NCBI GenBank assembly: GCA_903926385.1
Contig: CAIYIS010000083.1
Span: forward strand, 1-64,000
Length of the DNA: 64,000 nucleotides
Direction: 5' to 3'
Origin: an uncultured Bacteroidota bacterium
GTDB taxonomy: Bacteria; Bacteroidota; Bacteroidia; 2-12-FULL-35-15
Shown here: positions 1 to 64,000 of the stretch, piece by piece
How positions within the stretch are numbered: the stretch's first letter is position 1
Layout: the number at the start of each line of letters is the position of its first letter
Position numbers and translations under genes: made by a program
The notes under the pieces: model-generated
Database searches by the model: none
Told to the model about the DNA's origin: nothing
The model's input: the letters and a program-made list of their open reading frames with translations, nothing else

Positions 1-134
1 GCAGGTATACAGTAATAACAAAAACTATAATCAGAAGTGGCAACCGAACTATTTTAAAAATCACTAACCAGTGACACAGATTTCCTTTGCCCTATACTCA
101 CCAATTCACTCCCATTAATTTACAGAGGAATCTT

Positions 135-1093
135 ATGTTATCGGCTGGTGTTCGTTTCTGTCGTGTCGTTTGTCAAGTTTAGTTCGTGTTGTCAATGAAG
201 TTCTGTCGTTTAACTTACCCAAGTACTTCTTTATTTTCTAATTTCCATTCGTGAAGGAATTAAATAATTTTCAAGCTCGTACTTTCCTAATAAAGTTTTC
301 AAGTTCTCCATTTCATACTTTTCCATAAAAGGGTTTGTAATTATTTTAAAATCAAAAGTATTTAATTCTCCAATTGGTAATGTAAAATTATTGTGTTTCG
401 CCTTTTCTGTGATGGGCACAACAGATACAAATCTAAACTCATTTTCGTGCAAATAACTTCTATCTTTATTTAGCCCGTTAAACTGTCCATCAAAATTCTC
501 TAAAGGGTCAAAAGGCCAAATGTTTTTATATGCTACTTGTCCAAGATACATAATATGAAAGGCAGAGCTTGTATAGTTTCTGGCGGCTGTTACTAATGTG
601 TCAATCAATTGTCTTGCTTTAAATTTAATTGCAACTCCTTCTTTTCTTGAATATAGTTTCCACATTGCAAGTGATTCTCTGTCGCCCAAAAACCAACAAC
701 TTGCAAATTGTGTTTGTTGCGAACCTGTTATCTCGTCTAAATACATTTCACGCCAATTTTTATCTTGTCTAATAGTAATTTCTTTTTGTTCGGGAGTTAG
801 GTTGGGTCCAACGTTTGTCATAGTAATTGGTTCTCCTTGGGTAAAAGCTTTTAAACTAACTCCTTTTCCTGTTAGTCCTTCAACACCATCTTCAAAATGG
901 TCAAAGCGTGTAAAGTAGATTTGTTTTTTATTAAGCAAGTCAATGAGTTTATGAAGGTCAATGTACCGCCATAAAAATTTGTCGTTGTAGTCGTCAATTT
1001 TAAAGTTGTTAGGAAACTGTATTATCATCGGTTCTTTCTATTACTATATTCGTTTCGTTCGGTTACGCACGGTCTTACACTTGCCGATAACAT
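135..1093. mobile_element. Cassette-like element: one DUF2971 gene between inverted 16-bp ends
   Basis: ATGTTATCGGCTGGTG at 135-150 is repeated in inverted orientation at 1078-1093 (its complement reads ATGTTATCGGCAAGTG; 14 of 16 bases match). The pair encloses a single accessory gene and about 80 bp of T/G-rich non-coding sequence inside the left end. No transposase or integrase lies inside. The arrangement suggests a small non-autonomous or cassette-type insertion, but no target duplication was recognised. The structure is seen directly; mobility is inference. Confidence 0.45.
231..1028 (-). CDS. DUF2971 family protein
   Basis: 265-residue soluble protein with no signal peptide. It has the layout of DUF2971: an N-terminal segment with a W-RYID motif and YFTRFDHFEDGVEG, then the family's most recognisable block SCWFLGDRESLAMWKLYS (about residues 109-126), followed by GVAIKF. 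The function of this family is not established; members are often found in accessory and defence-type neighbourhoods. The gene stands alone between inverted repeats, so it looks horizontally acquired. The start is the ATG at 1028, preceded by an AT-rich leader. Family call is confident; role unknown. Confidence 0.8.
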   Translation of the reverse strand: MIIQFPNNFKIDDYNDKFLWRYIDLHKLIDLLNKKQIYFTRFDHFEDGVEGLTGKGVSLKAFTQGEPITMTNVGPNLTPEQKEITIRQDKNWREMYLDEITGSQQTQFASCWFLGDRESLAMWKLYSRKEGVAIKFKARQLIDTLVTAARNYTSSAFHIMYLGQVAYKNIWPFDPLENFDGQFNGLNKDRSYLHENEFRFVSVVPITEKAKHNNFTLPIGELNTFDFKIITNPFMEKYEMENLKTLLGKYELENYLIPSRMEIRK

Positions 1094-1421
1094 ATTAATA
1101 TATGCACTTACAAATTTACTAAAATATTCAATATCACTTGCCCAAAAAAATTAACGCACTTTTGTTAACAGATTAACGCACTTTATTACATCTCCCCAAA
1201 CACACTTTAATTATGTATGGTTTTAAAAATTGCAGGAAATATCCGAATGGGTTAGTTCCGCCTATGTAGTTGTTTTTTTTACTTGCAAACCAAACCCGCT
1301 TAAATACCTCACAAATATACTACAATTTTAATTGTATAAAAAACACTTCCCCCCCAACCCTCCCGCATCTCCCCCTCTCTTGCGGAGAGGGGCAGGGGAG
1401 AGGCCACAAAAAAAATCCTGA
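1029..1421. other. Intergenic stretch with the cassette's right end and one GC-rich repeat
   Basis: Holds the right inverted end (1078-1093), then AT-rich sequence, then one copy of the interspersed CCCCTCTC/GAGAGGGG hairpin at about 1349-1403. I see no gene in it. Confidence 0.6.
1349..1403. repeat. Interspersed GC-rich hairpin repeat, copy 1
   Basis: CCCCCTCTC-TTGC-GGAGAGGGG stem flanked by C-rich and G-rich shoulders, in an otherwise AT-rich intergenic region. It belongs to the same family as copies near 19.5, 19.6, 21.1, 25.95, 39.5, 40.1 and 41.4 kb. Confidence 0.7.
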
Positions 1422-1670
1422 TTATTTAATTCGTTTTACTAACCATCCGTTTCCATCTGGCATACGGCCGTAATCAAAAGTCATGTTTAAGGCCCGTCCG
1501 GCCACCCTTACGGTTTTATAAGGTAGTGATTTGGTTTTCCAGTCGCCTGTTTCTATAACTATAGCCTGCCCTACTTTTAATTTAGCAAGTTCTTTGTAGA
1601 GCCAAGTGTATTTTCCTTTTTTTATCGGAATCAAGTCGGCCGCTTGTTCTTCGTTTAAAAATTTTACCAT
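1422..1670 (-). CDS. Small hypothetical protein, 82 aa
   Basis: 82-residue basic protein, not recognised with certainty. It has a charged N-terminus (LNEEQAADLIPIKKGKY), a central VGQAIVIETGDWK strand, and a C-terminal half rich in R and K ending DGNGWLVKRIK. That half (R-VAGRALNMTFDYGRMPDGNGWLVKRI) recalls small phage or plasmid proteins that end in a F-x-R-x(3-4)-G-x-R-V-x-R-I strand, but this is only a resemblance. ATG at 1670 follows an A-rich leader. It stands alone between a hairpin repeat and a 21-bp array. Confidence 0.55.
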   Translation of the reverse strand: MVKFLNEEQAADLIPIKKGKYTWLYKELAKLKVGQAIVIETGDWKTKSLPYKTVRVAGRALNMTFDYGRMPDGNGWLVKRIK

Positions 1671-1732
1671 AATATTTATTAATTAAATTAGTATTTAAAA
1701 TCCTAAAAATTGATTTCAAAAGCCATTCGATG

Positions 1733-2008
1733 TCTTTTTGAAGCCCTTCAAAGGGCTTTCAAAATCGAATTACTCTACTTTCACCTGCCGTTACGCTCCT
1801 TTCAGATAGAGTTACCTTCCTTTCAAATGCCGTTACGTTGCTTTCAGATGCCGTTACGTTCCCTTAAGATGCTGTTATGTTCCCTTCAGATGCTGTTATG
1901 TTCCTTTCAGTTGCTGTTAGGTTCCTTTCAGATGCTGTTAGGTTCCTTTCAGATTCCGTTACCTTCCATTCAAACTGCGTTACTCTCCGTTCAGATGGAG
2001 TTTTTTGA
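1733..2008. repeat. 21-bp tandem array 1 (about 13 units)
   Basis: Imperfect head-to-tail repeats with a period of exactly 21 bp and a core like GTTACGTTCCTTTCAGATG. End units are more diverged than central ones. There are no spacers between units. Because 21 is a multiple of 3, a frame stays open right through, giving a heptapeptide repeat (FQMPLRS-like), but no ribosome-binding or promoter signal favours a gene. A minus-strand terminator at 2048-2074 separates it from the neighbouring orphan gene. Confidence 0.9.
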
Positions 2009-2047
2009 TACAAAAACGGATACCAATCGACAATAAGCTAAAAAAAT

Positions 2048-2074
2048 GCCCTTCCAAAATGATATTGGAAGGGC
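2048..2074 (-). terminator. Rho-independent terminator of the 165-aa orphan gene
   Basis: Perfect 10-bp stem GCCCTTCCAA / TTGGAAGGGC with a 7-nt loop. On the minus strand it is followed by a run of T, 24 bp after the stop codon of the gene ending at 2098. Confidence 0.8.
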
Positions 2075-2097
2075 GATTTGCAAATAGTATTGTTTTA

Positions 2098-2595
2098 TTA
2101 CGGAGGAGTGACGGGAGGAGTAACCGGTGAATTGCTTGGCCCTTGTTTTTCGAACAATGGCGACAAAGCAGCGATAATAGTATCTACCCCCGGGGTGTTG
2201 CTTCCTTTTGCTCTTTTTGCATTTTCATACAATTCGCGCATATATTTATATGCATAATTCTCCGAACACATCGAAAAATCAGTTAATACATCAGTGGTTT
2301 CGGCCAGATAGTTAAATATTTCTTTCATGTCCTGAGTCATTTTTACATCGTTAGTACAATCTGCTAAAAGAAGAAAACTAGGACGAAGTGCAGTATACGA
2401 TTGAGCCAATTGCTCACCTTGTATAACAAAAGGCAAACGAGTATTATCAATTGTACTCACGTTGTGATGTTCTTCGATGGATAACTGAACGGGCTTAATA
2501 CTGTTCATAATTACATTAATTCCTTTCAGATGGTCAATAATGTCTTGCTTTTGTGTTCCGGTAAAAGCATAACCCATTTTGTCTGGTATCGGCAT
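2098..2595 (-). CDS. Orphan mostly helical protein, 165 aa, Pro/Thr tail
   Basis: Unrecognised cytoplasmic protein predicted by eye to be mostly alpha-helical (for example KQDIIDHLKGINVIMNSI and MKEIFNYLAETTDVLTDF), ending in a PVTPPVTPP tail. I place the start at the ATG at 2595. A TAATTTTG promoter box lies at 2653-2646, so the longer reading from 2646 would begin inside the promoter, and the 2595 ATG follows a typical A-rich leader. It diverges from the HxlR regulator gene across a palindromic operator, and a 21-bp array lies just beyond its terminator. The size and helical character recall the orphan at 22621, but I see no convincing sequence identity. Confidence 0.65.
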   Translation of the reverse strand: MPIPDKMGYAFTGTQKQDIIDHLKGINVIMNSIKPVQLSIEEHHNVSTIDNTRLPFVIQGEQLAQSYTALRPSFLLLADCTNDVKMTQDMKEIFNYLAETTDVLTDFSMCSENYAYKYMRELYENAKRAKGSNTPGVDTIIAALSPLFEKQGPSNSPVTPPVTPP

Positions 2596-2676
2596 GATTT
2601 TAAAGTTTTGTTTGTTTTTAGAATTTGAGTTAAAAATTAATGGCACAAAATTACAGTATTCTTAATCACTTTTTAT

Positions 2677-2716
2677 ACACCGACACCTATGTCAGTGGGG
2701 ACATAAGTGTCAGTGT
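2677..2716. promoter_or_regulatory. Palindromic operator between the orphan gene and the HxlR gene
   Basis: Two 17-bp arms, 2677-2693 and 2700-2716, pair with two mismatches around a 6-bp centre. Each arm contains its own GACAnnnnTGTC dyad (2682-2693 and 2700-2711), 18 bp apart. The right arm touches the TATATTTG box of the regulator gene, which suits autoregulation by the HxlR dimer. Sequence features are direct; the binding protein is inferred. Confidence 0.65.
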
Positions 2717-2718
2717 AT

Positions 2719-2726
2719 TATATTTG
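2719..2726 (+). promoter_or_regulatory. Bacteroidota -7 box (TATATTTG) of the HxlR gene
   Basis: Exact TAnnTTTG match, 27 nt before the ATG at 2754. It is immediately next to the palindromic operator, which could block polymerase. Confidence 0.65.
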
Positions 2727-2753
2727 TATTCTAAACCATAAAATTCAGCTAAT

Positions 2754-3113
2754 ATGAAAGATTTACCTCCCTTAAATTTAGAAGAATTTAATCTTCTAAT
2801 CAAACATCACAAAGACACGTGCGATGTAGTGTCGAGTAGATGGACTTTGCCAATCTTATATCGTCTTAACATAGGCAATGTAAGAAAATGCGATTTGCGA
2901 AAAGAAATAAAAGGATTAAAGGAGCGAACGGAGGAAAGGGTGGTAAAGGATTTAATTTTAAATAGGCTTGTAGAGCGCATCGATGTTAATAAAGATGGGA
3001 AAATAATAGAATATGCTATTCTGCCGAGCGGTAAAGCATTTGTGAATCTGTTTTATTGTTCAGCCGAAGCAGGTAAAGTGTATAGAAATTTGCTTCATCC
3101 AAAACAAAATTAA
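2754..3113 (+). CDS. HxlR family winged-helix transcriptional regulator
   Basis: 119 residues, the normal HxlR length. The core CDVVSSRWTLPILYRL corresponds to the family's hallmark G-x-K-W-t-l-x-I-L-x-x-L helix. It is followed by the recognition region (KEIKGLKERTEERVVKDLILNRLVERI) and a wing (KIIEYAILPSGKAF). A cysteine at residue 23, just before the first core helix, sits where redox-sensing family members carry their sensor thiol; that role is inference. The gene is divergent from the orphan at 2098-2595 and likely controls it and itself through the 2677-2716 palindrome. Confidence 0.85.
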   Translation: MKDLPPLNLEEFNLLIKHHKDTCDVVSSRWTLPILYRLNIGNVRKCDLRKEIKGLKERTEERVVKDLILNRLVERIDVNKDGKIIEYAILPSGKAFVNLFYCSAEAGKVYRNLLHPKQN

Positions 3114-3239
3114 GTTCGCATATTTTTATAGGACAAAACACCAAAATGCATTATATTTGTTGTCTGAAATAATTAAGCGGGAAGGAAATGGGGAGTTGAA
3201 AAAATTGGACTGCAGTAAGTAAATTTAAAATTAAAAGGA

Positions 3240-4331
3240 ATGAAAAAAGTATTTACAATTATTACTTTGATGTTCGTTATAACGATTTCCAAAGCCCAAA
3301 CAACTCCATATCGTGGTGCATTGTTAGAATACTTTCAAGGACACTTGTGTCCGAATTGTCCAAGAGCAGATAGCATTGCAGGTTTAATAAAAGCTCGATA
3401 TGGAGATAGTGTAGCTATCGTAGATATTCATTCCGGTCCCTTTGCATTACCAGATACCGCTTATAACTTCCCCTTCCCAGACGATTTAAGATGTAATACG
3501 GGAATGGCGATTGATACATTTTTTGGTGCATCCTCATTTGGCATACCAAATGGTATGATAAGCAGAATGGAATTCGATACATCTACTATGGCTCATCTCA
3601 AATCACCATTTTTTGATTGGAAAAGATACGTAGATACTATAATTAACCGAACTCCGCATGCACTTGTTGACCATTCAAATAGTTTTAATAGTGGAACCAG
3701 AATATTAACTTCAACCGTTTATACGAAAGCACTAACCAACTTAACCGGCAATTACTATTTATCGCTTTTCTTAACAGAAGATAGCATTATCAGCCCAATG
3801 GTAACTATTTCAAACTCTTCTTTTATCGATACAAACCATGTAATAAATAATTTATTAAGAACAGGAATTAACGGAACATGGGGAACATTGATTAGTTCAG
3901 GAACATTTGCAGCAGGTTCTATACTCACAAACAACTTCACTTTTGCTGTCGACACACTGTGGAAAGCTCATCATTGCAAAGTTGTTTGCTTTGTTTACGA
4001 CAATGCAACAAAAGAGGTTCTGCAAATCAGTCAAAAAGCATTACTTGATAATTCTCCTTCTCCCCTATTGGCAAACGAAATGATGAATAGCAGTAATATT
4101 ACCATTTTCCCCAACCCCTTCACCAACTCCACCACCATCACATTATCTTCGCCAATCAACAATCGCCAATCAACAATAATAATAACTGATGTATTAGGCA
4201 AAGAAATAAAAACAATAACCTTTACCGGCAAAGAATGTGTAATAGAAAGAGGAGATATGCAAAGAGGAATTTATTTTATAAGAGTGAATGGGGAATGGGG
4301 AATGGTGAATAGGAAGATGATAATACAATAA
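3240..4331 (+). CDS. Omp28-like secreted protein with type IX sorting domain
   Basis: 363 residues. Signal peptide (about 1-19, ending SKAQ), then a thioredoxin-like Omp28 domain starting LLEYFQGHLCPNCPRA, whose CPNC keeps a redox-type Cys pair. The C-terminal ~80 residues form a type A sorting domain (ITIFPNPFTNS ... GIYFIRV ... RKMIIQ). It should cross the outer membrane by the type IX system and be surface-anchored or released. A TATATTTG box lies at 3152-3159. It is the first of three closely spaced exported genes (gap of 3 bp to the next). The sorting domain is nearly identical at DNA level to that of the following gene. Confidence 0.85.
   Translation: MKKVFTIITLMFVITISKAQTTPYRGALLEYFQGHLCPNCPRADSIAGLIKARYGDSVAIVDIHSGPFALPDTAYNFPFPDDLRCNTGMAIDTFFGASSFGIPNGMISRMEFDTSTMAHLKSPFFDWKRYVDTIINRTPHALVDHSNSFNSGTRILTSTVYTKALTNLTGNYYLSLFLTEDSIISPMVTISNSSFIDTNHVINNLLRTGINGTWGTLISSGTFAAGSILTNNFTFAVDTLWKAHHCKVVCFVYDNATKEVLQISQKALLDNSPSPLLANEMMNSSNITIFPNPFTNSTTITLSSPINNRQSTIIITDVLGKEIKTITFTGKECVIERGDMQRGIYFIRVNGEWGMVNRKMIIQ
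4108..4330 (+). repeat. Sorting-domain coding repeat, copy A
   Basis: The 3' end of the Omp28-like gene is nearly identical to 6658-6880 in the next gene: the CCCAACCCCTTCACC...ACCATCAC block is exact and the GGAGATATGCAAAGAGG block is exact. The conservation includes synonymous positions, which suggests recent copying or gene conversion. Confidence 0.7.
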
Positions 4332-4334
4332 GAG

Positions 4335-6884
4335 ATGAAAAATAAAATTTACTTGCTTGCTGTATTAATGCTGCTTTTGGTGAGGGTGTGTGTGGGACAG
4401 ACGGCTTATGTGACCAGCTATTTTAACAACCAAATTAAAATAATCGATTTAATTACCAATACAGTTGTTCAAACAATAAGCACTACTGCCCCTGTTAAAG
4501 CTGTATCTGTAAGTGATGACGGAACAAAAGTATATATATTAAATTATTATGGAGTCTATGTTTTAAGCACTGCTACCAATTCCATAATTGCCAATATTCC
4601 TGTCTCTACAACTGGTATTCTCAATGGCATTAGTGTAAATCATGCAGGAACAAGGGTGTATGTGACTAATGGGAATGACAATACAGTGAGAGTTATTAAC
4701 ACCGCTACAAATACCGTAATAGATACGATTGGAGTAGGTGCTCATCCATTTGGAGTCGCAGTAAATCAAACTGGAAGTTATATATATGTAACTGATTTTA
4801 ATTCTCAAAATGTAACTGTTATAGATGCCAGTACTGATACAGTTACTGCCACTATTTCGGTAGGTTCAGAACCAATAGGTATAGCTGTGAGTCCGAATGG
4901 AAGTTATGTTTATGTAGCAAATAGCAATAGTGGAAATGTAAGTGTAATAAGCACGGCTACAAATAGTGTCATTACTACAATTCCGGTTGGCACTATTCCA
5001 AAGGGAATTGCATTTCTTCCATCAGGGAATTATGTTTATGTTACAAATAACGGTGACAATACGGTAAGTATTATCTACACTCCTGCAAACACCGTTACAT
5101 CAACAATGACAGTAGGTTCAGATCCATTTGCGTTATCCTGTACTCCGAGTGGAAGCAGGATGTATGTTGCAAATACTTACGATGGCACTGTCAGTTTTAT
5201 AGATACGTATGCACATACAGTATCTGCACCTCTTTATGTTTGCTTGGCTCCACAACCATTCGGAAATTTTATTTCATCTCATACCACACCTGTAATACAT
5301 ACAAGCAACACTATAGATACAGCAATATGTGAAGGCAGTACTTTTCTTGTTCCATTTACATCATTGGCCACCATGTCTAGTGGTAATATTTATACTGCAC
5401 AATTAAGTAATGCCAGTGGTAGTTTCGCAACTCACATCAATATTGGAAGTATCACTGCTAACACATCTGGAGTTATTACTGCATCAATTCCTATTGGAAC
5501 AGCGCCCGGAACATTATATAGAATCAGAGTGGTCAGCAGTTCCCCCGTTACTATTGGAACTAACAATGGATTCAATATTAAAATAAATCCTGCTATGAGT
5601 CAAAATGTTTCTGCAAACATTTGTCAGGGTAGCGTATACACGTTCCCTGACGGCTCAATAGATTCAATAACCACAACCCATACAAGCCATTTGAGTACTC
5701 TACAATACTGCGATAGCATTATTGTTACTAATTTAACAGTAAATCCAACCTATTTGAGTAACGAATCAGTCAACCTCTGTCAAGGAATTACCTATACTTT
5801 CCCTGATGGTTCAACAGATACAGTGGCAACCATCCATACCAGTCATCTTAATTCTGTTTATGGATGTGATAGCACAATTATTACTACTCTCACTTTTAAT
5901 TCCAATCCACTTTACAGTACGAATGAATCCGTAGCCATTTGCCAAGGCACCACTTATACTTTTCCTGATGGCAGCATAGACTCCTTGAATACAATACACA
6001 CAAGTCATTTCAACAGTACTAATTATTGTGATAGTGCAATTGTTACTACTCTAACCATAAACTCCGTGTTTATTCAGAGTTCCGCAGTTTCAATATGTCA
6101 GGGCAGCACTTATGTTTTTCCTGATGGCTCAACTGATACCATAGCAACGGTGCATACGAGTCATTTAAGTAGCATACATTCTTGCGACAGCACTATTGTT
6201 ACAACACTTACTGTTAACCCTACTTATTCAAACAATACAACTGCTTTCATTTGTAATGATTCCATTTATACTTTTCCTGACGGAACAGTAGATTCAAATA
6301 GTGTGGTGCATATTTCTCATCTCAACAGTAATTATTTTTGTGACAGCAGCATTGTAACAACTTTAACTGTTTACCCAGGTTTAAATGTTAACATTAATTT
6401 GTCGTACATGGATACCATCTGTCATAATATTGGATTTATAAGTTTAACAGGTGCAACACCTCCAGGAGGCTACTATAGCGGAAGTGGTGTTCTTACTAAT
6501 TTATTCGACACCTATACTGCGGGTTTAGGAAGCCATACAATTAAATATAATATTACAGATGGTAATGGGTGCATTAATTCAGCATCAACAAATGTTTATG
6601 TTGATGCATGTGCCAGTATTTCCGAATTCCAAAATCCTCAATCTGAAATTTCAATTTCCCCCAACCCCTTCACCAACTCCACCACCATCACACTCCCAAC
6701 AACCAACAACCAACAACTAACAACCATCACCATCACTGACGTTCTCGGCAAAGAAATAAAGACAATAACCTTTACAGGCAAAGAATGCGTGATAGAAAAA
6801 GGAGATATGCAAAGAGGAATTTATTTTGTTCAGATAACTGACGAAAATAAAAATGTAGTGAATAGGAAGATTGTGCTGCAATAG
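4335..6884 (+). CDS. Secreted YVTN-type beta-propeller protein with FPDGS repeats and type IX sorting domain
   Basis: 849 residues. Signal peptide ends near CVGQTAY. Residues ~25-320 form a YncE/YVTN beta-propeller with about seven copies of a VYV-(A/T)N-x-x-x-N-x-V-x-V-I-x-x-x-T blade. Residues ~430-690 contain five copies of a module with ICQG-x-x-YTFPDGS-x-D, HTSHL and CDS-x-I-V-TTLT. A short T/S-rich domain and a type A sorting domain end the protein. This composition is typical of Bacteroidota surface adhesins; ligand unknown. Translationally coupled to its neighbours (gaps of 3 bp on both sides). Confidence 0.85.
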   Translation: MKNKIYLLAVLMLLLVRVCVGQTAYVTSYFNNQIKIIDLITNTVVQTISTTAPVKAVSVSDDGTKVYILNYYGVYVLSTATNSIIANIPVSTTGILNGISVNHAGTRVYVTNGNDNTVRVINTATNTVIDTIGVGAHPFGVAVNQTGSYIYVTDFNSQNVTVIDASTDTVTATISVGSEPIGIAVSPNGSYVYVANSNSGNVSVISTATNSVITTIPVGTIPKGIAFLPSGNYVYVTNNGDNTVSIIYTPANTVTSTMTVGSDPFALSCTPSGSRMYVANTYDGTVSFIDTYAHTVSAPLYVCLAPQPFGNFISSHTTPVIHTSNTIDTAICEGSTFLVPFTSLATMSSGNIYTAQLSNASGSFATHINIGSITANTSGVITASIPIGTAPGTLYRIRVVSSSPVTIGTNNGFNIKINPAMSQNVSANICQGSVYTFPDGSIDSITTTHTSHLSTLQYCDSIIVTNLTVNPTYLSNESVNLCQGITYTFPDGSTDTVATIHTSHLNSVYGCDSTIITTLTFNSNPLYSTNESVAICQGTTYTFPDGSIDSLNTIHTSHFNSTNYCDSAIVTTLTINSVFIQSSAVSICQGSTYVFPDGSTDTIATVHTSHLSSIHSCDSTIVTTLTVNPTYSNNTTAFICNDSIYTFPDGTVDSNSVVHISHLNSNYFCDSSIVTTLTVYPGLNVNINLSYMDTICHNIGFISLTGATPPGGYYSGSGVLTNLFDTYTAGLGSHTIKYNITDGNGCINSASTNVYVDACASISEFQNPQSEISISPNPFTNSTTITLPTTNNQQLTTITITDVLGKEIKTITFTGKECVIEKGDMQRGIYFVQITDENKNVVNRKIVLQ
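6658..6880 (+). repeat. Sorting-domain coding repeat, copy B
   Basis: Second copy of the type IX sorting-domain coding sequence (see 4108-4330), at the 3' end of the beta-propeller gene. The middle of the two copies differs slightly in length and wording, while both flanks are nearly identical. Confidence 0.7.
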
Positions 6885-6887
6885 AAA

Positions 6888-7493
6888 ATGAAAAAGATAA
6901 TTTATTGTTTCTTATTTCTTGCCTTTACTTCGGGTTGTCAGCCCTTGCTTTTAAAGATGTATGGCATCAAACAACCGGAGATAGAAAACGAAAAAACCAT
7001 TGTCAAAAAAGCATTAAAATTTCAGCTCGACACAAGCAATATAGTTACCATTGCTGCTCCGAATTATTTAAAAGAAATGAGCGCTCACGAAATTCCGGAT
7101 GGGGCTGTTTTTGATTCGAAGGGTGAGTATATTGAATTTCGGCAAACCGATACTTCCTGCAATGCTGGGCTTTTTCAGTTTGTTCCTTCGCTCGAAACAG
7201 GTAAGGCATTTAATAAAACAGGGAAAACAAATCTGGAAACGGAAGTGAAAAAATGGAGAGATATGCGAAACCACACCGTTTCTCTCAACACAAAAGCAGA
7301 CTTTTATTTGTTGCTCTATTGGACAGTTTGGTCGGGTAGGTTGAATAAAGACCATGTAAAAATATGGGAAGACCTTGCCCGCGCCAATACCAAGTGTACA
7401 ATTAAAGTGATTAAAGTAAATCTCGATTTGCAGGAATCGTGGGACAAAACAGAGAGAGACGAAATAATAAACAAACTGTCGAAAAAGAAGTAG
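6888..7493 (+). CDS. Predicted lipoprotein, 201 aa
   Basis: Short signal peptide with a lipobox (FLAFTSGC, Cys ~17), so membrane-anchored. The rest is a compact alpha/beta protein that I do not recognise. It contains YLLLYWTVWSGRLNKDHVKIWEDLA, which reads like a thioredoxin-fold strand and helix but lacks a CxxC. Third gene of the 3240-7493 operon (3 bp after the previous stop), so probably made together with the two sorting-domain proteins. Confidence 0.65.
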   Translation: MKKIIYCFLFLAFTSGCQPLLLKMYGIKQPEIENEKTIVKKALKFQLDTSNIVTIAAPNYLKEMSAHEIPDGAVFDSKGEYIEFRQTDTSCNAGLFQFVPSLETGKAFNKTGKTNLETEVKKWRDMRNHTVSLNTKADFYLLLYWTVWSGRLNKDHVKIWEDLARANTKCTIKVIKVNLDLQESWDKTERDEIINKLSKKK

Positions 7494-7618
7494 CCTGGTT
7501 ATTTTGTGTTATTTTCAATCATCATAATTAGCTTTTGTAAATCAAATTCCCCCTTCTGTATTGAACTAAAATAATTGGCAGATTATTTGTTACACCAAGA
7601 AAAAAAAGAATAAAGTCT

Positions 7619-8191
7619 ATGCTAATAAGAACGATTATACTGGCAGGAACAATATTGGGTTTCGCTAACTGTTCCAATCCTAAAACTACTGAAGCAAAAG
7701 AACAGCTTGATGTGGTAAATAAAGAAATTATTAATGCAACTCCGGTAAATAAGGACACAGCAATGGAAGTGAAAAAGGAAGTTGTAAAAATAGAGCAACC
7801 AAAGGTTAAAGATAGTGTTTCTGGCCATGTTGTTTTCGGGAATTCCTATTGCGGAGGAGCTTATCCATCGGACGAAATTTTGAAGAGTTATGAAAAAACA
7901 TATCCTCTTTCTAAGACAACCATTCTGCTAAAGAATAGCAGTTCGAAAAGTAAATCATACAAGGTGACTACAGATGAAAAGGGCAACTTTAAGGCTGATA
8001 TTCCTCCCGGCACGTATGCATATTACATGACTGAACATATCAATCCAAATATCAATTGCACTTTTGCGGCCTGGTGCAAAGTTTGGCTCGATATGAGTTT
8101 TGGTGAAGTGACAATAACTCAGGGGAAGTGGAACGGTTATCAAATTATTTATGGCTTTGGTTGCAATCCCTGCGAACCTCCCCGACCGTAG
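7619..8191 (+). CDS. Predicted lipoprotein with carboxypeptidase-regulatory-like beta domain
   Basis: 190 residues. Lipobox at LGFANC (Cys ~19), a charged Lys/Glu-rich linker (about 25-65), then a beta-sandwich domain beginning VSGHVVFGNSYCGGA with SKSYKVTTDEKGNFKADIPPGTYAYYM, the usual strand pattern of transthyretin/carboxypeptidase-regulatory-like folds. Four cysteines in the C-terminal half may form disulfides. Function unknown. ATG at 7619 precedes the signal sequence; it is a single gene. Confidence 0.65.
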   Translation: MLIRTIILAGTILGFANCSNPKTTEAKEQLDVVNKEIINATPVNKDTAMEVKKEVVKIEQPKVKDSVSGHVVFGNSYCGGAYPSDEILKSYEKTYPLSKTTILLKNSSSKSKSYKVTTDEKGNFKADIPPGTYAYYMTEHINPNINCTFAAWCKVWLDMSFGEVTITQGKWNGYQIIYGFGCNPCEPPRP

Positions 8192-8239
8192 TATTACTAC
8201 TTCATAAATTTGGTTCTTTATTTATTTAGAAAATGAGTA

Positions 8240-8247
8240 ACTTTGTA
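8240..8247 (+). promoter_or_regulatory. -7 box TAACTTTG
   Basis: Exact TAnnTTTG match 19 nt before the start of the gene at 8267; no clear -33 element at the right spacing. Confidence 0.5.
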
Positions 8248-8266
8248 TTAACAAAAAGTATTCAAC

Positions 8267-8656
8267 ATGAAATGTGTGCTACTTATCATTTTTGCCATTC
8301 CCTTTTCTATCGTTTGTCAATCACAAACCGCTACTGAATTAAACAAAGACAGCATACATATAAATCGGCTGCCAGCTTCAATGAATTTGTTTTATGGTAA
8401 AGATAATTTTTCAATGCAGAAATTTAATTCCAAACTGACGTTCGAAAAAACATTTTCATTATACGATTTGCACCACGACCCTTATTATATCAATCAGGCC
8501 AATTATAAGCATGCCATCAATTCGGGTGAGCGAATGTTGTATCAACACAATAACCATTTATATTATGCCGAAGACCCTATGCGAGGGGCAGGGAGCTGGC
8601 AAAATGCACTTTTCTTAGGGGCTTTCAATTACCTCGAAATGTTAATCAATAAATAG
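8267..8656 (+). CDS. Small exported hypothetical protein, 129 aa
   Basis: Signal peptide (about 1-20, IVCQSQT) followed by ~110 residues rich in Tyr, His and Asn (for example LHHDPYYINQANYKH). No domain is recognised. It is followed 25 bp later by the SRPBCC gene in the same direction, so possibly one transcript. The TAACTTTG box at 8240-8247 supports expression. Confidence 0.55.
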   Translation: MKCVLLIIFAIPFSIVCQSQTATELNKDSIHINRLPASMNLFYGKDNFSMQKFNSKLTFEKTFSLYDLHHDPYYINQANYKHAINSGERMLYQHNNHLYYAEDPMRGAGSWQNALFLGAFNYLEMLINK

Positions 8657-8681
8657 TGAAATCGACAAGTTTAAATTCTCT

Positions 8682-9155
8682 ATGAATCGAAAGGCAAATG
8701 TGATTTACTTAAAACACTCCATTATTATTTCCCGCGATTATAAAACGGTTTTTGATTACATCTCTAATTATACTAACGACAAAAATTGGAGAAAACCAAT
8801 TCATCAAACCACGATGAATACTGCAAAGCCGGAGCAGGGAACGATTATTACAGAAGACTGTTTCCTATCCCGAAAAGTTCCTCATTTTATTACTACATTT
8901 AGATGTTTAGAATTTATTCCCAATAAAACAATCTCCTCCGAATCTACCCCCGAAAATCAATTCTGGTCGAGTAATACCAGAGAAGTGGAGGCGATTAATG
9001 ATATTACTACTAAAGTGACCTATACTTTTCAGCTCGATATTGCAATTGTTAAACAAGCCTTTGGATTTAGCCTGCCTGTGTTTTTGGTAAATATGTCAAC
9101 CAAAGCAGAGATTAGAGCTTATCTCAAAAAATTGAAACAGGTGCTGGAGAAGTAA
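8682..9155 (+). CDS. SRPBCC (START-like) domain protein
   Basis: 157 residues with the fold order of polyketide cyclase/START-like proteins: strand HSIIISRDYKTVFDYISNYTND, a variable central sheet, and a long C-terminal helix (MSTKAEIRAYLKKLKQVLE). Such proteins bind hydrophobic ligands in a cavity; the ligand cannot be told from sequence. No signal peptide, so cytoplasmic. Confidence 0.75.
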   Translation: MNRKANVIYLKHSIIISRDYKTVFDYISNYTNDKNWRKPIHQTTMNTAKPEQGTIITEDCFLSRKVPHFITTFRCLEFIPNKTISSESTPENQFWSSNTREVEAINDITTKVTYTFQLDIAIVKQAFGFSLPVFLVNMSTKAEIRAYLKKLKQVLEK

Positions 9156-9292
9156 CGCAACGACTTTCTATGTACGGAGAGCATATTCTTACTTCAAAAT
9201 AGGAGGATAATCCAAATTTTCCCAAAAAATACAAAGCCCTTCACTGATTTAGTTTATTTGCTTAATTTCGCAACTCTTCTGTAAAAGAAATA

Positions 9293-10264
9293 ATGAGTAA
9301 GATAAAATACAGGTTCAATACCAAGTCGCTGACGTATGAAAAAGATACGGTGTCTATCCGTAAGCGGGTATGGCAGGTACTATCGTATCTGGCTACAGGA
9401 CTTTTTTTTGCTACCATTACCATTGCTCTTGCTTATAAATACCTCGACTCACCAAAAGAAAAACAACTTCAACGCGAAATAGGTGAACTTACATTGCAAT
9501 ATGAAATATTAAATAACCGAATGAATGAGGTTTCGATGGTGTTAGGCGATATTCAGGACAGAGATAATAACGTTTACCGTACCATTTTTGAAGCGGAAGG
9601 TATTCCAGAAAGCATCCGTAAGGCAGGATTTGGAGGAGTAGAACGATATAAAGAATTGCAGGGGTATAATAGTTCCGACTTAATGATCGAGAGTACACAA
9701 CGCCTCGACAGAATAAGTAAACAACTTTACATTCAGTCGAAGTCGTTTGATGAAGTAGTGAAATTAGTGAAGAATAAAGAGCAGTTATTGGCTTCCATTC
9801 CGGCTATTCAACCTATCTCAAACAAAGATTTAAAGCACGTGCCGTCTGGTTATGGCTGGAGAACAGACCCGATTTATAAAACAGGGGAGTTTCATGCAGG
9901 GCTTGATTTTACGGCTAATATAGGAACGGAGATACACGCAACAGGAGATGGAGTGGTGGTTACAGCCGATGCAATTATGCAGGGTTATGGTAACCATGTG
10001 GTGATTAATCACGGATTTGGATACCAAACACTTTATGGACACATGAGTAAAATGGCTGTTCGTCCGGGACAAAAAGTGAAACGAGGAGAGATAATAGGAT
10101 ATGTGGGTAATACTGGCCGTTCGACAGGGCCGCATGTACATTACGAAGTAATCAAAAACGGTGAGAAAGTAAATCCAATCAACTTTTTCTTTAACGACCT
10201 TTCTCCGGCAGAATATCAACAGTTAATTACACTTTCCACTCAACCTTCGCAGTCGTTCGACTAG
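9293..10264 (+). CDS. M23 family metallopeptidase (cell-wall endopeptidase)
   Basis: 323 residues. One N-terminal membrane segment (about 29-48), a coiled-coil region (about 55-175), then an M23 peptidase domain. Zinc ligands and catalytic residues are intact: FHAGLDF (about 200), HGFGYQTLYGHMS, and HVHYE (about 280), in a frame of G-N-x-V-x-x-x-H. Expected to cut peptidoglycan cross-bridges from the periplasmic face of the inner membrane. It lies 21 bp upstream of the permease gene. Confidence 0.9.
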   Translation: MSKIKYRFNTKSLTYEKDTVSIRKRVWQVLSYLATGLFFATITIALAYKYLDSPKEKQLQREIGELTLQYEILNNRMNEVSMVLGDIQDRDNNVYRTIFEAEGIPESIRKAGFGGVERYKELQGYNSSDLMIESTQRLDRISKQLYIQSKSFDEVVKLVKNKEQLLASIPAIQPISNKDLKHVPSGYGWRTDPIYKTGEFHAGLDFTANIGTEIHATGDGVVVTADAIMQGYGNHVVINHGFGYQTLYGHMSKMAVRPGQKVKRGEIIGYVGNTGRSTGPHVHYEVIKNGEKVNPINFFFNDLSPAEYQQLITLSTQPSQSFD

Positions 10265-10285
10265 TAAATACACCTGACTCCAGAT

Positions 10286-11596
10286 ATGAATAAAAAGACA
10301 ATAGGATTTTATACTGCTACCTCCGTAGTGATAGCAAACATGGTTGGTACAGGAGTATTTACAAGTTTGGGATATCAGGTATTAGATATTAAAAACGGAA
10401 GCAGTATTGTTTTACTTTGGATTATTGGGGGAATAGTTTCTCTTTTGGGTGCCCTGTGTTATGCTGAAATAGGTACTACTTTCCCTCGCTCGGGAGGAGA
10501 GTATAACTACCTTTCTAAAATCTATCACCCTGCAGTTGGGTTTATGTCGGGCTTTGTTTCATCCACTGTGGCATTTTCGGCTCCGGTGGCAGCAGCCGCT
10601 TTGGCATTAGGAACATACTTTAATAACGTTTTTGCTGTTGATCCAAAAATTACAGCATGTATTGTAGTTATCGCATTATCATTTGTACACGCATTTACAT
10701 TAAACTGGGGCAGTAAAATTCAAACCTCCTTTACTATAATCAAAGTTTTACTCATTATTGTTTTCATCGTATTTGGCTTATTTTCGGGGCATACAGGAGA
10801 TGTTAGTTTTGCTCTCAACTCATCCACTCTTGGAGATGTAACCACTGCGGCATTTGCCATTGCCTTATTTTATGTTTCTTACTCTTATTCCGGATGGAAT
10901 GCGGCATCCTACATAGCTGGTGAGATAGAAAACCCTCAACGCAACTTACCAAAATCATTGCTGTATGGTACAGCCATTGTTACAGTATTGTATGTATTAC
11001 TCAATTATGTTTTTCTTTACACAGCTCCAATTGGCGAACTGGCAGGCAAAGCAGATGTAGGAGCTGTATCGGCTAATTTTATTTTCGGTGTAACCGGAGG
11101 GAAAATTATTTCCATTGTTATTTCCATTCTTTTGGTTTCATCCGTTAGTTCTATGGTTATGGCAGGACCAAGAGTTAGCCAAACGATGGGTAATGATTTG
11201 AAGTTTCTGTCTTTTTTAGGCAAAACAACAAAAAACAATACCCCATTAAATGCTACATTTTTTCAATGCATAATTTCCTTGTTTTTTATTTTCACAGCTA
11301 CTTTTAGTCAAGTAATAACCTATATCGGGTTCACATTACTGATGTTTACTTTCCTAACTGTGTTTGGCCTGTTTGTAATTCGCACACGAAAAATGAGTGT
11401 TGAGGGAGCATTTAAAACTCCGCTATACCCGCTCACTCCCATTCTGTTTTTGATATTCAACACATGGTTACTTTACTTTGGATTTACTCAAAAGCCTGTT
11501 GAATCGTTAATTGGACTTGGTACCGTATTGTTAGGACTTGTGGTATATTTTATTGGGCGAAAGGGAAATCAAAAAGACAACAAGACACTCATTTAG
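10286..11596 (+). CDS. APC-family amino acid permease
   Basis: 436 residues with about 12 membrane segments. The first helix carries the APC substrate motif NMVGTGVFTSLG, helix 2 GIVSLLGALCYAEIGTTFPRSGGEY is highly typical, and YSYSGWNAASYIAGEIENPQRNLP marks helix 6. This matches amino acid transporters of the APC superfamily (LAT/cationic type); the substrate is not decidable. It follows the M23 gene by 21 bp, so co-transcription is likely. Confidence 0.9.
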   Translation: MNKKTIGFYTATSVVIANMVGTGVFTSLGYQVLDIKNGSSIVLLWIIGGIVSLLGALCYAEIGTTFPRSGGEYNYLSKIYHPAVGFMSGFVSSTVAFSAPVAAAALALGTYFNNVFAVDPKITACIVVIALSFVHAFTLNWGSKIQTSFTIIKVLLIIVFIVFGLFSGHTGDVSFALNSSTLGDVTTAAFAIALFYVSYSYSGWNAASYIAGEIENPQRNLPKSLLYGTAIVTVLYVLLNYVFLYTAPIGELAGKADVGAVSANFIFGVTGGKIISIVISILLVSSVSSMVMAGPRVSQTMGNDLKFLSFLGKTTKNNTPLNATFFQCIISLFFIFTATFSQVITYIGFTLLMFTFLTVFGLFVIRTRKMSVEGAFKTPLYPLTPILFLIFNTWLLYFGFTQKPVESLIGLGTVLLGLVVYFIGRKGNQKDNKTLI

Positions 11597-11709
11597 ATGG
11601 AGTGCTGGTTATCATCAGAAAAATTAAAATCAAAATTAGGAATAGCAGAAAACAAATAAATACAAACAAAACAATCAAACAACTCTTAAAAAAGAAAAAC
11701 AAAACCATT

Positions 11710-12927
11710 ATGAAAAACAAAAATTTATTCTTCGCATTATTCTTTGGATGCTTAATTATTTTAACCAATACATCCTGCGGACATGGAAATGTGAAGCAAA
11801 CAGAGGTGGCCACAGTGGTTGCAGATACTGTTAAAAAGGTAGTAAAAGATTCTGTGCCGGCTGAGGTAAAAAACACTTTGCCAGTTCATCCTGTTTATAA
11901 TGACGAAGCAAAATTTATTGCCGGAATGAAAGTGACCAATTCAAAGGCCATTGATTCATCGCTTACCAAAAACAAGAGCTGGCTGGAGTTTGCCGCTAAC
12001 CTTGATAAAAGCTGGCAAAAAACAGACACTTCTAAGATTCAAAAAATGAAAGTATGGAGGGCAACAGAATTAAAAGACGCGAATACAAAAACAGTTTTCT
12101 ATCCATTCTCTGGTGCTGATTTTTTCAATGCGTTTACACTTTTCCCGAAAGCGGAAAGCTATATCATGGTAGGTTTAGAACCGGTAGGTTCACTTCCTCA
12201 TTTTCACAAAGGAACCCCCAACGACTCTTTGGCGGCCTATTTTCGCAAAGTTAATACCTCTTTGTTTGCCATTTTAAATTTCAGTTTCTTTAAAACACAT
12301 AATATGTCGATTGACTTTAACGACAAGGAACTGAACGGAACCATTCACTTAATTGTGTTGTTTATTGAACGTACAGGTAATTCCATCATTGACGTTAAAC
12401 CTGCAGGTGTTGACAAAGACGGAAAGATATTTAATTACAATTCGTTTAAAGAGCAAAGAAACTCAGGCGGTACAAACAGAGGAATAGAAGTGGATTTTGT
12501 AACTACTGACAATGTGCTTAAAAAGGTATATTACTTTTCCGTTAACCTAGACAATTCTCACTTGAGTAAAAACACTGATTTTGTAAAAATGGTGAATAGT
12601 AATAAAGGCCAAACTACTTATGTAAAATCGGCTTCTTACCTGATGCATAAAGATGTGTTTTCTGATATAAGAAATTTAATTCTGGATAACAGTTCGTTTG
12701 TATTACAAGATGATTCTGGCATTCCGTTCAAATATTTCAAAAAAGATGTTTGGAATCCAACATTATATGGTAGTTACACAGGATCTATTCCTTTATTTAC
12801 CGGTGTCTTTCAAACCGACCTGGATGAAGCATTTAAAGCTAAATCGGGTGTGAAAAGTTTGAAGTTCGGTATTGGATATAAGTACAAGGAAGGCGAATCT
12901 AACTTGATGTACTTTCAGAAAAAGTAA
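11710..12927 (+). CDS. Predicted lipoprotein, 405 aa, unknown function
   Basis: I start at the ATG at 11710, because MKNKNLFFALFFGCLIILTN begins a clean lipoprotein signal with lipobox NTSC (Cys ~23), whereas upstream in-frame sequence is a Lys/Ile-rich non-coding leader. The mature protein is about 380 residues, with no domain that I recognise. It starts with a V/T/K-rich linker; WKTDTSK-, VGLEPVGSLPHFHKGTPNDS and IHLIVLFIERTGNS are its most structured-looking parts. Single gene. Confidence 0.65.
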   Translation: MKNKNLFFALFFGCLIILTNTSCGHGNVKQTEVATVVADTVKKVVKDSVPAEVKNTLPVHPVYNDEAKFIAGMKVTNSKAIDSSLTKNKSWLEFAANLDKSWQKTDTSKIQKMKVWRATELKDANTKTVFYPFSGADFFNAFTLFPKAESYIMVGLEPVGSLPHFHKGTPNDSLAAYFRKVNTSLFAILNFSFFKTHNMSIDFNDKELNGTIHLIVLFIERTGNSIIDVKPAGVDKDGKIFNYNSFKEQRNSGGTNRGIEVDFVTTDNVLKKVYYFSVNLDNSHLSKNTDFVKMVNSNKGQTTYVKSASYLMHKDVFSDIRNLILDNSSFVLQDDSGIPFKYFKKDVWNPTLYGSYTGSIPLFTGVFQTDLDEAFKAKSGVKSLKFGIGYKYKEGESNLMYFQKK

Positions 12928-13119
12928 TCGCTCTGTCGTTCTTTTTGATCAACATTGTTGTTTCGATCTTCTTTCGATTATATAGATCGATAATACATGC
13001 TGTCCTTATGGAATGTTACCTATTTTCTTAGGAATAACGGTTAACTCTTGGTTTGCTATCACTAATTGATGATATCAAACTGAGAAATTCCGAATCTAAA
13101 ATCAAATAAAACAATTCAT

Positions 13120-14412
13120 TTGAAAACTGTTTTCTATACCCTATTGACCTTGCTCTGCGTGAGCACATTTTTTCTTTTCCTCTCCACTTCCCATGGCCAG
13201 GAGAAAAAGAAAACTATGGTGTCTGCTTCAGACGAGATGTTGGTTGAAAATCTGCTTTCCAAATATCCCAAGGAGTTCAAGAATATTCTTGCCAATCCTA
13301 AAAAGTATAATGTTCAGATTATCTACACACAGATAAATCGCGATAAAAATAATGTTCCGTCATTCAAACAATATACTTATCATCTCAATCCCAGTAATTA
13401 TTTTTATCCTGCAAGCCTTGTAAAATTGCCTTGTTCAGCATTAGCGCTGGAGAAGATAAACAAACTTCATATTAATTCGCTCAATAGAAACACATGTATG
13501 CAAACAGATAGTATGTACATGTGTCAGCGAAGAATTCAGAGGGATTCTACTGCCCAAAATTACATTCCCAGTGTTGGTAATTACATCAAACGGATGTTGC
13601 TGGTAAGCGACAATGATGCCTACAGTCGTATATACGAAATGCTGGGACAGGAATACATTCACGATGAACTTTCGAAAAAAGGATATCCGAATATTTATAT
13701 CATCCATCGTTTCGACATCAACTGCAACACACAGCAAAACAAGTGCACCAACCCTGTTTCGTTTTATGATGAACAAGGGAAATGCATTTACAAACAGCCA
13801 ATGGCAAACTGTTCCAGAGAATTTAAAAATCCGCTTGGCTGTGTAAAAATGGGAGTAGGTTATGTAGATTTTAATGGAAAAATGATTCATCAACCGAAAG
13901 ATTGCAGCCAGATGAACTATATGTGTTTGCAGGACATTACCGATATTTTAAAATCAATTTTGTTTCCTAATTCGGTAAACAAAGAACAACGATTCGACAT
14001 TACCAAAGATGATTATTCATTTTTATACAAATATCTTTCTATGTATCCCCGCGAATCGGATTATCCGAAATATAATATGAAGGAATATGAAGACAGTTAT
14101 AAGAAGTATTTTATGTATGGTAGCAATCATAAGAAAATAGAAACAGATTCGGTTCGTATATTTAATATTGTAGGGCAATCGTACGGAAACCTGAGCGATT
14201 GTGCTTATATTGTAAATTACGATAGGAAGATTGAGTTTATGCTATCGGCTGTAATTTATGTTAACGAAGACAATGTACTGAACGATGGAAAGTATGAATA
14301 CAAAACCATTGGTTTCCCCTTTTTGAACGACCTTGGAAACGTGTTTTATAATTACGAATTCAAAAGGAAAAAAGAATTTCTACCCGACTTAAGTACCTTC
14401 AAGGTTAGGTAG
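13120..14412 (+). CDS. Exported class A beta-lactamase-fold serine hydrolase (TTG start)
   Basis: 430 residues. TTG at 13120 is the only start that keeps the signal peptide (KTVFYTLLTLLCVSTFFLF ... HGQ). The catalytic Ser-Lys motif is PASLVK (Ser ~98), and VSDNDAYSRIYEMLG carries the SDN motif. The KTG motif of true beta-lactamases is replaced by VGQSYGN, so this is more likely a peptidase or esterase of that fold than a lactamase. About ten cysteines between residues ~125 and 270 suggest disulfides in a lineage-specific insertion. Confidence 0.75.
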   Translation: MKTVFYTLLTLLCVSTFFLFLSTSHGQEKKKTMVSASDEMLVENLLSKYPKEFKNILANPKKYNVQIIYTQINRDKNNVPSFKQYTYHLNPSNYFYPASLVKLPCSALALEKINKLHINSLNRNTCMQTDSMYMCQRRIQRDSTAQNYIPSVGNYIKRMLLVSDNDAYSRIYEMLGQEYIHDELSKKGYPNIYIIHRFDINCNTQQNKCTNPVSFYDEQGKCIYKQPMANCSREFKNPLGCVKMGVGYVDFNGKMIHQPKDCSQMNYMCLQDITDILKSILFPNSVNKEQRFDITKDDYSFLYKYLSMYPRESDYPKYNMKEYEDSYKKYFMYGSNHKKIETDSVRIFNIVGQSYGNLSDCAYIVNYDRKIEFMLSAVIYVNEDNVLNDGKYEYKTIGFPFLNDLGNVFYNYEFKRKKEFLPDLSTFKVR

Positions 14413-14508
14413 AAAATCAAGCGAAGTTTTATAAATAAAGATTTGCAATTGAGATTTTTTTACCTTTATGCCTGAAATTATTACTTGAATATTGTTAGTG
14501 AATTAAAA

Positions 14509-14874
14509 ATGGCTTACAAAGAAAAAGAAACAGTTAAACTTTTTTATTCGATAACCGAAGTAGCTGAAACTTTTAAGGTGAATGCTTCGCTGATTAGATA
14601 TTGGGAAAAGGAATTTGATATTCTGAAACCTAAATTAAATAAGAAGGGAAATCGTTTGTTTACGGAGCAGGACATCGAAGCCATTAAAATCATTTTTAAT
14701 CTGGTCAAAGTTCAGGGGCTGACAATTGATGGGGCTAAGAAGTATTTAAAGGTGAATAAAAGTACGGTGAAACACGAGATTAAAACTGAAGTAACCAAAA
14801 ACACCGAAATAGAAACTTCCTTATTAAAAATTAAAAAATCACTTCTGGAACTTAGAGATAGATTGCAGGGTTAA
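14509..14874 (+). CDS. MerR family transcriptional regulator
   Basis: 121 residues from the ATG at 14509 (an in-frame TTG at 14485 is less likely). Winged-helix HTH: YSITEVAETFKVNASLIRYWEKEFDILKPK, then NRLFTEQDIEAIKIIFNLVKVQGLTIDGAKKYL, followed by a short coiled coil. The helix-turn-helix with RYWE is the MerR hallmark; there is no effector domain, as is usual for this small Bacteroidota type that often neighbours M23 peptidase genes. Targets unknown. Convergent with hldD. Confidence 0.85.
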   Translation: MAYKEKETVKLFYSITEVAETFKVNASLIRYWEKEFDILKPKLNKKGNRLFTEQDIEAIKIIFNLVKVQGLTIDGAKKYLKVNKSTVKHEIKTEVTKNTEIETSLLKIKKSLLELRDRLQG

Positions 14875-14910
14875 ACCTCCCGATTTACCAACTCTCTCAG
14901 CATTTTTGCA

Positions 14911-15876
14911 TTAATAGTACTTTTTCCCGACCAGATAATTTTCTACATAATCTTTTACCCCTTGTTCTAATGTATGGAAAGGTTTGTTGTATCCTATAGA
15001 TACAAGTTTGGTCATATTAGCCTCGGTAAAGTATTGATACTTGTCGCGAATGTCGGCAGGTGTGTCAATAAAATGAATGTTTAGTTTCATGTTTACTCCT
15101 GCAAAAGTGTTTTTAACTAAATCCAGAAAGGTACGAGCCTTTCCCGATCCGAGATTGTAAATACCCGAATCTTTGCGGTGATGCAAAAGGAAGTAACAAA
15201 CCTCTACCACATCTTTTACATAAACAAAATCGCGCAACTGTTCTCCGTCTTTATAATCGGGGTTATGCGACCTGAACAATTTTACTTCTCCCTTTTCCTG
15301 AATCTGATTATGCGAATGCAAGATAACAGAAGCCATACGACCTTTGTGATATTCATTAGGCCCGTATACGTTAAAGAATTTTAATCCAGCCCAGAAATAG
15401 GGTTTGCGTTCCTGCTTAATGGCCCACTTATCAAAATCGTTTTTAGAATCTCCATAAGGATTGAGTGGTTTTAACTTATCTATTACTTCATGATTGTCTT
15501 CGTAGCCAAACTCACCCAAACCATAAGTAGCAGCCGAAGAAGCATAAACAAGAGGTAAGCCGAATTCAACACAGGTATTCCAAACAGCTTTGGTATAATT
15601 AAGATTTAACTTATCAAATATTTCTTTATTGAATTCTGTAGTGTCTGTTCTGGCTCCGATATGAAATACCATCTGAACAAAGCGCTGATTCTCTCGCAGC
15701 CATTTAATAAAATCATCTCTATGTACTTTTTGCGAATACGATTTATGTTCCAGATTTTTCATTTTTGTTTCATTCGAAAAATCATCCACAATAATAATAT
15801 CATTAAATCCTTCCTGATTTAATTTGCTCACCAAACAACTTCCTATAAATCCTGCTGCACCTGTAACTACTATCAT
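14911..15876 (-). CDS. hldD: ADP-L-glycero-D-manno-heptose-6-epimerase
   Basis: 321-residue extended short-chain dehydrogenase. NAD(P) motif GAAGFIGS at the N-terminus, FHIGARTDTT substrate loop, catalytic YGDSK (Tyr-x-x-x-Lys), and VYGPNEYHKGRMASV, which is characteristic of HldD/RfaD. It inverts the heptose precursor for the lipopolysaccharide core, in the cytoplasm. Located 41 bp downstream of mqnD on the same strand, so it may share that transcript. Confidence 0.93.
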   Translation of the reverse strand: MIVVTGAAGFIGSCLVSKLNQEGFNDIIIVDDFSNETKMKNLEHKSYSQKVHRDDFIKWLRENQRFVQMVFHIGARTDTTEFNKEIFDKLNLNYTKAVWNTCVEFGLPLVYASSAATYGLGEFGYEDNHEVIDKLKPLNPYGDSKNDFDKWAIKQERKPYFWAGLKFFNVYGPNEYHKGRMASVILHSHNQIQEKGEVKLFRSHNPDYKDGEQLRDFVYVKDVVEVCYFLLHHRKDSGIYNLGSGKARTFLDLVKNTFAGVNMKLNIHFIDTPADIRDKYQYFTEANMTKLVSIGYNKPFHTLEQGVKDYVENYLVGKKYY

Positions 15877-15917
15877 ATCGTCATTTCATTTCCCAAAAAG
15901 GAAATTTTATTTTCTTG

Positions 15918-16796
15918 TTAACTTAAAAATATTTCCTCTTCTATTTTCTGAATCACTCCCAACTCCTGTGCTTTATTGAACAATATTTTCACAGCTCGTT
16001 TTCCTTTTTCTCCTAAATCAACGGAATAATTGTTTACATATAAGTCGATGTGTTTTTTTATAACATCGTCCTGCATGCTTTGAGAATAAAGCTTCACGAA
16101 TACCTTGCTGGCATTTGGGTTAGCAAAAGCATATTCCACACTGCGTCTGATAACGCGATTAACTTTCTGTTTTAATTCGTCCGGAAAACTTCTGCGTATT
16201 ACTATTCCTCCCAAAGGAATGGGTGCAATGGCAAGTGTTTCCCAGAATTCTCCCAAGTCAATAATCTTATTCAATCCCTTTTCTTCGTAAGTAAAACGGT
16301 TTTCATGAATGATTAAACCTGCATCCACATCACCTCTCAAAACAGCATCTTCTATTTCAGAAAAATTCATCTCAATGGTATTTATGGCAAAAGGAAAAGC
16401 AAGTGCAAACAGGAAATTGGCAGTAGTAAATGTTCCAGGTATAGCAATGGTTAGCTCGGTCATTTTAGACTGCAAACTGGTGATGATAAAGTTTACATCT
16501 TTATTTTTCCCAACCAGTATAGGGCCGCAACCATTGCCCAATGCACTTCCGGCATTGAGTAGTTGATAGTTTTTGGTGATGTAAGCATAAGCATGATACG
16601 AAAGCTTGGTAATATCCAGTTTGTTTTCAAATGCCTTATGATTTAACGATTCTACATCGTCCATGTATACATCAAATGTGAGACCTTCCGTATCAATTCT
16701 ACCATTCACCATTGCATCAAAAATAAAGCAATCGTTAGGGCAGGAACTAAAACCCAAGGTTAAATGAGTCGGAGAGTTGGTTTCGTTTAAACTCAT
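15918..16796 (-). CDS. mqnD: 1,4-dihydroxy-6-naphthoate synthase (futalosine pathway)
   Basis: 292 residues. TLGFSSCPNDCFIFDAMVNG is the MqnD N-terminal signature of this periplasmic-binding-protein-like fold; SYHAYAYI and GCGPILV line the substrate cleft. It converts cyclic dehypoxanthine futalosine to 1,4-dihydroxy-6-naphthoate on the way to menaquinone. Its start overlaps the end of mqnB by 4 bp (ATGA), so the two are translationally coupled. Confidence 0.93.
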   Translation of the reverse strand: MSLNETNSPTHLTLGFSSCPNDCFIFDAMVNGRIDTEGLTFDVYMDDVESLNHKAFENKLDITKLSYHAYAYITKNYQLLNAGSALGNGCGPILVGKNKDVNFIITSLQSKMTELTIAIPGTFTTANFLFALAFPFAINTIEMNFSEIEDAVLRGDVDAGLIIHENRFTYEEKGLNKIIDLGEFWETLAIAPIPLGGIVIRRSFPDELKQKVNRVIRRSVEYAFANPNASKVFVKLYSQSMQDDVIKKHIDLYVNNYSVDLGEKGKRAVKILFNKAQELGVIQKIEEEIFLS

Positions 16797-17473
16797 TTTA
16801 AATTAAAGTAATCAAGTATTTCAATCATTTTATCGGTCAGATTGTTTATGGCCAAAGGGATATTCCAGGCATTTTTATTTCTTTGTTCCACAAAATTGGA
16901 TACAGCTCTTATCTGAGCATAGGGTTCAATATTATGTGTGCTGGAATAGAAAAATCCTGCACCTTCCATCGACTCTACCATGGGATGCAAACGGGCCACA
17001 ACTTTGTCAATACTCTTTTCATTCCCGTGAACTGTATTTACAGTTATGCCATTTACTTTTGGCAATAAATCAACAACAGGATTAAAATCTTTTTCCATTG
17101 GCATGCTAACATCAAATCGAGAAGGCTCATTAATACCCATCTCTTCCAGGGTTAAGAAATCCTCTCCGTCTTCTGCACCCAGCTCGGCAATGCAATCTTC
17201 TACTACATTCACCACTGTTCCTATTTCAAGGTTTCTGTTAAAACTACCGCAAATACCAATGTTGAAGGTGGCCTCTCGTCTAATCTCTCTGGTACCGGTA
17301 GTGAAACGAGTGGTAGCTACCATACCCACTCCGGTAATCACAAAAATCACTCGCAGTTGCTTATATTTACATTCAATCAGGTAATCACCCTGAGGGGTAT
17401 ACATCACCTCGTCCATCTTTAGGAGCAAAGGTTCTACTTCCTTTTTTGTAGCGGCTATTATTACTATTTTCAT
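16793..17473 (-). CDS. mqnB: Futalosine hydrolase
   Basis: 226 residues from the ATG at 17473 (an upstream extension would lie in the promoter). Nucleoside phosphorylase/hydrolase fold: KIVIIAATKKEVEPLL at the N-terminus, FNIGICGSFN, and SMEGAGFFYSS, the purine/ribose-binding signature. It releases hypoxanthine from futalosine. First gene of mqnB-mqnD(-hldD). A near-perfect promoter, TTTG (17510-17507), 20 nt, TAACTTTG (17486-17479), ends five bases before the ATG, so the message has almost no leader. Confidence 0.92.
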   Translation of the reverse strand: MKIVIIAATKKEVEPLLLKMDEVMYTPQGDYLIECKYKQLRVIFVITGVGMVATTRFTTGTREIRREATFNIGICGSFNRNLEIGTVVNVVEDCIAELGAEDGEDFLTLEEMGINEPSRFDVSMPMEKDFNPVVDLLPKVNGITVNTVHGNEKSIDKVVARLHPMVESMEGAGFFYSSTHNIEPYAQIRAVSNFVEQRNKNAWNIPLAINNLTDKMIEILDYFNLK

Positions 17474-17478
17474 GGTCG

Positions 17479-17510
17479 CAAAGTTACAATTTTTTACAGA
17501 ACTCATCAAA
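17479..17510 (-). promoter_or_regulatory. mqnB promoter (TTTG-N20-TAACTTTG)
   Basis: Both elements of the Bacteroidota housekeeping promoter at ideal spacing. The -7 box ends five nt from the ATG, predicting a leaderless or near-leaderless transcript. Confidence 0.75.
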
Positions 17511-17516
17511 AGGTCT

Positions 17517-17524
17517 TATCTTTG
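17517..17524 (+). promoter_or_regulatory. -7 box TATCTTTG of the PTPS-family gene
   Basis: Exact TAnnTTTG match 18 nt before the ATG at 17543. It lies back to back with the mqnB promoter, so the two polymerases compete for the same ~50 bp. Confidence 0.65.
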
Positions 17525-17542
17525 CGCCCTATTATTCCATAA

Positions 17543-17956
17543 ATGATAAATATAACACGTAAAGAACACTTTAATGCTGCTCACAAATTGCACAATCCGG
17601 CTTGGAGCGATGAAAAGAATCTGGAGGTTTTCGGAAAATGCGCCAACCCTAACTGGCACGGGCATAATTACGAACTCTTTGTTACCGTTAGAGGTGAAGT
17701 GAACCCCGAAACGGGTTATTCTATTAATTTGAGAGAACTGAGCGCCATCATTCGTAAGCATGTTACCGACAAGTTAGACCATAAAAATCTGAATATGGAT
17801 GTCGACTTTATGAAAGGACTTATGCCATCTACCGAAAATGTGGCTATTGCCATCTGGAAAGAACTGCTTCCTTTCATTACCGCATTAGGTTGTACTTTAT
17901 ATTGTATCAAACTTTGCGAAACCGAGAATAACTATGTGGAGTATTACGGAGAGTAA
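17543..17956 (+). CDS. 6-pyruvoyl-tetrahydropterin synthase family protein
   Basis: 137 residues. Zinc-binding His pattern: [10 protein letters not shown] and [10 protein letters not shown]. The catalytic motif is C-ANPNW-HGH, that is Cys-x5-HGH, as in animal-type PTPS; classical QueD has Cys-x3-[12 protein letters not shown] and [12 protein letters not shown] complete the family signature. With folE directly downstream (29 bp), it should act on dihydroneopterin triphosphate. The motif spacing favours a tetrahydrobiopterin-type synthase over a pure queuosine enzyme, but dual-function members exist. Confidence 0.85.
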
Positions 17957-17985
17957 TTAATCATAACCAAAAACCAATAACTAAG

Positions 17986-18609
17986 ATGAGTCACGATGAA
18001 TTTGATGATGTAGAAGGCTATAAAAAAATAGACCGTTACAATTTAAAATTGATAAATACCATCGCTTCTAATTATAAAACCATTCTGAACGAAATGGGGG
18101 AGGATGCCGAGCGCGAAGGTTTATTAAAAACTCCCGAACGAGTTGCCAAAGCTATGCAATTTCTGACCCACGGCTACGACCTCAACCCGGCTGAAATACT
18201 AAAAGCCGCAATGTTTAAAGAAGAGTACGACCACATGGTAATAGTAAAAGACATTGAAGTATATTCTATGTGCGAACACCACTTGTTACCTTTCTTTGGC
18301 AAGGCTCATGTGGCTTATATTCCAAACGGACATATTGTAGGGTTGAGTAAAATACCAAGAGTGGTAGATGCTTTTGCCCGCAGATTACAGGTTCAGGAAA
18401 GGCTGACAAACGAAATTCGCGATTGTATTGACGATACGCTTAAACCTTTGGGAGTGGCTGTGGTTATCGAGTGTTCGCATTTGTGTATGCAAATGAGAGG
18501 TATTCAAAAACAAAACTCCGTTACCACTACCTCTGCTTTTACAGGAGCTTTTATGAAAGATGCTACCCGTAAAGAGTTTATTAGTTTAATCGGAGCCAAA
18601 TTGCATTAA
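17986..18609 (+). CDS. folE: GTP cyclohydrolase I
   Basis: 207 residues. [23 protein letters not shown] carries the zinc Cys-Glu-His-His site, [23 protein letters not shown] is the GTP-binding block, and [22 protein letters not shown] gives the second zinc Cys and catalytic residues. It makes 7,8-dihydroneopterin triphosphate for folate and pterin synthesis. It sits directly behind the PTPS-family gene, forming a two-step pterin operon. Confidence 0.95.
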
Positions 18610-18667
18610 CCCGGAAGCGTTAACCTGTCAGGGTTTATACTTAAAAAAACATAAAATCTCTGCCATT

Positions 18668-18699
18668 TTTGCAGATAATTACATTCGGTATTATCTTTG
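18668..18699 (+). promoter_or_regulatory. Promoter TTTG-N20-TATCTTTG
   Basis: Ideal match to the Bacteroidota sigma consensus, 33 nt upstream of the ATG at 18733. Confidence 0.8.
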
Positions 18700-18732
18700 T
18701 ACCGTTATCTTAAAACTTAAAACAATTTATTA

Positions 18733-19455
18733 ATGGAAACTAACAATTTTAATTACGTTCAATCAAGAGAAGAAATTACAGCAATTTCTAAAACCTTTAT
18801 GTCATCTGTGTTTTCATGGATGTTTGCTGCATTAGCAATTACTTCGGTAGTGGCTTTTTACTTTGGAAACAGTGTTGATTTAATCACTCTGCTTGTCGAC
18901 CCAATGGTGGGCAAAATGACAGGTTTGGGTTATTTGGTAATGTTCGCGCCATTGGCATTTGTGCTTGTCATGTCGTTTGGATTCAACAAACTTTCTTACC
19001 CTGTATTATTATTCATTTTCCTTTTATTCTCTGCGGTAATGGGAATGAGCTTAAGCTTTATTTTCTTGGCATACACAGCAAGTTCCATCTTCGGAACATT
19101 TGTAGCGGCTTCCGGAATGTTTGGAATTATGGCCATTGTAGGATATACCACCAAAACCGACTTAACTAAATTTGGTTCTATCATGATGATGGGATTGGTT
19201 GGAATTATCATTGCATCCCTTATCAATATGTTTATGCATAGTTCTCAAATGGACTATATCATTAGTTTTGTTGGGGTACTTGTGTTTACAGGTCTTACCG
19301 CTTACGATGTTCAGAAACTAAAAAACATTGGCGCAGGAATACAATTTGGAACTGCAGCGGCAAGCAAACTGGTTATCATGGGAGCTTTAAATCTGTATCT
19401 CGATTTCATTAACCTTTTCCTTATGTTACTTCGTTTGTTTGGTAACAGAAAATAA
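18733..19455 (+). CDS. Bax inhibitor-1/YccA family membrane protein
   Basis: 240 residues with seven membrane segments. MSSVFSWMFAALAITSVVAF opens the domain. YDVQKLKNI (about residue 197) holds the conserved Asp of the pH-sensitive Ca2+-leak pair, and LYLDFINLFLMLLRLFGNRK is the standard C-terminus. A bacterial TMBIM protein; the physiological role in bacteria is poorly defined. It has its own strong promoter and a terminator at 19477-19515, so a single-gene unit. Confidence 0.9.
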   Translation: METNNFNYVQSREEITAISKTFMSSVFSWMFAALAITSVVAFYFGNSVDLITLLVDPMVGKMTGLGYLVMFAPLAFVLVMSFGFNKLSYPVLLFIFLLFSAVMGMSLSFIFLAYTASSIFGTFVAASGMFGIMAIVGYTTKTDLTKFGSIMMMGLVGIIIASLINMFMHSSQMDYIISFVGVLVFTGLTAYDVQKLKNIGAGIQFGTAAASKLVIMGALNLYLDFINLFLMLLRLFGNRK

Positions 19456-19476
19456 ACCACAACTTACTGTGTGAAT

Positions 19477-19515
19477 AAAAAGAGTCCTGCAATTGTGCAG
19501 GGCTCTTTTTTTTTT
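19477..19515 (+). terminator. Rho-independent terminator
   Basis: Stem AAAAGAGTCCTGC / GCAGGGCTCTTTTT (one G-T pair) followed by a long T run, 22 bp after the Bax-inhibitor stop. Confidence 0.85.
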
Positions 19516-19534
19516 AATTACTTTTGGCATCCTA

Positions 19535-19594
19535 CACCTCACCCCTTCATCCCCTCTCCTTGTTCAAGGATAGGGGGTAGTTGGTGAGAGATGT
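19535..19594. repeat. Interspersed GC-rich hairpin repeat, copy 2
   Basis: CCTCACCCC...CCCCTCTCCTTG and CAAGGATAGGGGG...GGTGAG arms: an imperfect dyad of the same family as copy 1. Confidence 0.7.
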
Positions 19595-19637
19595 AACAGA
19601 AAGAAACATATTTTTAACAACACACTTCACACAAATG

Positions 19638-19679
19638 CTCCCCTCTCCTTTTTCAAGGAGAGGGGGCGGGGGTGAGGTA
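19638..19679. repeat. Interspersed GC-rich hairpin repeat, copy 3
   Basis: CCCCTCTCCTT / AAGGAGAGGGG stem followed by CGGGGGTGAGGT, ending about 20 bp before the fabD start codon. Copies 2 and 3 lie 45 bp apart. Confidence 0.75.
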
Positions 19680-19697
19680 AAAAAAACAATTTAAATT

Positions 19698-20582
19698 ATG
19701 AAAGCATACGTATTTCCGGGACAAGGGTCTCAGTTTACAGGAATGGGAAAAGACTTATACGATAATCATGAGTCGGCTAAACAAATGTTCGAAAAAGCCA
19801 ATGATATTCTGGGCTTCCGCATTACAGATATCATGTTTGCCGGCACAGAAGAAGAACTCAAACAAACCAAGGTAACACAACCTGCTATTTTTCTGCATTC
19901 GGTTATTCTGGCAGCAGTAAAACAAGATGTGCTTCATCCCGAAATGGTGGCAGGACACAGTTTAGGAGAGTTTTCAGCATTGGTTGCCAACAAAACATTA
20001 CTATTCGAAGATGCACTTCTACTCGTTTCCAAACGTGCCCTCGCTATGCAGAAAGCTTGCGAAATCAACCCTTCTACCATGGCAGCTATTCTTAATCTGG
20101 ACGAAAAAATAATCGAAACCATTTGTGCAGAAATTACTCAAGCGGGCGAAGTGGTAGTAGCAGCTAATTATAATTGTCCCGGACAACTAGTTATTTCCGG
20201 AAGTATAGCCGGAGTCAACACAGCCTGCGAACGCATGAAAGCTGCCGGAGCCAAACGTGCATTAGTATTGCCTGTTGGCGGTGCTTTCCATTCGCCTTTA
20301 ATGGAGCCGGCCCGCATCGAGTTGCAGGCAGCCATCCAAGCCACTGTTTTCCATCAGCCCATCTGTCCGGTTTATCAAAACGTAACAGCAAGCGCAGTTT
20401 CTAATCCTGCCGAAATAAAAAACAATCTCAATTTACAACTTACAGCTCCTGTTAAATGGACACAAACCATTCAGCAAATGATAGCCGATGGCGCCACCTC
20501 CTTTACCGAAGTAGGCCCCGGCAAAGTACTTCAGGGATTAGTCAAAAAAGTAAATCCTGCTATGGAAGCCGGAAGCATTTAG
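19698..20582 (+). CDS. fabD: Malonyl-CoA:ACP transacylase
   Basis: 294 residues. FPGQGSQFTGMGKDL is the oxyanion/acyl-binding loop, GHSLGEFSALVA holds the nucleophile Ser (~88), and GGAFHSPLM the catalytic His. VGPGKVLQGLVKKVNP closes the fold. It loads malonyl groups on acyl carrier protein for fatty acid synthesis. The leader upstream is taken up by a hairpin repeat that ends ~20 bp before the ATG. Confidence 0.95.
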   Translation: MKAYVFPGQGSQFTGMGKDLYDNHESAKQMFEKANDILGFRITDIMFAGTEEELKQTKVTQPAIFLHSVILAAVKQDVLHPEMVAGHSLGEFSALVANKTLLFEDALLLVSKRALAMQKACEINPSTMAAILNLDEKIIETICAEITQAGEVVVAANYNCPGQLVISGSIAGVNTACERMKAAGAKRALVLPVGGAFHSPLMEPARIELQAAIQATVFHQPICPVYQNVTASAVSNPAEIKNNLNLQLTAPVKWTQTIQQMIADGATSFTEVGPGKVLQGLVKKVNPAMEAGSI

Positions 20583-21215
20583 TTTTATTGATTCTTTAGC
20601 TCAGGGTGATTAGTAAATTCATACCGTCACCCTGAGCTAGTCGAAGGGCCTGTTTCATCATTCCAATCTCAAATCTCAATCAACAATCATTAGGGCACCA
20701 TCCTTATCTCCCTTCGTAGTCCCCTCTCCCGCTATCCGTTCCAAGTCCGCCCCCGCTTATGCCTGCCCACTTCGGGCTTTCCTCTTCTATCGGGTGCAGT
20801 TAGTCAGCGCCTCTCTCTTTGTTACCTTTAAGTAAGCACGACAAAAAAACTCCGAACATCTATTTTCCAACCCCGTTAAGGGCGGCAAACAGCCAGTGGC
20901 TGTTTGAGCGAGTACGTGCGTCAGCTGGTAGCCGCGGGTGAAACCCGTGGTAAATCAAATCCCCACCTCTCAAACCCCCTTTAGGGGTGACATATCCCCC
21001 CCCTCCCAACTCGCTCTTCTGCAAATTTGGAGGTTACTTTTCTTTCACAAAAACTCCGTCATTGCGAGCGAAGCAATCTCTAAATCATCAATTCCCCCCA
21101 ATCGTCACACCATGGCCCCCCTCTCCTTATTCAAGGAGAGGGGCAGGGGGTGAGGTGCTCAAAAAATACCCCCCCCCCTTTCAGTTCGACCCCCCTAAAC
21201 TTTATTTTCATCCCC
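20583..21215. repeat. Repeat island after fabD
   Basis: No gene is seen in these ~630 bp, which are GC-richer than the surroundings. They hold several short dyads of different families: AGCTCAGGGTGA / TCACCCTGAGCT (20598-20638, followed by AGTCGAAGGG); AAACAGCC-AGT-GGCTGTTT (20887-20905); CCGCGGGT-GAA-ACCCGTGG (20932-20950); GTCATTGCGAGCGAAGCAATC (about 21058-21078), a motif widespread in bacterial genomes; and a CCCCTCTCC/GGAGAGGGG hairpin (21116-21157). It reads like a landing zone for small palindromic elements. Confidence 0.7.
21116..21157. repeat. Interspersed GC-rich hairpin repeat
   Basis: CCCCCTCTCCTTATTCAAGG...GGAGAGGGGCAGGGGGTGAGGT-type copy: CCTCTCCTT / AAGGAGAGG stem with the GGGTGAGGT tail, inside the repeat island after fabD. 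Confidence 0.7.
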
Positions 21216-21247
21216 CTTGACTTTGTATTGATATAATTTTACCTTTG
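21216..21247 (+). promoter_or_regulatory. Promoter of the orphan leader-peptide transcript
   Basis: CTTG (21216-21219), 20 nt, TACCTTTG (21240-21247): a full consensus promoter. The predicted start site is near 21252, about 35 nt ahead of the short ORF. Confidence 0.75.
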
Positions 21248-21286
21248 TCCACGAAATAGTTATTCATCTATTTAATATAATACAAA

Positions 21287-21370
21287 ATGAGCACACACAT
21301 AATACGTACAAAAACAACTAATGCCTCTAAAACCCTTGCAGCCGTAGAGAGAGAGAGAGAGAGAGAGTAA
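21287..21370 (+). CDS. Putative 27-aa leader peptide ending in a Glu-Arg run
   Basis: ATG to TAA, 27 codons. The peptide is Thr-rich at the start (MSTHIIRTKTTNASKT) and ends in alternating Glu and Arg (VEREREREstop) encoded by a GA dinucleotide run. It lies between a consensus promoter and a strong terminator, the layout of an attenuation leader. However, the next gene encodes a lipoprotein, not a biosynthetic enzyme. Slippage in the GA run would change the reading frame. Expression is inferred from the flanking signals only. Confidence 0.5.
   Translation: MSTHIIRTKTTNASKTLAAVERERERE
21345..21367 (+). repeat. GA/AG dinucleotide microsatellite
   Basis: About eleven GA units inside the putative leader peptide, covering its last seven codons. 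Such runs are prone to length change during replication. Confidence 0.85.
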
Positions 21371-21400
21371 TACACTAAACAATACTATTTATATTTTATC

Positions 21401-21437
21401 AAAGCGCTTTGTGCCATCGGCACAAGGCGCTTTTTTA
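21401..21437 (+). terminator. Rho-independent terminator after the leader peptide
   Basis: Stem AAAGCGCTTTGTGCC / GGCACAAGGCGCTTT (one G-T pair, 4-nt loop) followed by TTT. It lies 30 bp after the peptide stop and would end a transcript of about 180 nt. Confidence 0.85.
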
Positions 21438-21521
21438 TTTTACACCAAACATTAAAGTTAATACAAAACCAAGCGTGCTAAAGGTAAAAGAGGCACATCA
21501 CAAAAAAACAAATAAATAAAC

Positions 21522-21971
21522 ATGAAAAAAACAATTACAAAAATTGGCATCGTAATGCTATTAGCCGTTACAGCCACCACATTTAATTCTTGTAAAAAAG
21601 CAAAAGTCAAAGGTTGTATGAATTCTTCGGCCACAAATTACAAATCAGATGCCGAAGAAGATGATGGCAGCTGTTCTTACACGGGCAACATTGTTTTCTG
21701 GTATGACCAATCTACTGCCAATGTGCTATCGTCAGCTGGAGTTACAGGCGTATATTATTACTTAGATGGTTCCCTTGCAGGTTCTTCTGCTAATGTATGG
21801 TTTGCAACCGCTCCAAGTTGTGGAGGTAATGGAACTGTAACTGTTTCTAAAACATGGAGAGCCAACCCGGCTAGTGGTAGCAATTATTCTATAAAAGATC
21901 AAGCGGGAACAGTTCTTGGGTCTGGCAGTGTTACATTCGATGCCAATACCTGTACAAAAGTGCAGTTATAA
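21522..21971 (+). CDS. Predicted lipoprotein with a CMNSSATNY motif
   Basis: 149 residues. Lipobox FNSC (Cys ~24), then GCMNSSATNYKSDAEEDDGSC, the short Asp-rich module common in Bacteroidota surface proteins and thought to bind calcium. A ~90-residue beta-rich domain follows, with NIVFWYDQSTANVLSSAG, VYYYLDGSLAGS and two further cysteines. Function unknown. It lies downstream of the orphan leader's terminator. Confidence 0.65.
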   Translation: MKKTITKIGIVMLLAVTATTFNSCKKAKVKGCMNSSATNYKSDAEEDDGSCSYTGNIVFWYDQSTANVLSSAGVTGVYYYLDGSLAGSSANVWFATAPSCGGNGTVTVSKTWRANPASGSNYSIKDQAGTVLGSGSVTFDANTCTKVQL

Positions 21972-22030
21972 TTATTTCACCTCGTTTTCGGGTAAATTTT
22001 TACCCCTAATCGATAAAACCAAACAACAAC

Positions 22031-22059
22031 ATCCCCTCCCTTTTTTCATGGGAGGGGAT
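22031..22059. repeat. Palindrome ATCCCCTCCC / GGGAGGGGAT
   Basis: Perfect 10-bp arms with a 9-nt loop containing six T. It may act as a terminator for the 21522 gene or be a variant of the GC-rich repeat family; lack of a following T run makes the latter equally likely. Confidence 0.5.
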
Positions 22060-22137
22060 TTGGTTTAAAAAATGAGAAAAAACAACCTCAATTAGTGCTA
22101 AAATGAATAAATCACTAAAAAATAACACATTAGTCTT

Positions 22138-22502
22138 CATCAGAAGTCCTTCGCGCCTCAGCAGATAACCTTCGGGAGTCAGCAGATGTCCTTCGGGAGT
22201 CAGCAGATGTCCTTCGGGAGTCAGCAGATGTCCTTCGGGAGTCAGCAGATGTCCTTCGGGAGTGAGCAGATGTCCTTCGGAAGTGAGCAGATGTCCTTCG
22301 GGAGCCATCAAATGTCCTTCGGAAGCCAGCAAATGTCCTTCGGAAGCCAGCAGATGTCCTTCGGAAGCCAGCAGATGTCCTTCGGGAGCCATTAGATTTC
22401 CTTCGGAAGCCAGCAAATGTCCTTCGGGAGCTAGCAGATTTCCTTCGGGAACCATCAGATTTCCTTCGGGAACCACCAGATTTCCTTCGGAAGCCAGCAG
22501 AT
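22138..22502. repeat. 21-bp tandem array 2 (about 17 units)
   Basis: The longest array of the window: 17 head-to-tail units with core CAGATGTCCTTCGGGAG and period exactly 21 bp. Units fall into graded subtypes (GGGAGTCAG at the left, GGAAGCCAG in the middle and right). Several frames stay open on both strands, producing heptapeptide repeats such as LASEGHL and MSFGSQQ, with no clear translation signal for any of them. It is GC-rich relative to its flanks and lies upstream of the orphan gene at 22621. Confidence 0.92.
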
Positions 22503-22620
22503 TTCGAAAAACAAGCTCCAAAAAGCGTTATCCACCATACACATTCAATTTTAAACACAACAAATATTAATTTTTAAACATCAATTAAATAAAAAAATAA
22601 ATCAATAAATAATAAACGTC

Positions 22621-23526
22621 ATGGACAAGAATCAAAAAGCCAAGTACAACATGCTCGTAAAACTACTTGCATATCTTAATTTAACTGCCAACGCAGCCAT
22701 CTATGTTGCTTACGCACAAATGGTCGCACTCGTAGCCGTCTTAGACGGCATCAAAGACTCATGGGACACACTCCTTTCTCAAGAAGTCGCTCAAACCACA
22801 GGTATGACATCCGACCAGGACACAGCCAAGCACAACATGGCCGACCAGTTCGAACTCATCGCTAATGCAGTTCATGCCTACGCACTTTCTGTCGACAATC
22901 AAACACTTGTCGAACAAGTTAAATACTCGGCATCTCAAATCTACAACCTCGGAAACGCTCAAGCAGCAGCCATTTGCGACCAAATCATAATCGCCACAGG
23001 CCCTTACGTTTCCCTTCTTGCCGATTACGGAATCACATCCACCTACATCATCGCAGCCGATGCCAAAATCACAGCTTACGAAGCCACACTCGGACAATCT
23101 CAAGCCAACGAAGCCATCAAAACTGCTGCAAACGTGGCCATCGACACACTCATTCACGACACCCTCGAACCCAAACTCATCATCCTCGATGGTCTTGTAG
23201 GCGGCCCCGTTCTCCACTCCCAAACCGACTTTATCCAAGGATACAAAGCCGTTAGAGTAATCGACAACCTCCCTACCATCCACACCGAACTAACAGTTCA
23301 GTTCTACAAAGCAGGCACCACCACTCCCATCATCGGAGCACAAATCAAAGAAATGATCTCTGGCAAAGCAGCCGTTTCCGACAATGTTGGTATCGCTCAC
23401 CTCATCAAATTCAAAGGAGGAAAAAACCTTATGTTCGAAGCATCAGCACCAGGTTTCACCACCCAACAAATCGTTCTCACTGTCCTCACATCCAAAAAAG
23501 TCTCCATCACAGTCGAACTATCTTAA
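22621..23526 (+). CDS. Orphan helical protein with C-terminal carboxypeptidase-regulatory-like domain
   Basis: 301 residues, no signal peptide. Residues ~1-195 are Ala-rich and predicted helical (for example MLVKLLAYLNLTANAAIYVAY); residues ~215-301 form a beta-sandwich (LTVQFYKAGTTTPIIGAQ ... APGFTTQQIVLTVL ... KVSITVELS). Codon use is striking: GCC, ATC, CTC, GAC and AAC dominate, unlike the A/T-ending codons of the neighbours, suggesting foreign origin or unusually strong codon selection. It has an A-rich leader, array 2 upstream, and its own terminator. Role unknown. Confidence 0.7.
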   Translation: MDKNQKAKYNMLVKLLAYLNLTANAAIYVAYAQMVALVAVLDGIKDSWDTLLSQEVAQTTGMTSDQDTAKHNMADQFELIANAVHAYALSVDNQTLVEQVKYSASQIYNLGNAQAAAICDQIIIATGPYVSLLADYGITSTYIIAADAKITAYEATLGQSQANEAIKTAANVAIDTLIHDTLEPKLIILDGLVGGPVLHSQTDFIQGYKAVRVIDNLPTIHTELTVQFYKAGTTTPIIGAQIKEMISGKAAVSDNVGIAHLIKFKGGKNLMFEASAPGFTTQQIVLTVLTSKKVSITVELS

Positions 23527-23550
23527 ATCAAACTCACCATCCTCCATCCC

Positions 23551-23585
23551 AAAACCTGACAGAATCCCATTCTGTCAGGTTTTTA
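23551..23585 (+). terminator. Rho-independent terminator
   Basis: Perfect 15-bp stem AAAACCTGACAGAAT / ATTCTGTCAGGTTTT with a 3-nt loop and T run, 24 bp after the stop of the helical protein gene. Confidence 0.9.
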
Positions 23586-23702
23586 CTCCTCATATTAGTG
23601 CAGAATCAAAAACTATTCACAAAACCATACAAATTTTCAAATATTTATATATTTGCAAACTATTCATATCATCAGATAATTTATACCAATTAAAATAAAA
23701 CC

Positions 23703-25145
23703 ATGAAAATAAATTTGCTTTTAATAATACTTTTAATCTTTTCTAATCAAGTTTTCTCTCAAGACAAAGATTACAGCTTGGCTAATGTTCAATCATCATC
23801 TGGCAAATTTGTATTCTATAACAAAGAACCATTTGATGCATATACTAAAGCCTTTTATTTCCCAAACGAAGGTGCTGACTCTGAAATAATGTCCCCAAAA
23901 GATTTTAATGCTTCTTGTATTAAAAATGCAATGAAGGAATCAGGATTACAAGGTGGTGAACCATTCGATGCTGTTATTGTAACAGATGGCGAACCAAGAG
24001 CAAAGGCTATAAAATTTAAAGAAGTATCTACAAAAAACTCATTGGCTAAAATCGGAACTATATATTTAGGAGTTTACATCTTTGATAGAACCTGTATGCC
24101 TGTGAGCGAATACGATTATATTGCCACAATGAATGTAAGATGGCATAAAAAAGATGGTCAACAAGAAAAAGCGTTTTTAGAAATAATAGAACGCTCTAAA
24201 AAGAAATACACCAACTTTGACGGACTTATATTTAAAGACGAAAAATCAGCAGACTTAATTAAATTTAGAGGTTTAGAAAAGAGCGGAGGAGGCTTTAGAG
24301 TTGGAGATTTCGCAATTTTCGCTTCAGGTTCCACTCCAATGTATGGAGAAATCGTTCGTCTCGACAACACCAAGGGAGATGCAGGTTTCAAGTATTATGA
24401 TGAGTATGGTGACGAAAAAATAAAGAACATTGTCTACACCAAGCTAACTGCACTTTCAAAAGAAAAATATGACGAATTTATTGCCAAGCAAAACACAGAA
24501 ACAGCAAAGCATAAATTCACAAACGGAGAGAAAGTTAGTTGGACAGAAGGGAAAAACCCACTGTATGGAGAAGTTGTAAATCTAAATACTAAATCCCACG
24601 ATGCTACTATTAAGTCTTTAAACAAATTTGGAGAAGATAAAAACACAACAATCGATTTTTTGAAAATGGATAAGTTAGATGATTCAAGGTTTGAAGAATT
24701 AAGAAAGAAAGAATTGGAGGAAATCAAAAAACATCAGTTTGAAACAGGTCAGAAAGTTAGTTTTGTCAAAGACAAAAAATCTAAATGTGGAGAAGTCGTT
24801 AACATTAACAATAAGAACCACACCGCAACAATTAAATACTTGGGTGTATTTGCAGAAGATAAAACTTCCGAAGAAGCATATTTTGATGTAGAGAAAATAT
24901 CTGACGAGAAATTTGAAGAAGAAACAAACAAACAAAAGAAAGAAGCATTACAATATAAGTTCGATGTTGGCGAAAAAGTAGTTTGGAAAAAAGGAAGCCT
25001 ATTAGGTATGAAAAGCGAAGCCATTAATGCCGAAGTAGTATCATTAAACGAACTCGACCATAAAGCTACAGTTAAGTACATCAATAAAGACAACCTAGAA
25101 AAGCAAGAAACCGTTTCATATTTAGATTTATCTAAAGTTAAATAG
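23703..25145 (+). CDS. Exported protein with four tandem SH3-like repeats
   Basis: 480 residues. Signal peptide (1-19, NQVFSQ). The N-terminal domain (about 20-175) is unrecognised. From ~195 there are four ~70-residue repeats of the form F-x-x-G-x-K-V-x-W/F-x-x-G/K ... YGEVVNLN-x-K-x-H-x-ATIKYL-x-x-x-x-ED, starting GDFAIFASGS, GEKVSWTEGK, GQKVSFVKDK and GEKVVWKKGS. The strand pattern resembles small barrels of the Tudor/KOW/SH3 kind. Charged Lys/Glu linkers separate the repeats. No sorting domain, so perhaps periplasmic. Binding partner unknown. Confidence 0.7.
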   Translation: MKINLLLIILLIFSNQVFSQDKDYSLANVQSSSGKFVFYNKEPFDAYTKAFYFPNEGADSEIMSPKDFNASCIKNAMKESGLQGGEPFDAVIVTDGEPRAKAIKFKEVSTKNSLAKIGTIYLGVYIFDRTCMPVSEYDYIATMNVRWHKKDGQQEKAFLEIIERSKKKYTNFDGLIFKDEKSADLIKFRGLEKSGGGFRVGDFAIFASGSTPMYGEIVRLDNTKGDAGFKYYDEYGDEKIKNIVYTKLTALSKEKYDEFIAKQNTETAKHKFTNGEKVSWTEGKNPLYGEVVNLNTKSHDATIKSLNKFGEDKNTTIDFLKMDKLDDSRFEELRKKELEEIKKHQFETGQKVSFVKDKKSKCGEVVNINNKNHTATIKYLGVFAEDKTSEEAYFDVEKISDEKFEEETNKQKKEALQYKFDVGEKVVWKKGSLLGMKSEAINAEVVSLNELDHKATVKYINKDNLEKQETVSYLDLSKVK

Positions 25146-25205
25146 TCACCTCGCCCTCGTTTGTAACAAAGGCGGTCGAGAATCGCGTTTATAACGCAAC
25201 TCTCC

Positions 25206-25246
25206 AAACCTGACAAGTTCTCAAAAACACTTGTCAGGTTTTTTTA
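25206..25246 (+). terminator. Rho-independent terminator
   Basis: Stem AAACCTGACAAGT / ACTTGTCAGGTTT with a 10-nt loop and T run. It resembles the terminator at 23551 (shared ACCTGACA arms). The T run merges into the promoter of the next gene. Confidence 0.85.
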
Positions 25247-25257
25247 TGGAAATAAAC

Positions 25258-25265
25258 TAACTTTG
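25258..25265 (+). promoter_or_regulatory. -7 box TAACTTTG directly before a start codon
   Basis: Exact TAnnTTTG match ending four nt before the ATG at 25270, implying a leaderless message. Confidence 0.6.
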
Positions 25266-25269
25266 CACC

Positions 25270-25914
25270 ATGAAGAAACCAATCTTACTTTTACTTATAA
25301 CCTTTACATTTTTACAAGCCCATTCTCAAACGCTCAATAGCCTTGCCATTACAGCGGGAGTATCTTATGGCAATCAAAAATTCTTTTATGCCGATCCTCC
25401 CGATATTTCTCGCAAAAGTTACATAGCCGGTTTTAATGCAGGTGTGTTTGGAGAGTTTTTCTCCAGAGATTATGTGCGTTGGGTAACCGAGTTGCAATAC
25501 AATCAAAAAGGTTCGGTTGATAAGCAAGATTCGGCCAACTACAGCAACCAACTGCAGTACATCTGCTGGAACAATTATTTAAAAATACGATACGAACTCT
25601 TTAGTATCATCCCTTATATATTGGTGGGCCCTCGCCTGGAGTATAACATGGCACAAGCCACTTCATCTCCTGCCATCACCGGAAAGTTTTTGCCTCTCCA
25701 TGTTAGTGCTGCAGCCGGAGGAGGAATAGAATTTGTAAGTTTTTATAATTTTAAATTCTTTGTCGAAGGGTTTTACAATCCTGATGTAATGCCTGCTTAC
25801 ATCTCGCCTGAACTCCACATTCCGAATAAAAATTTTGAGCTTAGGGTTGGATTAAAATACGAACGTGCTGCACGCAGAGAAAGGTGCAACACGCCCACAT
25901 ATATAGAACAATAA
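25270..25914 (+). CDS. PorT-like outer membrane beta-barrel protein
   Basis: 214 residues. Signal peptide (1-19, QAHSQ), then alternating amphipathic strands: ITAGVSYGNQKFFY, FNAGVFGEFFSRDYVRWVTELQYNQKG, LQYICWNNYLKIRYEL, YILVGPRLEYN, FEFFV-type final strands and LRVGLKYER. This matches the outer-membrane beta-barrel (PorT/OMP_b-brl_2) family. Cargo or role unknown. The last ~95 bp of the gene are duplicated at 26086-26168, beyond a palindromic element. Confidence 0.8.
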   Translation: MKKPILLLLITFTFLQAHSQTLNSLAITAGVSYGNQKFFYADPPDISRKSYIAGFNAGVFGEFFSRDYVRWVTELQYNQKGSVDKQDSANYSNQLQYICWNNYLKIRYELFSIIPYILVGPRLEYNMAQATSSPAITGKFLPLHVSAAAGGGIEFVSFYNFKFFVEGFYNPDVMPAYISPELHIPNKNFELRVGLKYERAARRERCNTPTYIEQ

Positions 25915-25921
25915 AATATTG
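25826..25921 (+). repeat. Original copy of a duplicated gene end
   Basis: The last ~90 bp of the PorT-like gene plus AAAATATT. It is repeated directly at 26074-26169 with about five substitutions (for example GCACGCAGAG versus GCACGCAAAG). Confidence 0.9.
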
Positions 25922-25953
25922 TATTAATCCCTAAGATTATTTATTAGTAGTAC

Positions 25954-26070
25954 AACGCCTCACCCCCGGCCCCTCTCCAAAGGAGAGGGGAGAATAAGTA
26001 AATGCAAAATTTAGGTTTCACTAAGCTTCGCCCCCTCTCCTTTGGAGAGGGGATAAAGGGGTGAGGCGTT
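25954..26070. repeat. REPIN-like element: two GC-rich hairpins in inverted orientation
   Basis: 117 bp bounded by perfect 13-bp inverted ends AACGCCTCACCCC (25954-25966) and GGGGTGAGGCGTT (26058-26070). Each half contains a CCCCTCTCC / GGAGAGGGG hairpin, the halves being mirror images. It carries no ORF. The arrangement is that of a REP doublet, and it lies exactly between the two copies of the duplicated gene end. Confidence 0.85.
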
Positions 26071-26073
26071 CAG

Positions 26074-26169
26074 ACGAATAAAAACTTTGAGCTTCGGGTA
26101 GGATTAAAATACGAACGTGCTGCACGCAAAGAAAGGTGCAACACGCCCACATATATAGAACAATAAAAT
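26074..26169 (+). pseudogene. Duplicated 3' fragment of the PorT-like gene
   Basis: Contains the coding sequence for the last ~28 residues of the 25270 gene (NFELRVGLKYERAARKERCN and onward) with the same stop codon and downstream bases. It has no start and no promoter, so it is not a gene. It arose by duplication across the REPIN-like element. Confidence 0.85.
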
Positions 26170-26170
26170 A

Positions 26171-26593
26171 TTATTTGGTAAGCACACACTTTAATGTGTC
26201 ATAATTAGAACTACCTGACCACACAATATAAGTCATATCAATTCTATTAGAATTAGACAATCTCCCACTTCCTGTTACTATATATCCTGGATTCGGTTGT
26301 TGTGAAGGAAAAGTAAAATTATTTCCATTAAACGTTGCATATGTTTTTTTAGTGAATCCATATAGATATCCGAAACTAATATAAGAAGCATTTGTTGAAT
26401 CTGCAATTGTTACATAATAGCTTGAAGTTCCATTAACGGAACTGTTTTCTTGTATGTACCAATTACCATGAAACCTGTCGCGCGGAGCAGCCGTAGATGG
26501 GCTTGTTGCAGGGTCGTCTGTTTTCGAACAAGAAGCTAAAAACAAAGTACTCGCAAGTAAAGCTGTTGATGCAAAAAGAAAAAGTTTTTTCAT
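26171..26593 (-). CDS. Predicted lipoprotein, 140 aa
   Basis: Signal and lipobox LFLASC (Cys ~22), a Thr/Ser/Pro linker, then a ~100-residue beta-rich domain (FHGNWYIQENSSVNGTSSYYVTIADS ... KTYATFNGNNFTFPSQQ ... RIDMTYIVWSG). The RFHGNWY opening and strand pattern resemble the lipocalin-like small lipoproteins common in Bacteroidota. Its stop lies only a few bp from the duplicated fragment. Confidence 0.65.
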   Translation of the reverse strand: MKKLFLFASTALLASTLFLASCSKTDDPATSPSTAAPRDRFHGNWYIQENSSVNGTSSYYVTIADSTNASYISFGYLYGFTKKTYATFNGNNFTFPSQQPNPGYIVTGSGRLSNSNRIDMTYIVWSGSSNYDTLKCVLTK

Positions 26594-26617
26594 AAAGTGT
26601 TCGGTTTTTAGTTTTGT

Positions 26618-28633
26618 TTAAAATAAGTTGTTCAACAATTCATCATCCACCAGATTGGGCAATGTAACTTTTAATTCAGGACTTCTTTTCATTTCGCGTT
26701 TTATAGCAAACATCGCTTCATCATTTCTTGCCCAGCTTCTGCGAGCAATACCATTGTTCACATCCCAAAACAACATCGACTTTAATCTTCTGTCGCTATC
26801 CGCGCTTCCATCTAAAACCATACCAAAGCCCCCATTGATTACTTCTCCCCAACCTACACCTCCTCCATTATGCAACGAAATCCAGGTAGCACCTCTGAAC
26901 CCATCGCCCACAAAATTCTGAACGGCCATATCAGCTGTGAAGCTCGAACCATCATAAATATTAGATGTTTCGCGATAAGGAGAATCCGTACCCGAAACAT
27001 CATGATGGTCGCGACCCAAAACCACCGGTGCCGATATTCGTCCGTCTTTTATGGCCTTGTTAAATGCTTCAGCTATTTTTATTCGTCCTTCTGCATCGGC
27101 ATATAATATGCGTGCTTGCGAACCTACCACCATTTTATTTTCTTGCGCAGCTTTTATCCAGCGGATGTTATCATCCAGTTGTTGTTTTATTTCTTCGGGT
27201 GCAGTTTTATAAATTTCTTCCAATACCTTAGCAGCTATCTTATCGGTCGTTGCCAAATCATTTGCATCGCACGAAGAACAAACCCAACGGAAAGGCCCGA
27301 AACCATAATCGAAACACATAGGGCCCAAAATATCCTGAACATACGATGGATATTTAAACGTACCATCCGGTTTCATCACCGAAGCGCCCGCTCTCGAAGC
27401 CTCCAGTAAGAAAGCATTTCCATAATCGAAGAAATACATTCCCTTTTCAGTTAATCGGTTTACAGCATTGGCATGGCGCACCAATGTCTTTTTCACTTCC
27501 AGTTTAAATTGCTCCGGATTTTCCGACATCATAGCCTTTGCTTCTTCAAACGAAATGCCTGCTGGGTAATATCCTCCGGCCCATGGGTTGTGTAGAGATG
27601 TTTGGTCCGAACCCAAATCTACTTTCACATTCTTTTCGGCAAATGCTTCCCACAAATCCACTACATTGCCTTGATATGCCAACGATACTGCTTCTTTTCC
27701 GGCTCTTGCTTTTTCTATTCGTGTTATTAATTTATCAAGGTCGGTGTACACTTCGTCCACCCATCCCTGCGAATGCCTTGTCTGTATTGCTTTCGGGTTT
27801 ACTTCGGCTATCACCCCAATTGTTCCTGCTATCACCGAAGCTTTTCCCTGAGCGCCACTCATACCTCCTAAACCTGCGGTAACAAACAATAATCCTTCGC
27901 CTGCATTTGTCGAAGGCGAAGATGTAGCGGCACGAAGTTTTCGCGATGCATTCAAAATAGTAATCGTAGTTCCGTGTACAATCCCTTGTGGCCCGATATA
28001 CATAAACGAACCTGCTGTCATTTGTCCGTACTGTGTTACACCAAGTGCATTGAACTTTTCCCAGTCATCAGGTTTGCTGTAATTCGGAATCATCATTCCG
28101 TTAGTAACTACTACTCGTGGAGCATCTTTATGCGAAGGGAACAAACCCATCGGGTGCCCCGAATAAAGAGCCAGTGTTTGTTCGTCCGTCATTTCACTCA
28201 AGTATTGCATCGTAAGTAAATACTGAGCCCAGTTTTGAAACACCGCACCATTTCCTCCATAGGTAATTAATTCGTGAGGATGTTGTGCCACGGCATAATC
28301 CAAATTATTCTGAAGCATCATCATAATGGCTGCAGCTTGCCTCGAACGGTGAGGATACTCACTGATGTGGCGTGCATGTATTTTATAATCGGGACGAAAA
28401 CGATACATATATATACGACCGTAATCATGTAATTCCTTTGCAAATTCCTTTGCAAGCAAAGCATGATGTTTTTTATCAAAATAGCGCAATGCATTGCGAA
28501 TAGCCAGTTTCTTTTCAGTTGGGTTTAATATGTCTTTGCGCTTCGGTGCATGATTAAGTGTTTCGTCAAATGCCTTCGGTTGCGGCAACTCCTCCGGTAT
28601 TCCTTGTGTTATCTGTTTTTTGAAATCGTTCAT
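26618..28633 (-). CDS. hutU: Urocanate hydratase
   Basis: 671 residues, the long Bacteroidota form (classical HutU is about 550). The NAD+ loop TAGLGGMSGAQGKA, YGGNGAVFQNW and GPMCFDYGFGPFRWVCSS are well conserved; GLGVGWGEVINGGFGMVLDGS-like sequence (HNGGGVGWGEVINGGFGMV) is near the C-terminus. It hydrates urocanate to imidazolonepropionate in histidine breakdown. No other hut gene lies beside it in this window. Confidence 0.95.
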   Translation of the reverse strand: MNDFKKQITQGIPEELPQPKAFDETLNHAPKRKDILNPTEKKLAIRNALRYFDKKHHALLAKEFAKELHDYGRIYMYRFRPDYKIHARHISEYPHRSRQAAAIMMMLQNNLDYAVAQHPHELITYGGNGAVFQNWAQYLLTMQYLSEMTDEQTLALYSGHPMGLFPSHKDAPRVVVTNGMMIPNYSKPDDWEKFNALGVTQYGQMTAGSFMYIGPQGIVHGTTITILNASRKLRAATSSPSTNAGEGLLFVTAGLGGMSGAQGKASVIAGTIGVIAEVNPKAIQTRHSQGWVDEVYTDLDKLITRIEKARAGKEAVSLAYQGNVVDLWEAFAEKNVKVDLGSDQTSLHNPWAGGYYPAGISFEEAKAMMSENPEQFKLEVKKTLVRHANAVNRLTEKGMYFFDYGNAFLLEASRAGASVMKPDGTFKYPSYVQDILGPMCFDYGFGPFRWVCSSCDANDLATTDKIAAKVLEEIYKTAPEEIKQQLDDNIRWIKAAQENKMVVGSQARILYADAEGRIKIAEAFNKAIKDGRISAPVVLGRDHHDVSGTDSPYRETSNIYDGSSFTADMAVQNFVGDGFRGATWISLHNGGGVGWGEVINGGFGMVLDGSADSDRRLKSMLFWDVNNGIARRSWARNDEAMFAIKREMKRSPELKVTLPNLVDDELLNNLF

Positions 28634-28681
28634 TATGTATACAATATTTATCTCGTGTAATTAGTTCTTCAATTCAATTTT

Positions 28682-28882
<201 letters not shown>

Positions 28883-28895
28883 CTATTTTTACCTA

Positions 28896-29798
28896 ATGGA
28901 AATTCAGACACCACTTATACCTTTGCAGGAAATAAAAGATGCGGTTACACAAAAACACGCAATTCGTTTATTTGTGCTACGTTTGGACCTTAATCATGAG
29001 TTAATAAGTGGCAATAAACTTGTCAAATTAAAATACAATTTAATTGAAGCCAAACGTCAGGGCAAGGATACCTTACTAACTTTCGGGGGAGCTTTTTCTA
29101 ATCATATTGCTGCTGCAGCCGCAGCCGGAAAAGAGTATGGTTTTAAAACTATAGGAGTAATTAGAGGAGAACAATATCCCGAACTGAACCCTACACTTAA
29201 ATTTGCTGATAGCAACGGAATGCATCTGCATTATGTAACACGCGAAGCATACCGAACCAAGACTACTCCTGAGTTTATCGATTCTCTCCGCCAGAAATTC
29301 GGTGACTTTTATCTAGTTCCCGAAGGTGGTTCTAACGACTTGGCGATAAAAGGATGCAAGGAAATAACAAGCGACATCCCTATCGACTTTGATGTTATTT
29401 GCAGTGCCTGTGGTACAGGAGCAACCTTTTCTGGCATTGTACTTTCTTTGAAAAATCATCAGCGCGGAATAGGTTTTCAGATTTTAAAAGGAGAAAATTA
29501 TTTGCAAACAGAAGTAAATAGATGGATAAGCAAATTCAGCGACCCATCATTACATAATTATTATGTAAACGAATCTTTTCATTTCGGAGGTTATGCCAAG
29601 GTTAATTTGGAGTTGTATCGTTTTGTCAGACATTTTGAATTGGAGAACAATGTGCCTTTGGACTATTGTTACACCGGCAAAATGATGTTTGGCATATATA
29701 AGCTAATCCAATCGGGCTACTTCGAAAAAGGGAAGACAATTGTTGCCGTTCATACCGGAGGTTTGCAAGGCAACGAAGGCTTTAAATGGATGAACTGA
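28896..29798 (+). CDS. PLP-dependent ACC deaminase / D-cysteine desulfhydrase family enzyme
   Basis: 300 residues from the ATG at 28896 (an earlier in-frame codon would overlap the divergent promoter). Tryptophan-synthase-beta fold: HELISGNKLVKLKYNL holds the PLP Lys in the family context G-N-K, LTFGGAFSNHIAAAAAAG is the substrate carboxylate loop, and ICSACGTGATFSG binds the PLP phosphate. Such enzymes open 1-aminocyclopropane-carboxylate or desulfhydrate D-cysteine; specificity cannot be assigned from sequence. Confidence 0.85.
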   Translation: MEIQTPLIPLQEIKDAVTQKHAIRLFVLRLDLNHELISGNKLVKLKYNLIEAKRQGKDTLLTFGGAFSNHIAAAAAAGKEYGFKTIGVIRGEQYPELNPTLKFADSNGMHLHYVTREAYRTKTTPEFIDSLRQKFGDFYLVPEGGSNDLAIKGCKEITSDIPIDFDVICSACGTGATFSGIVLSLKNHQRGIGFQILKGENYLQTEVNRWISKFSDPSLHNYYVNESFHFGGYAKVNLELYRFVRHFELENNVPLDYCYTGKMMFGIYKLIQSGYFEKGKTIVAVHTGGLQGNEGFKWMN

Positions 29799-29875
29799 TA
29801 CGGGATAAATATATTTTGCTACTTTAGTTTTCCGATTGGTTTTATTCCTAATTTTGAACAAAAATTTCTAATTAA

Positions 29876-31183
<1,308 letters not shown>

Positions 31184-31274
31184 ATCAGCCTTTATATATG
31201 CCAAATATCAGTTTTTGATTCATAAAATCATTCTATCTTTCGGAAAAATTTAACACTACTTATTCTAAATACAA

Positions 31275-32603
31275 ATGGATACATTAAAAGAAAAGTTTGC
31301 AGCAAAAGCGAAAATTACCGCAGCTGAAATTAAAGCAATCATCAAAGAAAAAGGTGATATAAAATTAGGTGAATACACCGTTGCCCAAGTATATCAAGGG
31401 ATGAAAGGGATGATAGGAATGGTTACCGAAACCTCAAAACTCGATCCTGAAGAAGGAATTCGTTTCAGAGGATACAGCATTCCTGAATTACGTGATAAAC
31501 TTCCGAAAGCTCCCGGTGGAACAGAACCATTGCCTGAAGGTATTTTCTATCTTATGTTATTGGGCGAACTACCTACTCAGGAAGATGTTCAGAATATCGG
31601 AAATAACTGGGCTCGCAGATCTATTGTTCCAAAACATGTGTTTGATGCATTAGATACTCTTCCGGCATCTACTCACCCGATGACTCAGTTTGTAATTGCT
31701 ATTATGGCTATGCAAACAGAATCACTTTTTGCAGCTGCATATAAAAAAGGTATAAACAAAAAAGATTACTGGGAATATATCTACGAAGATTCTATGAATC
31801 TTATTGCTCGCCTTCCGAGAGTGGCTGCATATATCTATCGCAGAAAATATAAAAATGGAGTTCATATCGAACCGGATCCAAAATTAGACTGGGCAGCAAA
31901 TCTTGCTCACATGCTAGGGTATGAAGAAAAAGACATGACTCGTTTGATGCGTCTGTATATGACTATCCATGTTGACCACGAAGGAGGAAACGTTTCGGCT
32001 CACACCACTCACCTTGTTGGTTCTGCACTAAGCGACCCTTATTTATCATTTGCTGCAGGTATGACAGGATTGGCTGGGCCTCTTCACGGACTGGCAAATC
32101 AGGAAGTGCTTAGTTGGATTATCGAACTTCGAAATGAATTAGGAGGTGGTTTGCCAACTGAAAAACAAATTGAAGACTATATTCACAAAACTCTTGCTGA
32201 TGGAAAAGTAGTTCCGGGATACGGACATGCTGTTCTGCGTAAAACCGATCCTCGTTTCAGTGCGCAACAAGATTTTTATTTGAAAAATATTAAACCTGAA
32301 GGTAAAGATGATTTGTGCGAAATCGTTCAGATGATTTACAAAGTTGCACCACCAATTTTAGAAAGCACTGGAAAAATCAAAAATCCATGGCCTAATGTTG
32401 ATGCTCACTCAGGAGTTCTGTTAACTCATTATGGAATGGTGGAACATGATTTTTATACCGTTCTTTTCGGAGTTTCGCGTGCCCTTGGGGTATTAGCATC
32501 TCTGATATGGGATCGCGCGTTGGGACATCCATTGGAAAGACCAGGTTCTATCACTACAGAAGGAATCAAAAAGAAAATAGCCGCTGCGGAAGCAAAGGCA
32601 TAA
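31275..32603 (+). CDS. gltA: Citrate synthase, mitochondrial-like type
   Basis: 442 residues. SKLDPEEGIRFRGYSIPEL, MRLYMTIHVDHEGGNVSAHTTHLVGSALSDPYLS and GPLHGLANQEV (catalytic His) resemble the eukaryotic/dimeric citrate synthases more than the hexameric NADH-regulated form of Proteobacteria. GYGHAVLRKTDPRF provides the second catalytic His, and the VDAHSG region the Asp side. First step of the TCA cycle. A 17-bp-stem terminator follows immediately. Confidence 0.93.
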   Translation: MDTLKEKFAAKAKITAAEIKAIIKEKGDIKLGEYTVAQVYQGMKGMIGMVTETSKLDPEEGIRFRGYSIPELRDKLPKAPGGTEPLPEGIFYLMLLGELPTQEDVQNIGNNWARRSIVPKHVFDALDTLPASTHPMTQFVIAIMAMQTESLFAAAYKKGINKKDYWEYIYEDSMNLIARLPRVAAYIYRRKYKNGVHIEPDPKLDWAANLAHMLGYEEKDMTRLMRLYMTIHVDHEGGNVSAHTTHLVGSALSDPYLSFAAGMTGLAGPLHGLANQEVLSWIIELRNELGGGLPTEKQIEDYIHKTLADGKVVPGYGHAVLRKTDPRFSAQQDFYLKNIKPEGKDDLCEIVQMIYKVAPPILESTGKIKNPWPNVDAHSGVLLTHYGMVEHDFYTVLFGVSRALGVLASLIWDRALGHPLERPGSITTEGIKKKIAAAEAKA

Positions 32604-32605
32604 TA

Positions 32606-32643
32606 AAACAACAAAGGCTACTTTTTAGTAGCCTTTGTTGTTT
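32606..32643. terminator. Strong bidirectional-looking terminator after gltA
   Basis: Perfect 17-bp inverted repeat AAACAACAAAGGCTACT / AGTAGCCTTTGTTGTTT with a 4-nt T loop, three bp after the stop codon. Confidence 0.9.
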
Positions 32644-32682
32644 CTGATCATTCAGTAATTATCTGACAACATTATTTCTGCC

Positions 32683-33891
32683 ATGAAGCACCAACATTTG
32701 GAATTATCTCCGGAAGATGCACGACTTTTGTTTCTTAACAATCAAGGTTTGCTTAATCCGGAAACCCGAAAAGGTAAAAAAGGGACATTGGATCGTATAC
32801 AACATTTGGGATATATACAGATTGATACCATTTCTGTAATAGCTCGAGCCCACCACCACACCCTGTGGAACAGAATTGCTGATTACAAAGAAAGTTACTT
32901 GAACGAACTTCAGGAAAAAGATAAAACCATATTTGAGTACTGGAGTCATGCGGCATCATATCTTCCAATGGCGGATTATCGATTTTCCTTGCCTCAAAAA
33001 AAATTGTATGCCGATGGTAAATCGCATTGGTTTGAGCAGGACAAAAAAATGAAAAAATATGTCCTCGACAGAATTAAATCAGAAGGTGAAATGCAGTCGA
33101 AAGACTTTGAACACTCCCGCGATTCGGCAGCTAAGTGGTATGAGTGGAAACCGGCAAAGGCCTCGCTCGAACAGTTATTTATGGAAGGGAAATTAATGGT
33201 AGCCCGAAGACAGGGATTTCAGAAAGTGTATGATTTAACTGAACGTGTTTTGCCTCCCGGCATAATAACTACTTTTCCAGCGGACAAAGAATATGCCGAG
33301 CATCTTATTAGAAAATCCATTCAGGCAAATGGTATTGTAACTTTAAACGAAATATCCTATTTACGTTCGGGAATTAAAGAAACCCTGAACAAAGTCGTTA
33401 AAAAATTAATTGAGCAAGAAGAAATTCGGGAGATAAAAATAAAAGGAATTAACGATAGTACTTTTTTGACAAACGAAAGAGAATTAAATTCAATCGAAAA
33501 CATTAAGCCTTCGAAAGAGGTGCGTATGCTTTCTCCATTCGACAATGCGGTTATTCAACGGAAACGGTTGTTCAACTTATTTAACTTCGATTATCTAATT
33601 GAATGTTACCTCCCCGAATCGAAACGCACTTTTGGTTATTTTTCGTTACCGGTTTTGTACAACAACCGTTTTGTGGCTCGAACGGATACAAAAGCCGACA
33701 GAGCTTCCAAGACTTTTTTTGTTCATTCGGTTCATTTTGAAAAAGGCTTTCTGAAAGATGATGAATTCAACTTTCATTTATCTGAAAAAATAAAAGCATT
33801 TGCAACCTTTAATGGTTGCAACAAAATTGAATTATCTGCCGCAGACAAAAAATGGCAGAAAGAAATGAAGTCGATCCTAAAAAGGAAATAG
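32683..33891 (+). CDS. YcaQ/AlkX-like winged-helix DNA glycosylase
   Basis: 402 residues of the winged-helix DNA-binding family formerly DUF1006. LSPEDARLLFLNNQGL, then LGYIQIDTISVIARAHHHTLWNRI, holds the Q-x-D catalytic signature of the YcaQ family. EYWSHAASYLPMADY and MLSPFDNAVIQRKRLFNLFNFDYLIE are further family blocks. Relatives unhook interstrand crosslinks and excise alkylated bases. Whether this one acts on crosslinks is inferred from the family. Confidence 0.85.
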   Translation: MKHQHLELSPEDARLLFLNNQGLLNPETRKGKKGTLDRIQHLGYIQIDTISVIARAHHHTLWNRIADYKESYLNELQEKDKTIFEYWSHAASYLPMADYRFSLPQKKLYADGKSHWFEQDKKMKKYVLDRIKSEGEMQSKDFEHSRDSAAKWYEWKPAKASLEQLFMEGKLMVARRQGFQKVYDLTERVLPPGIITTFPADKEYAEHLIRKSIQANGIVTLNEISYLRSGIKETLNKVVKKLIEQEEIREIKIKGINDSTFLTNERELNSIENIKPSKEVRMLSPFDNAVIQRKRLFNLFNFDYLIECYLPESKRTFGYFSLPVLYNNRFVARTDTKADRASKTFFVHSVHFEKGFLKDDEFNFHLSEKIKAFATFNGCNKIELSAADKKWQKEMKSILKRK

Positions 33892-33893
33892 AA

Positions 33894-34832
33894 TTACTCC
33901 TTAATAAAAGTTTTAGCAGTGTAGTTTCCTGTCAACCTATCTGTAACTTGAACGGAGTATAGTCCCTTCGAGAAGGCTGACATATTTATATTGCCCGAGG
34001 ATTCCGTTCTGAAAGTCATCACTTGTTCTCCCAATGCAGAGTATATATTTATCAGATAATCCCCATTTTTTGATAAGACAATATTGAGATTATCTTCTGC
34101 CGGATTAGGATATAAACGAACATTCGCACTTAATGAATTTTCGGTTATTCCTGCATCAGGAGGATAATGCATAATCAGAAATGAATCCAGACCAATAGTA
34201 GATGAGTTAATACCATATAATCCGGCATGAGTAACATAATAACGGAAGGCAAAACGACATGAAGTAGGGCCAGATAATCCAGAAACAGTTCCTTTATATT
34301 TTGTCCATGCAGAACTATCTACCGTTACCGATGGGAAAGAAAAAGTATCTAAATTGGGGTTAACAGAACGCAAAAGTAAAGAGAAGTTACCAACTGTTGT
34401 GTCGTTTGTTCCAACACTGTCGCTTGTTCCCATGGAGCTCATTCGGCACTCTAATCTGTCAGGATAATTAGCGCTATTGAATGATAAAACATAAAAAGAA
34501 ACAGAATCATTATTTTGTACAGTAATAGGAGGAGATAATAGCCAATCGCTAATTGTACTCGCCCCTAAGGTGTCGGTGCTTGAATAATCCACTTGAGCAT
34601 ATGAGGTGGGACTTCCCGAAAAAGCGTTCGCTCCGATATTTAAATTGCCCTGTTTCCATTCGCCAGAACCAACCGGATTACTTTTATTAATCGTTTCCCA
34701 TCCTCTGGTGAGCATAGCACTAATGGTATCAAAGTTTTCTTTAAACACAAGAGTCTGTGCATTCACTTTATCCGCCTGAATGAATTGAACCAGCAAGAAA
34801 ATAAAGACAATTGTTTTAGATATTTTTCTCAT
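33894..34832 (-). CDS. Secreted protein with MAM-like (choice-of-anchor J) domain and type IX sorting domain
   Basis: 312 residues from the ATG at 34832; signal peptide KTIVFIFLLVQFIQADKVNAQ. Residues ~25-215 form the beta-sandwich often called choice-of-anchor J (ENFDTISAMLTRGWETIN ... ISDWLLSPPI ... DSVSFYVLSF ... RFAFRYYV). The C-terminal ~75 residues (VRLYPNPAEDNLNIVLS ... KGLYSVQVTD) are a type A sorting domain. Likely a surface adhesin or matrix protein. Ends 2 bp from the convergent glycosylase gene. Confidence 0.85.
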   Translation of the reverse strand: MRKISKTIVFIFLLVQFIQADKVNAQTLVFKENFDTISAMLTRGWETINKSNPVGSGEWKQGNLNIGANAFSGSPTSYAQVDYSSTDTLGASTISDWLLSPPITVQNNDSVSFYVLSFNSANYPDRLECRMSSMGTSDSVGTNDTTVGNFSLLLRSVNPNLDTFSFPSVTVDSSAWTKYKGTVSGLSGPTSCRFAFRYYVTHAGLYGINSSTIGLDSFLIMHYPPDAGITENSLSANVRLYPNPAEDNLNIVLSKNGDYLINIYSALGEQVMTFRTESSGNINMSAFSKGLYSVQVTDRLTGNYTAKTFIKE

Positions 34833-34924
34833 AATATAAGCTTCTTTACAGGATGCAATGTTACGCAATCCGATTGATAATAATTTTTCTTTAACGATGA
34901 TTAACAACGACACCGGCCGTTGAC

Positions 34925-37900
34925 TTACAAATTCCGTCTGTATTGTCCACCTACCTCAAATAATGCATTTGTAATTTGACCAAGTGAGCAAAACTTAACT
35001 GCTTCCATAAGCCCCTCAAAAATATTCTTATTCTGAATAGCTAATATTTGCAAATCATGCAGAGTGGTTGCTGATTTATCTTCGTTGCCTTTCTGCAGTT
35101 CAATAAGCATGTCTATCTGATATTGCTTTTCTTCTTCTGTAGCACGAATCACTTCTTTCGGAATAATAGTAGGCGAACCTTTTGAAGAAAGGAATGTGTT
35201 AACACCAATGATAGGATATTCTCCGGTATGTTTCAATGTTTCGTAATACAAACTTTCTTCTTGTATTTTTCCGCGCTGATACATTGTTTCCATAGCACCC
35301 AACACACCTCCTCTTTCGTTGATGCGTTCGAACTCCAATAAAACAGCCTCTTCAACCAATTCTGTCAAATCTTCGATAATGAATGAACCCTGTAAAGGAT
35401 TTTCGTTTTTAGCCAAACCTAATTCACGGTTAATGATAAGCTGAATGGCCATTGCTCTGCGAACCGATTCTTCGGTAGGCGTTGTGATGGCTTCATCGTA
35501 GGCATTTGTATGTAATGAATTACAGTTATCGTAAATAGCGTATAAAGCTTGAAGTGTAGTTCTGATATCGTTAAAGTCTATTTCCTGTGCGTGTAACGAA
35601 CGTCCCGAAGTTTGAATATGATATTTGAGCATTTGCGAACGCTCGTTGGCACCATATTTTATCTTCATTGCTTTGGCCCATATTCTACGCGCCACACGGC
35701 CAATAACAGAATATTCAGGGTCGATTCCGTTGCTGAAGAAAAACGAAAGGTTAGGAGCAAATTTATTGATATCCATTCCGCGACTTACATAATACTCTAC
35801 ATAAGTAAACCCGTTTGATAATGTCAGAGCAAGCTGTGTTATCGGATTGGCGCCTGCTTCGGCAATGTGGTAACCAGAGATGGAAACCGAATAGAAATTA
35901 CGAATATCTTTTTTTATGAAATAATCCTGCATATCTCCCATCAAACGCAAAGCAAATTCAGTAGAAAAAATACAGGTATTTTGTGCCTGGTCTTCTTTCA
36001 GAATATCTGCCTGAACAGTTCCTCGAACTGCAGCAATGGTTTCCTTTTTTATTTTTTCATATACATCAGGCGGCAATACTTTATCGCCTGTAGTGCCCAA
36101 TAACATTAATCCCAAGCCATCATTTCCTTTTGGCAATTCGCCTTGATATGACGGGCGTTTTACACCTTTCTTTTTATAAATTTCGGCTATTTTCTTTTCT
36201 GTTTCTTTTTCCAGAGCATTTGCTTTGATGTAAATTTCGCATTGCTGGTCGATAGCGGCATTCATAAAAAAGCTGGTAACTATAGCAGCCGGACCATTAA
36301 TGGTCATGGATACGGATGTCTTCGGGTCAGTAAGATTAAAACCACTGTACAATTTTTTTGCATCATCCAAACAGCAAATGGAAACTCCCGAATTACCAAT
36401 CTTTCCATAGATATCAGGACGTATGGCAGGATCCTGACCATACAAAGTTACACTATCGAATGCGGTACTTAATCGGTGAGCCGGCATTCCCAGACTAACA
36501 TAGTGGAATCGTCTGTTTGTTCTTTCCGGCCCGCCTTCTCCGGCAAACATACGTGTAGGGTCTTCGCCTTCGCGTTTAAACGGAAACACACCTGCAGTGT
36601 ATGGAAATTCTCCGGGAACATTTTCCTGCAAATTCCATTTTAATATATCCCCCCAGGCTTCGTAACGAGGAGTGGATACTTTAGGAATCTGGCTATGCGC
36701 AAGCGATTCGTAATGGGTCTGGATTTTTATTTCTTTATCACGAACTTTAAAAATAAAGAATTCGTTTTTGTATTGCTGCACCTTTTCGGGCCATCCTTCT
36801 ATTATTTTTCTATTTCTGCCATCCAAACAAAGTTCCATTTCAGCATACATTTGCTGCATCCCTTTTATGATTCTGTCTTTATCATCCAGTTTCGATTCCT
36901 GCAATGCCGCAATCGATTTTTGAATAGAAAATAATTTCTGAGCTATTTCCTTTTGTTCATTCACCCATTTATCATAGCCTCTGTTGTTCTCTGCTATCTC
37001 CGACAAATAGCGGGTTCGCTGAGGAGGAATAATATAAATCTTCTCGCTCATTTCATTGGTCACTTTAAAGTTCGATTTTAAATCTGCTCCGGTTTTTTCG
37101 GCCAGTTTATCCATCACCGCTTTGTAAAGCTTGTTCATGCCGGGGTCGTTAAACTGAGAGGCAATGGTGCCATATACCGGCAGCGAATCGTCATCCGTTT
37201 CCCATAACTTATGATTGCGCTTGTATTGTTTTTTCACATCTCTGATGGCATCCAGCGCACCTCGTTTGTCAAACTTGTTTAACGCAATAACCTCGGCAAA
37301 ATCGAGCATGTCTATTTTTTCGAGTTGAGAAGCCGCTCCGTACTCAGGAGTCATTACATACAAACTCATATTGCTGTGCTCGGTAATCTCCGTATCCGAC
37401 TGCCCAATACCCGAGGTTTCGAGAATGATTAAATCATAATTGGCCGCCTTTACTATTTCCACAGCCTCTTTTACATATTTAGACAAAGCCAGATTGCTCT
37501 GACGAGTAGCCAGCGAACGCATGTACACACGGCTATTATTAATCGCATTCATCCGAATTCTATCACCCAGCAAAGCTCCTCCTGTTTTGCGTTTAGATGG
37601 GTCGACTGAAATGATGGCAACTGTTTTCGTTTTGAAATCGATGAGGAATCGTCTTACCAGTTCGTCCACCAAACTCGATTTTCCGGAACCGCCAGTACCG
37701 GTAATACCCAACACAGGAACAGTTTTGGTTTTAACAGTCTCGGCTATCTCTGTACTGAACTTAGCAAACTCTTGAGGGAAATTCTCTGCTGCCGATATCA
37801 ATCGGGCAATGGCATTCACATTTTTATCTTTCAGTGTTTTTACTTCTCCGTTCAAATTGGCACCTGTAGGAAAATCGCAATGCATAAGCATATCGTTTAT

Positions 37901-38305
37901 CATGCCCTGCAAGCCCATAGCGCGACCATCATCAGGAGAATAAATTCGTGCTATTCCGTAATTCTGCAACTCTTCTATTTCTGTCGGAAGTATGGTTCCT
38001 CCTCCTCCACCGAATATTTTGATATGTCCGCAACCTTTTTCTTTCAGCAGGTCGTGCATGTATTTAAAAAACTCCATGTGCCCTCCCTGATACGAGGTAA
38101 GTGCAATGGCATTGGCATCTTCCTGAATAGCGCAGTTCACTATTTCATCCACACTGCGGTCGTGACCCAGGTGTATAACCTCTGCTCCGGTAGACTGAAT
38201 TATTCTGCGCATCATGTTTATGGCGGCATCGTGTCCGTCAAATAAAGACGCGGCTGTAACAATTCTTATTTTGTTTTTCGATTTATAAAGCTCTGTTTCT
38301 GTCAT
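34925..38305 (-). CDS. icmF: Fused isobutyryl-CoA mutase (IcmF)
   Basis: 1126 residues from the ATG at 38305. Three parts in IcmF order: a B12-binding domain ([20 protein letters not shown], Asp-x-His cobalt-ligand motif); a MeaB-type G-protein chaperone with Walker [14 protein letters not shown] (~200), [20 protein letters not shown] and a [12 protein letters not shown] switch; and a C-terminal mutase TIM barrel ([41 protein letters not shown]). It interconverts isobutyryl- and n-butyryl-CoA and related substrates. The start is fixed by a consensus promoter ending 24 nt upstream. Confidence 0.93.
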
Positions 38306-38328
38306 CTCATTTTTTATTGAAAGGAGTG

Positions 38329-38360
38329 CAAAAGTAAGGCTTATGGCGAACTTTAGCAAA
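38329..38360 (-). promoter_or_regulatory. icmF promoter (TTTG-N20-TACTTTTG)
   Basis: TTTG at 38360-38357 and TACTTTTG at 38336-38329, spacing 20. This rules out the longer reading frame that begins at 38374. Confidence 0.75.
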
Positions 38361-38497
38361 TCGAATTTTACCACCCTCCTGAGTCACTCTTTTGGGATGG
38401 CGAGCTCTTTACTTTTTTACGTTGAATTTTTAAAATTATTGTTGTGCTTTAAAATCAACACCAGATTAATCGTGGATAAATAAATGAAACAACAAAC

Positions 38498-39391
38498 TTA
38501 ATCTATTCCGCAAACACGCTGCATCGACCAGCTCCATTTGCCTTTCATCTCAAAGGTATATTCCTCAAATTTTACATTCACTACTTTGGGGGCGGGCTGA
38601 TGTACCATTTCGCTTCGCTCTCTAACTATAATCACTTCTTTGCCTCCTGCCTGGTAAGGCTGAGGATAGCCAATGGTAACCGACAACTCCGTTTCTTCGC
38701 ACTCTTTAGGGCATTTGGGCAGTTTCAGAAATGCCTGATTAAGTTCCTCAAAAAAATGCTTTTCGAATTCTCTTATAAATTCTTCTTCATACGTTTTATA
38801 TTTTTCTACAAAAGCTTTGAGGGTTAAATTACGTTGGGCCACATGATGCTCTGTTTTTTCCATATAACTTATTTTATCCAGCATAGGATGGGGAGTAGCG
38901 AATTCGAAAACAGTTTTACCAATGCGGGTTTTCGAGGTTTGTTTCGATTCCGGATAACTTGGCAATCCTTCTATCGAATCGGGTTCAACGGTAATCCATC
39001 TGGCAGTCCACCCAACAGACACCACATAAATATTGAATTTTTCGACACTGTATCTTCCTCTCATAGCAGCAGCAAATTCGGGGGGTAACAAATGCTGAGG
39101 TGTGGCTTCGGTATAAGGCTCTTCTGTAACGGGAGGAGTAATGCGCACACTGAGCAACACAATGTTTCCGTTTGCCTCGGGTTTAAAGTCTTTACCTGTT
39201 TCGTAAGCCTGTTTAACAGCCATAAAATTGGCCTGCTGCACCGCCTGCGCCATGGCTTCTCTGCGTTTGCTGAGTATGTCCATATCGGGGCCTGTTATTT
39301 TAGCATACCCTTCTATCTTGTCTGTGCCTATGTAAACACTTTCTGCAGGTTTTTTAGGCTTTTTAGCGGAGGTTGTTTTTTTTGCCGGCAT
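38498..39391 (-). CDS. Hypothetical protein, 297 aa, basic N-terminus
   Basis: Unrecognised cytoplasmic protein. Lys/Ala/Pro-rich N-terminal tail (PAKKTTSAKKPKKPAES), then a mixed alpha/beta body with VLLSVRITPPV, YSVEKFNIYVVSVGWTARWITVEPDS, a Glu/Lys-rich helical segment (about 195-225) and a final strand set ending WSWSMQRVCGID. The tail resembles those of nucleic-acid-binding proteins, but nothing else supports that. Single gene upstream of a GC-rich repeat. Confidence 0.55.
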   Translation of the reverse strand: MPAKKTTSAKKPKKPAESVYIGTDKIEGYAKITGPDMDILSKRREAMAQAVQQANFMAVKQAYETGKDFKPEANGNIVLLSVRITPPVTEEPYTEATPQHLLPPEFAAAMRGRYSVEKFNIYVVSVGWTARWITVEPDSIEGLPSYPESKQTSKTRIGKTVFEFATPHPMLDKISYMEKTEHHVAQRNLTLKAFVEKYKTYEEEFIREFEKHFFEELNQAFLKLPKCPKECEETELSVTIGYPQPYQAGGKEVIIVRERSEMVHQPAPKVVNVKFEEYTFEMKGKWSWSMQRVCGID

Positions 39392-39459
39392 AACTTCTCA
39401 TTTTTTTACTCCCACAAATTTCGAATTATTTTTGTTACTAACCTAATAATAGATGAAAA

Positions 39460-39526
39460 ATTAATCACCTCCCCCCTGCCCTTTCCTTGAAAAAAGGAGA
39501 GGGGGGCAGAGGGTGAAGTAATTAAT
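39460..39526. repeat. Interspersed GC-rich hairpin repeat, copy with ATTAAT ends
   Basis: 67 bp, dyad ATTAATCACCTCCCCCCTGCCC ... on the left and GGGGGGCAGAGGGTGAAGTAATTAAT-type right arm. The palindrome extends through AT-rich ends, giving the longest recognisable single copy in the window. Confidence 0.8.
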
Positions 39527-39556
39527 AAAATGGAAACGGAAAGTTAAAGTAGCGAA

Positions 39557-39988
39557 CTATTGCACCAGCTGAATCATGCTTTTGCTAATGCTTACAAACA
39601 ATTTCTTAGCCAAAGTAGGTTTCTGCATAGTGGTCAAAAAACCTTCGAATTCGGATATATTCATCACATCTTTTACCTGAGTCAATTCCGAATCGGTTAT
39701 TTCGTGATAAGCCATGGTCCAGGTAGGGAATACTCGTTCCTGAATTTCGCCCTGATGCAAAATAATAGGCCCGATGTGTCGTTTGTCTTTCACTATGTTC
39801 TTGTAAAGCGAAAGCACCTCCACTTTTTCGCCTTCCAATATTTGTAAAAACTCGTTATTATAAGCCAGCAGGCACCCGGTAATGTTTTTTGATAAGTTAA
39901 ACTCTCTGGCTTCTTTCAAAATATCTTTAATATCTTGAGAGGTGTTGTTCTCGTTGGCAACACTATGGTAAATTAATTCGTATTTCAA
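39557..39988 (-). CDS. BLUF-domain blue-light photoreceptor
   Basis: 143 residues: a lone BLUF domain with a short helical C-terminus. The photocycle residues fall at the spacing of AppA: Tyr7 (LIYHS), Asn31, Gln49 (FLQILEGE), and Trp90/Met92 in FPTWTMAY. KNITGCLLAYNNEFLQ is the FAD-binding core. Blue light should shift the Gln-Tyr hydrogen bond and signal to an unknown partner, as in other short BLUF proteins. No effector gene is adjacent. Confidence 0.9.
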   Translation of the reverse strand: MKYELIYHSVANENNTSQDIKDILKEAREFNLSKNITGCLLAYNNEFLQILEGEKVEVLSLYKNIVKDKRHIGPIILHQGEIQERVFPTWTMAYHEITDSELTQVKDVMNISEFEGFLTTMQKPTLAKKLFVSISKSMIQLVQ

Positions 39989-40081
39989 TTGATTATACTA
40001 TATGGTTAATATTGGATACAAAGTTAAGGCCATAAAAGAAGTCAATAAAAATTTTAATGTTAAAAAGTACTAATGGAGCAA

Positions 40082-40122
40082 TCTCCCCTGCCCATGGGCC
40101 TCACCCCCTCTCCGCAAGAGAA
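40082..40122. repeat. Partial copy of the GC-rich repeat
   Basis: CCCCTGCCCATGGGCCTCACCCCCTCTCCGCAAGAG contains the left half of the family consensus but lacks the right arm, so it appears truncated. Confidence 0.55.
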
Positions 40123-40184
40123 CATATCCAGAGTGTGATGAATGATGCAAAAAGCAAATGAGCAAAGCTACTCAGGCAAGAATA

Positions 40185-40871
40185 CTAAAAGCTAAATCCG
40201 AGTAATAAGTCGAGATTATCTATGGCAATGCGATAAGACAAATCTTTTAAGTAGCCCTTATTCAAAAAGTCATCTGATATACCATAATTAAGATTGTTCC
40301 TTAACTCAATCAAAAATTTAGTATGACCTTTTATAGGAATACCCACACCAAAGCCGGTTATTAAACCAAAATGAACTGTGCTCCCACTCTTAGCCATTTG
40401 GTATTTTACGTCCTTCGAATTTAGAGCATATCCACTTCGAAGCAAATATTCTGAGTTCATGCCGAGATTAAAAAACCAGCGTGTTGGCTTTTTGTTGAGG
40501 TCGAACTTAAAGGAGATGGGCATGGTTATGTAATCATAAGACCATAAAATTCTATTAGTCCCTCTGTATTCTTCCGTTCCGTCAGGATATATCCAAGGTA
40601 AATCATTTATCATATAATACCTTTCGTTCAGATAATCCCATTCTATACAAAATGTACCTCTGGGAGCAAACTTATATTGCAAGACAAAGCCTCCGACATA
40701 ACCCAAACCAGATTTCTGTTTGAAGGGAAAATAGTGTTTGCGAATGTCGTGTGTGCCTACAACCCCTCCTTGAAACCCAAAACTCCATCTGCGATGGAAC
40801 GGTATGCTATCTTGTGATAAAACGGTAATGGCTGATACTAAAAAAAGGAAGAGGATTAGGGGGCGTTTCAT
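40185..40871 (-). CDS. Predicted outer-membrane beta-barrel protein
   Basis: 228 residues. Signal peptide (1-19, ITVLSQD), then WSFGFQGGVVGTHDI, GLGYVGGFVLQYKFAPRGTFCIEWDYLNERY, ITMPISFKFDLN, WFFNLGMNSEYLL, FGLITGFGVGIPI and a final LDLLLGFSF. The alternating strand pattern and terminal Phe are those of Bacteroidota PorT/OMP-type small barrels. It follows 25 bp after the lipoprotein gene on the same strand. Confidence 0.75.
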   Translation of the reverse strand: MKRPLILFLFLVSAITVLSQDSIPFHRRWSFGFQGGVVGTHDIRKHYFPFKQKSGLGYVGGFVLQYKFAPRGTFCIEWDYLNERYYMINDLPWIYPDGTEEYRGTNRILWSYDYITMPISFKFDLNKKPTRWFFNLGMNSEYLLRSGYALNSKDVKYQMAKSGSTVHFGLITGFGVGIPIKGHTKFLIELRNNLNYGISDDFLNKGYLKDLSYRIAIDNLDLLLGFSF

Positions 40872-40896
40872 GATGTGTTATTGTTTTGAGTTCAAT

Positions 40897-41331
40897 CTAA
40901 TTCTTATAAAAAGTAGTTTCTTTTAATTTTCCATAATAATCTCCGCTTACATCCGATTTACAGTTAACTATTTCTTTTATTTTCATTCTCCAATGAAAAT
41001 TAGTTCCGCTACCAACTATGGTGGTATCAAACTTTTCGGGCTTCGATTCAATGTAAAAATCCCAGAGATATTTATTAAAATAATTCTTTAAATGAATAAC
41101 ATCGCCATCCTGTATAGCATAGCCCGTTGCTTTAATGGCACATTCTTTACCTCTTCCACAGGTTTGATTAGTGTACACCATTTTACCCCTGTTGTCGATA
41201 GAAATACCTACCGCACCCTGTGGATTCACCGCTACCCAATCGCCTTGGTAAACAGAATCTACCTTGCCCTTTTTGCAACCAATGCTTATCATCATCAGGA
41301 ATAACAAAACAGCCAAAGCAGGTCGTTGCAT
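40897..41331 (-). CDS. Small predicted lipoprotein, 144 aa
   Basis: From the ATG at 41331, MQRPALAVLLFLMMISIGCKK gives a lipoprotein signal (Cys ~19). The mature part is a compact ~120-residue beta-rich domain with YQGDWVAVNPQGAVGISIDNRG, three cysteines and GTNFHWRMKIKEIVNC, resembling the lipocalin-like small lipoproteins. Probably co-transcribed with the downstream barrel gene. Confidence 0.65.
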   Translation of the reverse strand: MQRPALAVLLFLMMISIGCKKGKVDSVYQGDWVAVNPQGAVGISIDNRGKMVYTNQTCGRGKECAIKATGYAIQDGDVIHLKNYFNKYLWDFYIESKPEKFDTTIVGSGTNFHWRMKIKEIVNCKSDVSGDYYGKLKETTFYKN

Positions 41332-41400
41332 TTTTATTTGATTAATGTCTATCATCCGTAAAGATTTCTGATTACAAATGTATGTTTTTTTGGGGAGATA

Positions 41401-41447
41401 TCACCTCACCCCCTGCCCCTCTCCTTGAAAAAAGGAGAGGGGGCCGA
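41401..41447. repeat. Interspersed GC-rich hairpin repeat
   Basis: TCACCTCACCCCCTGCCCC then CTCTCCTTG-AAAAAAGGAGAGGGGG: the family consensus, here almost touching the left end of array 3. Confidence 0.75.
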
Positions 41448-41544
41448 AAAAGAAACACTTGCGAAGCTTGCTTGCATTTGTTTTTCAGATCCATAAAAGG
41501 CGTTTTTTTGACCTTGCCAAGGTTCGAAAACTCCATTTCCACTT

Positions 41545-41733
41545 TTTACCGAGCGGAAAGTACAAATTACGGAACCGAAAACGAAAATTACGGAACCCAA
41601 CGGACAAATTACCTTACCGAAAGAGAAAATTACGGAAGGGAAAATGAAAATTACGGAACCGAACGTACAAATTACGGAACCGAAAACGTTTTACATCCCA
41701 TAAAAAGTACTTACGGAGCCGTAATACGTTAAA
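41545..41733. repeat. 21-bp tandem array 3 (about 9 units)
   Basis: Six good units with core AATTACGGAACCGAA, plus one degenerate unit on the left and two on the right, all in exact 21-bp phase. On the plus strand it reads as NYGTEN(E), NYGTQRT, NYLTERE, NYGRENE, NYGTERT. The sixth codon alternates Asn (AAC, AAT) and Arg (CGG, AGA, CGT) with different synonymous codons, a hint that a protein was once read from it. Confidence 0.88.
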
Positions 41734-41779
41734 TAGGAGAAATGAAAAGTGAGATTTGCCAACTGCTTTATAAATAACA

Positions 41780-41992
41780 ATTAATTTTTTCAAAAATGCA
41801 GCAAAGGTTAAAAAACAGCAGATATTGCCGCTTTTGGATTGGAGGTGGGTTACCATAGTACCAACTATCAATACCAAAACTACTATCGAAAATCTACCCG
41901 TAGGCAAATATGTTTACTTTACTCATGAAGTGGTAAACAAAAATGGCCCCCAAGGCGTGAGTCAGGTATTTAGATTACTAATTTCTTAAAAA
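41780..41992 (+). pseudogene. Remnant 3' end of a beta-domain protein gene
   Basis: An open frame without start or promoter ends at TAA 41992. It reads TKTTIENLPVGKYVYFTHEV then VNKNGPQGVSQVFRLLIS, the strand pattern of a fibronectin-III-like final half-domain as found at the end of Bacteroidota helical-bundle orphan proteins. The 5' part is missing. Arrays 3 and 4 flank it on both sides. Assignment to a family is by resemblance only. Confidence 0.5.
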
Positions 41993-42011
41993 CCTGATTA
42001 GATGAACGTTT

Positions 42012-42280
42012 TGTCAATAATTCATCCGATTGTTACAACCGCTCACCCGTTTGTTACAGCCGCTCACCCGTTTGTTACAATCGCTCACCCGTTTGTTACA
42101 ACCACTCACCCGTTTGTTACAACCACTCACCCGTTTGTTACAACCGCTCACCCGTTTGTTACAACCGCTCACCCGTTTGTTACAACCTCTCACTCGTTTG
42201 TTACAACCGCTTACCCGTTTGTTACAACCGATTACCTGTTTGTTACAACCGATTACCCGTTTGTTACAAACACCTGAAAT
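42012..42280. repeat. 21-bp tandem array 4 (about 13 units)
   Basis: Nearly perfect head-to-tail units with core TTTGTTACAACCGCTCACC and period exactly 21 bp. Variation is concentrated in the CCGCTCACC half, while TTTGTTACAA is almost invariant. Most differences would change amino acids, so coding selection is not apparent here. Confidence 0.92.
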
Positions 42281-42533
42281 TGACAATCAGAAATCCCTTC
42301 AATCTCTTATTCTGCTTACAAAAGAAGAGAAAAAGCGAAAGAAAGGAATTGATAAACAAAAAGCTCACTTTAAAAAAGGAACTATTTTGTTTTTGCTGTT
42401 TATTGATAAAGTATAAATGTGATAAATTTTGAATTAAAGAGCCTTTCGTTTGCAGAAGAAAAAACACCTGCGAAGGCATGGAAAGTAGGAGATAAAAGAG
42501 TGAAAGCTGAAAAATTAATAATTGTAAGATAAG

Positions 42534-42582
42534 TTGAACTAATAAAACCCTTTTGCATATCTTTGCAAGAGGGTTTTATTTT
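42534..42582 (+). promoter_or_regulatory. Promoter embedded in a hairpin
   Basis: TTG (42534-42536), 21 nt, TATCTTTG (42558-42565) form a promoter for the gene at 42596. The -7 box sits in the loop of a long inverted repeat, AATAAAACCCTTTTGCA / TGCAAGAGGGTTTTATT (42541-42582, one G-T pair). The hairpin could terminate upstream transcription or modulate this promoter. Confidence 0.6.
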
Positions 42583-42595
42583 TAGTATCATAAAA

Positions 42596-43588
42596 ATGAA
42601 GAAATTATTATTTTTTATTGGGTGTCTTTTATTTCTTGATTCGTATTCGTTTTCTCAAAATTTAGTACCTAATAGTAGTTTTGAAAACATCACAACTTGT
42701 ACTTCAACTATTATTCTGGGCTTTACAGGAGGTATAGTTGCAGATTGTAGTAGCCCATCCAATGGAACTGCAGACGTATTTAATTCTTGCTCTTCTGCTG
42801 CTCAAGTGCAAGTACCTACCAACAATTTCGGGTTTGAATCTGCTCATACTGGTAATGGATATGCTGGTGCAGGCTTTTACAGTTTTGAAGGGCCTCCTAC
42901 CTCGCAATATTATATAGAATATATTCAAGTAAAATTAGACACTATTTTAGTCGCTAATAAAATATATTGTGCTAGTCTTTATATAAATTTGGCAAATATT
43001 TCAAAATATGCGATAAAGAATTTTGGGATGTATTTTAGTAATAATCCTATTTATCAGTTGACAAATTCTAATTTACATTTAAACCCTCAAATTATTGATA
43101 CAAATTACATAGCCGACACACTAAATTGGGTTCATTTTGCAAGTGGTTTTACTGCGATAGGTGGTGAAAGGTATTTAACAATAGGAAATTTTAATGATAG
43201 CATTCATTCTGATACATTATCTGTAAGGTCTGGTAGTGGTGATGTTGCTTATTATTACATAGATGATGTGGACGTGCATTTGTACAACCCTGCAATAGAT
43301 AGCTGCTGTGTATGTAATGGTAACAACGGCATAAAAGAACAGGAAAACGAAAACTGGCAGTGGGCTTTATTACCCAACCCTAATAACGGAGAGTTTAGGC
43401 TAAGCACAAAATATAAAGCACATAACATACAAATAGAAATAACCGATGTGCTGGGCCAACTAATATATACCACACAACAAAAAGAAACAAACACAATAAA
43501 TATTACACTAAACCAACCACCCGGGTTGTATTTTGTAACATTACTGGCAGATAATAAAAGGCAAGTGATAAAACTGATGAAGGAGTAA
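42596..43588 (+). CDS. Secreted protein with type IX sorting domain
   Basis: 330 residues from the ATG at 42596; signal peptide LLFFIGCLLFLDSYSFSQ. LVPNSSFENITTC opens a ~220-residue beta-sandwich domain typical of Bacteroidota secreted proteins (NPSFE/NSSFE domain, carbohydrate-binding-like). A type A sorting domain follows (ALLPNPNNGEFRLST ... EITDVLGQLIYT ... PPGLYFVTLLADNKRQVIKLMKE). Exported by the type IX system; ligand unknown. Its own promoter lies 31 nt upstream. Confidence 0.82.
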   Translation: MKKLLFFIGCLLFLDSYSFSQNLVPNSSFENITTCTSTIILGFTGGIVADCSSPSNGTADVFNSCSSAAQVQVPTNNFGFESAHTGNGYAGAGFYSFEGPPTSQYYIEYIQVKLDTILVANKIYCASLYINLANISKYAIKNFGMYFSNNPIYQLTNSNLHLNPQIIDTNYIADTLNWVHFASGFTAIGGERYLTIGNFNDSIHSDTLSVRSGSGDVAYYYIDDVDVHLYNPAIDSCCVCNGNNGIKEQENENWQWALLPNPNNGEFRLSTKYKAHNIQIEITDVLGQLIYTTQQKETNTINITLNQPPGLYFVTLLADNKRQVIKLMKE

Positions 43589-43640
43589 TAACTCATTCAT
43601 CCATTAAAAAACAATACTAAAACTTTGCAAAGCACTTCAA

Positions 43641-43672
43641 TTCCTCCCCTTCGGGGAGGTTAGGAGGGGCTT
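43641..43672. repeat. Short palindromic repeat CCTCCCC-TTC-GGGGAGG
   Basis: CCTCCCCTTCGGGGAGG followed by TTAGGAGGGG, a different variant of GC-rich repeat. It overlaps the end of the DUF2807 gene by two bases, so it may double as its terminator region. Confidence 0.6.
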
Positions 43673-44423
43673 ATTCCGCCTTTTCTACTTTACCTATTCC
43701 TTCGTTTTTAATATTGGTGGTTTCGGGATTGCCTTTGTAGCGCACCACTCCCACTCCTCTGGAGTTTACGTTTAGTTGTCGGGAAGCATACACATCAGCC
43801 GCACCTATACCATCGGCATCCAGAGTTAGTTTTTCAGACTTCAAATCGAAGGCTTGTATAACGCCTAGTCCGGAGTGGTTTATATTTACTTCTTTCATAT
43901 TTCCTGCAAGTTTCAGAGCACCCACTATCTCCGAACTAATATTAAGTATATTTCCCTCCACCTTCAAACTGGAAATACCTACCCCATTAAAATCCAAATC
44001 CAGTTTATCCACCTTCAGTGTATTTTCGCAAGTAAGTTTACCCACACCGTTAGAAGCAATTTTCTGAAGCTGATGAAAAGCTATGTACACATTAATTTTC
44101 TTAATCTTGCCAATAGAAGCACTGTCGCGCATACGAACGCTCAGCACATTATTTTCAACCGTGGTGAGAATAAGAGGTTGAATGTTTTCATCTGTTTCTA
44201 CCCTCACTTCTTCTTTTTCGCCCTGAGACAGAAACACATTAAACACTCCGTTAATTTCTATTTTATCAAACGTAGTTACCGCTCTGCGCTGAGACTGAAC
44301 ATTACCGTTACCCGATATTTCAGCACCCGAAGCATTGTCGGTACGGATGGTCATGTTATCGCAACCCGATAACGAAAGGCTTGCTATGGAAGCCAAAGCA
44401 AGAAACAATTGCATTTTTTTCAT
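43671..44423 (-). CDS. DUF2807 (head GIN domain) lipoprotein
   Basis: 250 residues from the ATG at 44423 (MKKMQLFLALASIASLSLSGC, lipobox Cys ~21). SGNGNVQSQRRAVTTFDKIEINGVFNVFLSQG is the head-GIN opening; repeated NGVG, DFNGVGISSLKVEG, NHSGLGVIQAFDL and SRGVGVVRYKGNP turns build a right-handed beta-helix of DUF2807. These are cell-envelope proteins of unknown role. Divergent from the 44593 gene. Confidence 0.85.
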   Translation of the reverse strand: MKKMQLFLALASIASLSLSGCDNMTIRTDNASGAEISGNGNVQSQRRAVTTFDKIEINGVFNVFLSQGEKEEVRVETDENIQPLILTTVENNVLSVRMRDSASIGKIKKINVYIAFHQLQKIASNGVGKLTCENTLKVDKLDLDFNGVGISSLKVEGNILNISSEIVGALKLAGNMKEVNINHSGLGVIQAFDLKSEKLTLDADGIGAADVYASRQLNVNSRGVGVVRYKGNPETTNIKNEGIGKVEKAE

Positions 44424-44592
44424 ACTCTTTTTTATGGTTATATATAAGTAAGACGAACGAAGGATGCAAAAAGTTACAGCTCGGTGAAAATATTTTTTGT
44501 CCTTAAAGATGAAAGCCGATTTCATTTACTTTCGTACCTTGCAACAAATGCACTAATCAGGGTGCATACAGAAATAAAAAGAACAAAAAAGT

Positions 44593-45186
44593 ATGTGGTT
44601 TAAATATGCATTGGTTTTTATAGCTTCACTCTTAGTAGATGTGGTTCCATTGCCCTTACCTCCTGCATTTGTAGTGATGATATTTTTACAAATAGAATTT
44701 AATCTCAATGTTTGGGTGGTAATCATAGTAGGTGTGGCAGGCTCCATTATGGGACGATATATACTTACACTTTACATTCCGAAAATAGCAGGGAAAATAT
44801 TTAATCCGGCCAAAAATGAAGACGTACATTTTCTCGGGAAAAAACTAAAAGAAAAAGGATGGAAGAGTCAGTTGGCTATTCTTACTTATTCATTATTGCC
44901 CCTGCCCACCACACCTCTGTTTATAGCAGGAGGCATGGCCAAGATGAAACCATATTTAATTATCCCTGCATTTTTTGTTGGTAAATTTATCAGCGATACG
45001 ATAGCGGTGCTGATGGGAAAATATGTAGCCGAAAACACATCAGGCATAATGGAAGGAGTTGTATCCTGGAAATCTATGTCTGGTTTAATCATCGGATTGT
45101 TGTTGGTATTCGCTCTCCTTTTTATCGACTGGAGAGCCTGTATTCAGGAAAAGAAATTTAAATTGAATTTCAAAATCTGGAAATAA
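44593..45186 (+). CDS. VTT/DedA-like small membrane protein
   Basis: 197 residues with about five hydrophobic segments. Re-entrant loop signature TYSLLPLPTTPLFIAGGMAKMK corresponds to the VTT (SNARE-associated, DedA-type) domain, whose members translocate or scramble phospholipids. The first loop PLPLPPAFVVMIFLQ is consistent. It lacks the usual N-terminal length of DedA, so it is a short VTT relative. Convergent with the acyltransferase gene, 2 bp apart. Confidence 0.7.
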   Translation: MWFKYALVFIASLLVDVVPLPLPPAFVVMIFLQIEFNLNVWVVIIVGVAGSIMGRYILTLYIPKIAGKIFNPAKNEDVHFLGKKLKEKGWKSQLAILTYSLLPLPTTPLFIAGGMAKMKPYLIIPAFFVGKFISDTIAVLMGKYVAENTSGIMEGVVSWKSMSGLIIGLLLVFALLFIDWRACIQEKKFKLNFKIWK

Positions 45187-45188
45187 AC

Positions 45189-46223
45189 TTACGCTCGTGC
45201 CGGCAATCTGAAAACGGAACGTAACAATCCATTCAAACGTTTTCCCAACGGAATTTCGATTAAGTAAGTTACCCCGCTTGCCATCAACACCACTATAGTT
45301 AAAGTAATGAGTGCCGAAAGCCAGTAGTTGATGCCACAGATATCAATCAAGAAAGGAAGTATCACTTCGGTAGAAATAAACTGATGAATGAGGTACAAGG
45401 CAAAAGAAATTTTCCCCAGAAATAAAGTAGGTCGCGAAACAAGTAGTTTTAACTTGTGATTGACAAATAAAATAAACAACACAAAATAAAACACCAGCAT
45501 TAGAATGTAATGCGTGTGACTAATAAATCCTCCGTTGTCGGGTGGCATAATTTTTACCGCAAAGCACGCCACCAACAGGAGGTAATACCACAGGTGATTA
45601 GACTTAGTATGCATAATTTTGTAAAACACAATGCCCGCAAAAAACAAAGGAATGTAATAAAATAAAGGAATATACCCGGTGATGGTATTGAATCCAAACG
45701 CGAAAGCTGATGTAGGGAAAACAAAAGTTACAACGATTGAAACCAATGCTACAACACCTATAGGAATAATATTTCTCAATTTACCCACCGCAAACATCAA
45801 CCCGATTAAAATATAAAACCACATCTCCACAATCATTGTCCAGTAGGAGTCGTCCATACAAGGTGTTCTGAAATGATATTGAAACATGGTCAGATTAATC
45901 AAATACTGCGACATTGAGGTGGTAATCGCTTTTCCTGCAAAGGCAATCATCAAGAGTTTTGCTATAAAAGTGAAGGTAACACAAGTCCAGTAGGTAGGAT
46001 ATAAACGAGTAAAACGATTCACAGCAAATTCGGACACAGCCGAAACATTGCTAATGCTCATAAAAATGACGAAGCCACTGATAAGAAAAAACAAATCCAC
46101 ACCTGTTATTCCCAGATAAAAACCCAGATGCAGCTGTTCTCGCCCCATCGAGAAATGAAACAGCACCACAAACAAGGCAGCTATTCCTCTCAATGCATCC
46201 AGTTCTTTATATCGATGGTTCAT
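45189..46223 (-). CDS. Acyltransferase family 3 membrane protein (OafA-like)
   Basis: 344 residues, about ten membrane segments. KELDALRGIAALFVVLFHFSM is the N-terminal family-3 motif with the catalytic-type His; DLFFLISGFVIF is the second signature and MDDSYWTMIVEMWFYILIG the third. It transfers acyl groups to glycans or lipids at the inner membrane, for example O-antigen or peptidoglycan acetylation; acceptor unknown. Directly downstream of the MFS pump (12 bp), same strand. Confidence 0.88.
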   Translation of the reverse strand: MNHRYKELDALRGIAALFVVLFHFSMGREQLHLGFYLGITGVDLFFLISGFVIFMSISNVSAVSEFAVNRFTRLYPTYWTCVTFTFIAKLLMIAFAGKAITTSMSQYLINLTMFQYHFRTPCMDDSYWTMIVEMWFYILIGLMFAVGKLRNIIPIGVVALVSIVVTFVFPTSAFAFGFNTITGYIPLFYYIPLFFAGIVFYKIMHTKSNHLWYYLLLVACFAVKIMPPDNGGFISHTHYILMLVFYFVLFILFVNHKLKLLVSRPTLFLGKISFALYLIHQFISTEVILPFLIDICGINYWLSALITLTIVVLMASGVTYLIEIPLGKRLNGLLRSVFRLPARA

Positions 46224-46235
46224 CTCCGTGAGGGC

Positions 46236-47441
46236 TTATGACTCCTTTACTCCTTTTGCACAAAGAACAGCTCCGCCCAAAGTAAGCAAGGCTGCCGCAG
46301 CAAAGGGAGCTCCCGGAAAGAATACCGGAGTGTTCTCTCTGGTAAAAAAATAAAAAAGATTAGTCATTAACAGTGGAGAAATAATGGTAGAAACACTCAT
46401 CAATGCGGTCATCATGCCCTGCAATTCTCCTTGTTCGTTGGCCGGTACTCGTCCCGACAAGATTCCCTGTATAGTTGGTGAAGCTATCCCTCCCAGCGAA
46501 TACACAAAGGTAAATGCATACAACATCCACGACTGATTGGCAAGCGACATTAAGGCAAGTCCCGCGAAATAAAAGGCTAATCCAATGTACACCGCTTTAA
46601 CAGTTCCAAAAGTATTCTTCGCCCATTTTATCAATCCACCCTGAACAATAGAAACCATCACGCCTACAAAAGCCAGTGAATAACCAATTTCACGGTCTGT
46701 CCAGTGATAGGTAAATTTAGTATAGAAAGGCCATACAGCAGGCATCACCTGTCCTGCCAGATAAAGCAGAAACATAGATAAAACAAGGGTACGAATATGT
46801 TTGCTTTTCTTTAACTGAACAAAAGCTCCGAAAGGATTGGCTCGCTTGATATCAAAGGGGCGTCTATTTTCGGGCTTCAACGATTCGGGTAAAATAAAAT
46901 ATCCGTAAAGCCAGTTGATTAATGACAAACAAGCTGCAGCATAAAACGGCATACGTGGCCCGAAACTGCTGAACATTCCGCCTAGCACCGGCCCTATGAT
47001 AAATCCTAAACCAAAAGCGGCTCCCATCATTCCAAAGTTCTGCGCTCTTTTTTCAGGAGGACTTACATCGGCAATGTAGGCAAAACTGGTAGAAAAACTA
47101 GCTCCGCAAATTCCTGCTATTACTCTTCCGACAAATAACAAGGGTAAGGTGTTGGCAAGTGCCAAAAAAAGATAGTCGCATCCCAATCCAAACAGAGAAA
47201 GAAGTAAAACCGGCCTGCGTCCGAATCTGTCGCTGATGCCGCCAAGTACGGGAGCAAAAACAAATTGCATCACGGCATAGGTTGCCATCATATATCCCCC
47301 GTATGTGGTTGCCTGATTAACGCTAACATGTCCCACCTCGCTGATAATACTTGCTATTACCGGCACTATAATACCAATTCCCATGCAATCGATTAACACG
47401 GTGATAAAAATAAAGATAACAGGATTCTTGTTTTGTTTCAT
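46236..47441 (-). CDS. TetA-type MFS multidrug/tetracycline exporter
   Basis: 401 residues from the ATG at 47441, 12 membrane segments. VLIDCMGIGIIVPVIASII is the TetA-type first helix with Asp. GGISDRFGRRPVLLLSLFGLG is motif A, IAGICGASFSTSFAYIADVSPPEKRAQNFGMMGAAFGLGFIIGPVLGG includes motif C. It likely exports a drug or metabolite by proton antiport. The TATATTTG box (47456-47449) is seven nt from the ATG. Upstream of and probably co-transcribed with the acyltransferase gene. Confidence 0.88.
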   Translation of the reverse strand: MKQNKNPVIFIFITVLIDCMGIGIIVPVIASIISEVGHVSVNQATTYGGYMMATYAVMQFVFAPVLGGISDRFGRRPVLLLSLFGLGCDYLFLALANTLPLLFVGRVIAGICGASFSTSFAYIADVSPPEKRAQNFGMMGAAFGLGFIIGPVLGGMFSSFGPRMPFYAAACLSLINWLYGYFILPESLKPENRRPFDIKRANPFGAFVQLKKSKHIRTLVLSMFLLYLAGQVMPAVWPFYTKFTYHWTDREIGYSLAFVGVMVSIVQGGLIKWAKNTFGTVKAVYIGLAFYFAGLALMSLANQSWMLYAFTFVYSLGGIASPTIQGILSGRVPANEQGELQGMMTALMSVSTIISPLLMTNLFYFFTRENTPVFFPGAPFAAAALLTLGGAVLCAKGVKES

Positions 47442-47448
47442 AGGGCGA

Positions 47449-47456
47449 CAAATATA
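47449..47456 (-). promoter_or_regulatory. -7 box TATATTTG of the MFS gene
   Basis: Exact TAnnTTTG match, seven nt before the ATG: another near-leaderless start. Confidence 0.55.
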
Positions 47457-47565
47457 ATTCAATTTTGTTTGCCCCGTCATTTCTGTCTGATTCGGTTCGG
47501 TATTCTATATTTAATTTTATTACTTTAGCAGAAATAAAATTTACGACCATTACAATACTTAATAC

Positions 47566-48843
47566 ATGGAAAACCAAACTCAGATAAAATGCCCCAATTG
47601 TGGCACTGATATAGATGTTCAGGATATCCTGTCGCATCAGCTTGAAGAGAATTTTAAAAAGAAATACAACGAAGCTGTTGCTCAGGAAAGGAAAAAATAT
47701 GACAAGGAATTTGAGGTTCTGACTAAATCAAAAGAGGAATTTGAAATCAAAAAACAGAAGGAGAATGAACTTTTTCAGGAAAAACTGAATGCAAAATTAA
47801 AAGAAGAGAAAGAGCAAATTGAACGAAAACTTAAAACACAATTTAAGGAAGAAAATGCTGAACAGTATGCAATGTTGAATAAAGAACTGAACGAAAAATC
47901 AGAACAGATAAAAGAACTCAACAAAACCAAAGCAGAAATAGAAAAACTTAAACGCGAAAAACTGGAACTGAAAGAATCGATTGAAGCCGAATCGATGAAA
48001 AAGCTGAATCAGTTAATTGGTGAGGAAAAAGAGAAAATCAGAAAATCAGAAGAAGATAAAAACGAATTGCGCTTTAAGGAACTTCAGAAACAACTGGAAG
48101 ACCAAAAAAGATTAACCGAAGAAATGAAGCGCAAACAGGAGCAAGGTTCGATGCAACTGCAGGGCGAAGTGCAGGAACTCGCCATTGAAGAGTGGCTGGC
48201 TTCTCAGTTTCCGCTCGACACCATCGAAGAAATAAAAAAAGGAGCGCGTGGGGGAGATTGCATTCAGATAGTAAACACCCGCTCCCATCAGAATTGTGGC
48301 AGTATTTATTACGAGAGCAAACGCACAAAAGATTTTCAGGCCAACTGGATTGAAAAATTCAAAACCGACATCCGAACTAAAGGGGCAGATATTGGAGTAC
48401 TGGTAACAGATGCCATGCCTACCGACATGGACCGCATGGGAATGAAAGATGGAATATGGATTTGCAGTTTTGATGAATTTAAGGGGCTTTGCTCCGTTCT
48501 CCGCGAATCGATTATTCAAATTAACAATGCTATCAGCTCTCAGGAAAACAAAGGAGATAAGATGCAGATGCTCTACGATTATCTTACCGGAAATACATTT
48601 CGTTTGCAGGTAGAAGCCATTGTAGAAGGATTCTCTCAAATGAAAGCCGACCTCGAAAGCGAAAAAAGAGCCATGCAGCGTATTTGGAAACAACGTGAAA
48701 AACAAATTGAAAAAGTTACCATCAATACGATCGATATGCATGCATCTATAAAAGGAATTGCTGGTAATGCCATACAATCAGTAAAAGCTCTGGAACTGCC
48801 AAACCCATCATTAGATTTTGAAGAGTCCGATACCAAAGAATAA
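47566..48843 (+). CDS. DUF2130 domain protein
   Basis: 425 residues. An N-terminal zinc-ribbon start (IKCPNCGTDIDVQDIL), a long Glu/Lys-rich coiled coil (about 25-200), and the DUF2130 domain (LQGEVQELAIEEWLASQFPLD ... GDCIQIVNTRSHQNCGSIYYESKRTKDFQANWIEKFKTDI ... DIGVLVTDAMP). The domain has a restriction-endonuclease-like core (the E-S-K of YYESKR is compatible with a nuclease active site). Function unproven. Translationally close to the aldehyde dehydrogenase gene (29 bp). Confidence 0.88.
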   Translation: MENQTQIKCPNCGTDIDVQDILSHQLEENFKKKYNEAVAQERKKYDKEFEVLTKSKEEFEIKKQKENELFQEKLNAKLKEEKEQIERKLKTQFKEENAEQYAMLNKELNEKSEQIKELNKTKAEIEKLKREKLELKESIEAESMKKLNQLIGEEKEKIRKSEEDKNELRFKELQKQLEDQKRLTEEMKRKQEQGSMQLQGEVQELAIEEWLASQFPLDTIEEIKKGARGGDCIQIVNTRSHQNCGSIYYESKRTKDFQANWIEKFKTDIRTKGADIGVLVTDAMPTDMDRMGMKDGIWICSFDEFKGLCSVLRESIIQINNAISSQENKGDKMQMLYDYLTGNTFRLQVEAIVEGFSQMKADLESEKRAMQRIWKQREKQIEKVTINTIDMHASIKGIAGNAIQSVKALELPNPSLDFEESDTKE

Positions 48844-48872
48844 GTAGTACACGTTAATTAATCATTCCTCTG

Positions 48873-50237
48873 ATGGATATAGAAAATCTTATAAATAACC
48901 AACGTTCCTATTTTAAGAAAGGTCATACCAAAAGTATTCGTTTTCGACTTGATCAGCTCGAAAAACTGAAAGATGCATTGAAACAAAACGAAGCTTTGAT
49001 GTTCGAATCAATTTACGCTGACTTCAAAAAATCAGCCTTCGAAACATTTACCACAGAACTCGGACTCTTATACAACGATATAAATGTTGCTATTAAAAAC
49101 ACAAGCAAATGGGCAAATAAAAAAAAGGTAAAGAGTAATCTGTTTAATCTGCCATCACGCAATTATATTATTCCTGAACCATTGGGTGTTTGTTTGGTTA
49201 TCGGAGCCTGGAATTACCCGTTTCAACTTTCTTTTGCACCGGTCATTTCAGCAATAGCTGCTGGCAATACAGTTATTTTAAAACCCTCTGAAATTGCAAA
49301 TCATTCAAGCAATGCAATTGCTAAAATAGTGAATGAAAATTTCCCACCAGAGTTTTTCCATGTAATAGAAGGAGGAATAAAAGAAACAGGAGAGTTACTT
49401 CAACAGAAATTTGATAAAATATTTTTCACAGGCAGCACAACAGTAGGAAGAATAGTATATGAAGCCGCGGCCAAACACCTCACACCGGTCACACTTGAAC
49501 TAGGAGGCAAAAGTCCTGCCATCGTAACGAAAGACTGCAACCTAAAGATTACTTGTAAAAGAATTGCATGGGCCAAATTTCTGAACGCTGGGCAAACATG
49601 CATTGCCCCTGACTATGTACTGGTGGATGAAAACATCAAAGATGAATTTCTGAAAACATTAAAAGAGTGTATTGTTTCTGCCAACTATTCTTTCCAAAAC
49701 GAGAACTATGTTCAGATTATAAATGAGCGAAACTTCAATCGCCTCACCGAATTGATTGATGCATCAAAAGTATATTACGGAGGCAAAACGGAAATTACAG
49801 AGCGATACATCGAGCCTACTGTTTTAACCAATATAACCTTTGATGACAAAATAATGAAGGACGAGATATTCGGCCCTATCCTGCCCGTACTCTCCTACCG
49901 TTCTCTTGATACTGCTATACAGCAAATAGTCGACAAACCAAAACCATTGGCCTGTTATGTATTTACCAACAACAACAAAATAAAAAACAAAATCCTTTCT
50001 GAAATTTCTTTCGGGGGAGGCGCAGTAAATGATGCATTGATGCATGTTTCGAATGACAATCTTCCTTTTGGGGGAGTTGGAGAAAGCGGAACAGGCAGTT
50101 ATCACGGAGAAGCGGGATTTATTACTTTTTCGCATTACAAAAGCATTCTTGAAAAACCATTGTGGCTCGAACCCCAATTAAAGTACCCTCCTTATTCCAA
50201 TTGGAAATTAAAATTCATTAAGTGGATGTGCCGTTAA
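48873..50237 (+). CDS. Aldehyde dehydrogenase
   Basis: 454 residues, short class 3-like form. VIGAWNYPFQLSFAPVISAIAAGNTVILKPSE binds the coenzyme, FTGSTTVGRIVYEAAAKH continues it, TLELGGKSPAIV holds the general-base Glu, and NAGQTCIAPDYVLVD the nucleophile Cys (~242). VNDALMHVSNDNLPFGGVGESGTGSYHGEAGF is the C-terminal signature of class 3 fatty-aldehyde-type enzymes, which often carry a C-terminal hydrophobic tail. It oxidises aldehydes to acids; substrate not assigned. Confidence 0.92.
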   Translation: MDIENLINNQRSYFKKGHTKSIRFRLDQLEKLKDALKQNEALMFESIYADFKKSAFETFTTELGLLYNDINVAIKNTSKWANKKKVKSNLFNLPSRNYIIPEPLGVCLVIGAWNYPFQLSFAPVISAIAAGNTVILKPSEIANHSSNAIAKIVNENFPPEFFHVIEGGIKETGELLQQKFDKIFFTGSTTVGRIVYEAAAKHLTPVTLELGGKSPAIVTKDCNLKITCKRIAWAKFLNAGQTCIAPDYVLVDENIKDEFLKTLKECIVSANYSFQNENYVQIINERNFNRLTELIDASKVYYGGKTEITERYIEPTVLTNITFDDKIMKDEIFGPILPVLSYRSLDTAIQQIVDKPKPLACYVFTNNNKIKNKILSEISFGGGAVNDALMHVSNDNLPFGGVGESGTGSYHGEAGFITFSHYKSILEKPLWLEPQLKYPPYSNWKLKFIKWMCR

Positions 50238-50325
50238 AACCCAAGCCAGCAAGAGTCTCTGAACACTCAACCTCTTCAAAAACCAACACCACCATACCCG
50301 ATTAAAGTGCTATACTTTGAGTAAG

Positions 50326-50360
50326 TACTATATTATGTATAGTAAATACCAATACCTTTG
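50326..50360 (+). promoter_or_regulatory. Palindrome plus -7 box upstream of yceI
   Basis: TACTATA-TTATG-TATAGTA (50326-50344) is a perfect 7-bp dyad of the size bound by MarR-type regulators. It ends eight nt before a TACCTTTG box (50353-50360), where a -33 element would be. No regulator gene adjoins, so the binding factor is unknown. Confidence 0.55.
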
Positions 50361-50489
50361 TACCGTCTTTTTGAAGTTGTGGCATGGTAGCAAAAGATTG
50401 TATTATTGAGCATCAATGAAACCTAAAAGAAGAAACAAATAAGTATTAATCAAATAATAAAATTAAAAATAACAAACACAAAATGGTCG

Positions 50490-51005
50490 ATGGACCCAAC
50501 CCATTCCGAAATTCAATTTAAAGTAAAACACTTAATGATTTCCTCAGTAACCGGACAATTCAGCACTTTTGAAGGTAATGTAGAAACAAACGGAGAAGAT
50601 TTAAGTACCGCTAAAGTTCACTTTTCGGCTGACATTAACTCTATCACTACAAACAACGAACAACGTGATGGGCACTTAAACACTGGTGATTTTTTTGATG
50701 CAGAAAATTTCCCAAAACTTAATTTTGAAGGAGACAAACTTGAAAAAGTGGATGAAGAAAACTATAAACTACATGGAACTCTTACTATGCGTGGTGTAAG
50801 TAAACCAGTTGTTCTGGATGCTGAATTTGGCGGAAAAACAGTTGACCCATGGGGATTTACTCGAATCGGATTTTCAGTTTCAGGAAAAATTAACCGTAAA
50901 GATTTTGGAGTTAACTTTAGTATGGTTTCTGAAACAGGAGGAATATTGCTAGGGGAAGAAGTGAAATCACTAGCAAATGCTGAGTTTGTTATGCAAAAAG
51001 CATAA
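50490..51005 (+). CDS. YceI family protein, start codon anomaly
   Basis: 171 residues from the first in-frame ATG (50490). MDPTHSEIQFKVKHLMISSVTGQF is the YceI opening, with GHLNTGDFFDAENFPKLNFEG and SVSGKINRKDFGVNFSM the other blocks; family members bind isoprenoid-like lipids in a beta-barrel. The usual N-terminus (M-TNTKWS before DPTHSEI) is encoded upstream in frame, but its expected ATG is ATA at 50469-50471. Either ATA is used, or the protein starts at 50490 and lacks the conserved Trp strand. No signal peptide in either reading, so cytoplasmic. Confidence 0.85.
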   Translation: MDPTHSEIQFKVKHLMISSVTGQFSTFEGNVETNGEDLSTAKVHFSADINSITTNNEQRDGHLNTGDFFDAENFPKLNFEGDKLEKVDEENYKLHGTLTMRGVSKPVVLDAEFGGKTVDPWGFTRIGFSVSGKINRKDFGVNFSMVSETGGILLGEEVKSLANAEFVMQKA

Positions 51006-51050
51006 GTCCGAATAGTGTATAAATAGTAACTAGAATTAGTTACTATTATC

Positions 51051-51096
51051 AACAAACAAAAAAGTCCCGCCAAATGGCGGGACTTTTTGTTTGTTT
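51051..51096. terminator. Bidirectional terminator between yceI and the HU gene
   Basis: Near-perfect long stem AACAAACAAAAAAGTCCCGCC / GGCGGGACTTTTTGTTTGTT with a 4-nt loop; A and T tracts on both sides serve both convergent genes. Confidence 0.9.
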
Positions 51097-51108
51097 TAAA
51101 GAATCAGT

Positions 51109-51384
51109 TTATTTGTTAACTGTTTTCTTTAAATCAGCGCCAGCTTTAAATTTCGCTACTTTTTTAGCAGAAATTTTAATAGCTTTTCCTGTTTGAGGGT
51201 TGCGGCCAGTTCGTGCAGCTCTTTTTGCTACAGAGAAAGAACCAAATCCTACTAATGCAACTCTGTCGCCTTTTTTAAGCGCTTTTGAAGTTGCATTTAC
51301 AAAAGCATCAAGTGCTCTTGTTGCATCTGCTTTAGTCAATTTTGACTCAGCTGCGATTGCGTCTACTAATTCTGATTTGTTCAT
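51109..51384 (-). CDS. hup: HU family DNA-binding protein
   Basis: 91 residues, the classic HU length. [28 protein letters not shown] forms the dimer helices, [27 protein letters not shown] is the beta-arm with the RNPQTG tip that kinks DNA, and [11 protein letters not shown] ends the fold. Abundant nucleoid protein. The TATCTTTG box at 51433-51426 on the minus strand drives it. It is a candidate for interaction with the 21-bp phased arrays, by inference only. Confidence 0.95.
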
Positions 51385-51729
51385 GTTTTTTTGTTTTTTT
51401 AGTTAAACATTTATTAATTATCGACACAAAGATAATATATATATTGATACGAAAGCATTTCGAAGGCATATATTTTTACTTTAACCACCCTTATTGATTT
51501 TTACAGCACCTCACCTTTGTATTCCTTTTATATCAACATTATTTATACTTCCACACTACAAAACACCATATTAATAATCATTCAAAACCAATATCACTCC
51601 AAATACACCATATATATAGAGATTTAAGATTCATTTAATTCAGATATGATTTCGACAAATTAAAAGAGGAATTATTGTAATAAAGGGAGGGTTTAAATTT
51701 ATTACCCTAATAGGATGAAGAAATCTGAT
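51385..51729. other. Intergenic region between HU and the histidine kinase
   Basis: Holds the HU promoter (TATCTTTG at 51433-51426, minus strand) and an A-rich leader. The rest is AT-rich sequence in which I see no gene, repeat or terminator. Confidence 0.6.
51426..51433 (-). promoter_or_regulatory. -7 box TATCTTTG of the HU gene
   Basis: Exact TAnnTTTG match, 41 nt upstream of the ATG at 51384. Confidence 0.65.
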
Positions 51730-53109
51730 TTAAAAATCGATTTGAATAAGCGTCCCTTTATCCGATTTGATATGAATAACGCCTTCTAATTGTTCCACCA
51801 ACGAATGAATTAATTGCATACCTAGTGTTTTAGCGTGCACCAAATCCGGCTCCTGTATAAAACCGATACCATCATCTGTTACAGTAAGCCTATACTTCCT
51901 GTTTTTACTTTTAATATTATCCGTAAATGTAATTTGGATATTTCCGTTTCGTTTGCCCTCAAAGGCATACTTAAACGCATTCGAGAGAATCTCATTTAAA
52001 ATAAGTCCGCAGGGGATTGCATTATTTATATCCAAGACATCTTTTTTCAAATTAAGTTTAACCTCCACCTTAATATTCTTTTTCATATTATATGAATACT
52101 TTAAAGAATTGATAAGAGAATTGAAATACTTGCTTACAGGAATATGCGAAAAATCATTAGACCTGTAAAGCAAATCATGAACAGAAGCCATGGAACGTAT
52201 TCGGTCAATACTCTCCTTGAACTTATAATGTATGGTCGGGTCGGAAATAGTATCGAGTTGCAAATTAAGTAGGCTGGAAATTATCTGCATATTATTTTTT
52301 ACACGATGATGAATCTCCTTTAACAGAAGTTCTTTTTCTGTAAGTGAAGATGCCAATTTCTCTTCCATTATTTTACGTTGAAGAAAAGTTGGTATTTCCA
52401 GTTCGTCCTTCCGAATGTCTGGATATTCCTGCAAATATTGATGAATGCGATCGGGGGGGGCCATTATGAAGCTACACTCGGCATCTCCTCTCGCTTTACA
52501 AGTAATTTCTACAGCAGTAAGTTTAATACCGAAACTATGTTCGCACCACCCGCTGGAATAACCTGAATTCATAACACATACAGGCTGTTCCGATTTCTTT
52601 CCGGCTTTTATCCAACTATCGGCTTCAAATGAATAGGGATGTGAATACCTGAGTATAAAATTCTTGTTGGGCATAGGGTTGCTATCTTGATGAATTTGCA
52701 CCTGAGCCCACCCTGTGTATGCAAAATGTATAGGGCCTGCGGATAATAAATCCATTGGATTTTTCAGGCTCATTAATCTTTTAAAGTTAGCAGCATCTTC
52801 TACCCCTATGAGATGAGCTAAATCGAATAAAATATTTTTACCTATAGCCATAGCTTCCTTTTCACCACGGTCGCGGTAGTATTTCATAATACCTTCAAGA
52901 AATTCAATGGAAAGAGCAGATGCTCTAAGAAGTAAATAACGTTGGCCGGAGATTTCTATCGTACCGTTTTCAGGATTAAGTTCTAAACTTTTGTGATACT
53001 TGCCTACATTCGCTTCAGCCTTGTCAAACAAGAATTGTAACGCTTCGGGAACAATTACAGTTCGCAACCGTTTGGGCTTTTCGCCAACCGTCTTTTTGAA
53101 TTCAGCCAA
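51730..53109 (-). CDS. Sensor histidine kinase with XylR-N/V4R sensor domain (frameshift at the start)
   Basis: 459 residues read from TTG 53109. Residues ~15-225 form an activator-type sensor domain with a V4R block ([39 protein letters not shown]), where small hydrophobic or aromatic ligands bind. A HisKA_2 domain follows ([21 protein letters not shown], phospho-His ~270), then a HATPase domain ([20 protein letters not shown]). No membrane segment, so a soluble kinase. Upstream, an ATG at 53168 opens a matching coiled-coil start in another frame, joined by a run of seven A; see findings. No response regulator is adjacent. Confidence 0.85.
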
Positions 53110-53110
53110 C

Positions 53111-53168
53111 TTTTTTTAAGAGACCTGATTTCTGCTTTTAACCTTTCTGTTTCACTTTTTTCTCCCAT
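53111..53168 (-). other. Out-of-frame N-terminal segment of the histidine kinase
   Basis: From the ATG at 53168 the minus strand reads [19 protein letters not shown] and then meets seven A (53117-53111). A shift of -1 there joins it to [16 protein letters not shown] of the main frame, extending one charged coiled coil. Without the shift the frame hits a stop a few codons later. So the annotated TTG start is probably not the original one. Confidence 0.65.
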
Positions 53169-53306
53169 TTCACCAAAAATAAAATGTTATCGAGATACTT
53201 GTCAAGAATAATGGTAGCACAAATGTAACACTTAAATTTAACATTATCTGAGTAATACTAAAACTCCTGCATGACATAAAATTCCAAGTTGCTTTCTTAT
53301 TGTGGT

Positions 53307-53314
53307 TATCTTTG
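53307..53314 (+). promoter_or_regulatory. -7 box TATCTTTG of the DUF983 gene
   Basis: Exact TAnnTTTG match 13 nt before the ATG at 53328; upstream of it, the ATG candidate at 53289 would precede transcription start. Confidence 0.6.
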
Positions 53315-53327
53315 CAAAAATTATTTT

Positions 53328-53747
53328 ATGTCAAATTTCAAATCTGCTGTTTACAGCATTACCCGTAACAAATGTCCACGATGTCACCAAGGAGATTTCT
53401 TTTTGGAAAAAAATCCTTATAAATTGTCACGTTTTGATAAAATGTACAAGAGGTGCAGTGTCTGCAACGAAGATTTTGAGCGCGAAACAGGCTATTATTA
53501 TGGCGCTATGTATTTGAGTTATGGTATTACTGTAGTTTTTGGTGTTCTCGTTTTTACAGTAATGTGTGCTTTATTAAACTTCGACTCAACAACCTTCTTA
53601 ATTGTATTTGCTATTTTGCAAATATCATTGATGCCCATTTTTTATCGTGTATCCCGCCTTTCGTGGATCAATATTTTTGTGAAGTACAACGCCAATTTTG
53701 TTCCGCTTCCCAAGAAAAAAGAAGAAGCCATTATTTCCGAATTCTGA
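53328..53747 (+). CDS. DUF983 family membrane protein
   Basis: 139 residues from the ATG at 53328. NKCPRCHQGDFF and KRCSVCNEDFERETGYYYGAMYLSYG are the family hallmarks: two Cys-x-x-Cys pairs forming a zinc ribbon, then two membrane segments (about 65-85 and 90-110). The family is uncharacterised. Convergent with the hydrolase-like membrane gene 27 bp away. Confidence 0.88.
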   Translation: MSNFKSAVYSITRNKCPRCHQGDFFLEKNPYKLSRFDKMYKRCSVCNEDFERETGYYYGAMYLSYGITVVFGVLVFTVMCALLNFDSTTFLIVFAILQISLMPIFYRVSRLSWINIFVKYNANFVPLPKKKEEAIISEF

Positions 53748-53774
53748 AAAACTCCTTCAGATTGAAATCATTTT

Positions 53775-54785
53775 TTAACGCCCTTTTATCCTATTTACAA
53801 GAGCCAGAAAGGCATCACCAAAAGAAGTTTTAAATCTGCTCCTGTTCAGAGCCATCGAATTATCGGCATTCTTATTCAATTTATATGAAAAAACAAATGC
53901 CGAATCGGGTGCGTCCCAACCGCCAAGCTGCCCAAACCGAATATCATTAAAATATATGCTACTTTCATGCTTCGACATACAATAGTACCCTTTAGAAAAC
54001 CGTTTCAATAATTTTACTTCACTATCATTTTCGTATGGTTTCAGGAGGTCATCTTTTTTGTTGACATGAAAATACTTGATATCATTTGTCCGGTCGAATA
54101 GAGAATAATATCCAAACCAAAAACCAGTACTATCGCTAGCGTAAGCCGTCCATAAAATGTTATTGAGTGGTGTGGGTGTTGTTACCAAATCAGTAGTCAC
54201 TAACTTTTGCTTTTCCAGCCCAGCTCTCATTTGGTAGGTTACATACATTTTATTGACTAACGTGAAAACAAGGTAGCAACTACTAATTACCAGCCCTATT
54301 TTATTCCATTTTTTTCTTCTTCCGGAACTGTTCTTGGCAATAAGCGCAACCAATAAACAAAACATGAATGGGAGTGTATAAAACACATCCGCCACGAAAA
54401 TAGAATTAAACGCCACCCGATACGTGCTGAATGGTTCCAGCCATCCTGTTCCGTATGCGGTAAATGAGTCTATCAAAATATGAGTAAACATACCAAGAAA
54501 AAACAACAAAGTCCATTCACCTCTGCTAACACATCTACTCTTTGCCCACCTTGAAAGTACATACCCCAAAACTAACGACATCACCCCCACAAACAGGAAT
54601 GAATGGGTAATACCTCGGTGTACAAGTAATTGTTGTGCATTAGTCACACAAGGCGAAGCAAAAACATCGAAATCAGGAATGGTGTCGGCAAGAGCCCCCC
54701 AAAACATAGCCCGTCTACCAATTTTCTTTCCTAAAACAGCCTCACCAATGGCTGCACCTAAAACTATATGTGTTAACGAATCCAT
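53775..54785 (-). CDS. YdjM/YfhO-type metal-dependent hydrolase-like membrane protein
   Basis: 336 residues. MDSLTHIVLGAAIGEA, GALADTIPDFDV, HRGITHSFLF and GMFTHILIDSFTAYGT carry the conserved His and Asp residues of the LexA-regulated/membrane-bound hydrolase family (COG1988). About four membrane segments are in the N-terminal half; a ~150-residue soluble C-terminal part is lineage-specific. Catalytic activity is predicted from the His/Asp set only. TATCTTTG at 54808-54801 is its -7 box. Confidence 0.85.
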   Translation of the reverse strand: MDSLTHIVLGAAIGEAVLGKKIGRRAMFWGALADTIPDFDVFASPCVTNAQQLLVHRGITHSFLFVGVMSLVLGYVLSRWAKSRCVSRGEWTLLFFLGMFTHILIDSFTAYGTGWLEPFSTYRVAFNSIFVADVFYTLPFMFCLLVALIAKNSSGRRKKWNKIGLVISSCYLVFTLVNKMYVTYQMRAGLEKQKLVTTDLVTTPTPLNNILWTAYASDSTGFWFGYYSLFDRTNDIKYFHVNKKDDLLKPYENDSEVKLLKRFSKGYYCMSKHESSIYFNDIRFGQLGGWDAPDSAFVFSYKLNKNADNSMALNRSRFKTSFGDAFLALVNRIKGR

Positions 54786-54800
54786 TCAAAAAAATTTTCG

Positions 54801-54808
54801 CAAAGATA
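54801..54808 (-). promoter_or_regulatory. -7 box TATCTTTG
   Basis: Exact TAnnTTTG match on the minus strand, 15 nt before the ATG at 54785. Confidence 0.6.
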
Positions 54809-55528
54809 GAAACTTAAGTTAGCAACTCTTTATTTACTATTTATTGATGCAATATCATTCATGAGGCGTGGAATCCCCAGCGGCATTGTATCTTGTTAAT
54901 TTTTAAGCGTATTATTTCATCTTTTTTTACGAAAGAAGGAAAATTGTGTTCAAATTCGAATTCCGCAATCCGCTAAATTTTTATTTAAACACCCAAAAAC
55001 ACCATTTCTTTAAATGTTTCAACTTTTGTACAAATGATTGTACAATTTGTACAGATGATTGTACAATTTGTATAAGTCACTATACTATTTGTACAAATGA
55101 TTATACAATTTGTACAAATGTCGATTTCTCACATTTACAAATCTCTTTTTCTCATTTAAAAGACTAGTAATGACAGCCATTACTTGCATATTCTTGTTCG
55201 GAAGATGATTGGAAATTGCAATAAGGACCTATCCGAGTATTTAATGTCAATAGAAAGAAAATAGAAATAGAATCCTTATTAATGAGGTACTGAAATTCAC
55301 TCTAAGTATTTTGAGCTGAAGATTCGAGAGATTATTAATTTTATCTGAATTCATTTTGAGTGAATTGAAATCAAAATAATTTTACAACAAAATATTTTTT
55401 ACTTTTACTACCTATATTTACACTAATATAATAATTCGAGAATTAAGAAAGAAATTATAGATAGAAACACTAACTTTTCTTGTCTGTAATTGCTTACAAT
55501 TCAACACAAAACCCTTAACTTTAAACTT
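54809..55528. other. Intergenic region with 21-bp array 5 and dyads
   Basis: No gene is seen in ~720 bp. Besides array 5 it contains AGTAATG-ACAGC-CATTACT (about 55166-55184) and a wide AATTCACTC / GAGTGAATT dyad (about 55294-55376). A TATATTTA box near 55411 may drive the transporter gene at 55529. Confidence 0.6.
55017..55125. repeat. 21-bp tandem array 5 (about 5 units, GTACA-phased)
   Basis: Five units with core TTTGTACAAATGATTGTACA and period 21 bp. Each unit has two GTACA boxes alternately 12 and 9 bp apart, that is, close to one per helical turn. The first two units contain the 8-bp palindrome TTGTACAA. Read as protein it gives a heptapeptide repeat (CTND-TI-type), but there is no start or promoter for it. 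Confidence 0.88.
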
Positions 55529-56653
55529 ATGCAATCAAAGTCAAAATATGTACTTATAACCATAGCTGTAATTATTTTGGGGATGTCAATATGGTATTTA
55601 AAAACCATTTTCATTTATCTTATTATTTCAATAATTCTTTCTCTAATCGGTCAACCCTTTGTCAAACTATTCTCCAGAATAAGGATTAACAAACACTATT
55701 TGTCACCAACGGTATGCTCCGTTCTTACAATTTTTTTGTTGATTATTATTTCTATTGGTCTTTTTTCTCTCTTCATTCCTCTATTAGTGCAGGAAGCCAG
55801 AATAATCAGTAAAATTAACCCTTCAGAAGTTGTAGAGGCTTTTAAACAACCACTTAAGAACTTAGAGTATGATTTACAAAAATATCAGATAAATGCAGAT
55901 GACACAAAAAATGTTCAGACCTCAATTATCTCTAAACTAAAAACTATATTAAGTTTTGAGGAAATATCATTTTATGCCCAACGCATGTTTGGCTTTTTAG
56001 GTAGTTTAATAGCAGCGTTTCTTTCTATATCTTTTATAACTTTCTTTCTTCTAAAAGATGAACATCTCATTCATGATATCATCCTTTTACTCAGCCCACC
56101 TAAACACCTCCAAGCTGTTACTGACATATTAAAAAACACCAAACTTATTTTAAGAAGGTATTTTATTGGAATTCTCTTTGACATGTTGTTTGTTGCAACA
56201 TTAACTTCGGTGGGTCTTTCAATTTTAGGAATACAGAATGCTATGTTGATAGGTTTGTTTGCTGGTGTTTTAAATGTAATACCATACATTGGTCCGATTC
56301 TGGGTTGTGGATTTGCTATTCTAATAGGCATCTCTAGCAATCTTAATTTGGATTTCTATTCACAATTACTCCCTCTCATCGGAAAAATTGCCTTGAGCTT
56401 TCTCATTGTTCAATTGATTGACGCACTCTTTTTTCACCCTCTGGTTATTTCTAACACGGTTAAAGCTCATCCTCTAGAAATATTTTTGGTAATTCTAACC
56501 GCAGGTACGATAGCTGGAATAATAGGTATCGTTGTGGCTATTCCCGTTTATACAATCATAAGAATTATTGCCATAGAGTTTTTAAATAATTTTCAAATAA
56601 TTCAAAAACTTACTCGCGATCTAGAAGAAACTATAGAAAATAAAGAGAAATAA
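55529..56653 (+). CDS. AI-2E family transporter
   Basis: 374 residues from the ATG at 55529, about seven to eight membrane segments. Family signature: LFIPLLVQEARIISK, the central soluble domain, FFLLKDEHLI, LRRYFIGILFDMLFVATLTSVGLSILGIQNAMLIGLFAGVLNVIPYIGPILG, and HPLVISNTVKAHPLEIFLVILTAGTIAGIIG. Members export autoinducer-2, Na+ or other small molecules; the substrate here is unassigned. Confidence 0.92.
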   Translation: MQSKSKYVLITIAVIILGMSIWYLKTIFIYLIISIILSLIGQPFVKLFSRIRINKHYLSPTVCSVLTIFLLIIISIGLFSLFIPLLVQEARIISKINPSEVVEAFKQPLKNLEYDLQKYQINADDTKNVQTSIISKLKTILSFEEISFYAQRMFGFLGSLIAAFLSISFITFFLLKDEHLIHDIILLLSPPKHLQAVTDILKNTKLILRRYFIGILFDMLFVATLTSVGLSILGIQNAMLIGLFAGVLNVIPYIGPILGCGFAILIGISSNLNLDFYSQLLPLIGKIALSFLIVQLIDALFFHPLVISNTVKAHPLEIFLVILTAGTIAGIIGIVVAIPVYTIIRIIAIEFLNNFQIIQKLTRDLEETIENKEK

Positions 56654-56675
56654 GATTTCACCTTAAGAAGCTAGT

Positions 56676-56715
56676 AACAAAAAAGCCCTTTGGATTTTCC
56701 AAAGGGCTTTTTGTT
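56676..56715. terminator. Bidirectional terminator between the transporter and gldN
   Basis: Stem AACAAAAAAGCCCTTTGG / CCAAAGGGCTTTTTGTT with a 5-nt loop; serves the plus-strand transporter and ends the minus-strand gld operon 12 bp after gldN. Confidence 0.9.
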
Positions 56716-56726
56716 ATTTTAAATTT

Positions 56727-57605
56727 CTAGAATTGCCAAAAATCGTGTTCTAACTTAAATATATCACTTTTTACACGTTCAGATTCAAGTAAGGCATCTA
56801 AACCACCAGTGTACTCACCAATTCTTCTTTTATAAACATTTGTTTCAGCTACAACATAACTTGAAAACAACCTTTTCCAAAAGATATCATCCAAAGTACG
56901 TCTTTCTGCATCGTTATGCCTCATGTAAACTTCTTGGTTTGCAAAGAGAGGTCGCGCCTCTGGAAAATAAATCCAAAAAAGTGGTTTATCCCCAAGTACT
57001 TCCCCAGTACCTTCAGTAACTTTGGCAACCAAAACTTCAATTCCTATAATACGCACATCCAAAACAGATCGTTGTCTATCAAAGAACCAATCTTCTTTAA
57101 TTTGATATTTAGTAATATCACTTGATTTTACGTCCAAACGAATCGGAGCTGCAATCATTGTCCCCGGATTAGCGGCATCTTCGGTTTGGTGGGCAGAGTC
57201 CCATCTAGCCAAAATACCCTCAACCTCAGTTTTTGTTAATTCCTGTCTAAACTCATCATCCATAGCACTAAAACAGGTGATATTCCCATCAATAAGCGCA
57301 GCATCCTTTAGTACTTGGAACAAACTTTTCCTATCTCCTGTTAATTCGGTTGGATAATACAAAGGATGATTAATTTTCTCCTTTAAGTCAATCATTCTCC
57401 AAACCCGTTTACTCCACATTACGTCAGCTTCTCTCAAAGTTGTATATGGAATTGCTCTTCTAGTTCTAGAATTCTCTTTTGTATAAATCCCATCAGGATA
57501 CTTCGATGGCTTCAAAACATCTCCTGCATTAGGATCTTGTGCAAAACTCTCCACCGAAACTAACGAAACAATCAGAAAAGCGAACAACAATTTTAACTTT
57601 TTCAT
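56727..57605 (-). CDS. gldN: Type IX secretion/gliding protein GldN
   Basis: 292 residues, signal peptide ending VESFAQD. RRAIPYTTLREADVMWSKRVWRMIDLKEKINHPLYYP is the GldN/PorN signature; FWIYFPEARPLFANQEVYMRHNDAERRTLDDIFWKRLFSSYV follows. It forms, with GldK, the periplasmic ring of the type IX secretion machine. Last gene of the gldK-L-M-N operon; 19 bp after gldM. Confidence 0.95.
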   Translation of the reverse strand: MKKLKLLFAFLIVSLVSVESFAQDPNAGDVLKPSKYPDGIYTKENSRTRRAIPYTTLREADVMWSKRVWRMIDLKEKINHPLYYPTELTGDRKSLFQVLKDAALIDGNITCFSAMDDEFRQELTKTEVEGILARWDSAHQTEDAANPGTMIAAPIRLDVKSSDITKYQIKEDWFFDRQRSVLDVRIIGIEVLVAKVTEGTGEVLGDKPLFWIYFPEARPLFANQEVYMRHNDAERRTLDDIFWKRLFSSYVVAETNVYKRRIGEYTGGLDALLESERVKSDIFKLEHDFWQF

Positions 57606-57624
57606 GCGAAATATAATTTATTAT

Positions 57625-59274
57625 CTATTTTACTTTCAATACGCAACCTGTAATTTTACGTTTACCTTCAGGTGCCATTACATAAACACTTTCAATAATA
57701 ACTCGGCCTCCCTTTTTAGCTTTTAGAAGCATATTACGTTGATCTGCCGTAATTCCAGGACCATTACCTGCTGCATCCATCCAAAGTCCGTTGATATTCA
57801 TAGACATATTCCAAGAAACAACAGGGAATTTTAGATCAAACACAAAATCGTCTAACTTAGGAATAACACCTCCAGCAGAAGCTAACTCAGCTGCGGAAAC
57901 TGCTCCATCCCCAGTAACACCAGCGAAGGATGCATTAGGACTAGGCACTTTTTTAACACGGAAGTGTTGTTTACCCATTGATTTAGATGTGTTTTTTTGC
58001 TTTATTGAAACATTAATATCACACTCTGTACCACCGCTAACATTCACTTCGTAATGTCCCTGGCCTAATGACTTAACAGCGCCTTGTGCTCCTGTTAAAG
58101 TAGCCACAACATCGGATGGTGCAGCACCAGCAACAGAGATGTCAACTGGATTCGGAACACCAATATAAAAAACGTTCATTTTTGTTGGTGAAACGGCCAT
58201 GGAAGGTTTTGCTACCATGTATTCTCCATGAAATGGATATGCTTTTATGGCTCCGTCAGGCCCTTTTACATTAATCAAGCCATCATAATTCTGTAATCCT
58301 TCTGCACCTGTTCGAACGGTATATTTCCCAACACCTGCTACTACATTAACTTTTTCGCCTGTTCCAATAATTTTAAGTTTTTTCTTTTCTGTACTATCAA
58401 CTCTTCCAATTAATACCTCTGGATCTTGAGTAGAACTATGAGCAGAAACAAAGATATCAGCGGTGTATTCTTCACCTGCCATTATATAACTTGTAGGCGC
58501 TACAACTTTTGCTTCAACAGCATCGAAAGAAAAGTCCTCTGAGTTTACTCCTTTTAATAAAGCTCCGACAACATCGCTTTCTGCATTCTTGATATCATTT
58601 TTAATTCCAGAGAATATACACATATCTGCTGCCATTGTAGTGTGATCAAAATTATTATACTCCCAATGTACAACTTTTTCGTCATTTGAAGAATAGACAT
58701 CGTCAGTATTTAACCCAAGTTTAATATTTGATTTTTCTTGTTCATACTTTTTAGCTTGCTCAGGTGTTAAACCAGTAGGATTTTTAAGTATCTCTTGTTT
58801 GAATTTAATAATAGCCTCCTTTAACTCAATAGCCTTAGCATCAGCCTTAGGTTCTTCAGGAGTCTCACCCAATAAATAGTGAGTAGGAATATCATAGTTA
58901 TCCTTACTATCTAAATTTTTCAATTTAAATGTATCAGAAACCTCTTTTGAAGGTAATTTTTGAACCTTAAGATACAATTCAGAACGAATATCATCTACGA
59001 GTTTACATAATTCATCTGATCTTTTTTTCACATCCATGGCTTTTGTGTACCATGGAAGCGTTTTTGTTTTGTTATCGTTCAATTGTTTTTTGAACTTATC
59101 ATACAATACTCCGTTTTTGCCATCGAAGTTACTATTGGTCGTATTCAAACCAGCTTCCACAATAACAAAGGCATTTAATATTTCTTTTGATACATTTAGT
59201 GCCAAAAGTGCTGTTAGCACCAGGTACATCATACCAATCATCTTTTGCCTTGGCGTTTCTTTTGCTCCTGACAT
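57625..59274 (-). CDS. gldM: Type IX secretion/gliding motor protein GldM
   Basis: 549 residues. One N-terminal membrane helix (about 10-32, MIGMMYLVLTALLALNVSKEIL) that sits in the GldL-GldM motor, then a long periplasmic part of four domains (YFVSS-type: KVVAPTSYIMAGEEYTADIFVSA, AVSPTKMNVFYIGVPNPVDIS). GldM carries proton-driven motion from GldL across the periplasm to the GldK/N ring. Downstream of gldL by 101 bp. Confidence 0.95.
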   Translation of the reverse strand: MSGAKETPRQKMIGMMYLVLTALLALNVSKEILNAFVIVEAGLNTTNSNFDGKNGVLYDKFKKQLNDNKTKTLPWYTKAMDVKKRSDELCKLVDDIRSELYLKVQKLPSKEVSDTFKLKNLDSKDNYDIPTHYLLGETPEEPKADAKAIELKEAIIKFKQEILKNPTGLTPEQAKKYEQEKSNIKLGLNTDDVYSSNDEKVVHWEYNNFDHTTMAADMCIFSGIKNDIKNAESDVVGALLKGVNSEDFSFDAVEAKVVAPTSYIMAGEEYTADIFVSAHSSTQDPEVLIGRVDSTEKKKLKIIGTGEKVNVVAGVGKYTVRTGAEGLQNYDGLINVKGPDGAIKAYPFHGEYMVAKPSMAVSPTKMNVFYIGVPNPVDISVAGAAPSDVVATLTGAQGAVKSLGQGHYEVNVSGGTECDINVSIKQKNTSKSMGKQHFRVKKVPSPNASFAGVTGDGAVSAAELASAGGVIPKLDDFVFDLKFPVVSWNMSMNINGLWMDAAGNGPGITADQRNMLLKAKKGGRVIIESVYVMAPEGKRKITGCVLKVK

Positions 59275-59375
59275 ATTTTTATATTATAATAATATCGATT
59301 AATAAAAATTAATTATAGTTAAAAGAAAGCATCATGTCTTTCTCATTTACAAGAAAAATAAAAATCCGAAGACTT

Positions 59376-60161
59376 TTATTTTCTCATAGCAGTAAGCATG
59401 TTACCGTAAATAGTATTCAAAGATTCTAAGTTGGAAGAAAGCTGACTGATTTGCTCCTTATATTTCTTGGTATCATCCACAGAATCATTTAAGTTTTTCA
59501 TTAAATCAGCTAAACCATCATAGAATTTCGCAGTTGATTTCAAATGTTCATTTGAGCCTTGTAATTGCAATTCATAAGATGCATTTAATGCAGAAAGATT
59601 TTTAGAAACTCTGTTTATTTGTTCACCAAAATTAGAACTTTCATCGCTTGTAACCGACAAAGCCATTAAAGTATTAGCCGCCTTAGAATATGAATCAGAT
59701 AATGTATTCACATTTTTTGCTGCCGATTGCACACTAGATACATATTCATTTGTAGCCACAGAAGCATCAGTAATATTACTTAATTTAGAAGCTTGATCAC
59801 CTAAACTACGCAACCCGTCACCTAGACTTGCAATTAACTCTGGGCCAATTTTAGCGTCTTCAAGCATGTTATCCAACTGCTCAGTAATAGTCCCTTTATC
59901 TTCTTCGATTAATTTTTCTTCTTCACCTGCTTCACCGTGCATTCCTGCTAGCTCAGGATAAACTAAACTCCAATCTACTTCTTCGTGCGGTGGCTCAAAT
60001 GCCGAGAAAAAGAAGATTACTGCTTCGGTTGACAAACCAATTACAAGCATCGGACCTGCTCCAGGCCAGTGCATGATTTTAAACATTGCTCCAACAATAA
60101 CGATTGATGCACCAAATCCATACAATTTGGCCATGAAATTTTTCCATTTTTTACCACCCAT
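59376..60161 (-). CDS. gldL: Type IX secretion/gliding motor protein GldL
   Basis: 261 residues. Two membrane helices (about 13-30 and 37-53) carry IMHWPGAGPMLVIGLSTEAVIFFFSAFEPP, including the Glu in STEAVIF that is essential for proton flow. The C-terminal ~190 residues are a cytoplasmic coiled coil. GldL forms the pentameric proton channel around the GldM dimer. 79 bp after gldK. Confidence 0.95.
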   Translation of the reverse strand: MGGKKWKNFMAKLYGFGASIVIVGAMFKIMHWPGAGPMLVIGLSTEAVIFFFSAFEPPHEEVDWSLVYPELAGMHGEAGEEEKLIEEDKGTITEQLDNMLEDAKIGPELIASLGDGLRSLGDQASKLSNITDASVATNEYVSSVQSAAKNVNTLSDSYSKAANTLMALSVTSDESSNFGEQINRVSKNLSALNASYELQLQGSNEHLKSTAKFYDGLADLMKNLNDSVDDTKKYKEQISQLSSNLESLNTIYGNMLTAMRK

Positions 60162-60240
60162 GATTTTTTAAATTTTAATTGTTAATAATTGATTGATTGT
60201 TCTGTTTTTGTTTATTTTTGATTAGAAATTAAACTCTTTG

Positions 60241-61695
60241 TTAAAATCCTCCTGGTCCTTCATCATCACCTTTAGCACGACCCAGATAGGTTTGAACACA
60301 GCGGAATCCTAAATAACATTTCGCTGTATCCTGATATTCGTATGTTCTGGTACTATTCTGTAAGTAATAACCTACATCTTTCCATGAACCTCCGCGAATA
60401 ACTTTTCTTTTCAATACATTTGCTTCATTATCTTGAGCTTCGTATACATAATCCGCATTTAAATCATGGTCAAAATCATAAGCAGATTCATCAAAAGCAT
60501 TACTAGTCCATTCTGCTGCATTTCCAGCCATACAATACAATCCATAGTCATTTGGATTATAAGACATAATTTTTACAGTATGGAATCCTCCGTCATCAAC
60601 ATAACTTCCACGCATTGGTTTGAAGTTGGCAAGGAAACATCCTAAAGAATTTCTGATGTATGGTCCACCCCATGGATACGGACTCAAAGCTAGTCCACCG
60701 CGTGCCGCATACTCCCACTCTGATTCGGTTGGTAAACGGAAATCATTCACATAAGTCGACCCATTTGATAGCAACCAATTATTAAATAATTGTGTTCTCC
60801 AAATACAGAATGCCCGTGCTTGTTTCCAAGTAACACCCACAACAGGATAGTCATCAAAAGAAACATGCCAGAAATACATATTAGTCATTGGCTCATTAAA
60901 TGAATATGTAAAGTCGTGAACCCAAGCTAATGTATCCGGATAAACATTAATAACATCTTTCACAATGAATACACTTCTATCTTTGTCTTTTCTTTCTCGA
61001 AGAGTATAATTACCACTTCCATCAGAAATTTGGTCTTTCACATCATAATGTCCCAAAGTTTTGTTATCTCCAATACTGGTATTTTGATATCCATTAATAA
61101 AGTCAAGACCCGTCTTTTCATCAGGGGACTTCGAAGGTTTAAATCTGTTCGATTTAGCGGCAGCTAATCGCAAATTAATCCAATAATATTCGAAATTTAA
61201 TTTACGAGTGTCTATTTCTCTGCGTTTATAGAAACGTTCTTCAGGTGGAAGGTACATAAATTCTAATACCTCTCTAACGTCTTGCTCATCATAAGCAATT
61301 TTCTCGTCAAAATTTACCAATGGAGGATCTATTGGTTGTTCAAAATCATCGGTTTCGATTCCATGTTCCGCTCTACCATCTTCAAATAATGCGCGGTGAG
61401 CTATTGAGTCTTTCACCCAATAAACAAACTGACGATACTCATTGTTTGAAATTTCAGTCTGGTCTATATAAAAAGCCTGAACCGAAACTGTTTTTGATTT
61501 AGTAGTGTGAGCATAAGGCGCATCCTCATCGCTTGGTCCCATATTATAGCTTCCCATTGGAAGGTATAACATTCCGAAAGGATCAATATCAAACCACTCT
61601 GCTCTTGGAGCAACTCCTAAAAGTTCTCCCGGAGGGCCTTTATCACATCCTGCGAATAAAAAAATCATTAAACTGAACAAAAGCACTTTTTTCAT
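60241..61695 (-). CDS. gldK: Type IX secretion/gliding lipoprotein GldK
   Basis: 484 residues from the ATG at 61695; the lipobox FLFAGC puts Cys ~16 in place. A formylglycine-generating-enzyme-like (SUMF1) fold: QAFYIDQTEISNNEYRQFVYW, VVGVTWKQARAFCIWR, FRLPTESEWEYAARGG, MAGNAAEWTSNAFDE, KVIRGGSWKDVGYYLQNSTR and YLGFRCVQT. In GldK the fold is structural: it builds the outer-membrane-anchored ring with GldN. First gene of the gld operon proper. Confidence 0.95.
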   Translation of the reverse strand: MKKVLLFSLMIFLFAGCDKGPPGELLGVAPRAEWFDIDPFGMLYLPMGSYNMGPSDEDAPYAHTTKSKTVSVQAFYIDQTEISNNEYRQFVYWVKDSIAHRALFEDGRAEHGIETDDFEQPIDPPLVNFDEKIAYDEQDVREVLEFMYLPPEERFYKRREIDTRKLNFEYYWINLRLAAAKSNRFKPSKSPDEKTGLDFINGYQNTSIGDNKTLGHYDVKDQISDGSGNYTLRERKDKDRSVFIVKDVINVYPDTLAWVHDFTYSFNEPMTNMYFWHVSFDDYPVVGVTWKQARAFCIWRTQLFNNWLLSNGSTYVNDFRLPTESEWEYAARGGLALSPYPWGGPYIRNSLGCFLANFKPMRGSYVDDGGFHTVKIMSYNPNDYGLYCMAGNAAEWTSNAFDESAYDFDHDLNADYVYEAQDNEANVLKRKVIRGGSWKDVGYYLQNSTRTYEYQDTAKCYLGFRCVQTYLGRAKGDDEGPGGF

Positions 61696-61817
61696 GTTCT
61701 TATTTTTTTTATTTATTAAAATCTTTTTTACAAAAATCTTCATTGTAGATAAATAATTACCTAATTATAGCTATAAAAAATTATTAAATAGTATTAACGG
61801 TTAAAACAAATTAATTT

Positions 61818-62798
61818 TTATAAAAATCTTTCATTTTGATGCCCGTGTTTTTTCACAGGTTTAATGAATTTATGACAGTAGCCCAACATGATTTCGTGTG
61901 TACCGTTACTTTGTGTTTTTATTGTAGAAGTGGTAACATCATACGAATAACCAAATTTTATGCCATGCCATTCTAAACCTACAATAGCTACCACTGCATC
62001 GCTCATTCTGTAGGAAACTCCAAGGAAAACCATCTGATTCCATTTAGCAAGCGCATTAATATCAAACTGAGTGGATGCTCCATCAGATTTTACCAATACA
62101 GATGGTGTTAATGCAAATTTAGGATTCAAATCTAAACGATAACCAGCCATTACATAATAGTGACGAGCTTCTACATAATCGTAAGACCAAGCATAAGCAG
62201 GTTGACCTACATAAGTGGGTGTAGTTTTTCCAGCTTTTTTCACATCGGATTGAGTCAAATGCAGAGAAGAAATACCAACATATAATTTATCGTTCAATGT
62301 AGTATAGTATAACCCTAAGCCAAGATCGTATGTAGTGTTTTTTGCACCATTCCATGGAATAGCTGCATCAACACCTCCTCCAGTACTTGTTGTAGATCCA
62401 TCAGGGGCAACAAAGTTACCTGATAAAGATTTTTGAATCATCCCAACATCTAGTCCTACTCCCAACATTCCAGGTCCTAGTATCTGATGAAATGAATATC
62501 CAGCCTTTGCTTTAAAAGTTTTATCAAATCCCAAAGCATCTTGATCAACAGTTAAGCCTAGTCCTCCATGAAGAATTTCGCCATAATCAGCACTAAACAA
62601 AAAAGTTTTTGGTGCTCCAGGAAAATTATTCCACTGCTGACGGTATAATAATACACCGCAAAGTGCTTTATTGGTTCCGGCATAACCTGGATTTATGGAT
62701 AAACGATTAAACATATTCATACTGAATTGTGCATCCTGTTGTGAAAAAGTTACCAGTGAAGTAACCGATAATGCAATAATAGTAAGGATTTTTTTCAT
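61818..62798 (-). CDS. PorP/SprF family type IX secretion outer membrane protein
   Basis: 326 residues. Signal peptide (1-20, SLVTFSQQD), then DAQFSMNMFNRLSINPGYAGTNKALCGVLLYRQQWNNFPGAPKTFLFSADYG, the PorP/SprF signature (QF-x-N-x-x-x-NPGYAG and RQQW). The rest is a ~14-strand barrel, with a basic C-terminus. In the type IX system PorP-like barrels link to surface cargo or the motor. It sits directly upstream of gldK, as in many Bacteroidota. Confidence 0.92.
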   Translation of the reverse strand: MKKILTIIALSVTSLVTFSQQDAQFSMNMFNRLSINPGYAGTNKALCGVLLYRQQWNNFPGAPKTFLFSADYGEILHGGLGLTVDQDALGFDKTFKAKAGYSFHQILGPGMLGVGLDVGMIQKSLSGNFVAPDGSTTSTGGGVDAAIPWNGAKNTTYDLGLGLYYTTLNDKLYVGISSLHLTQSDVKKAGKTTPTYVGQPAYAWSYDYVEARHYYVMAGYRLDLNPKFALTPSVLVKSDGASTQFDINALAKWNQMVFLGVSYRMSDAVVAIVGLEWHGIKFGYSYDVTTSTIKTQSNGTHEIMLGYCHKFIKPVKKHGHQNERFL

Positions 62799-62929
62799 TT
62801 TAATGTTTGTATTATTTAACAGTTTTTATTGGTTCTCTCATAAATATGAGGACGCTAAATTAGACATTAGTTTCTAATTAACAAATTTTTTAACATTTTT
62901 ATCCACAGAAAATCATAAAAACAGCCTTA

Positions 62930-64000
62930 TCAGCCCAATTTCTTATACGTCTGCCACCATTTATCAGGCATTTCGTCACTACAAGCGGTCTGATAATCGC
63001 TGTACGAACAAGGAACCATTTGATGTCTTTCGTGTTTCAACTGTGGATTCACAGGGTATGGAACATCCATCCACCACCTGTCGCTCTTATTACTTTTATA
63101 AAATACTATTTCATGATCGTGGTCTTTTATAGAAACACGATACTTGGTGTATTCGGTTTTGTCAACAATAGGATAATCCTGTTTACGGTTATAATAACCG
63201 TCAATAAAGTACCAAATCATCTGAGCAACCAGGTGAGCGGTTTGCTTATTATTATCAAATGCAGGATTAATTTCATAAAACCCAATGGAAGTAAGTTTAT
63301 CGCTCATGCCTGCATAACGAGTAATCTGACAAGCCTCTTCTCCATAGAAACCGTTGGGTGATGCATTGCCGTTACCTGGCGCATCGCCATGACGAATGGA
63401 GGAAATATCGAAACTTACCATATCAGCATTACGCACGATAGGTTCTACATCTTCCATATTTTTTCGCAAAGCTCCCAAACGATGAGCATCAAAATAAAGT
63501 TTGTTCATCAGTTCGATTGAACTTTGTTCAACAAAATAAGTTTGATAACCGATATTGCTGTAGTTAAAAAGTATGTTTGGTTTGTGAAGTATGATTTTAC
63601 TCAAATAATTCTGCGAAGTGAGTTCTTTATCTCCATCGCCAATGTCGAAACAGGAATCTATTGAAACAATATTAATAGTTTGCTCCAGTTTTAAATAAGC
63701 AAGATAATTACTATAGGTAAAGTCCTGCGAACCTCCTATGATTACCGGGATAATATTTTTTTTCAGTAATTCAGATAAAACATCGGTTACAGCAAAATAA
63801 CTATCATCAACGGTATTCCCAGTTCTGATATTACCTAAATCAACAATTTTGGATTCGTAATTACCCTGAAACAAATGATAAAGATTTTCGCGAATATAAT
63901 CCGAAGCCAATCCGCAACCTTCGTTGTTGATAGCTCTGCGGTCTTCTTCTAGACCAATGATGGCAATGTCGGTGTCTTCTAAATCAGGAAACTCGCTGCC
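62930..64000 (-). CDS. Arginase-fold protein lacking the metal ligands (partial)
   Basis: The 5' end runs beyond the window: the frame stays open to 64000 (EFPDLEDTDIAIIGLEEDRR). Arginase/agmatinase/formimidoylglutamase fold: IIPVIIGGSQDFTYSNYLAY corresponds to the GG-H-D loop with His replaced; IVSIDSCFDIG replaces D-A-H-x-D; SFDISSIRHGDAPG replaces S-x-D-x-D-x-x-D-P. Most manganese ligands are missing, so it is probably not an active hydrolase. From memory, similar genes often adjoin gldK in Bacteroidota; a structural or regulatory link to the type IX system is inferred. Confidence 0.8.
   Translation of the reverse strand, partial: GSEFPDLEDTDIAIIGLEEDRRAINNEGCGLASDYIRENLYHLFQGNYESKIVDLGNIRTGNTVDDSYFAVTDVLSELLKKNIIPVIIGGSQDFTYSNYLAYLKLEQTINIVSIDSCFDIGDGDKELTSQNYLSKIILHKPNILFNYSNIGYQTYFVEQSSIELMNKLYFDAHRLGALRKNMEDVEPIVRNADMVSFDISSIRHGDAPGNGNASPNGFYGEEACQITRYAGMSDKLTSIGFYEINPAFDNNKQTAHLVAQMIWYFIDGYYNRKQDYPIVDKTEYTKYRVSIKDHDHEIVFYKSNKSDRWWMDVPYPVNPQLKHERHQMVPCSYSDYQTACSDEMPDKWWQTYKKLG

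Follow-up and report, generated by a model that had tools for sequence, protein, structure and literature searches.

The last codons of a PorT-like outer-membrane gene are repeated on the far side of a short mobile element, and the arrangement is very probably the outcome of a normal insertion of an IS1595-type MITE combined with one microhomology-mediated illegitimate junction. The locus lies in the window, the 64,000-nucleotide stretch of DNA from an uncultured Bacteroidota bacterium that was analysed here. No function is needed to explain the structure, for which this ordinary, well-resolved mechanism suffices; the explanation rests on one event. The features of the locus are as follows.

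25270..25914, + strand: intact outer-membrane beta-barrel (PorT-like) gene, 214 aa (ORF; Pfam PF13568 OMP_b-brl_2, E=3e-7)
25823..25920, + strand: R1, upstream copy of the repeated gene end (29 codons, stop codon and 6 bp)
25823..25828, + strand: C1, CGAATA microhomology inside the gene
25912..25919, + strand: TSD1, target-site duplication of 8 bp directly next to the element, TAAAATAT, stop codon included (register from ten intact copies)
25920..26080, + strand: IS1595-type MITE with a complete left end, cut short on the right at CGAATA (17 other copies aligned)
25954..26070, no strand assigned: hairpin core, 117 bp, with 13-bp perfect inverted ends (the element of the first-pass annotation)
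25958..25989, - strand: predicted intrastrand-triplex motif 1, CCCTCTCC-GGAGAGGG-GGGTGAGG (pattern match; motif as in PMC4666352)
26033..26066, + strand: predicted intrastrand-triplex motif 2, in the opposite orientation to motif 1 (pattern match)
26075..26172, + strand: R2, the gene tail repeated without a start codon; on the 3' side it runs towards the next gene across the ancestral junction
26075..26080, + strand: C2, CGAATA, where the MITE right end (normally ACGAATATAATCTTAGGGATAGGTGTA) meets the second gene tail
26164..26171, + strand: TSD2, TAAAATAT, followed by TATTTGG (ancestral flank)
26171..26593, - strand: convergent downstream gene, 140-aa lipoprotein-like product (ORF; no Pfam match)

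R1 and R2 form a direct repeat of 98 bp with 95.9% identity and a spacing of 252, differing at four positions (25833, 25843, 25848 and 25877); the first-pass annotation had thus recognised the direct repetition of the gene end, which it put at about 95 bp, while its count of about five changes was one too high. It was also right that the duplicate contains a stop codon and lacks a start; R2 has a 30-codon open tail. Read in the frame of the gene, three of these changes are synonymous (P about 0.046 for this bias) and the fourth is R to K, while the states of relatives at 25843 and 25877 match R2 more often than R1. A diversity-generating retroelement, with its variable and template repeats, was considered as a source of the two tails and dropped, since bases other than adenines also differ in what would be the template copy. 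Elsewhere in the window, tandem arrays with a 21-bp period occupy 22137-22505 and 42022-42269, and similar 21-bp-spaced arrays are found in many loci of the same genome.

The ancestral arrangement can be read from relatives; of 35 genomes in the same genus, 33 carry an orthologue of the gene. In two of the relatives (L032 and L034) TATTTGGT comes almost directly after the stop codon, with no element and a single tail, and therefore the downstream side of R2 is the old junction and the upstream side of R1 the old gene. Only one of the 36 genomes of the genus, the present one, has a second gene tail. The proposed tie between duplication and element is thus upheld by element-free relatives with one tail, and relatives lacking the element but retaining both copies, which had been named as the refuting case, were not found. 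Intermediates (an intact MITE at this site, or a tail-MITE-tail-MITE array) were not seen, because the nearest relative is only 76% identical in protein; when named genomes were searched for a further strain of this species, only two relatives came up, at 76% and 69%.

The identity of the element comes from its other copies. A search of the same genome with the region returned many relatives, similar to it from 25925 to 26087 and so past the 117-bp block, and an alignment of 18 copies from the same genome, window copy included, defined both ends. The full form consists of GGCACTAATCCCTAAGATTATTTATTAATT, the hairpin core and then CAGACGAATATAATCTTAGGGATAGGTGTA, its outer 20 bp being inverted repeats with two mismatches, and so the 117 bp first taken for the whole element are the core of a larger one, the tips of which had been missed. 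Intact copies are mostly 180-220 bp long, the ten both-ended copies spanning 119-243 bp, and have no coding capacity. Around these ten copies the flanking direct repeats are 87% identical over nine positions, compared with 38% in mismatched pairings; the match is 80-100% at eight of them and 6/10 at the ninth, giving a target duplication of 8 bp in which 72 of 80 bases match, a value equalled in none of 20,000 permutations. The ends of the MITE copies, GCAC[TA/CT]ATCCCTAAGATTAT, are also those of insertion sequences (ISs) of about 1.6 kb in same-genus relatives (G026:C10:141189-142803 and G034:C158:24808-26443), where they read GCACATATCCCTAAGATTAT and GCACTTATCCCTAAGATTAT. Each of these two ISs encodes a 323-aa protein with DDE_Tnp_IS1595 (PF12762, E=4e-31) and Zn_ribbon_IS1595 (PF12760) domains, and the one at G034:C158 (L155) has an 8/8 target duplication, ATATTTTT. 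In the window's own genome no paired ends 1-2 kb apart were found that could belong to an autonomous partner, and the assembly holds no PF12762 match to an IS1595 transposase. On the strength of its terminal inverted repeats, its 8-bp target-site duplications and the IS1595-family transposase in the matching ISs of relatives, the element is assigned by sequence to the non-autonomous, IS1595-type MITEs. Its copy counts in the genome come from similarity searches and are probably underestimates, because several contigs end in or at MITEs (C36 and C69 terminate, and C43 and C45 start, inside or at them).

The core itself is built as first described, with perfect 13-bp inverted ends and two mirrored hairpins: the inverted arms AACGCCTCACCCC/GGGGTGAGGCGTT lie at 25954-25966 and 26058-26070, and mirrored 21-bp arms, CCCCTCTCCAAAGGAGAGGGG, at 25970-25990 and 26032-26052. 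As single-stranded DNA the core block reaches -42.7 kcal/mol, compared with -15.9 for shuffles (z = -10.7). The structure of the locus is no product of chance. Both core halves fit the pattern CCCTCTCC-loop-GGAGAGGG-loop-GGGTGAGG, that is, the core is a predicted inverted pair of the intrastrand triplex motif (TM), rich in G/C, that Holder et al. 2015 reported to be associated with deletions, rearrangements and genome instability and for which they found no connection to mobile elements in E. coli (PMC4666352). Rfam matches within the element are limited to sub-threshold microRNA hairpins and carry no meaning. Most same-genus genomes contain core-like blocks without the MITE (IS1595) tips; given how widespread these tipless blocks are, one of them seems to have been acquired by the MITE, rather than the reverse. 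The core appears to be exchangeable cargo: in two relatives (loci L156, L157 and L159; genomes G013 and G011) the same IS1595-type ends enclose a different palindromic core (GGGCTAAAGCCC .. CCTAGCCTTAAGGCTAGG). In the MITE copies at seven loci (L005, L006, L008, L010, L012, L013 and L016) an extra hairpin module of about 40 nt (GGGCAAACAGCCAGTGGCTGTTTGAGCC...) sits beside the right triplex motif. A core of the same type also lies between two near-identical Flavo-1 RNA genes (RF01705) at L223:1-706 (contig C49, adjoining C34, which is L224), the RNAs sitting in a 139-bp direct repeat behind a gene that resembles tatC, judged by translation. The copy on C49 (L011) was considered as a second case of long flanking repeats and not counted, since the 139-bp repeats hold Flavo-1 RNA and the copy is without MITE ends.

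The window copy departs from this family at both of its ends. On the left it reads TGTATTAATCCCTAAGATTAT where other copies have GGCACTAATCCCTAAGATTAT, and the first five letters of this end (TGTATTAATCCC) have diverged (TGTAT vs GGCAC); on the right it lacks the last ~20 bp of the inverted repeat, and so only one of its ends is intact. It shares 94% identity with L002 across positions 6-168 of 180, and it is this identity to intact copies that places it among the IS1595-type MITEs as a truncated member, probably immobile now that one end is lost. The truncation falls at C2, and the gene contains the same CGAATA, C1, at a distance of 97 bp on the upstream side of the insertion point. R2 spans exactly from this 6-mer through the insertion site to the second TAAAATAT. 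A microhomology of at least 6 bp would arise at a random junction with a probability of about 0.002, and the break at a 6-bp match with the gene points to an illegitimate junction. As a target duplication, TAAAATAT alone is weak evidence, because it is AT-rich and nested in the longer repeat.

The following course of events would account for the structure. A non-autonomous IS1595-type MITE would have inserted 5 bp past the stop codon with the usual 8-bp duplication (TAAAATAT), and during insertion or afterwards its right end would have been joined illegitimately, via CGAATA, to the gene's own copy of that 6-mer. Such a junction would remove about 20 bp from the right inverted repeat and duplicate the end of the gene from CGAATA up to and including the insertion site. 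The order of events and the DNA-repair route, both of which we infer, may have followed one of three courses. In route (a), right-end joining would fail in transposition and microhomology-primed copying from the sister chromosome would complete it. In route (b), later slipped-strand copying, aided by the hairpins, would pass from C2 to C1 and then from TSD1 to TSD2, which is equivalent to a C1/C2 tandem duplication followed by precise excision of the second MITE across the 8-bp repeats. In route (c), recombination with an element-free allele would use homology on the left and microhomology on the right. All three yield exactly the observed product.

For route (c), an incoming allele carrying R1 and the MITE would have replaced the resident gene, through homology on the left and the CGAATA join on the right, leaving the resident tail behind as R2. 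The synonymous bias of the differences (three of four, the fourth conservative) and the commoner states that R2, now non-coding, retains at 25843 and 25877 together with its reading frame give this course mild support; however, there are just four such sites (P about 0.046), and R1 evolving under constraint with R2 unchanged gives the same pattern. We hold both the replacement and the resident origin of R2 to be possible rather than probable. Slippage is known to remove hairpin elements that lie between short direct repeats. For the exchange between C1 and C2, which would duplicate tail and MITE before the second MITE was precisely excised across the 8-bp repeats, a short direct repeat is present at each step, and deletions at such motifs have been reported (PMC4666352), but two events are required rather than one, and this course we consider unlikely.

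Three explanations outside the MITE insertion followed by an illegitimate junction fare far worse. A single transposition step that produced the 98-bp repeat as an exceptionally long target-site duplication is very improbable: the repeat does abut the element on both sides, but the right inverted repeat required for ordinary transposition is absent, the break falls on a 6-bp match and the other copies produce 8-bp duplications only. The same 8-bp duplications speak against the two origins first put forward, a large duplication arising at insertion and a flanking-sequence copy moving with the element, and a search for other copies with long flanking direct repeats, suggested at that stage, found none among the both-ended MITE copies.

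There is hardly more to be said for a REPIN/REP element mobilised by a RAYT (Y1/HUH) transposase that carried a copy of flanking sequence with it. The two mirrored hairpins in the core, the core-like blocks without MITE tips in most same-genus genomes and the Y1 transposases that exist in the genus would all suit such an origin, but the inverted ends, the 8-bp target duplications and the DDE-type autonomous partner do not, and no other element copy carries this gene tail. REPIN transposition, being of the IS200/IS605 type, is not known to leave a target-site duplication. The label REPIN-like given at first therefore gives way before TIRs of about 20 bp, 8-bp TSDs and IS1595-family DDE transposases in matching ISs, and the check proposed with it, for a RAYT transposase associated with the element, placed the core near only one of 31 Y1 loci in this genome and the genus, about the chance level. 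The genome's own Y1 gene on contig C81 is flanked by a different palindrome: at L060:100-860 a Y1-type transposase gene stands between unrelated palindromes of its own (GCGAAGCTGAAGCGTTG...), in a RAYT-like arrangement. Finally, although several contigs of the assembly end within these hairpins and such regions thus assemble poorly, an assembly or chimera artefact has little to commend it, because R1 and R2 differ at four sites and a misjoin would have required the assembler to bridge just 6 bp of overlap at a unique junction, whereas neighbouring contigs overlap by 141 bp and the assembly is continuous through the site.

The event was probably neutral, because the gene stays intact, and its biological consequence here is probably nil. 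Its value lies in a base-level example of a MITE insertion that left a partial copy of a neighbouring gene, in a widespread, instability-linked triplex motif tied to a mobile element, and in the demonstration that a REPIN-looking 117-bp block may prove, when the tips are aligned, to be the core of a DDE-type MITE. A broader proposal, for which we claim little likelihood, is that IS1595-type MITEs in this group captured and dispersed a triplex-forming hairpin pair that makes insertion or replication error-prone, repeatedly duplicating neighbouring gene ends via microhomology; if true, the duplication would represent a recurring route to gene-tail duplication, not a single accident.

Of known systems, the REPIN/RAYT system (PMC3116915, PMC2817692) shares with the element two palindromic units in inverted orientation, whereas inverted ends, 8-bp target duplications, a DDE-transposase partner and the lack of a RAYT link set the element apart. 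The core resembles the TM of PMC4666352 in having the arms CCCTCTCC, GGAGAGGG and GGGTGAGG in the same order, in forming an inverted pair and in being intergenic, but while the E. coli motif has no mobile-element link, the pair here appears as MITE cargo. As in microhomology-mediated duplication and replication slippage at inverted repeats, the breakpoint lies on a 6-bp match next to a strong hairpin; the difference is that a transposon end takes part in the join, so that the duplicate stops exactly at the insertion site. The closest likeness in size, inverted-end length, 8-bp duplication and IS1595-family autonomous partner (here in relatives) is to IS1595-family MITEs such as that of ISHwa6 in Haloquadratum walsbyi, which is 165 bp long with an inverted repeat of 25 and a direct repeat of 8 (PMC3852290); what distinguishes the present element is a core made of a predicted inverted triplex-motif pair and, in the window copy, the absence of a right end, in place of which a duplicated gene tail follows.
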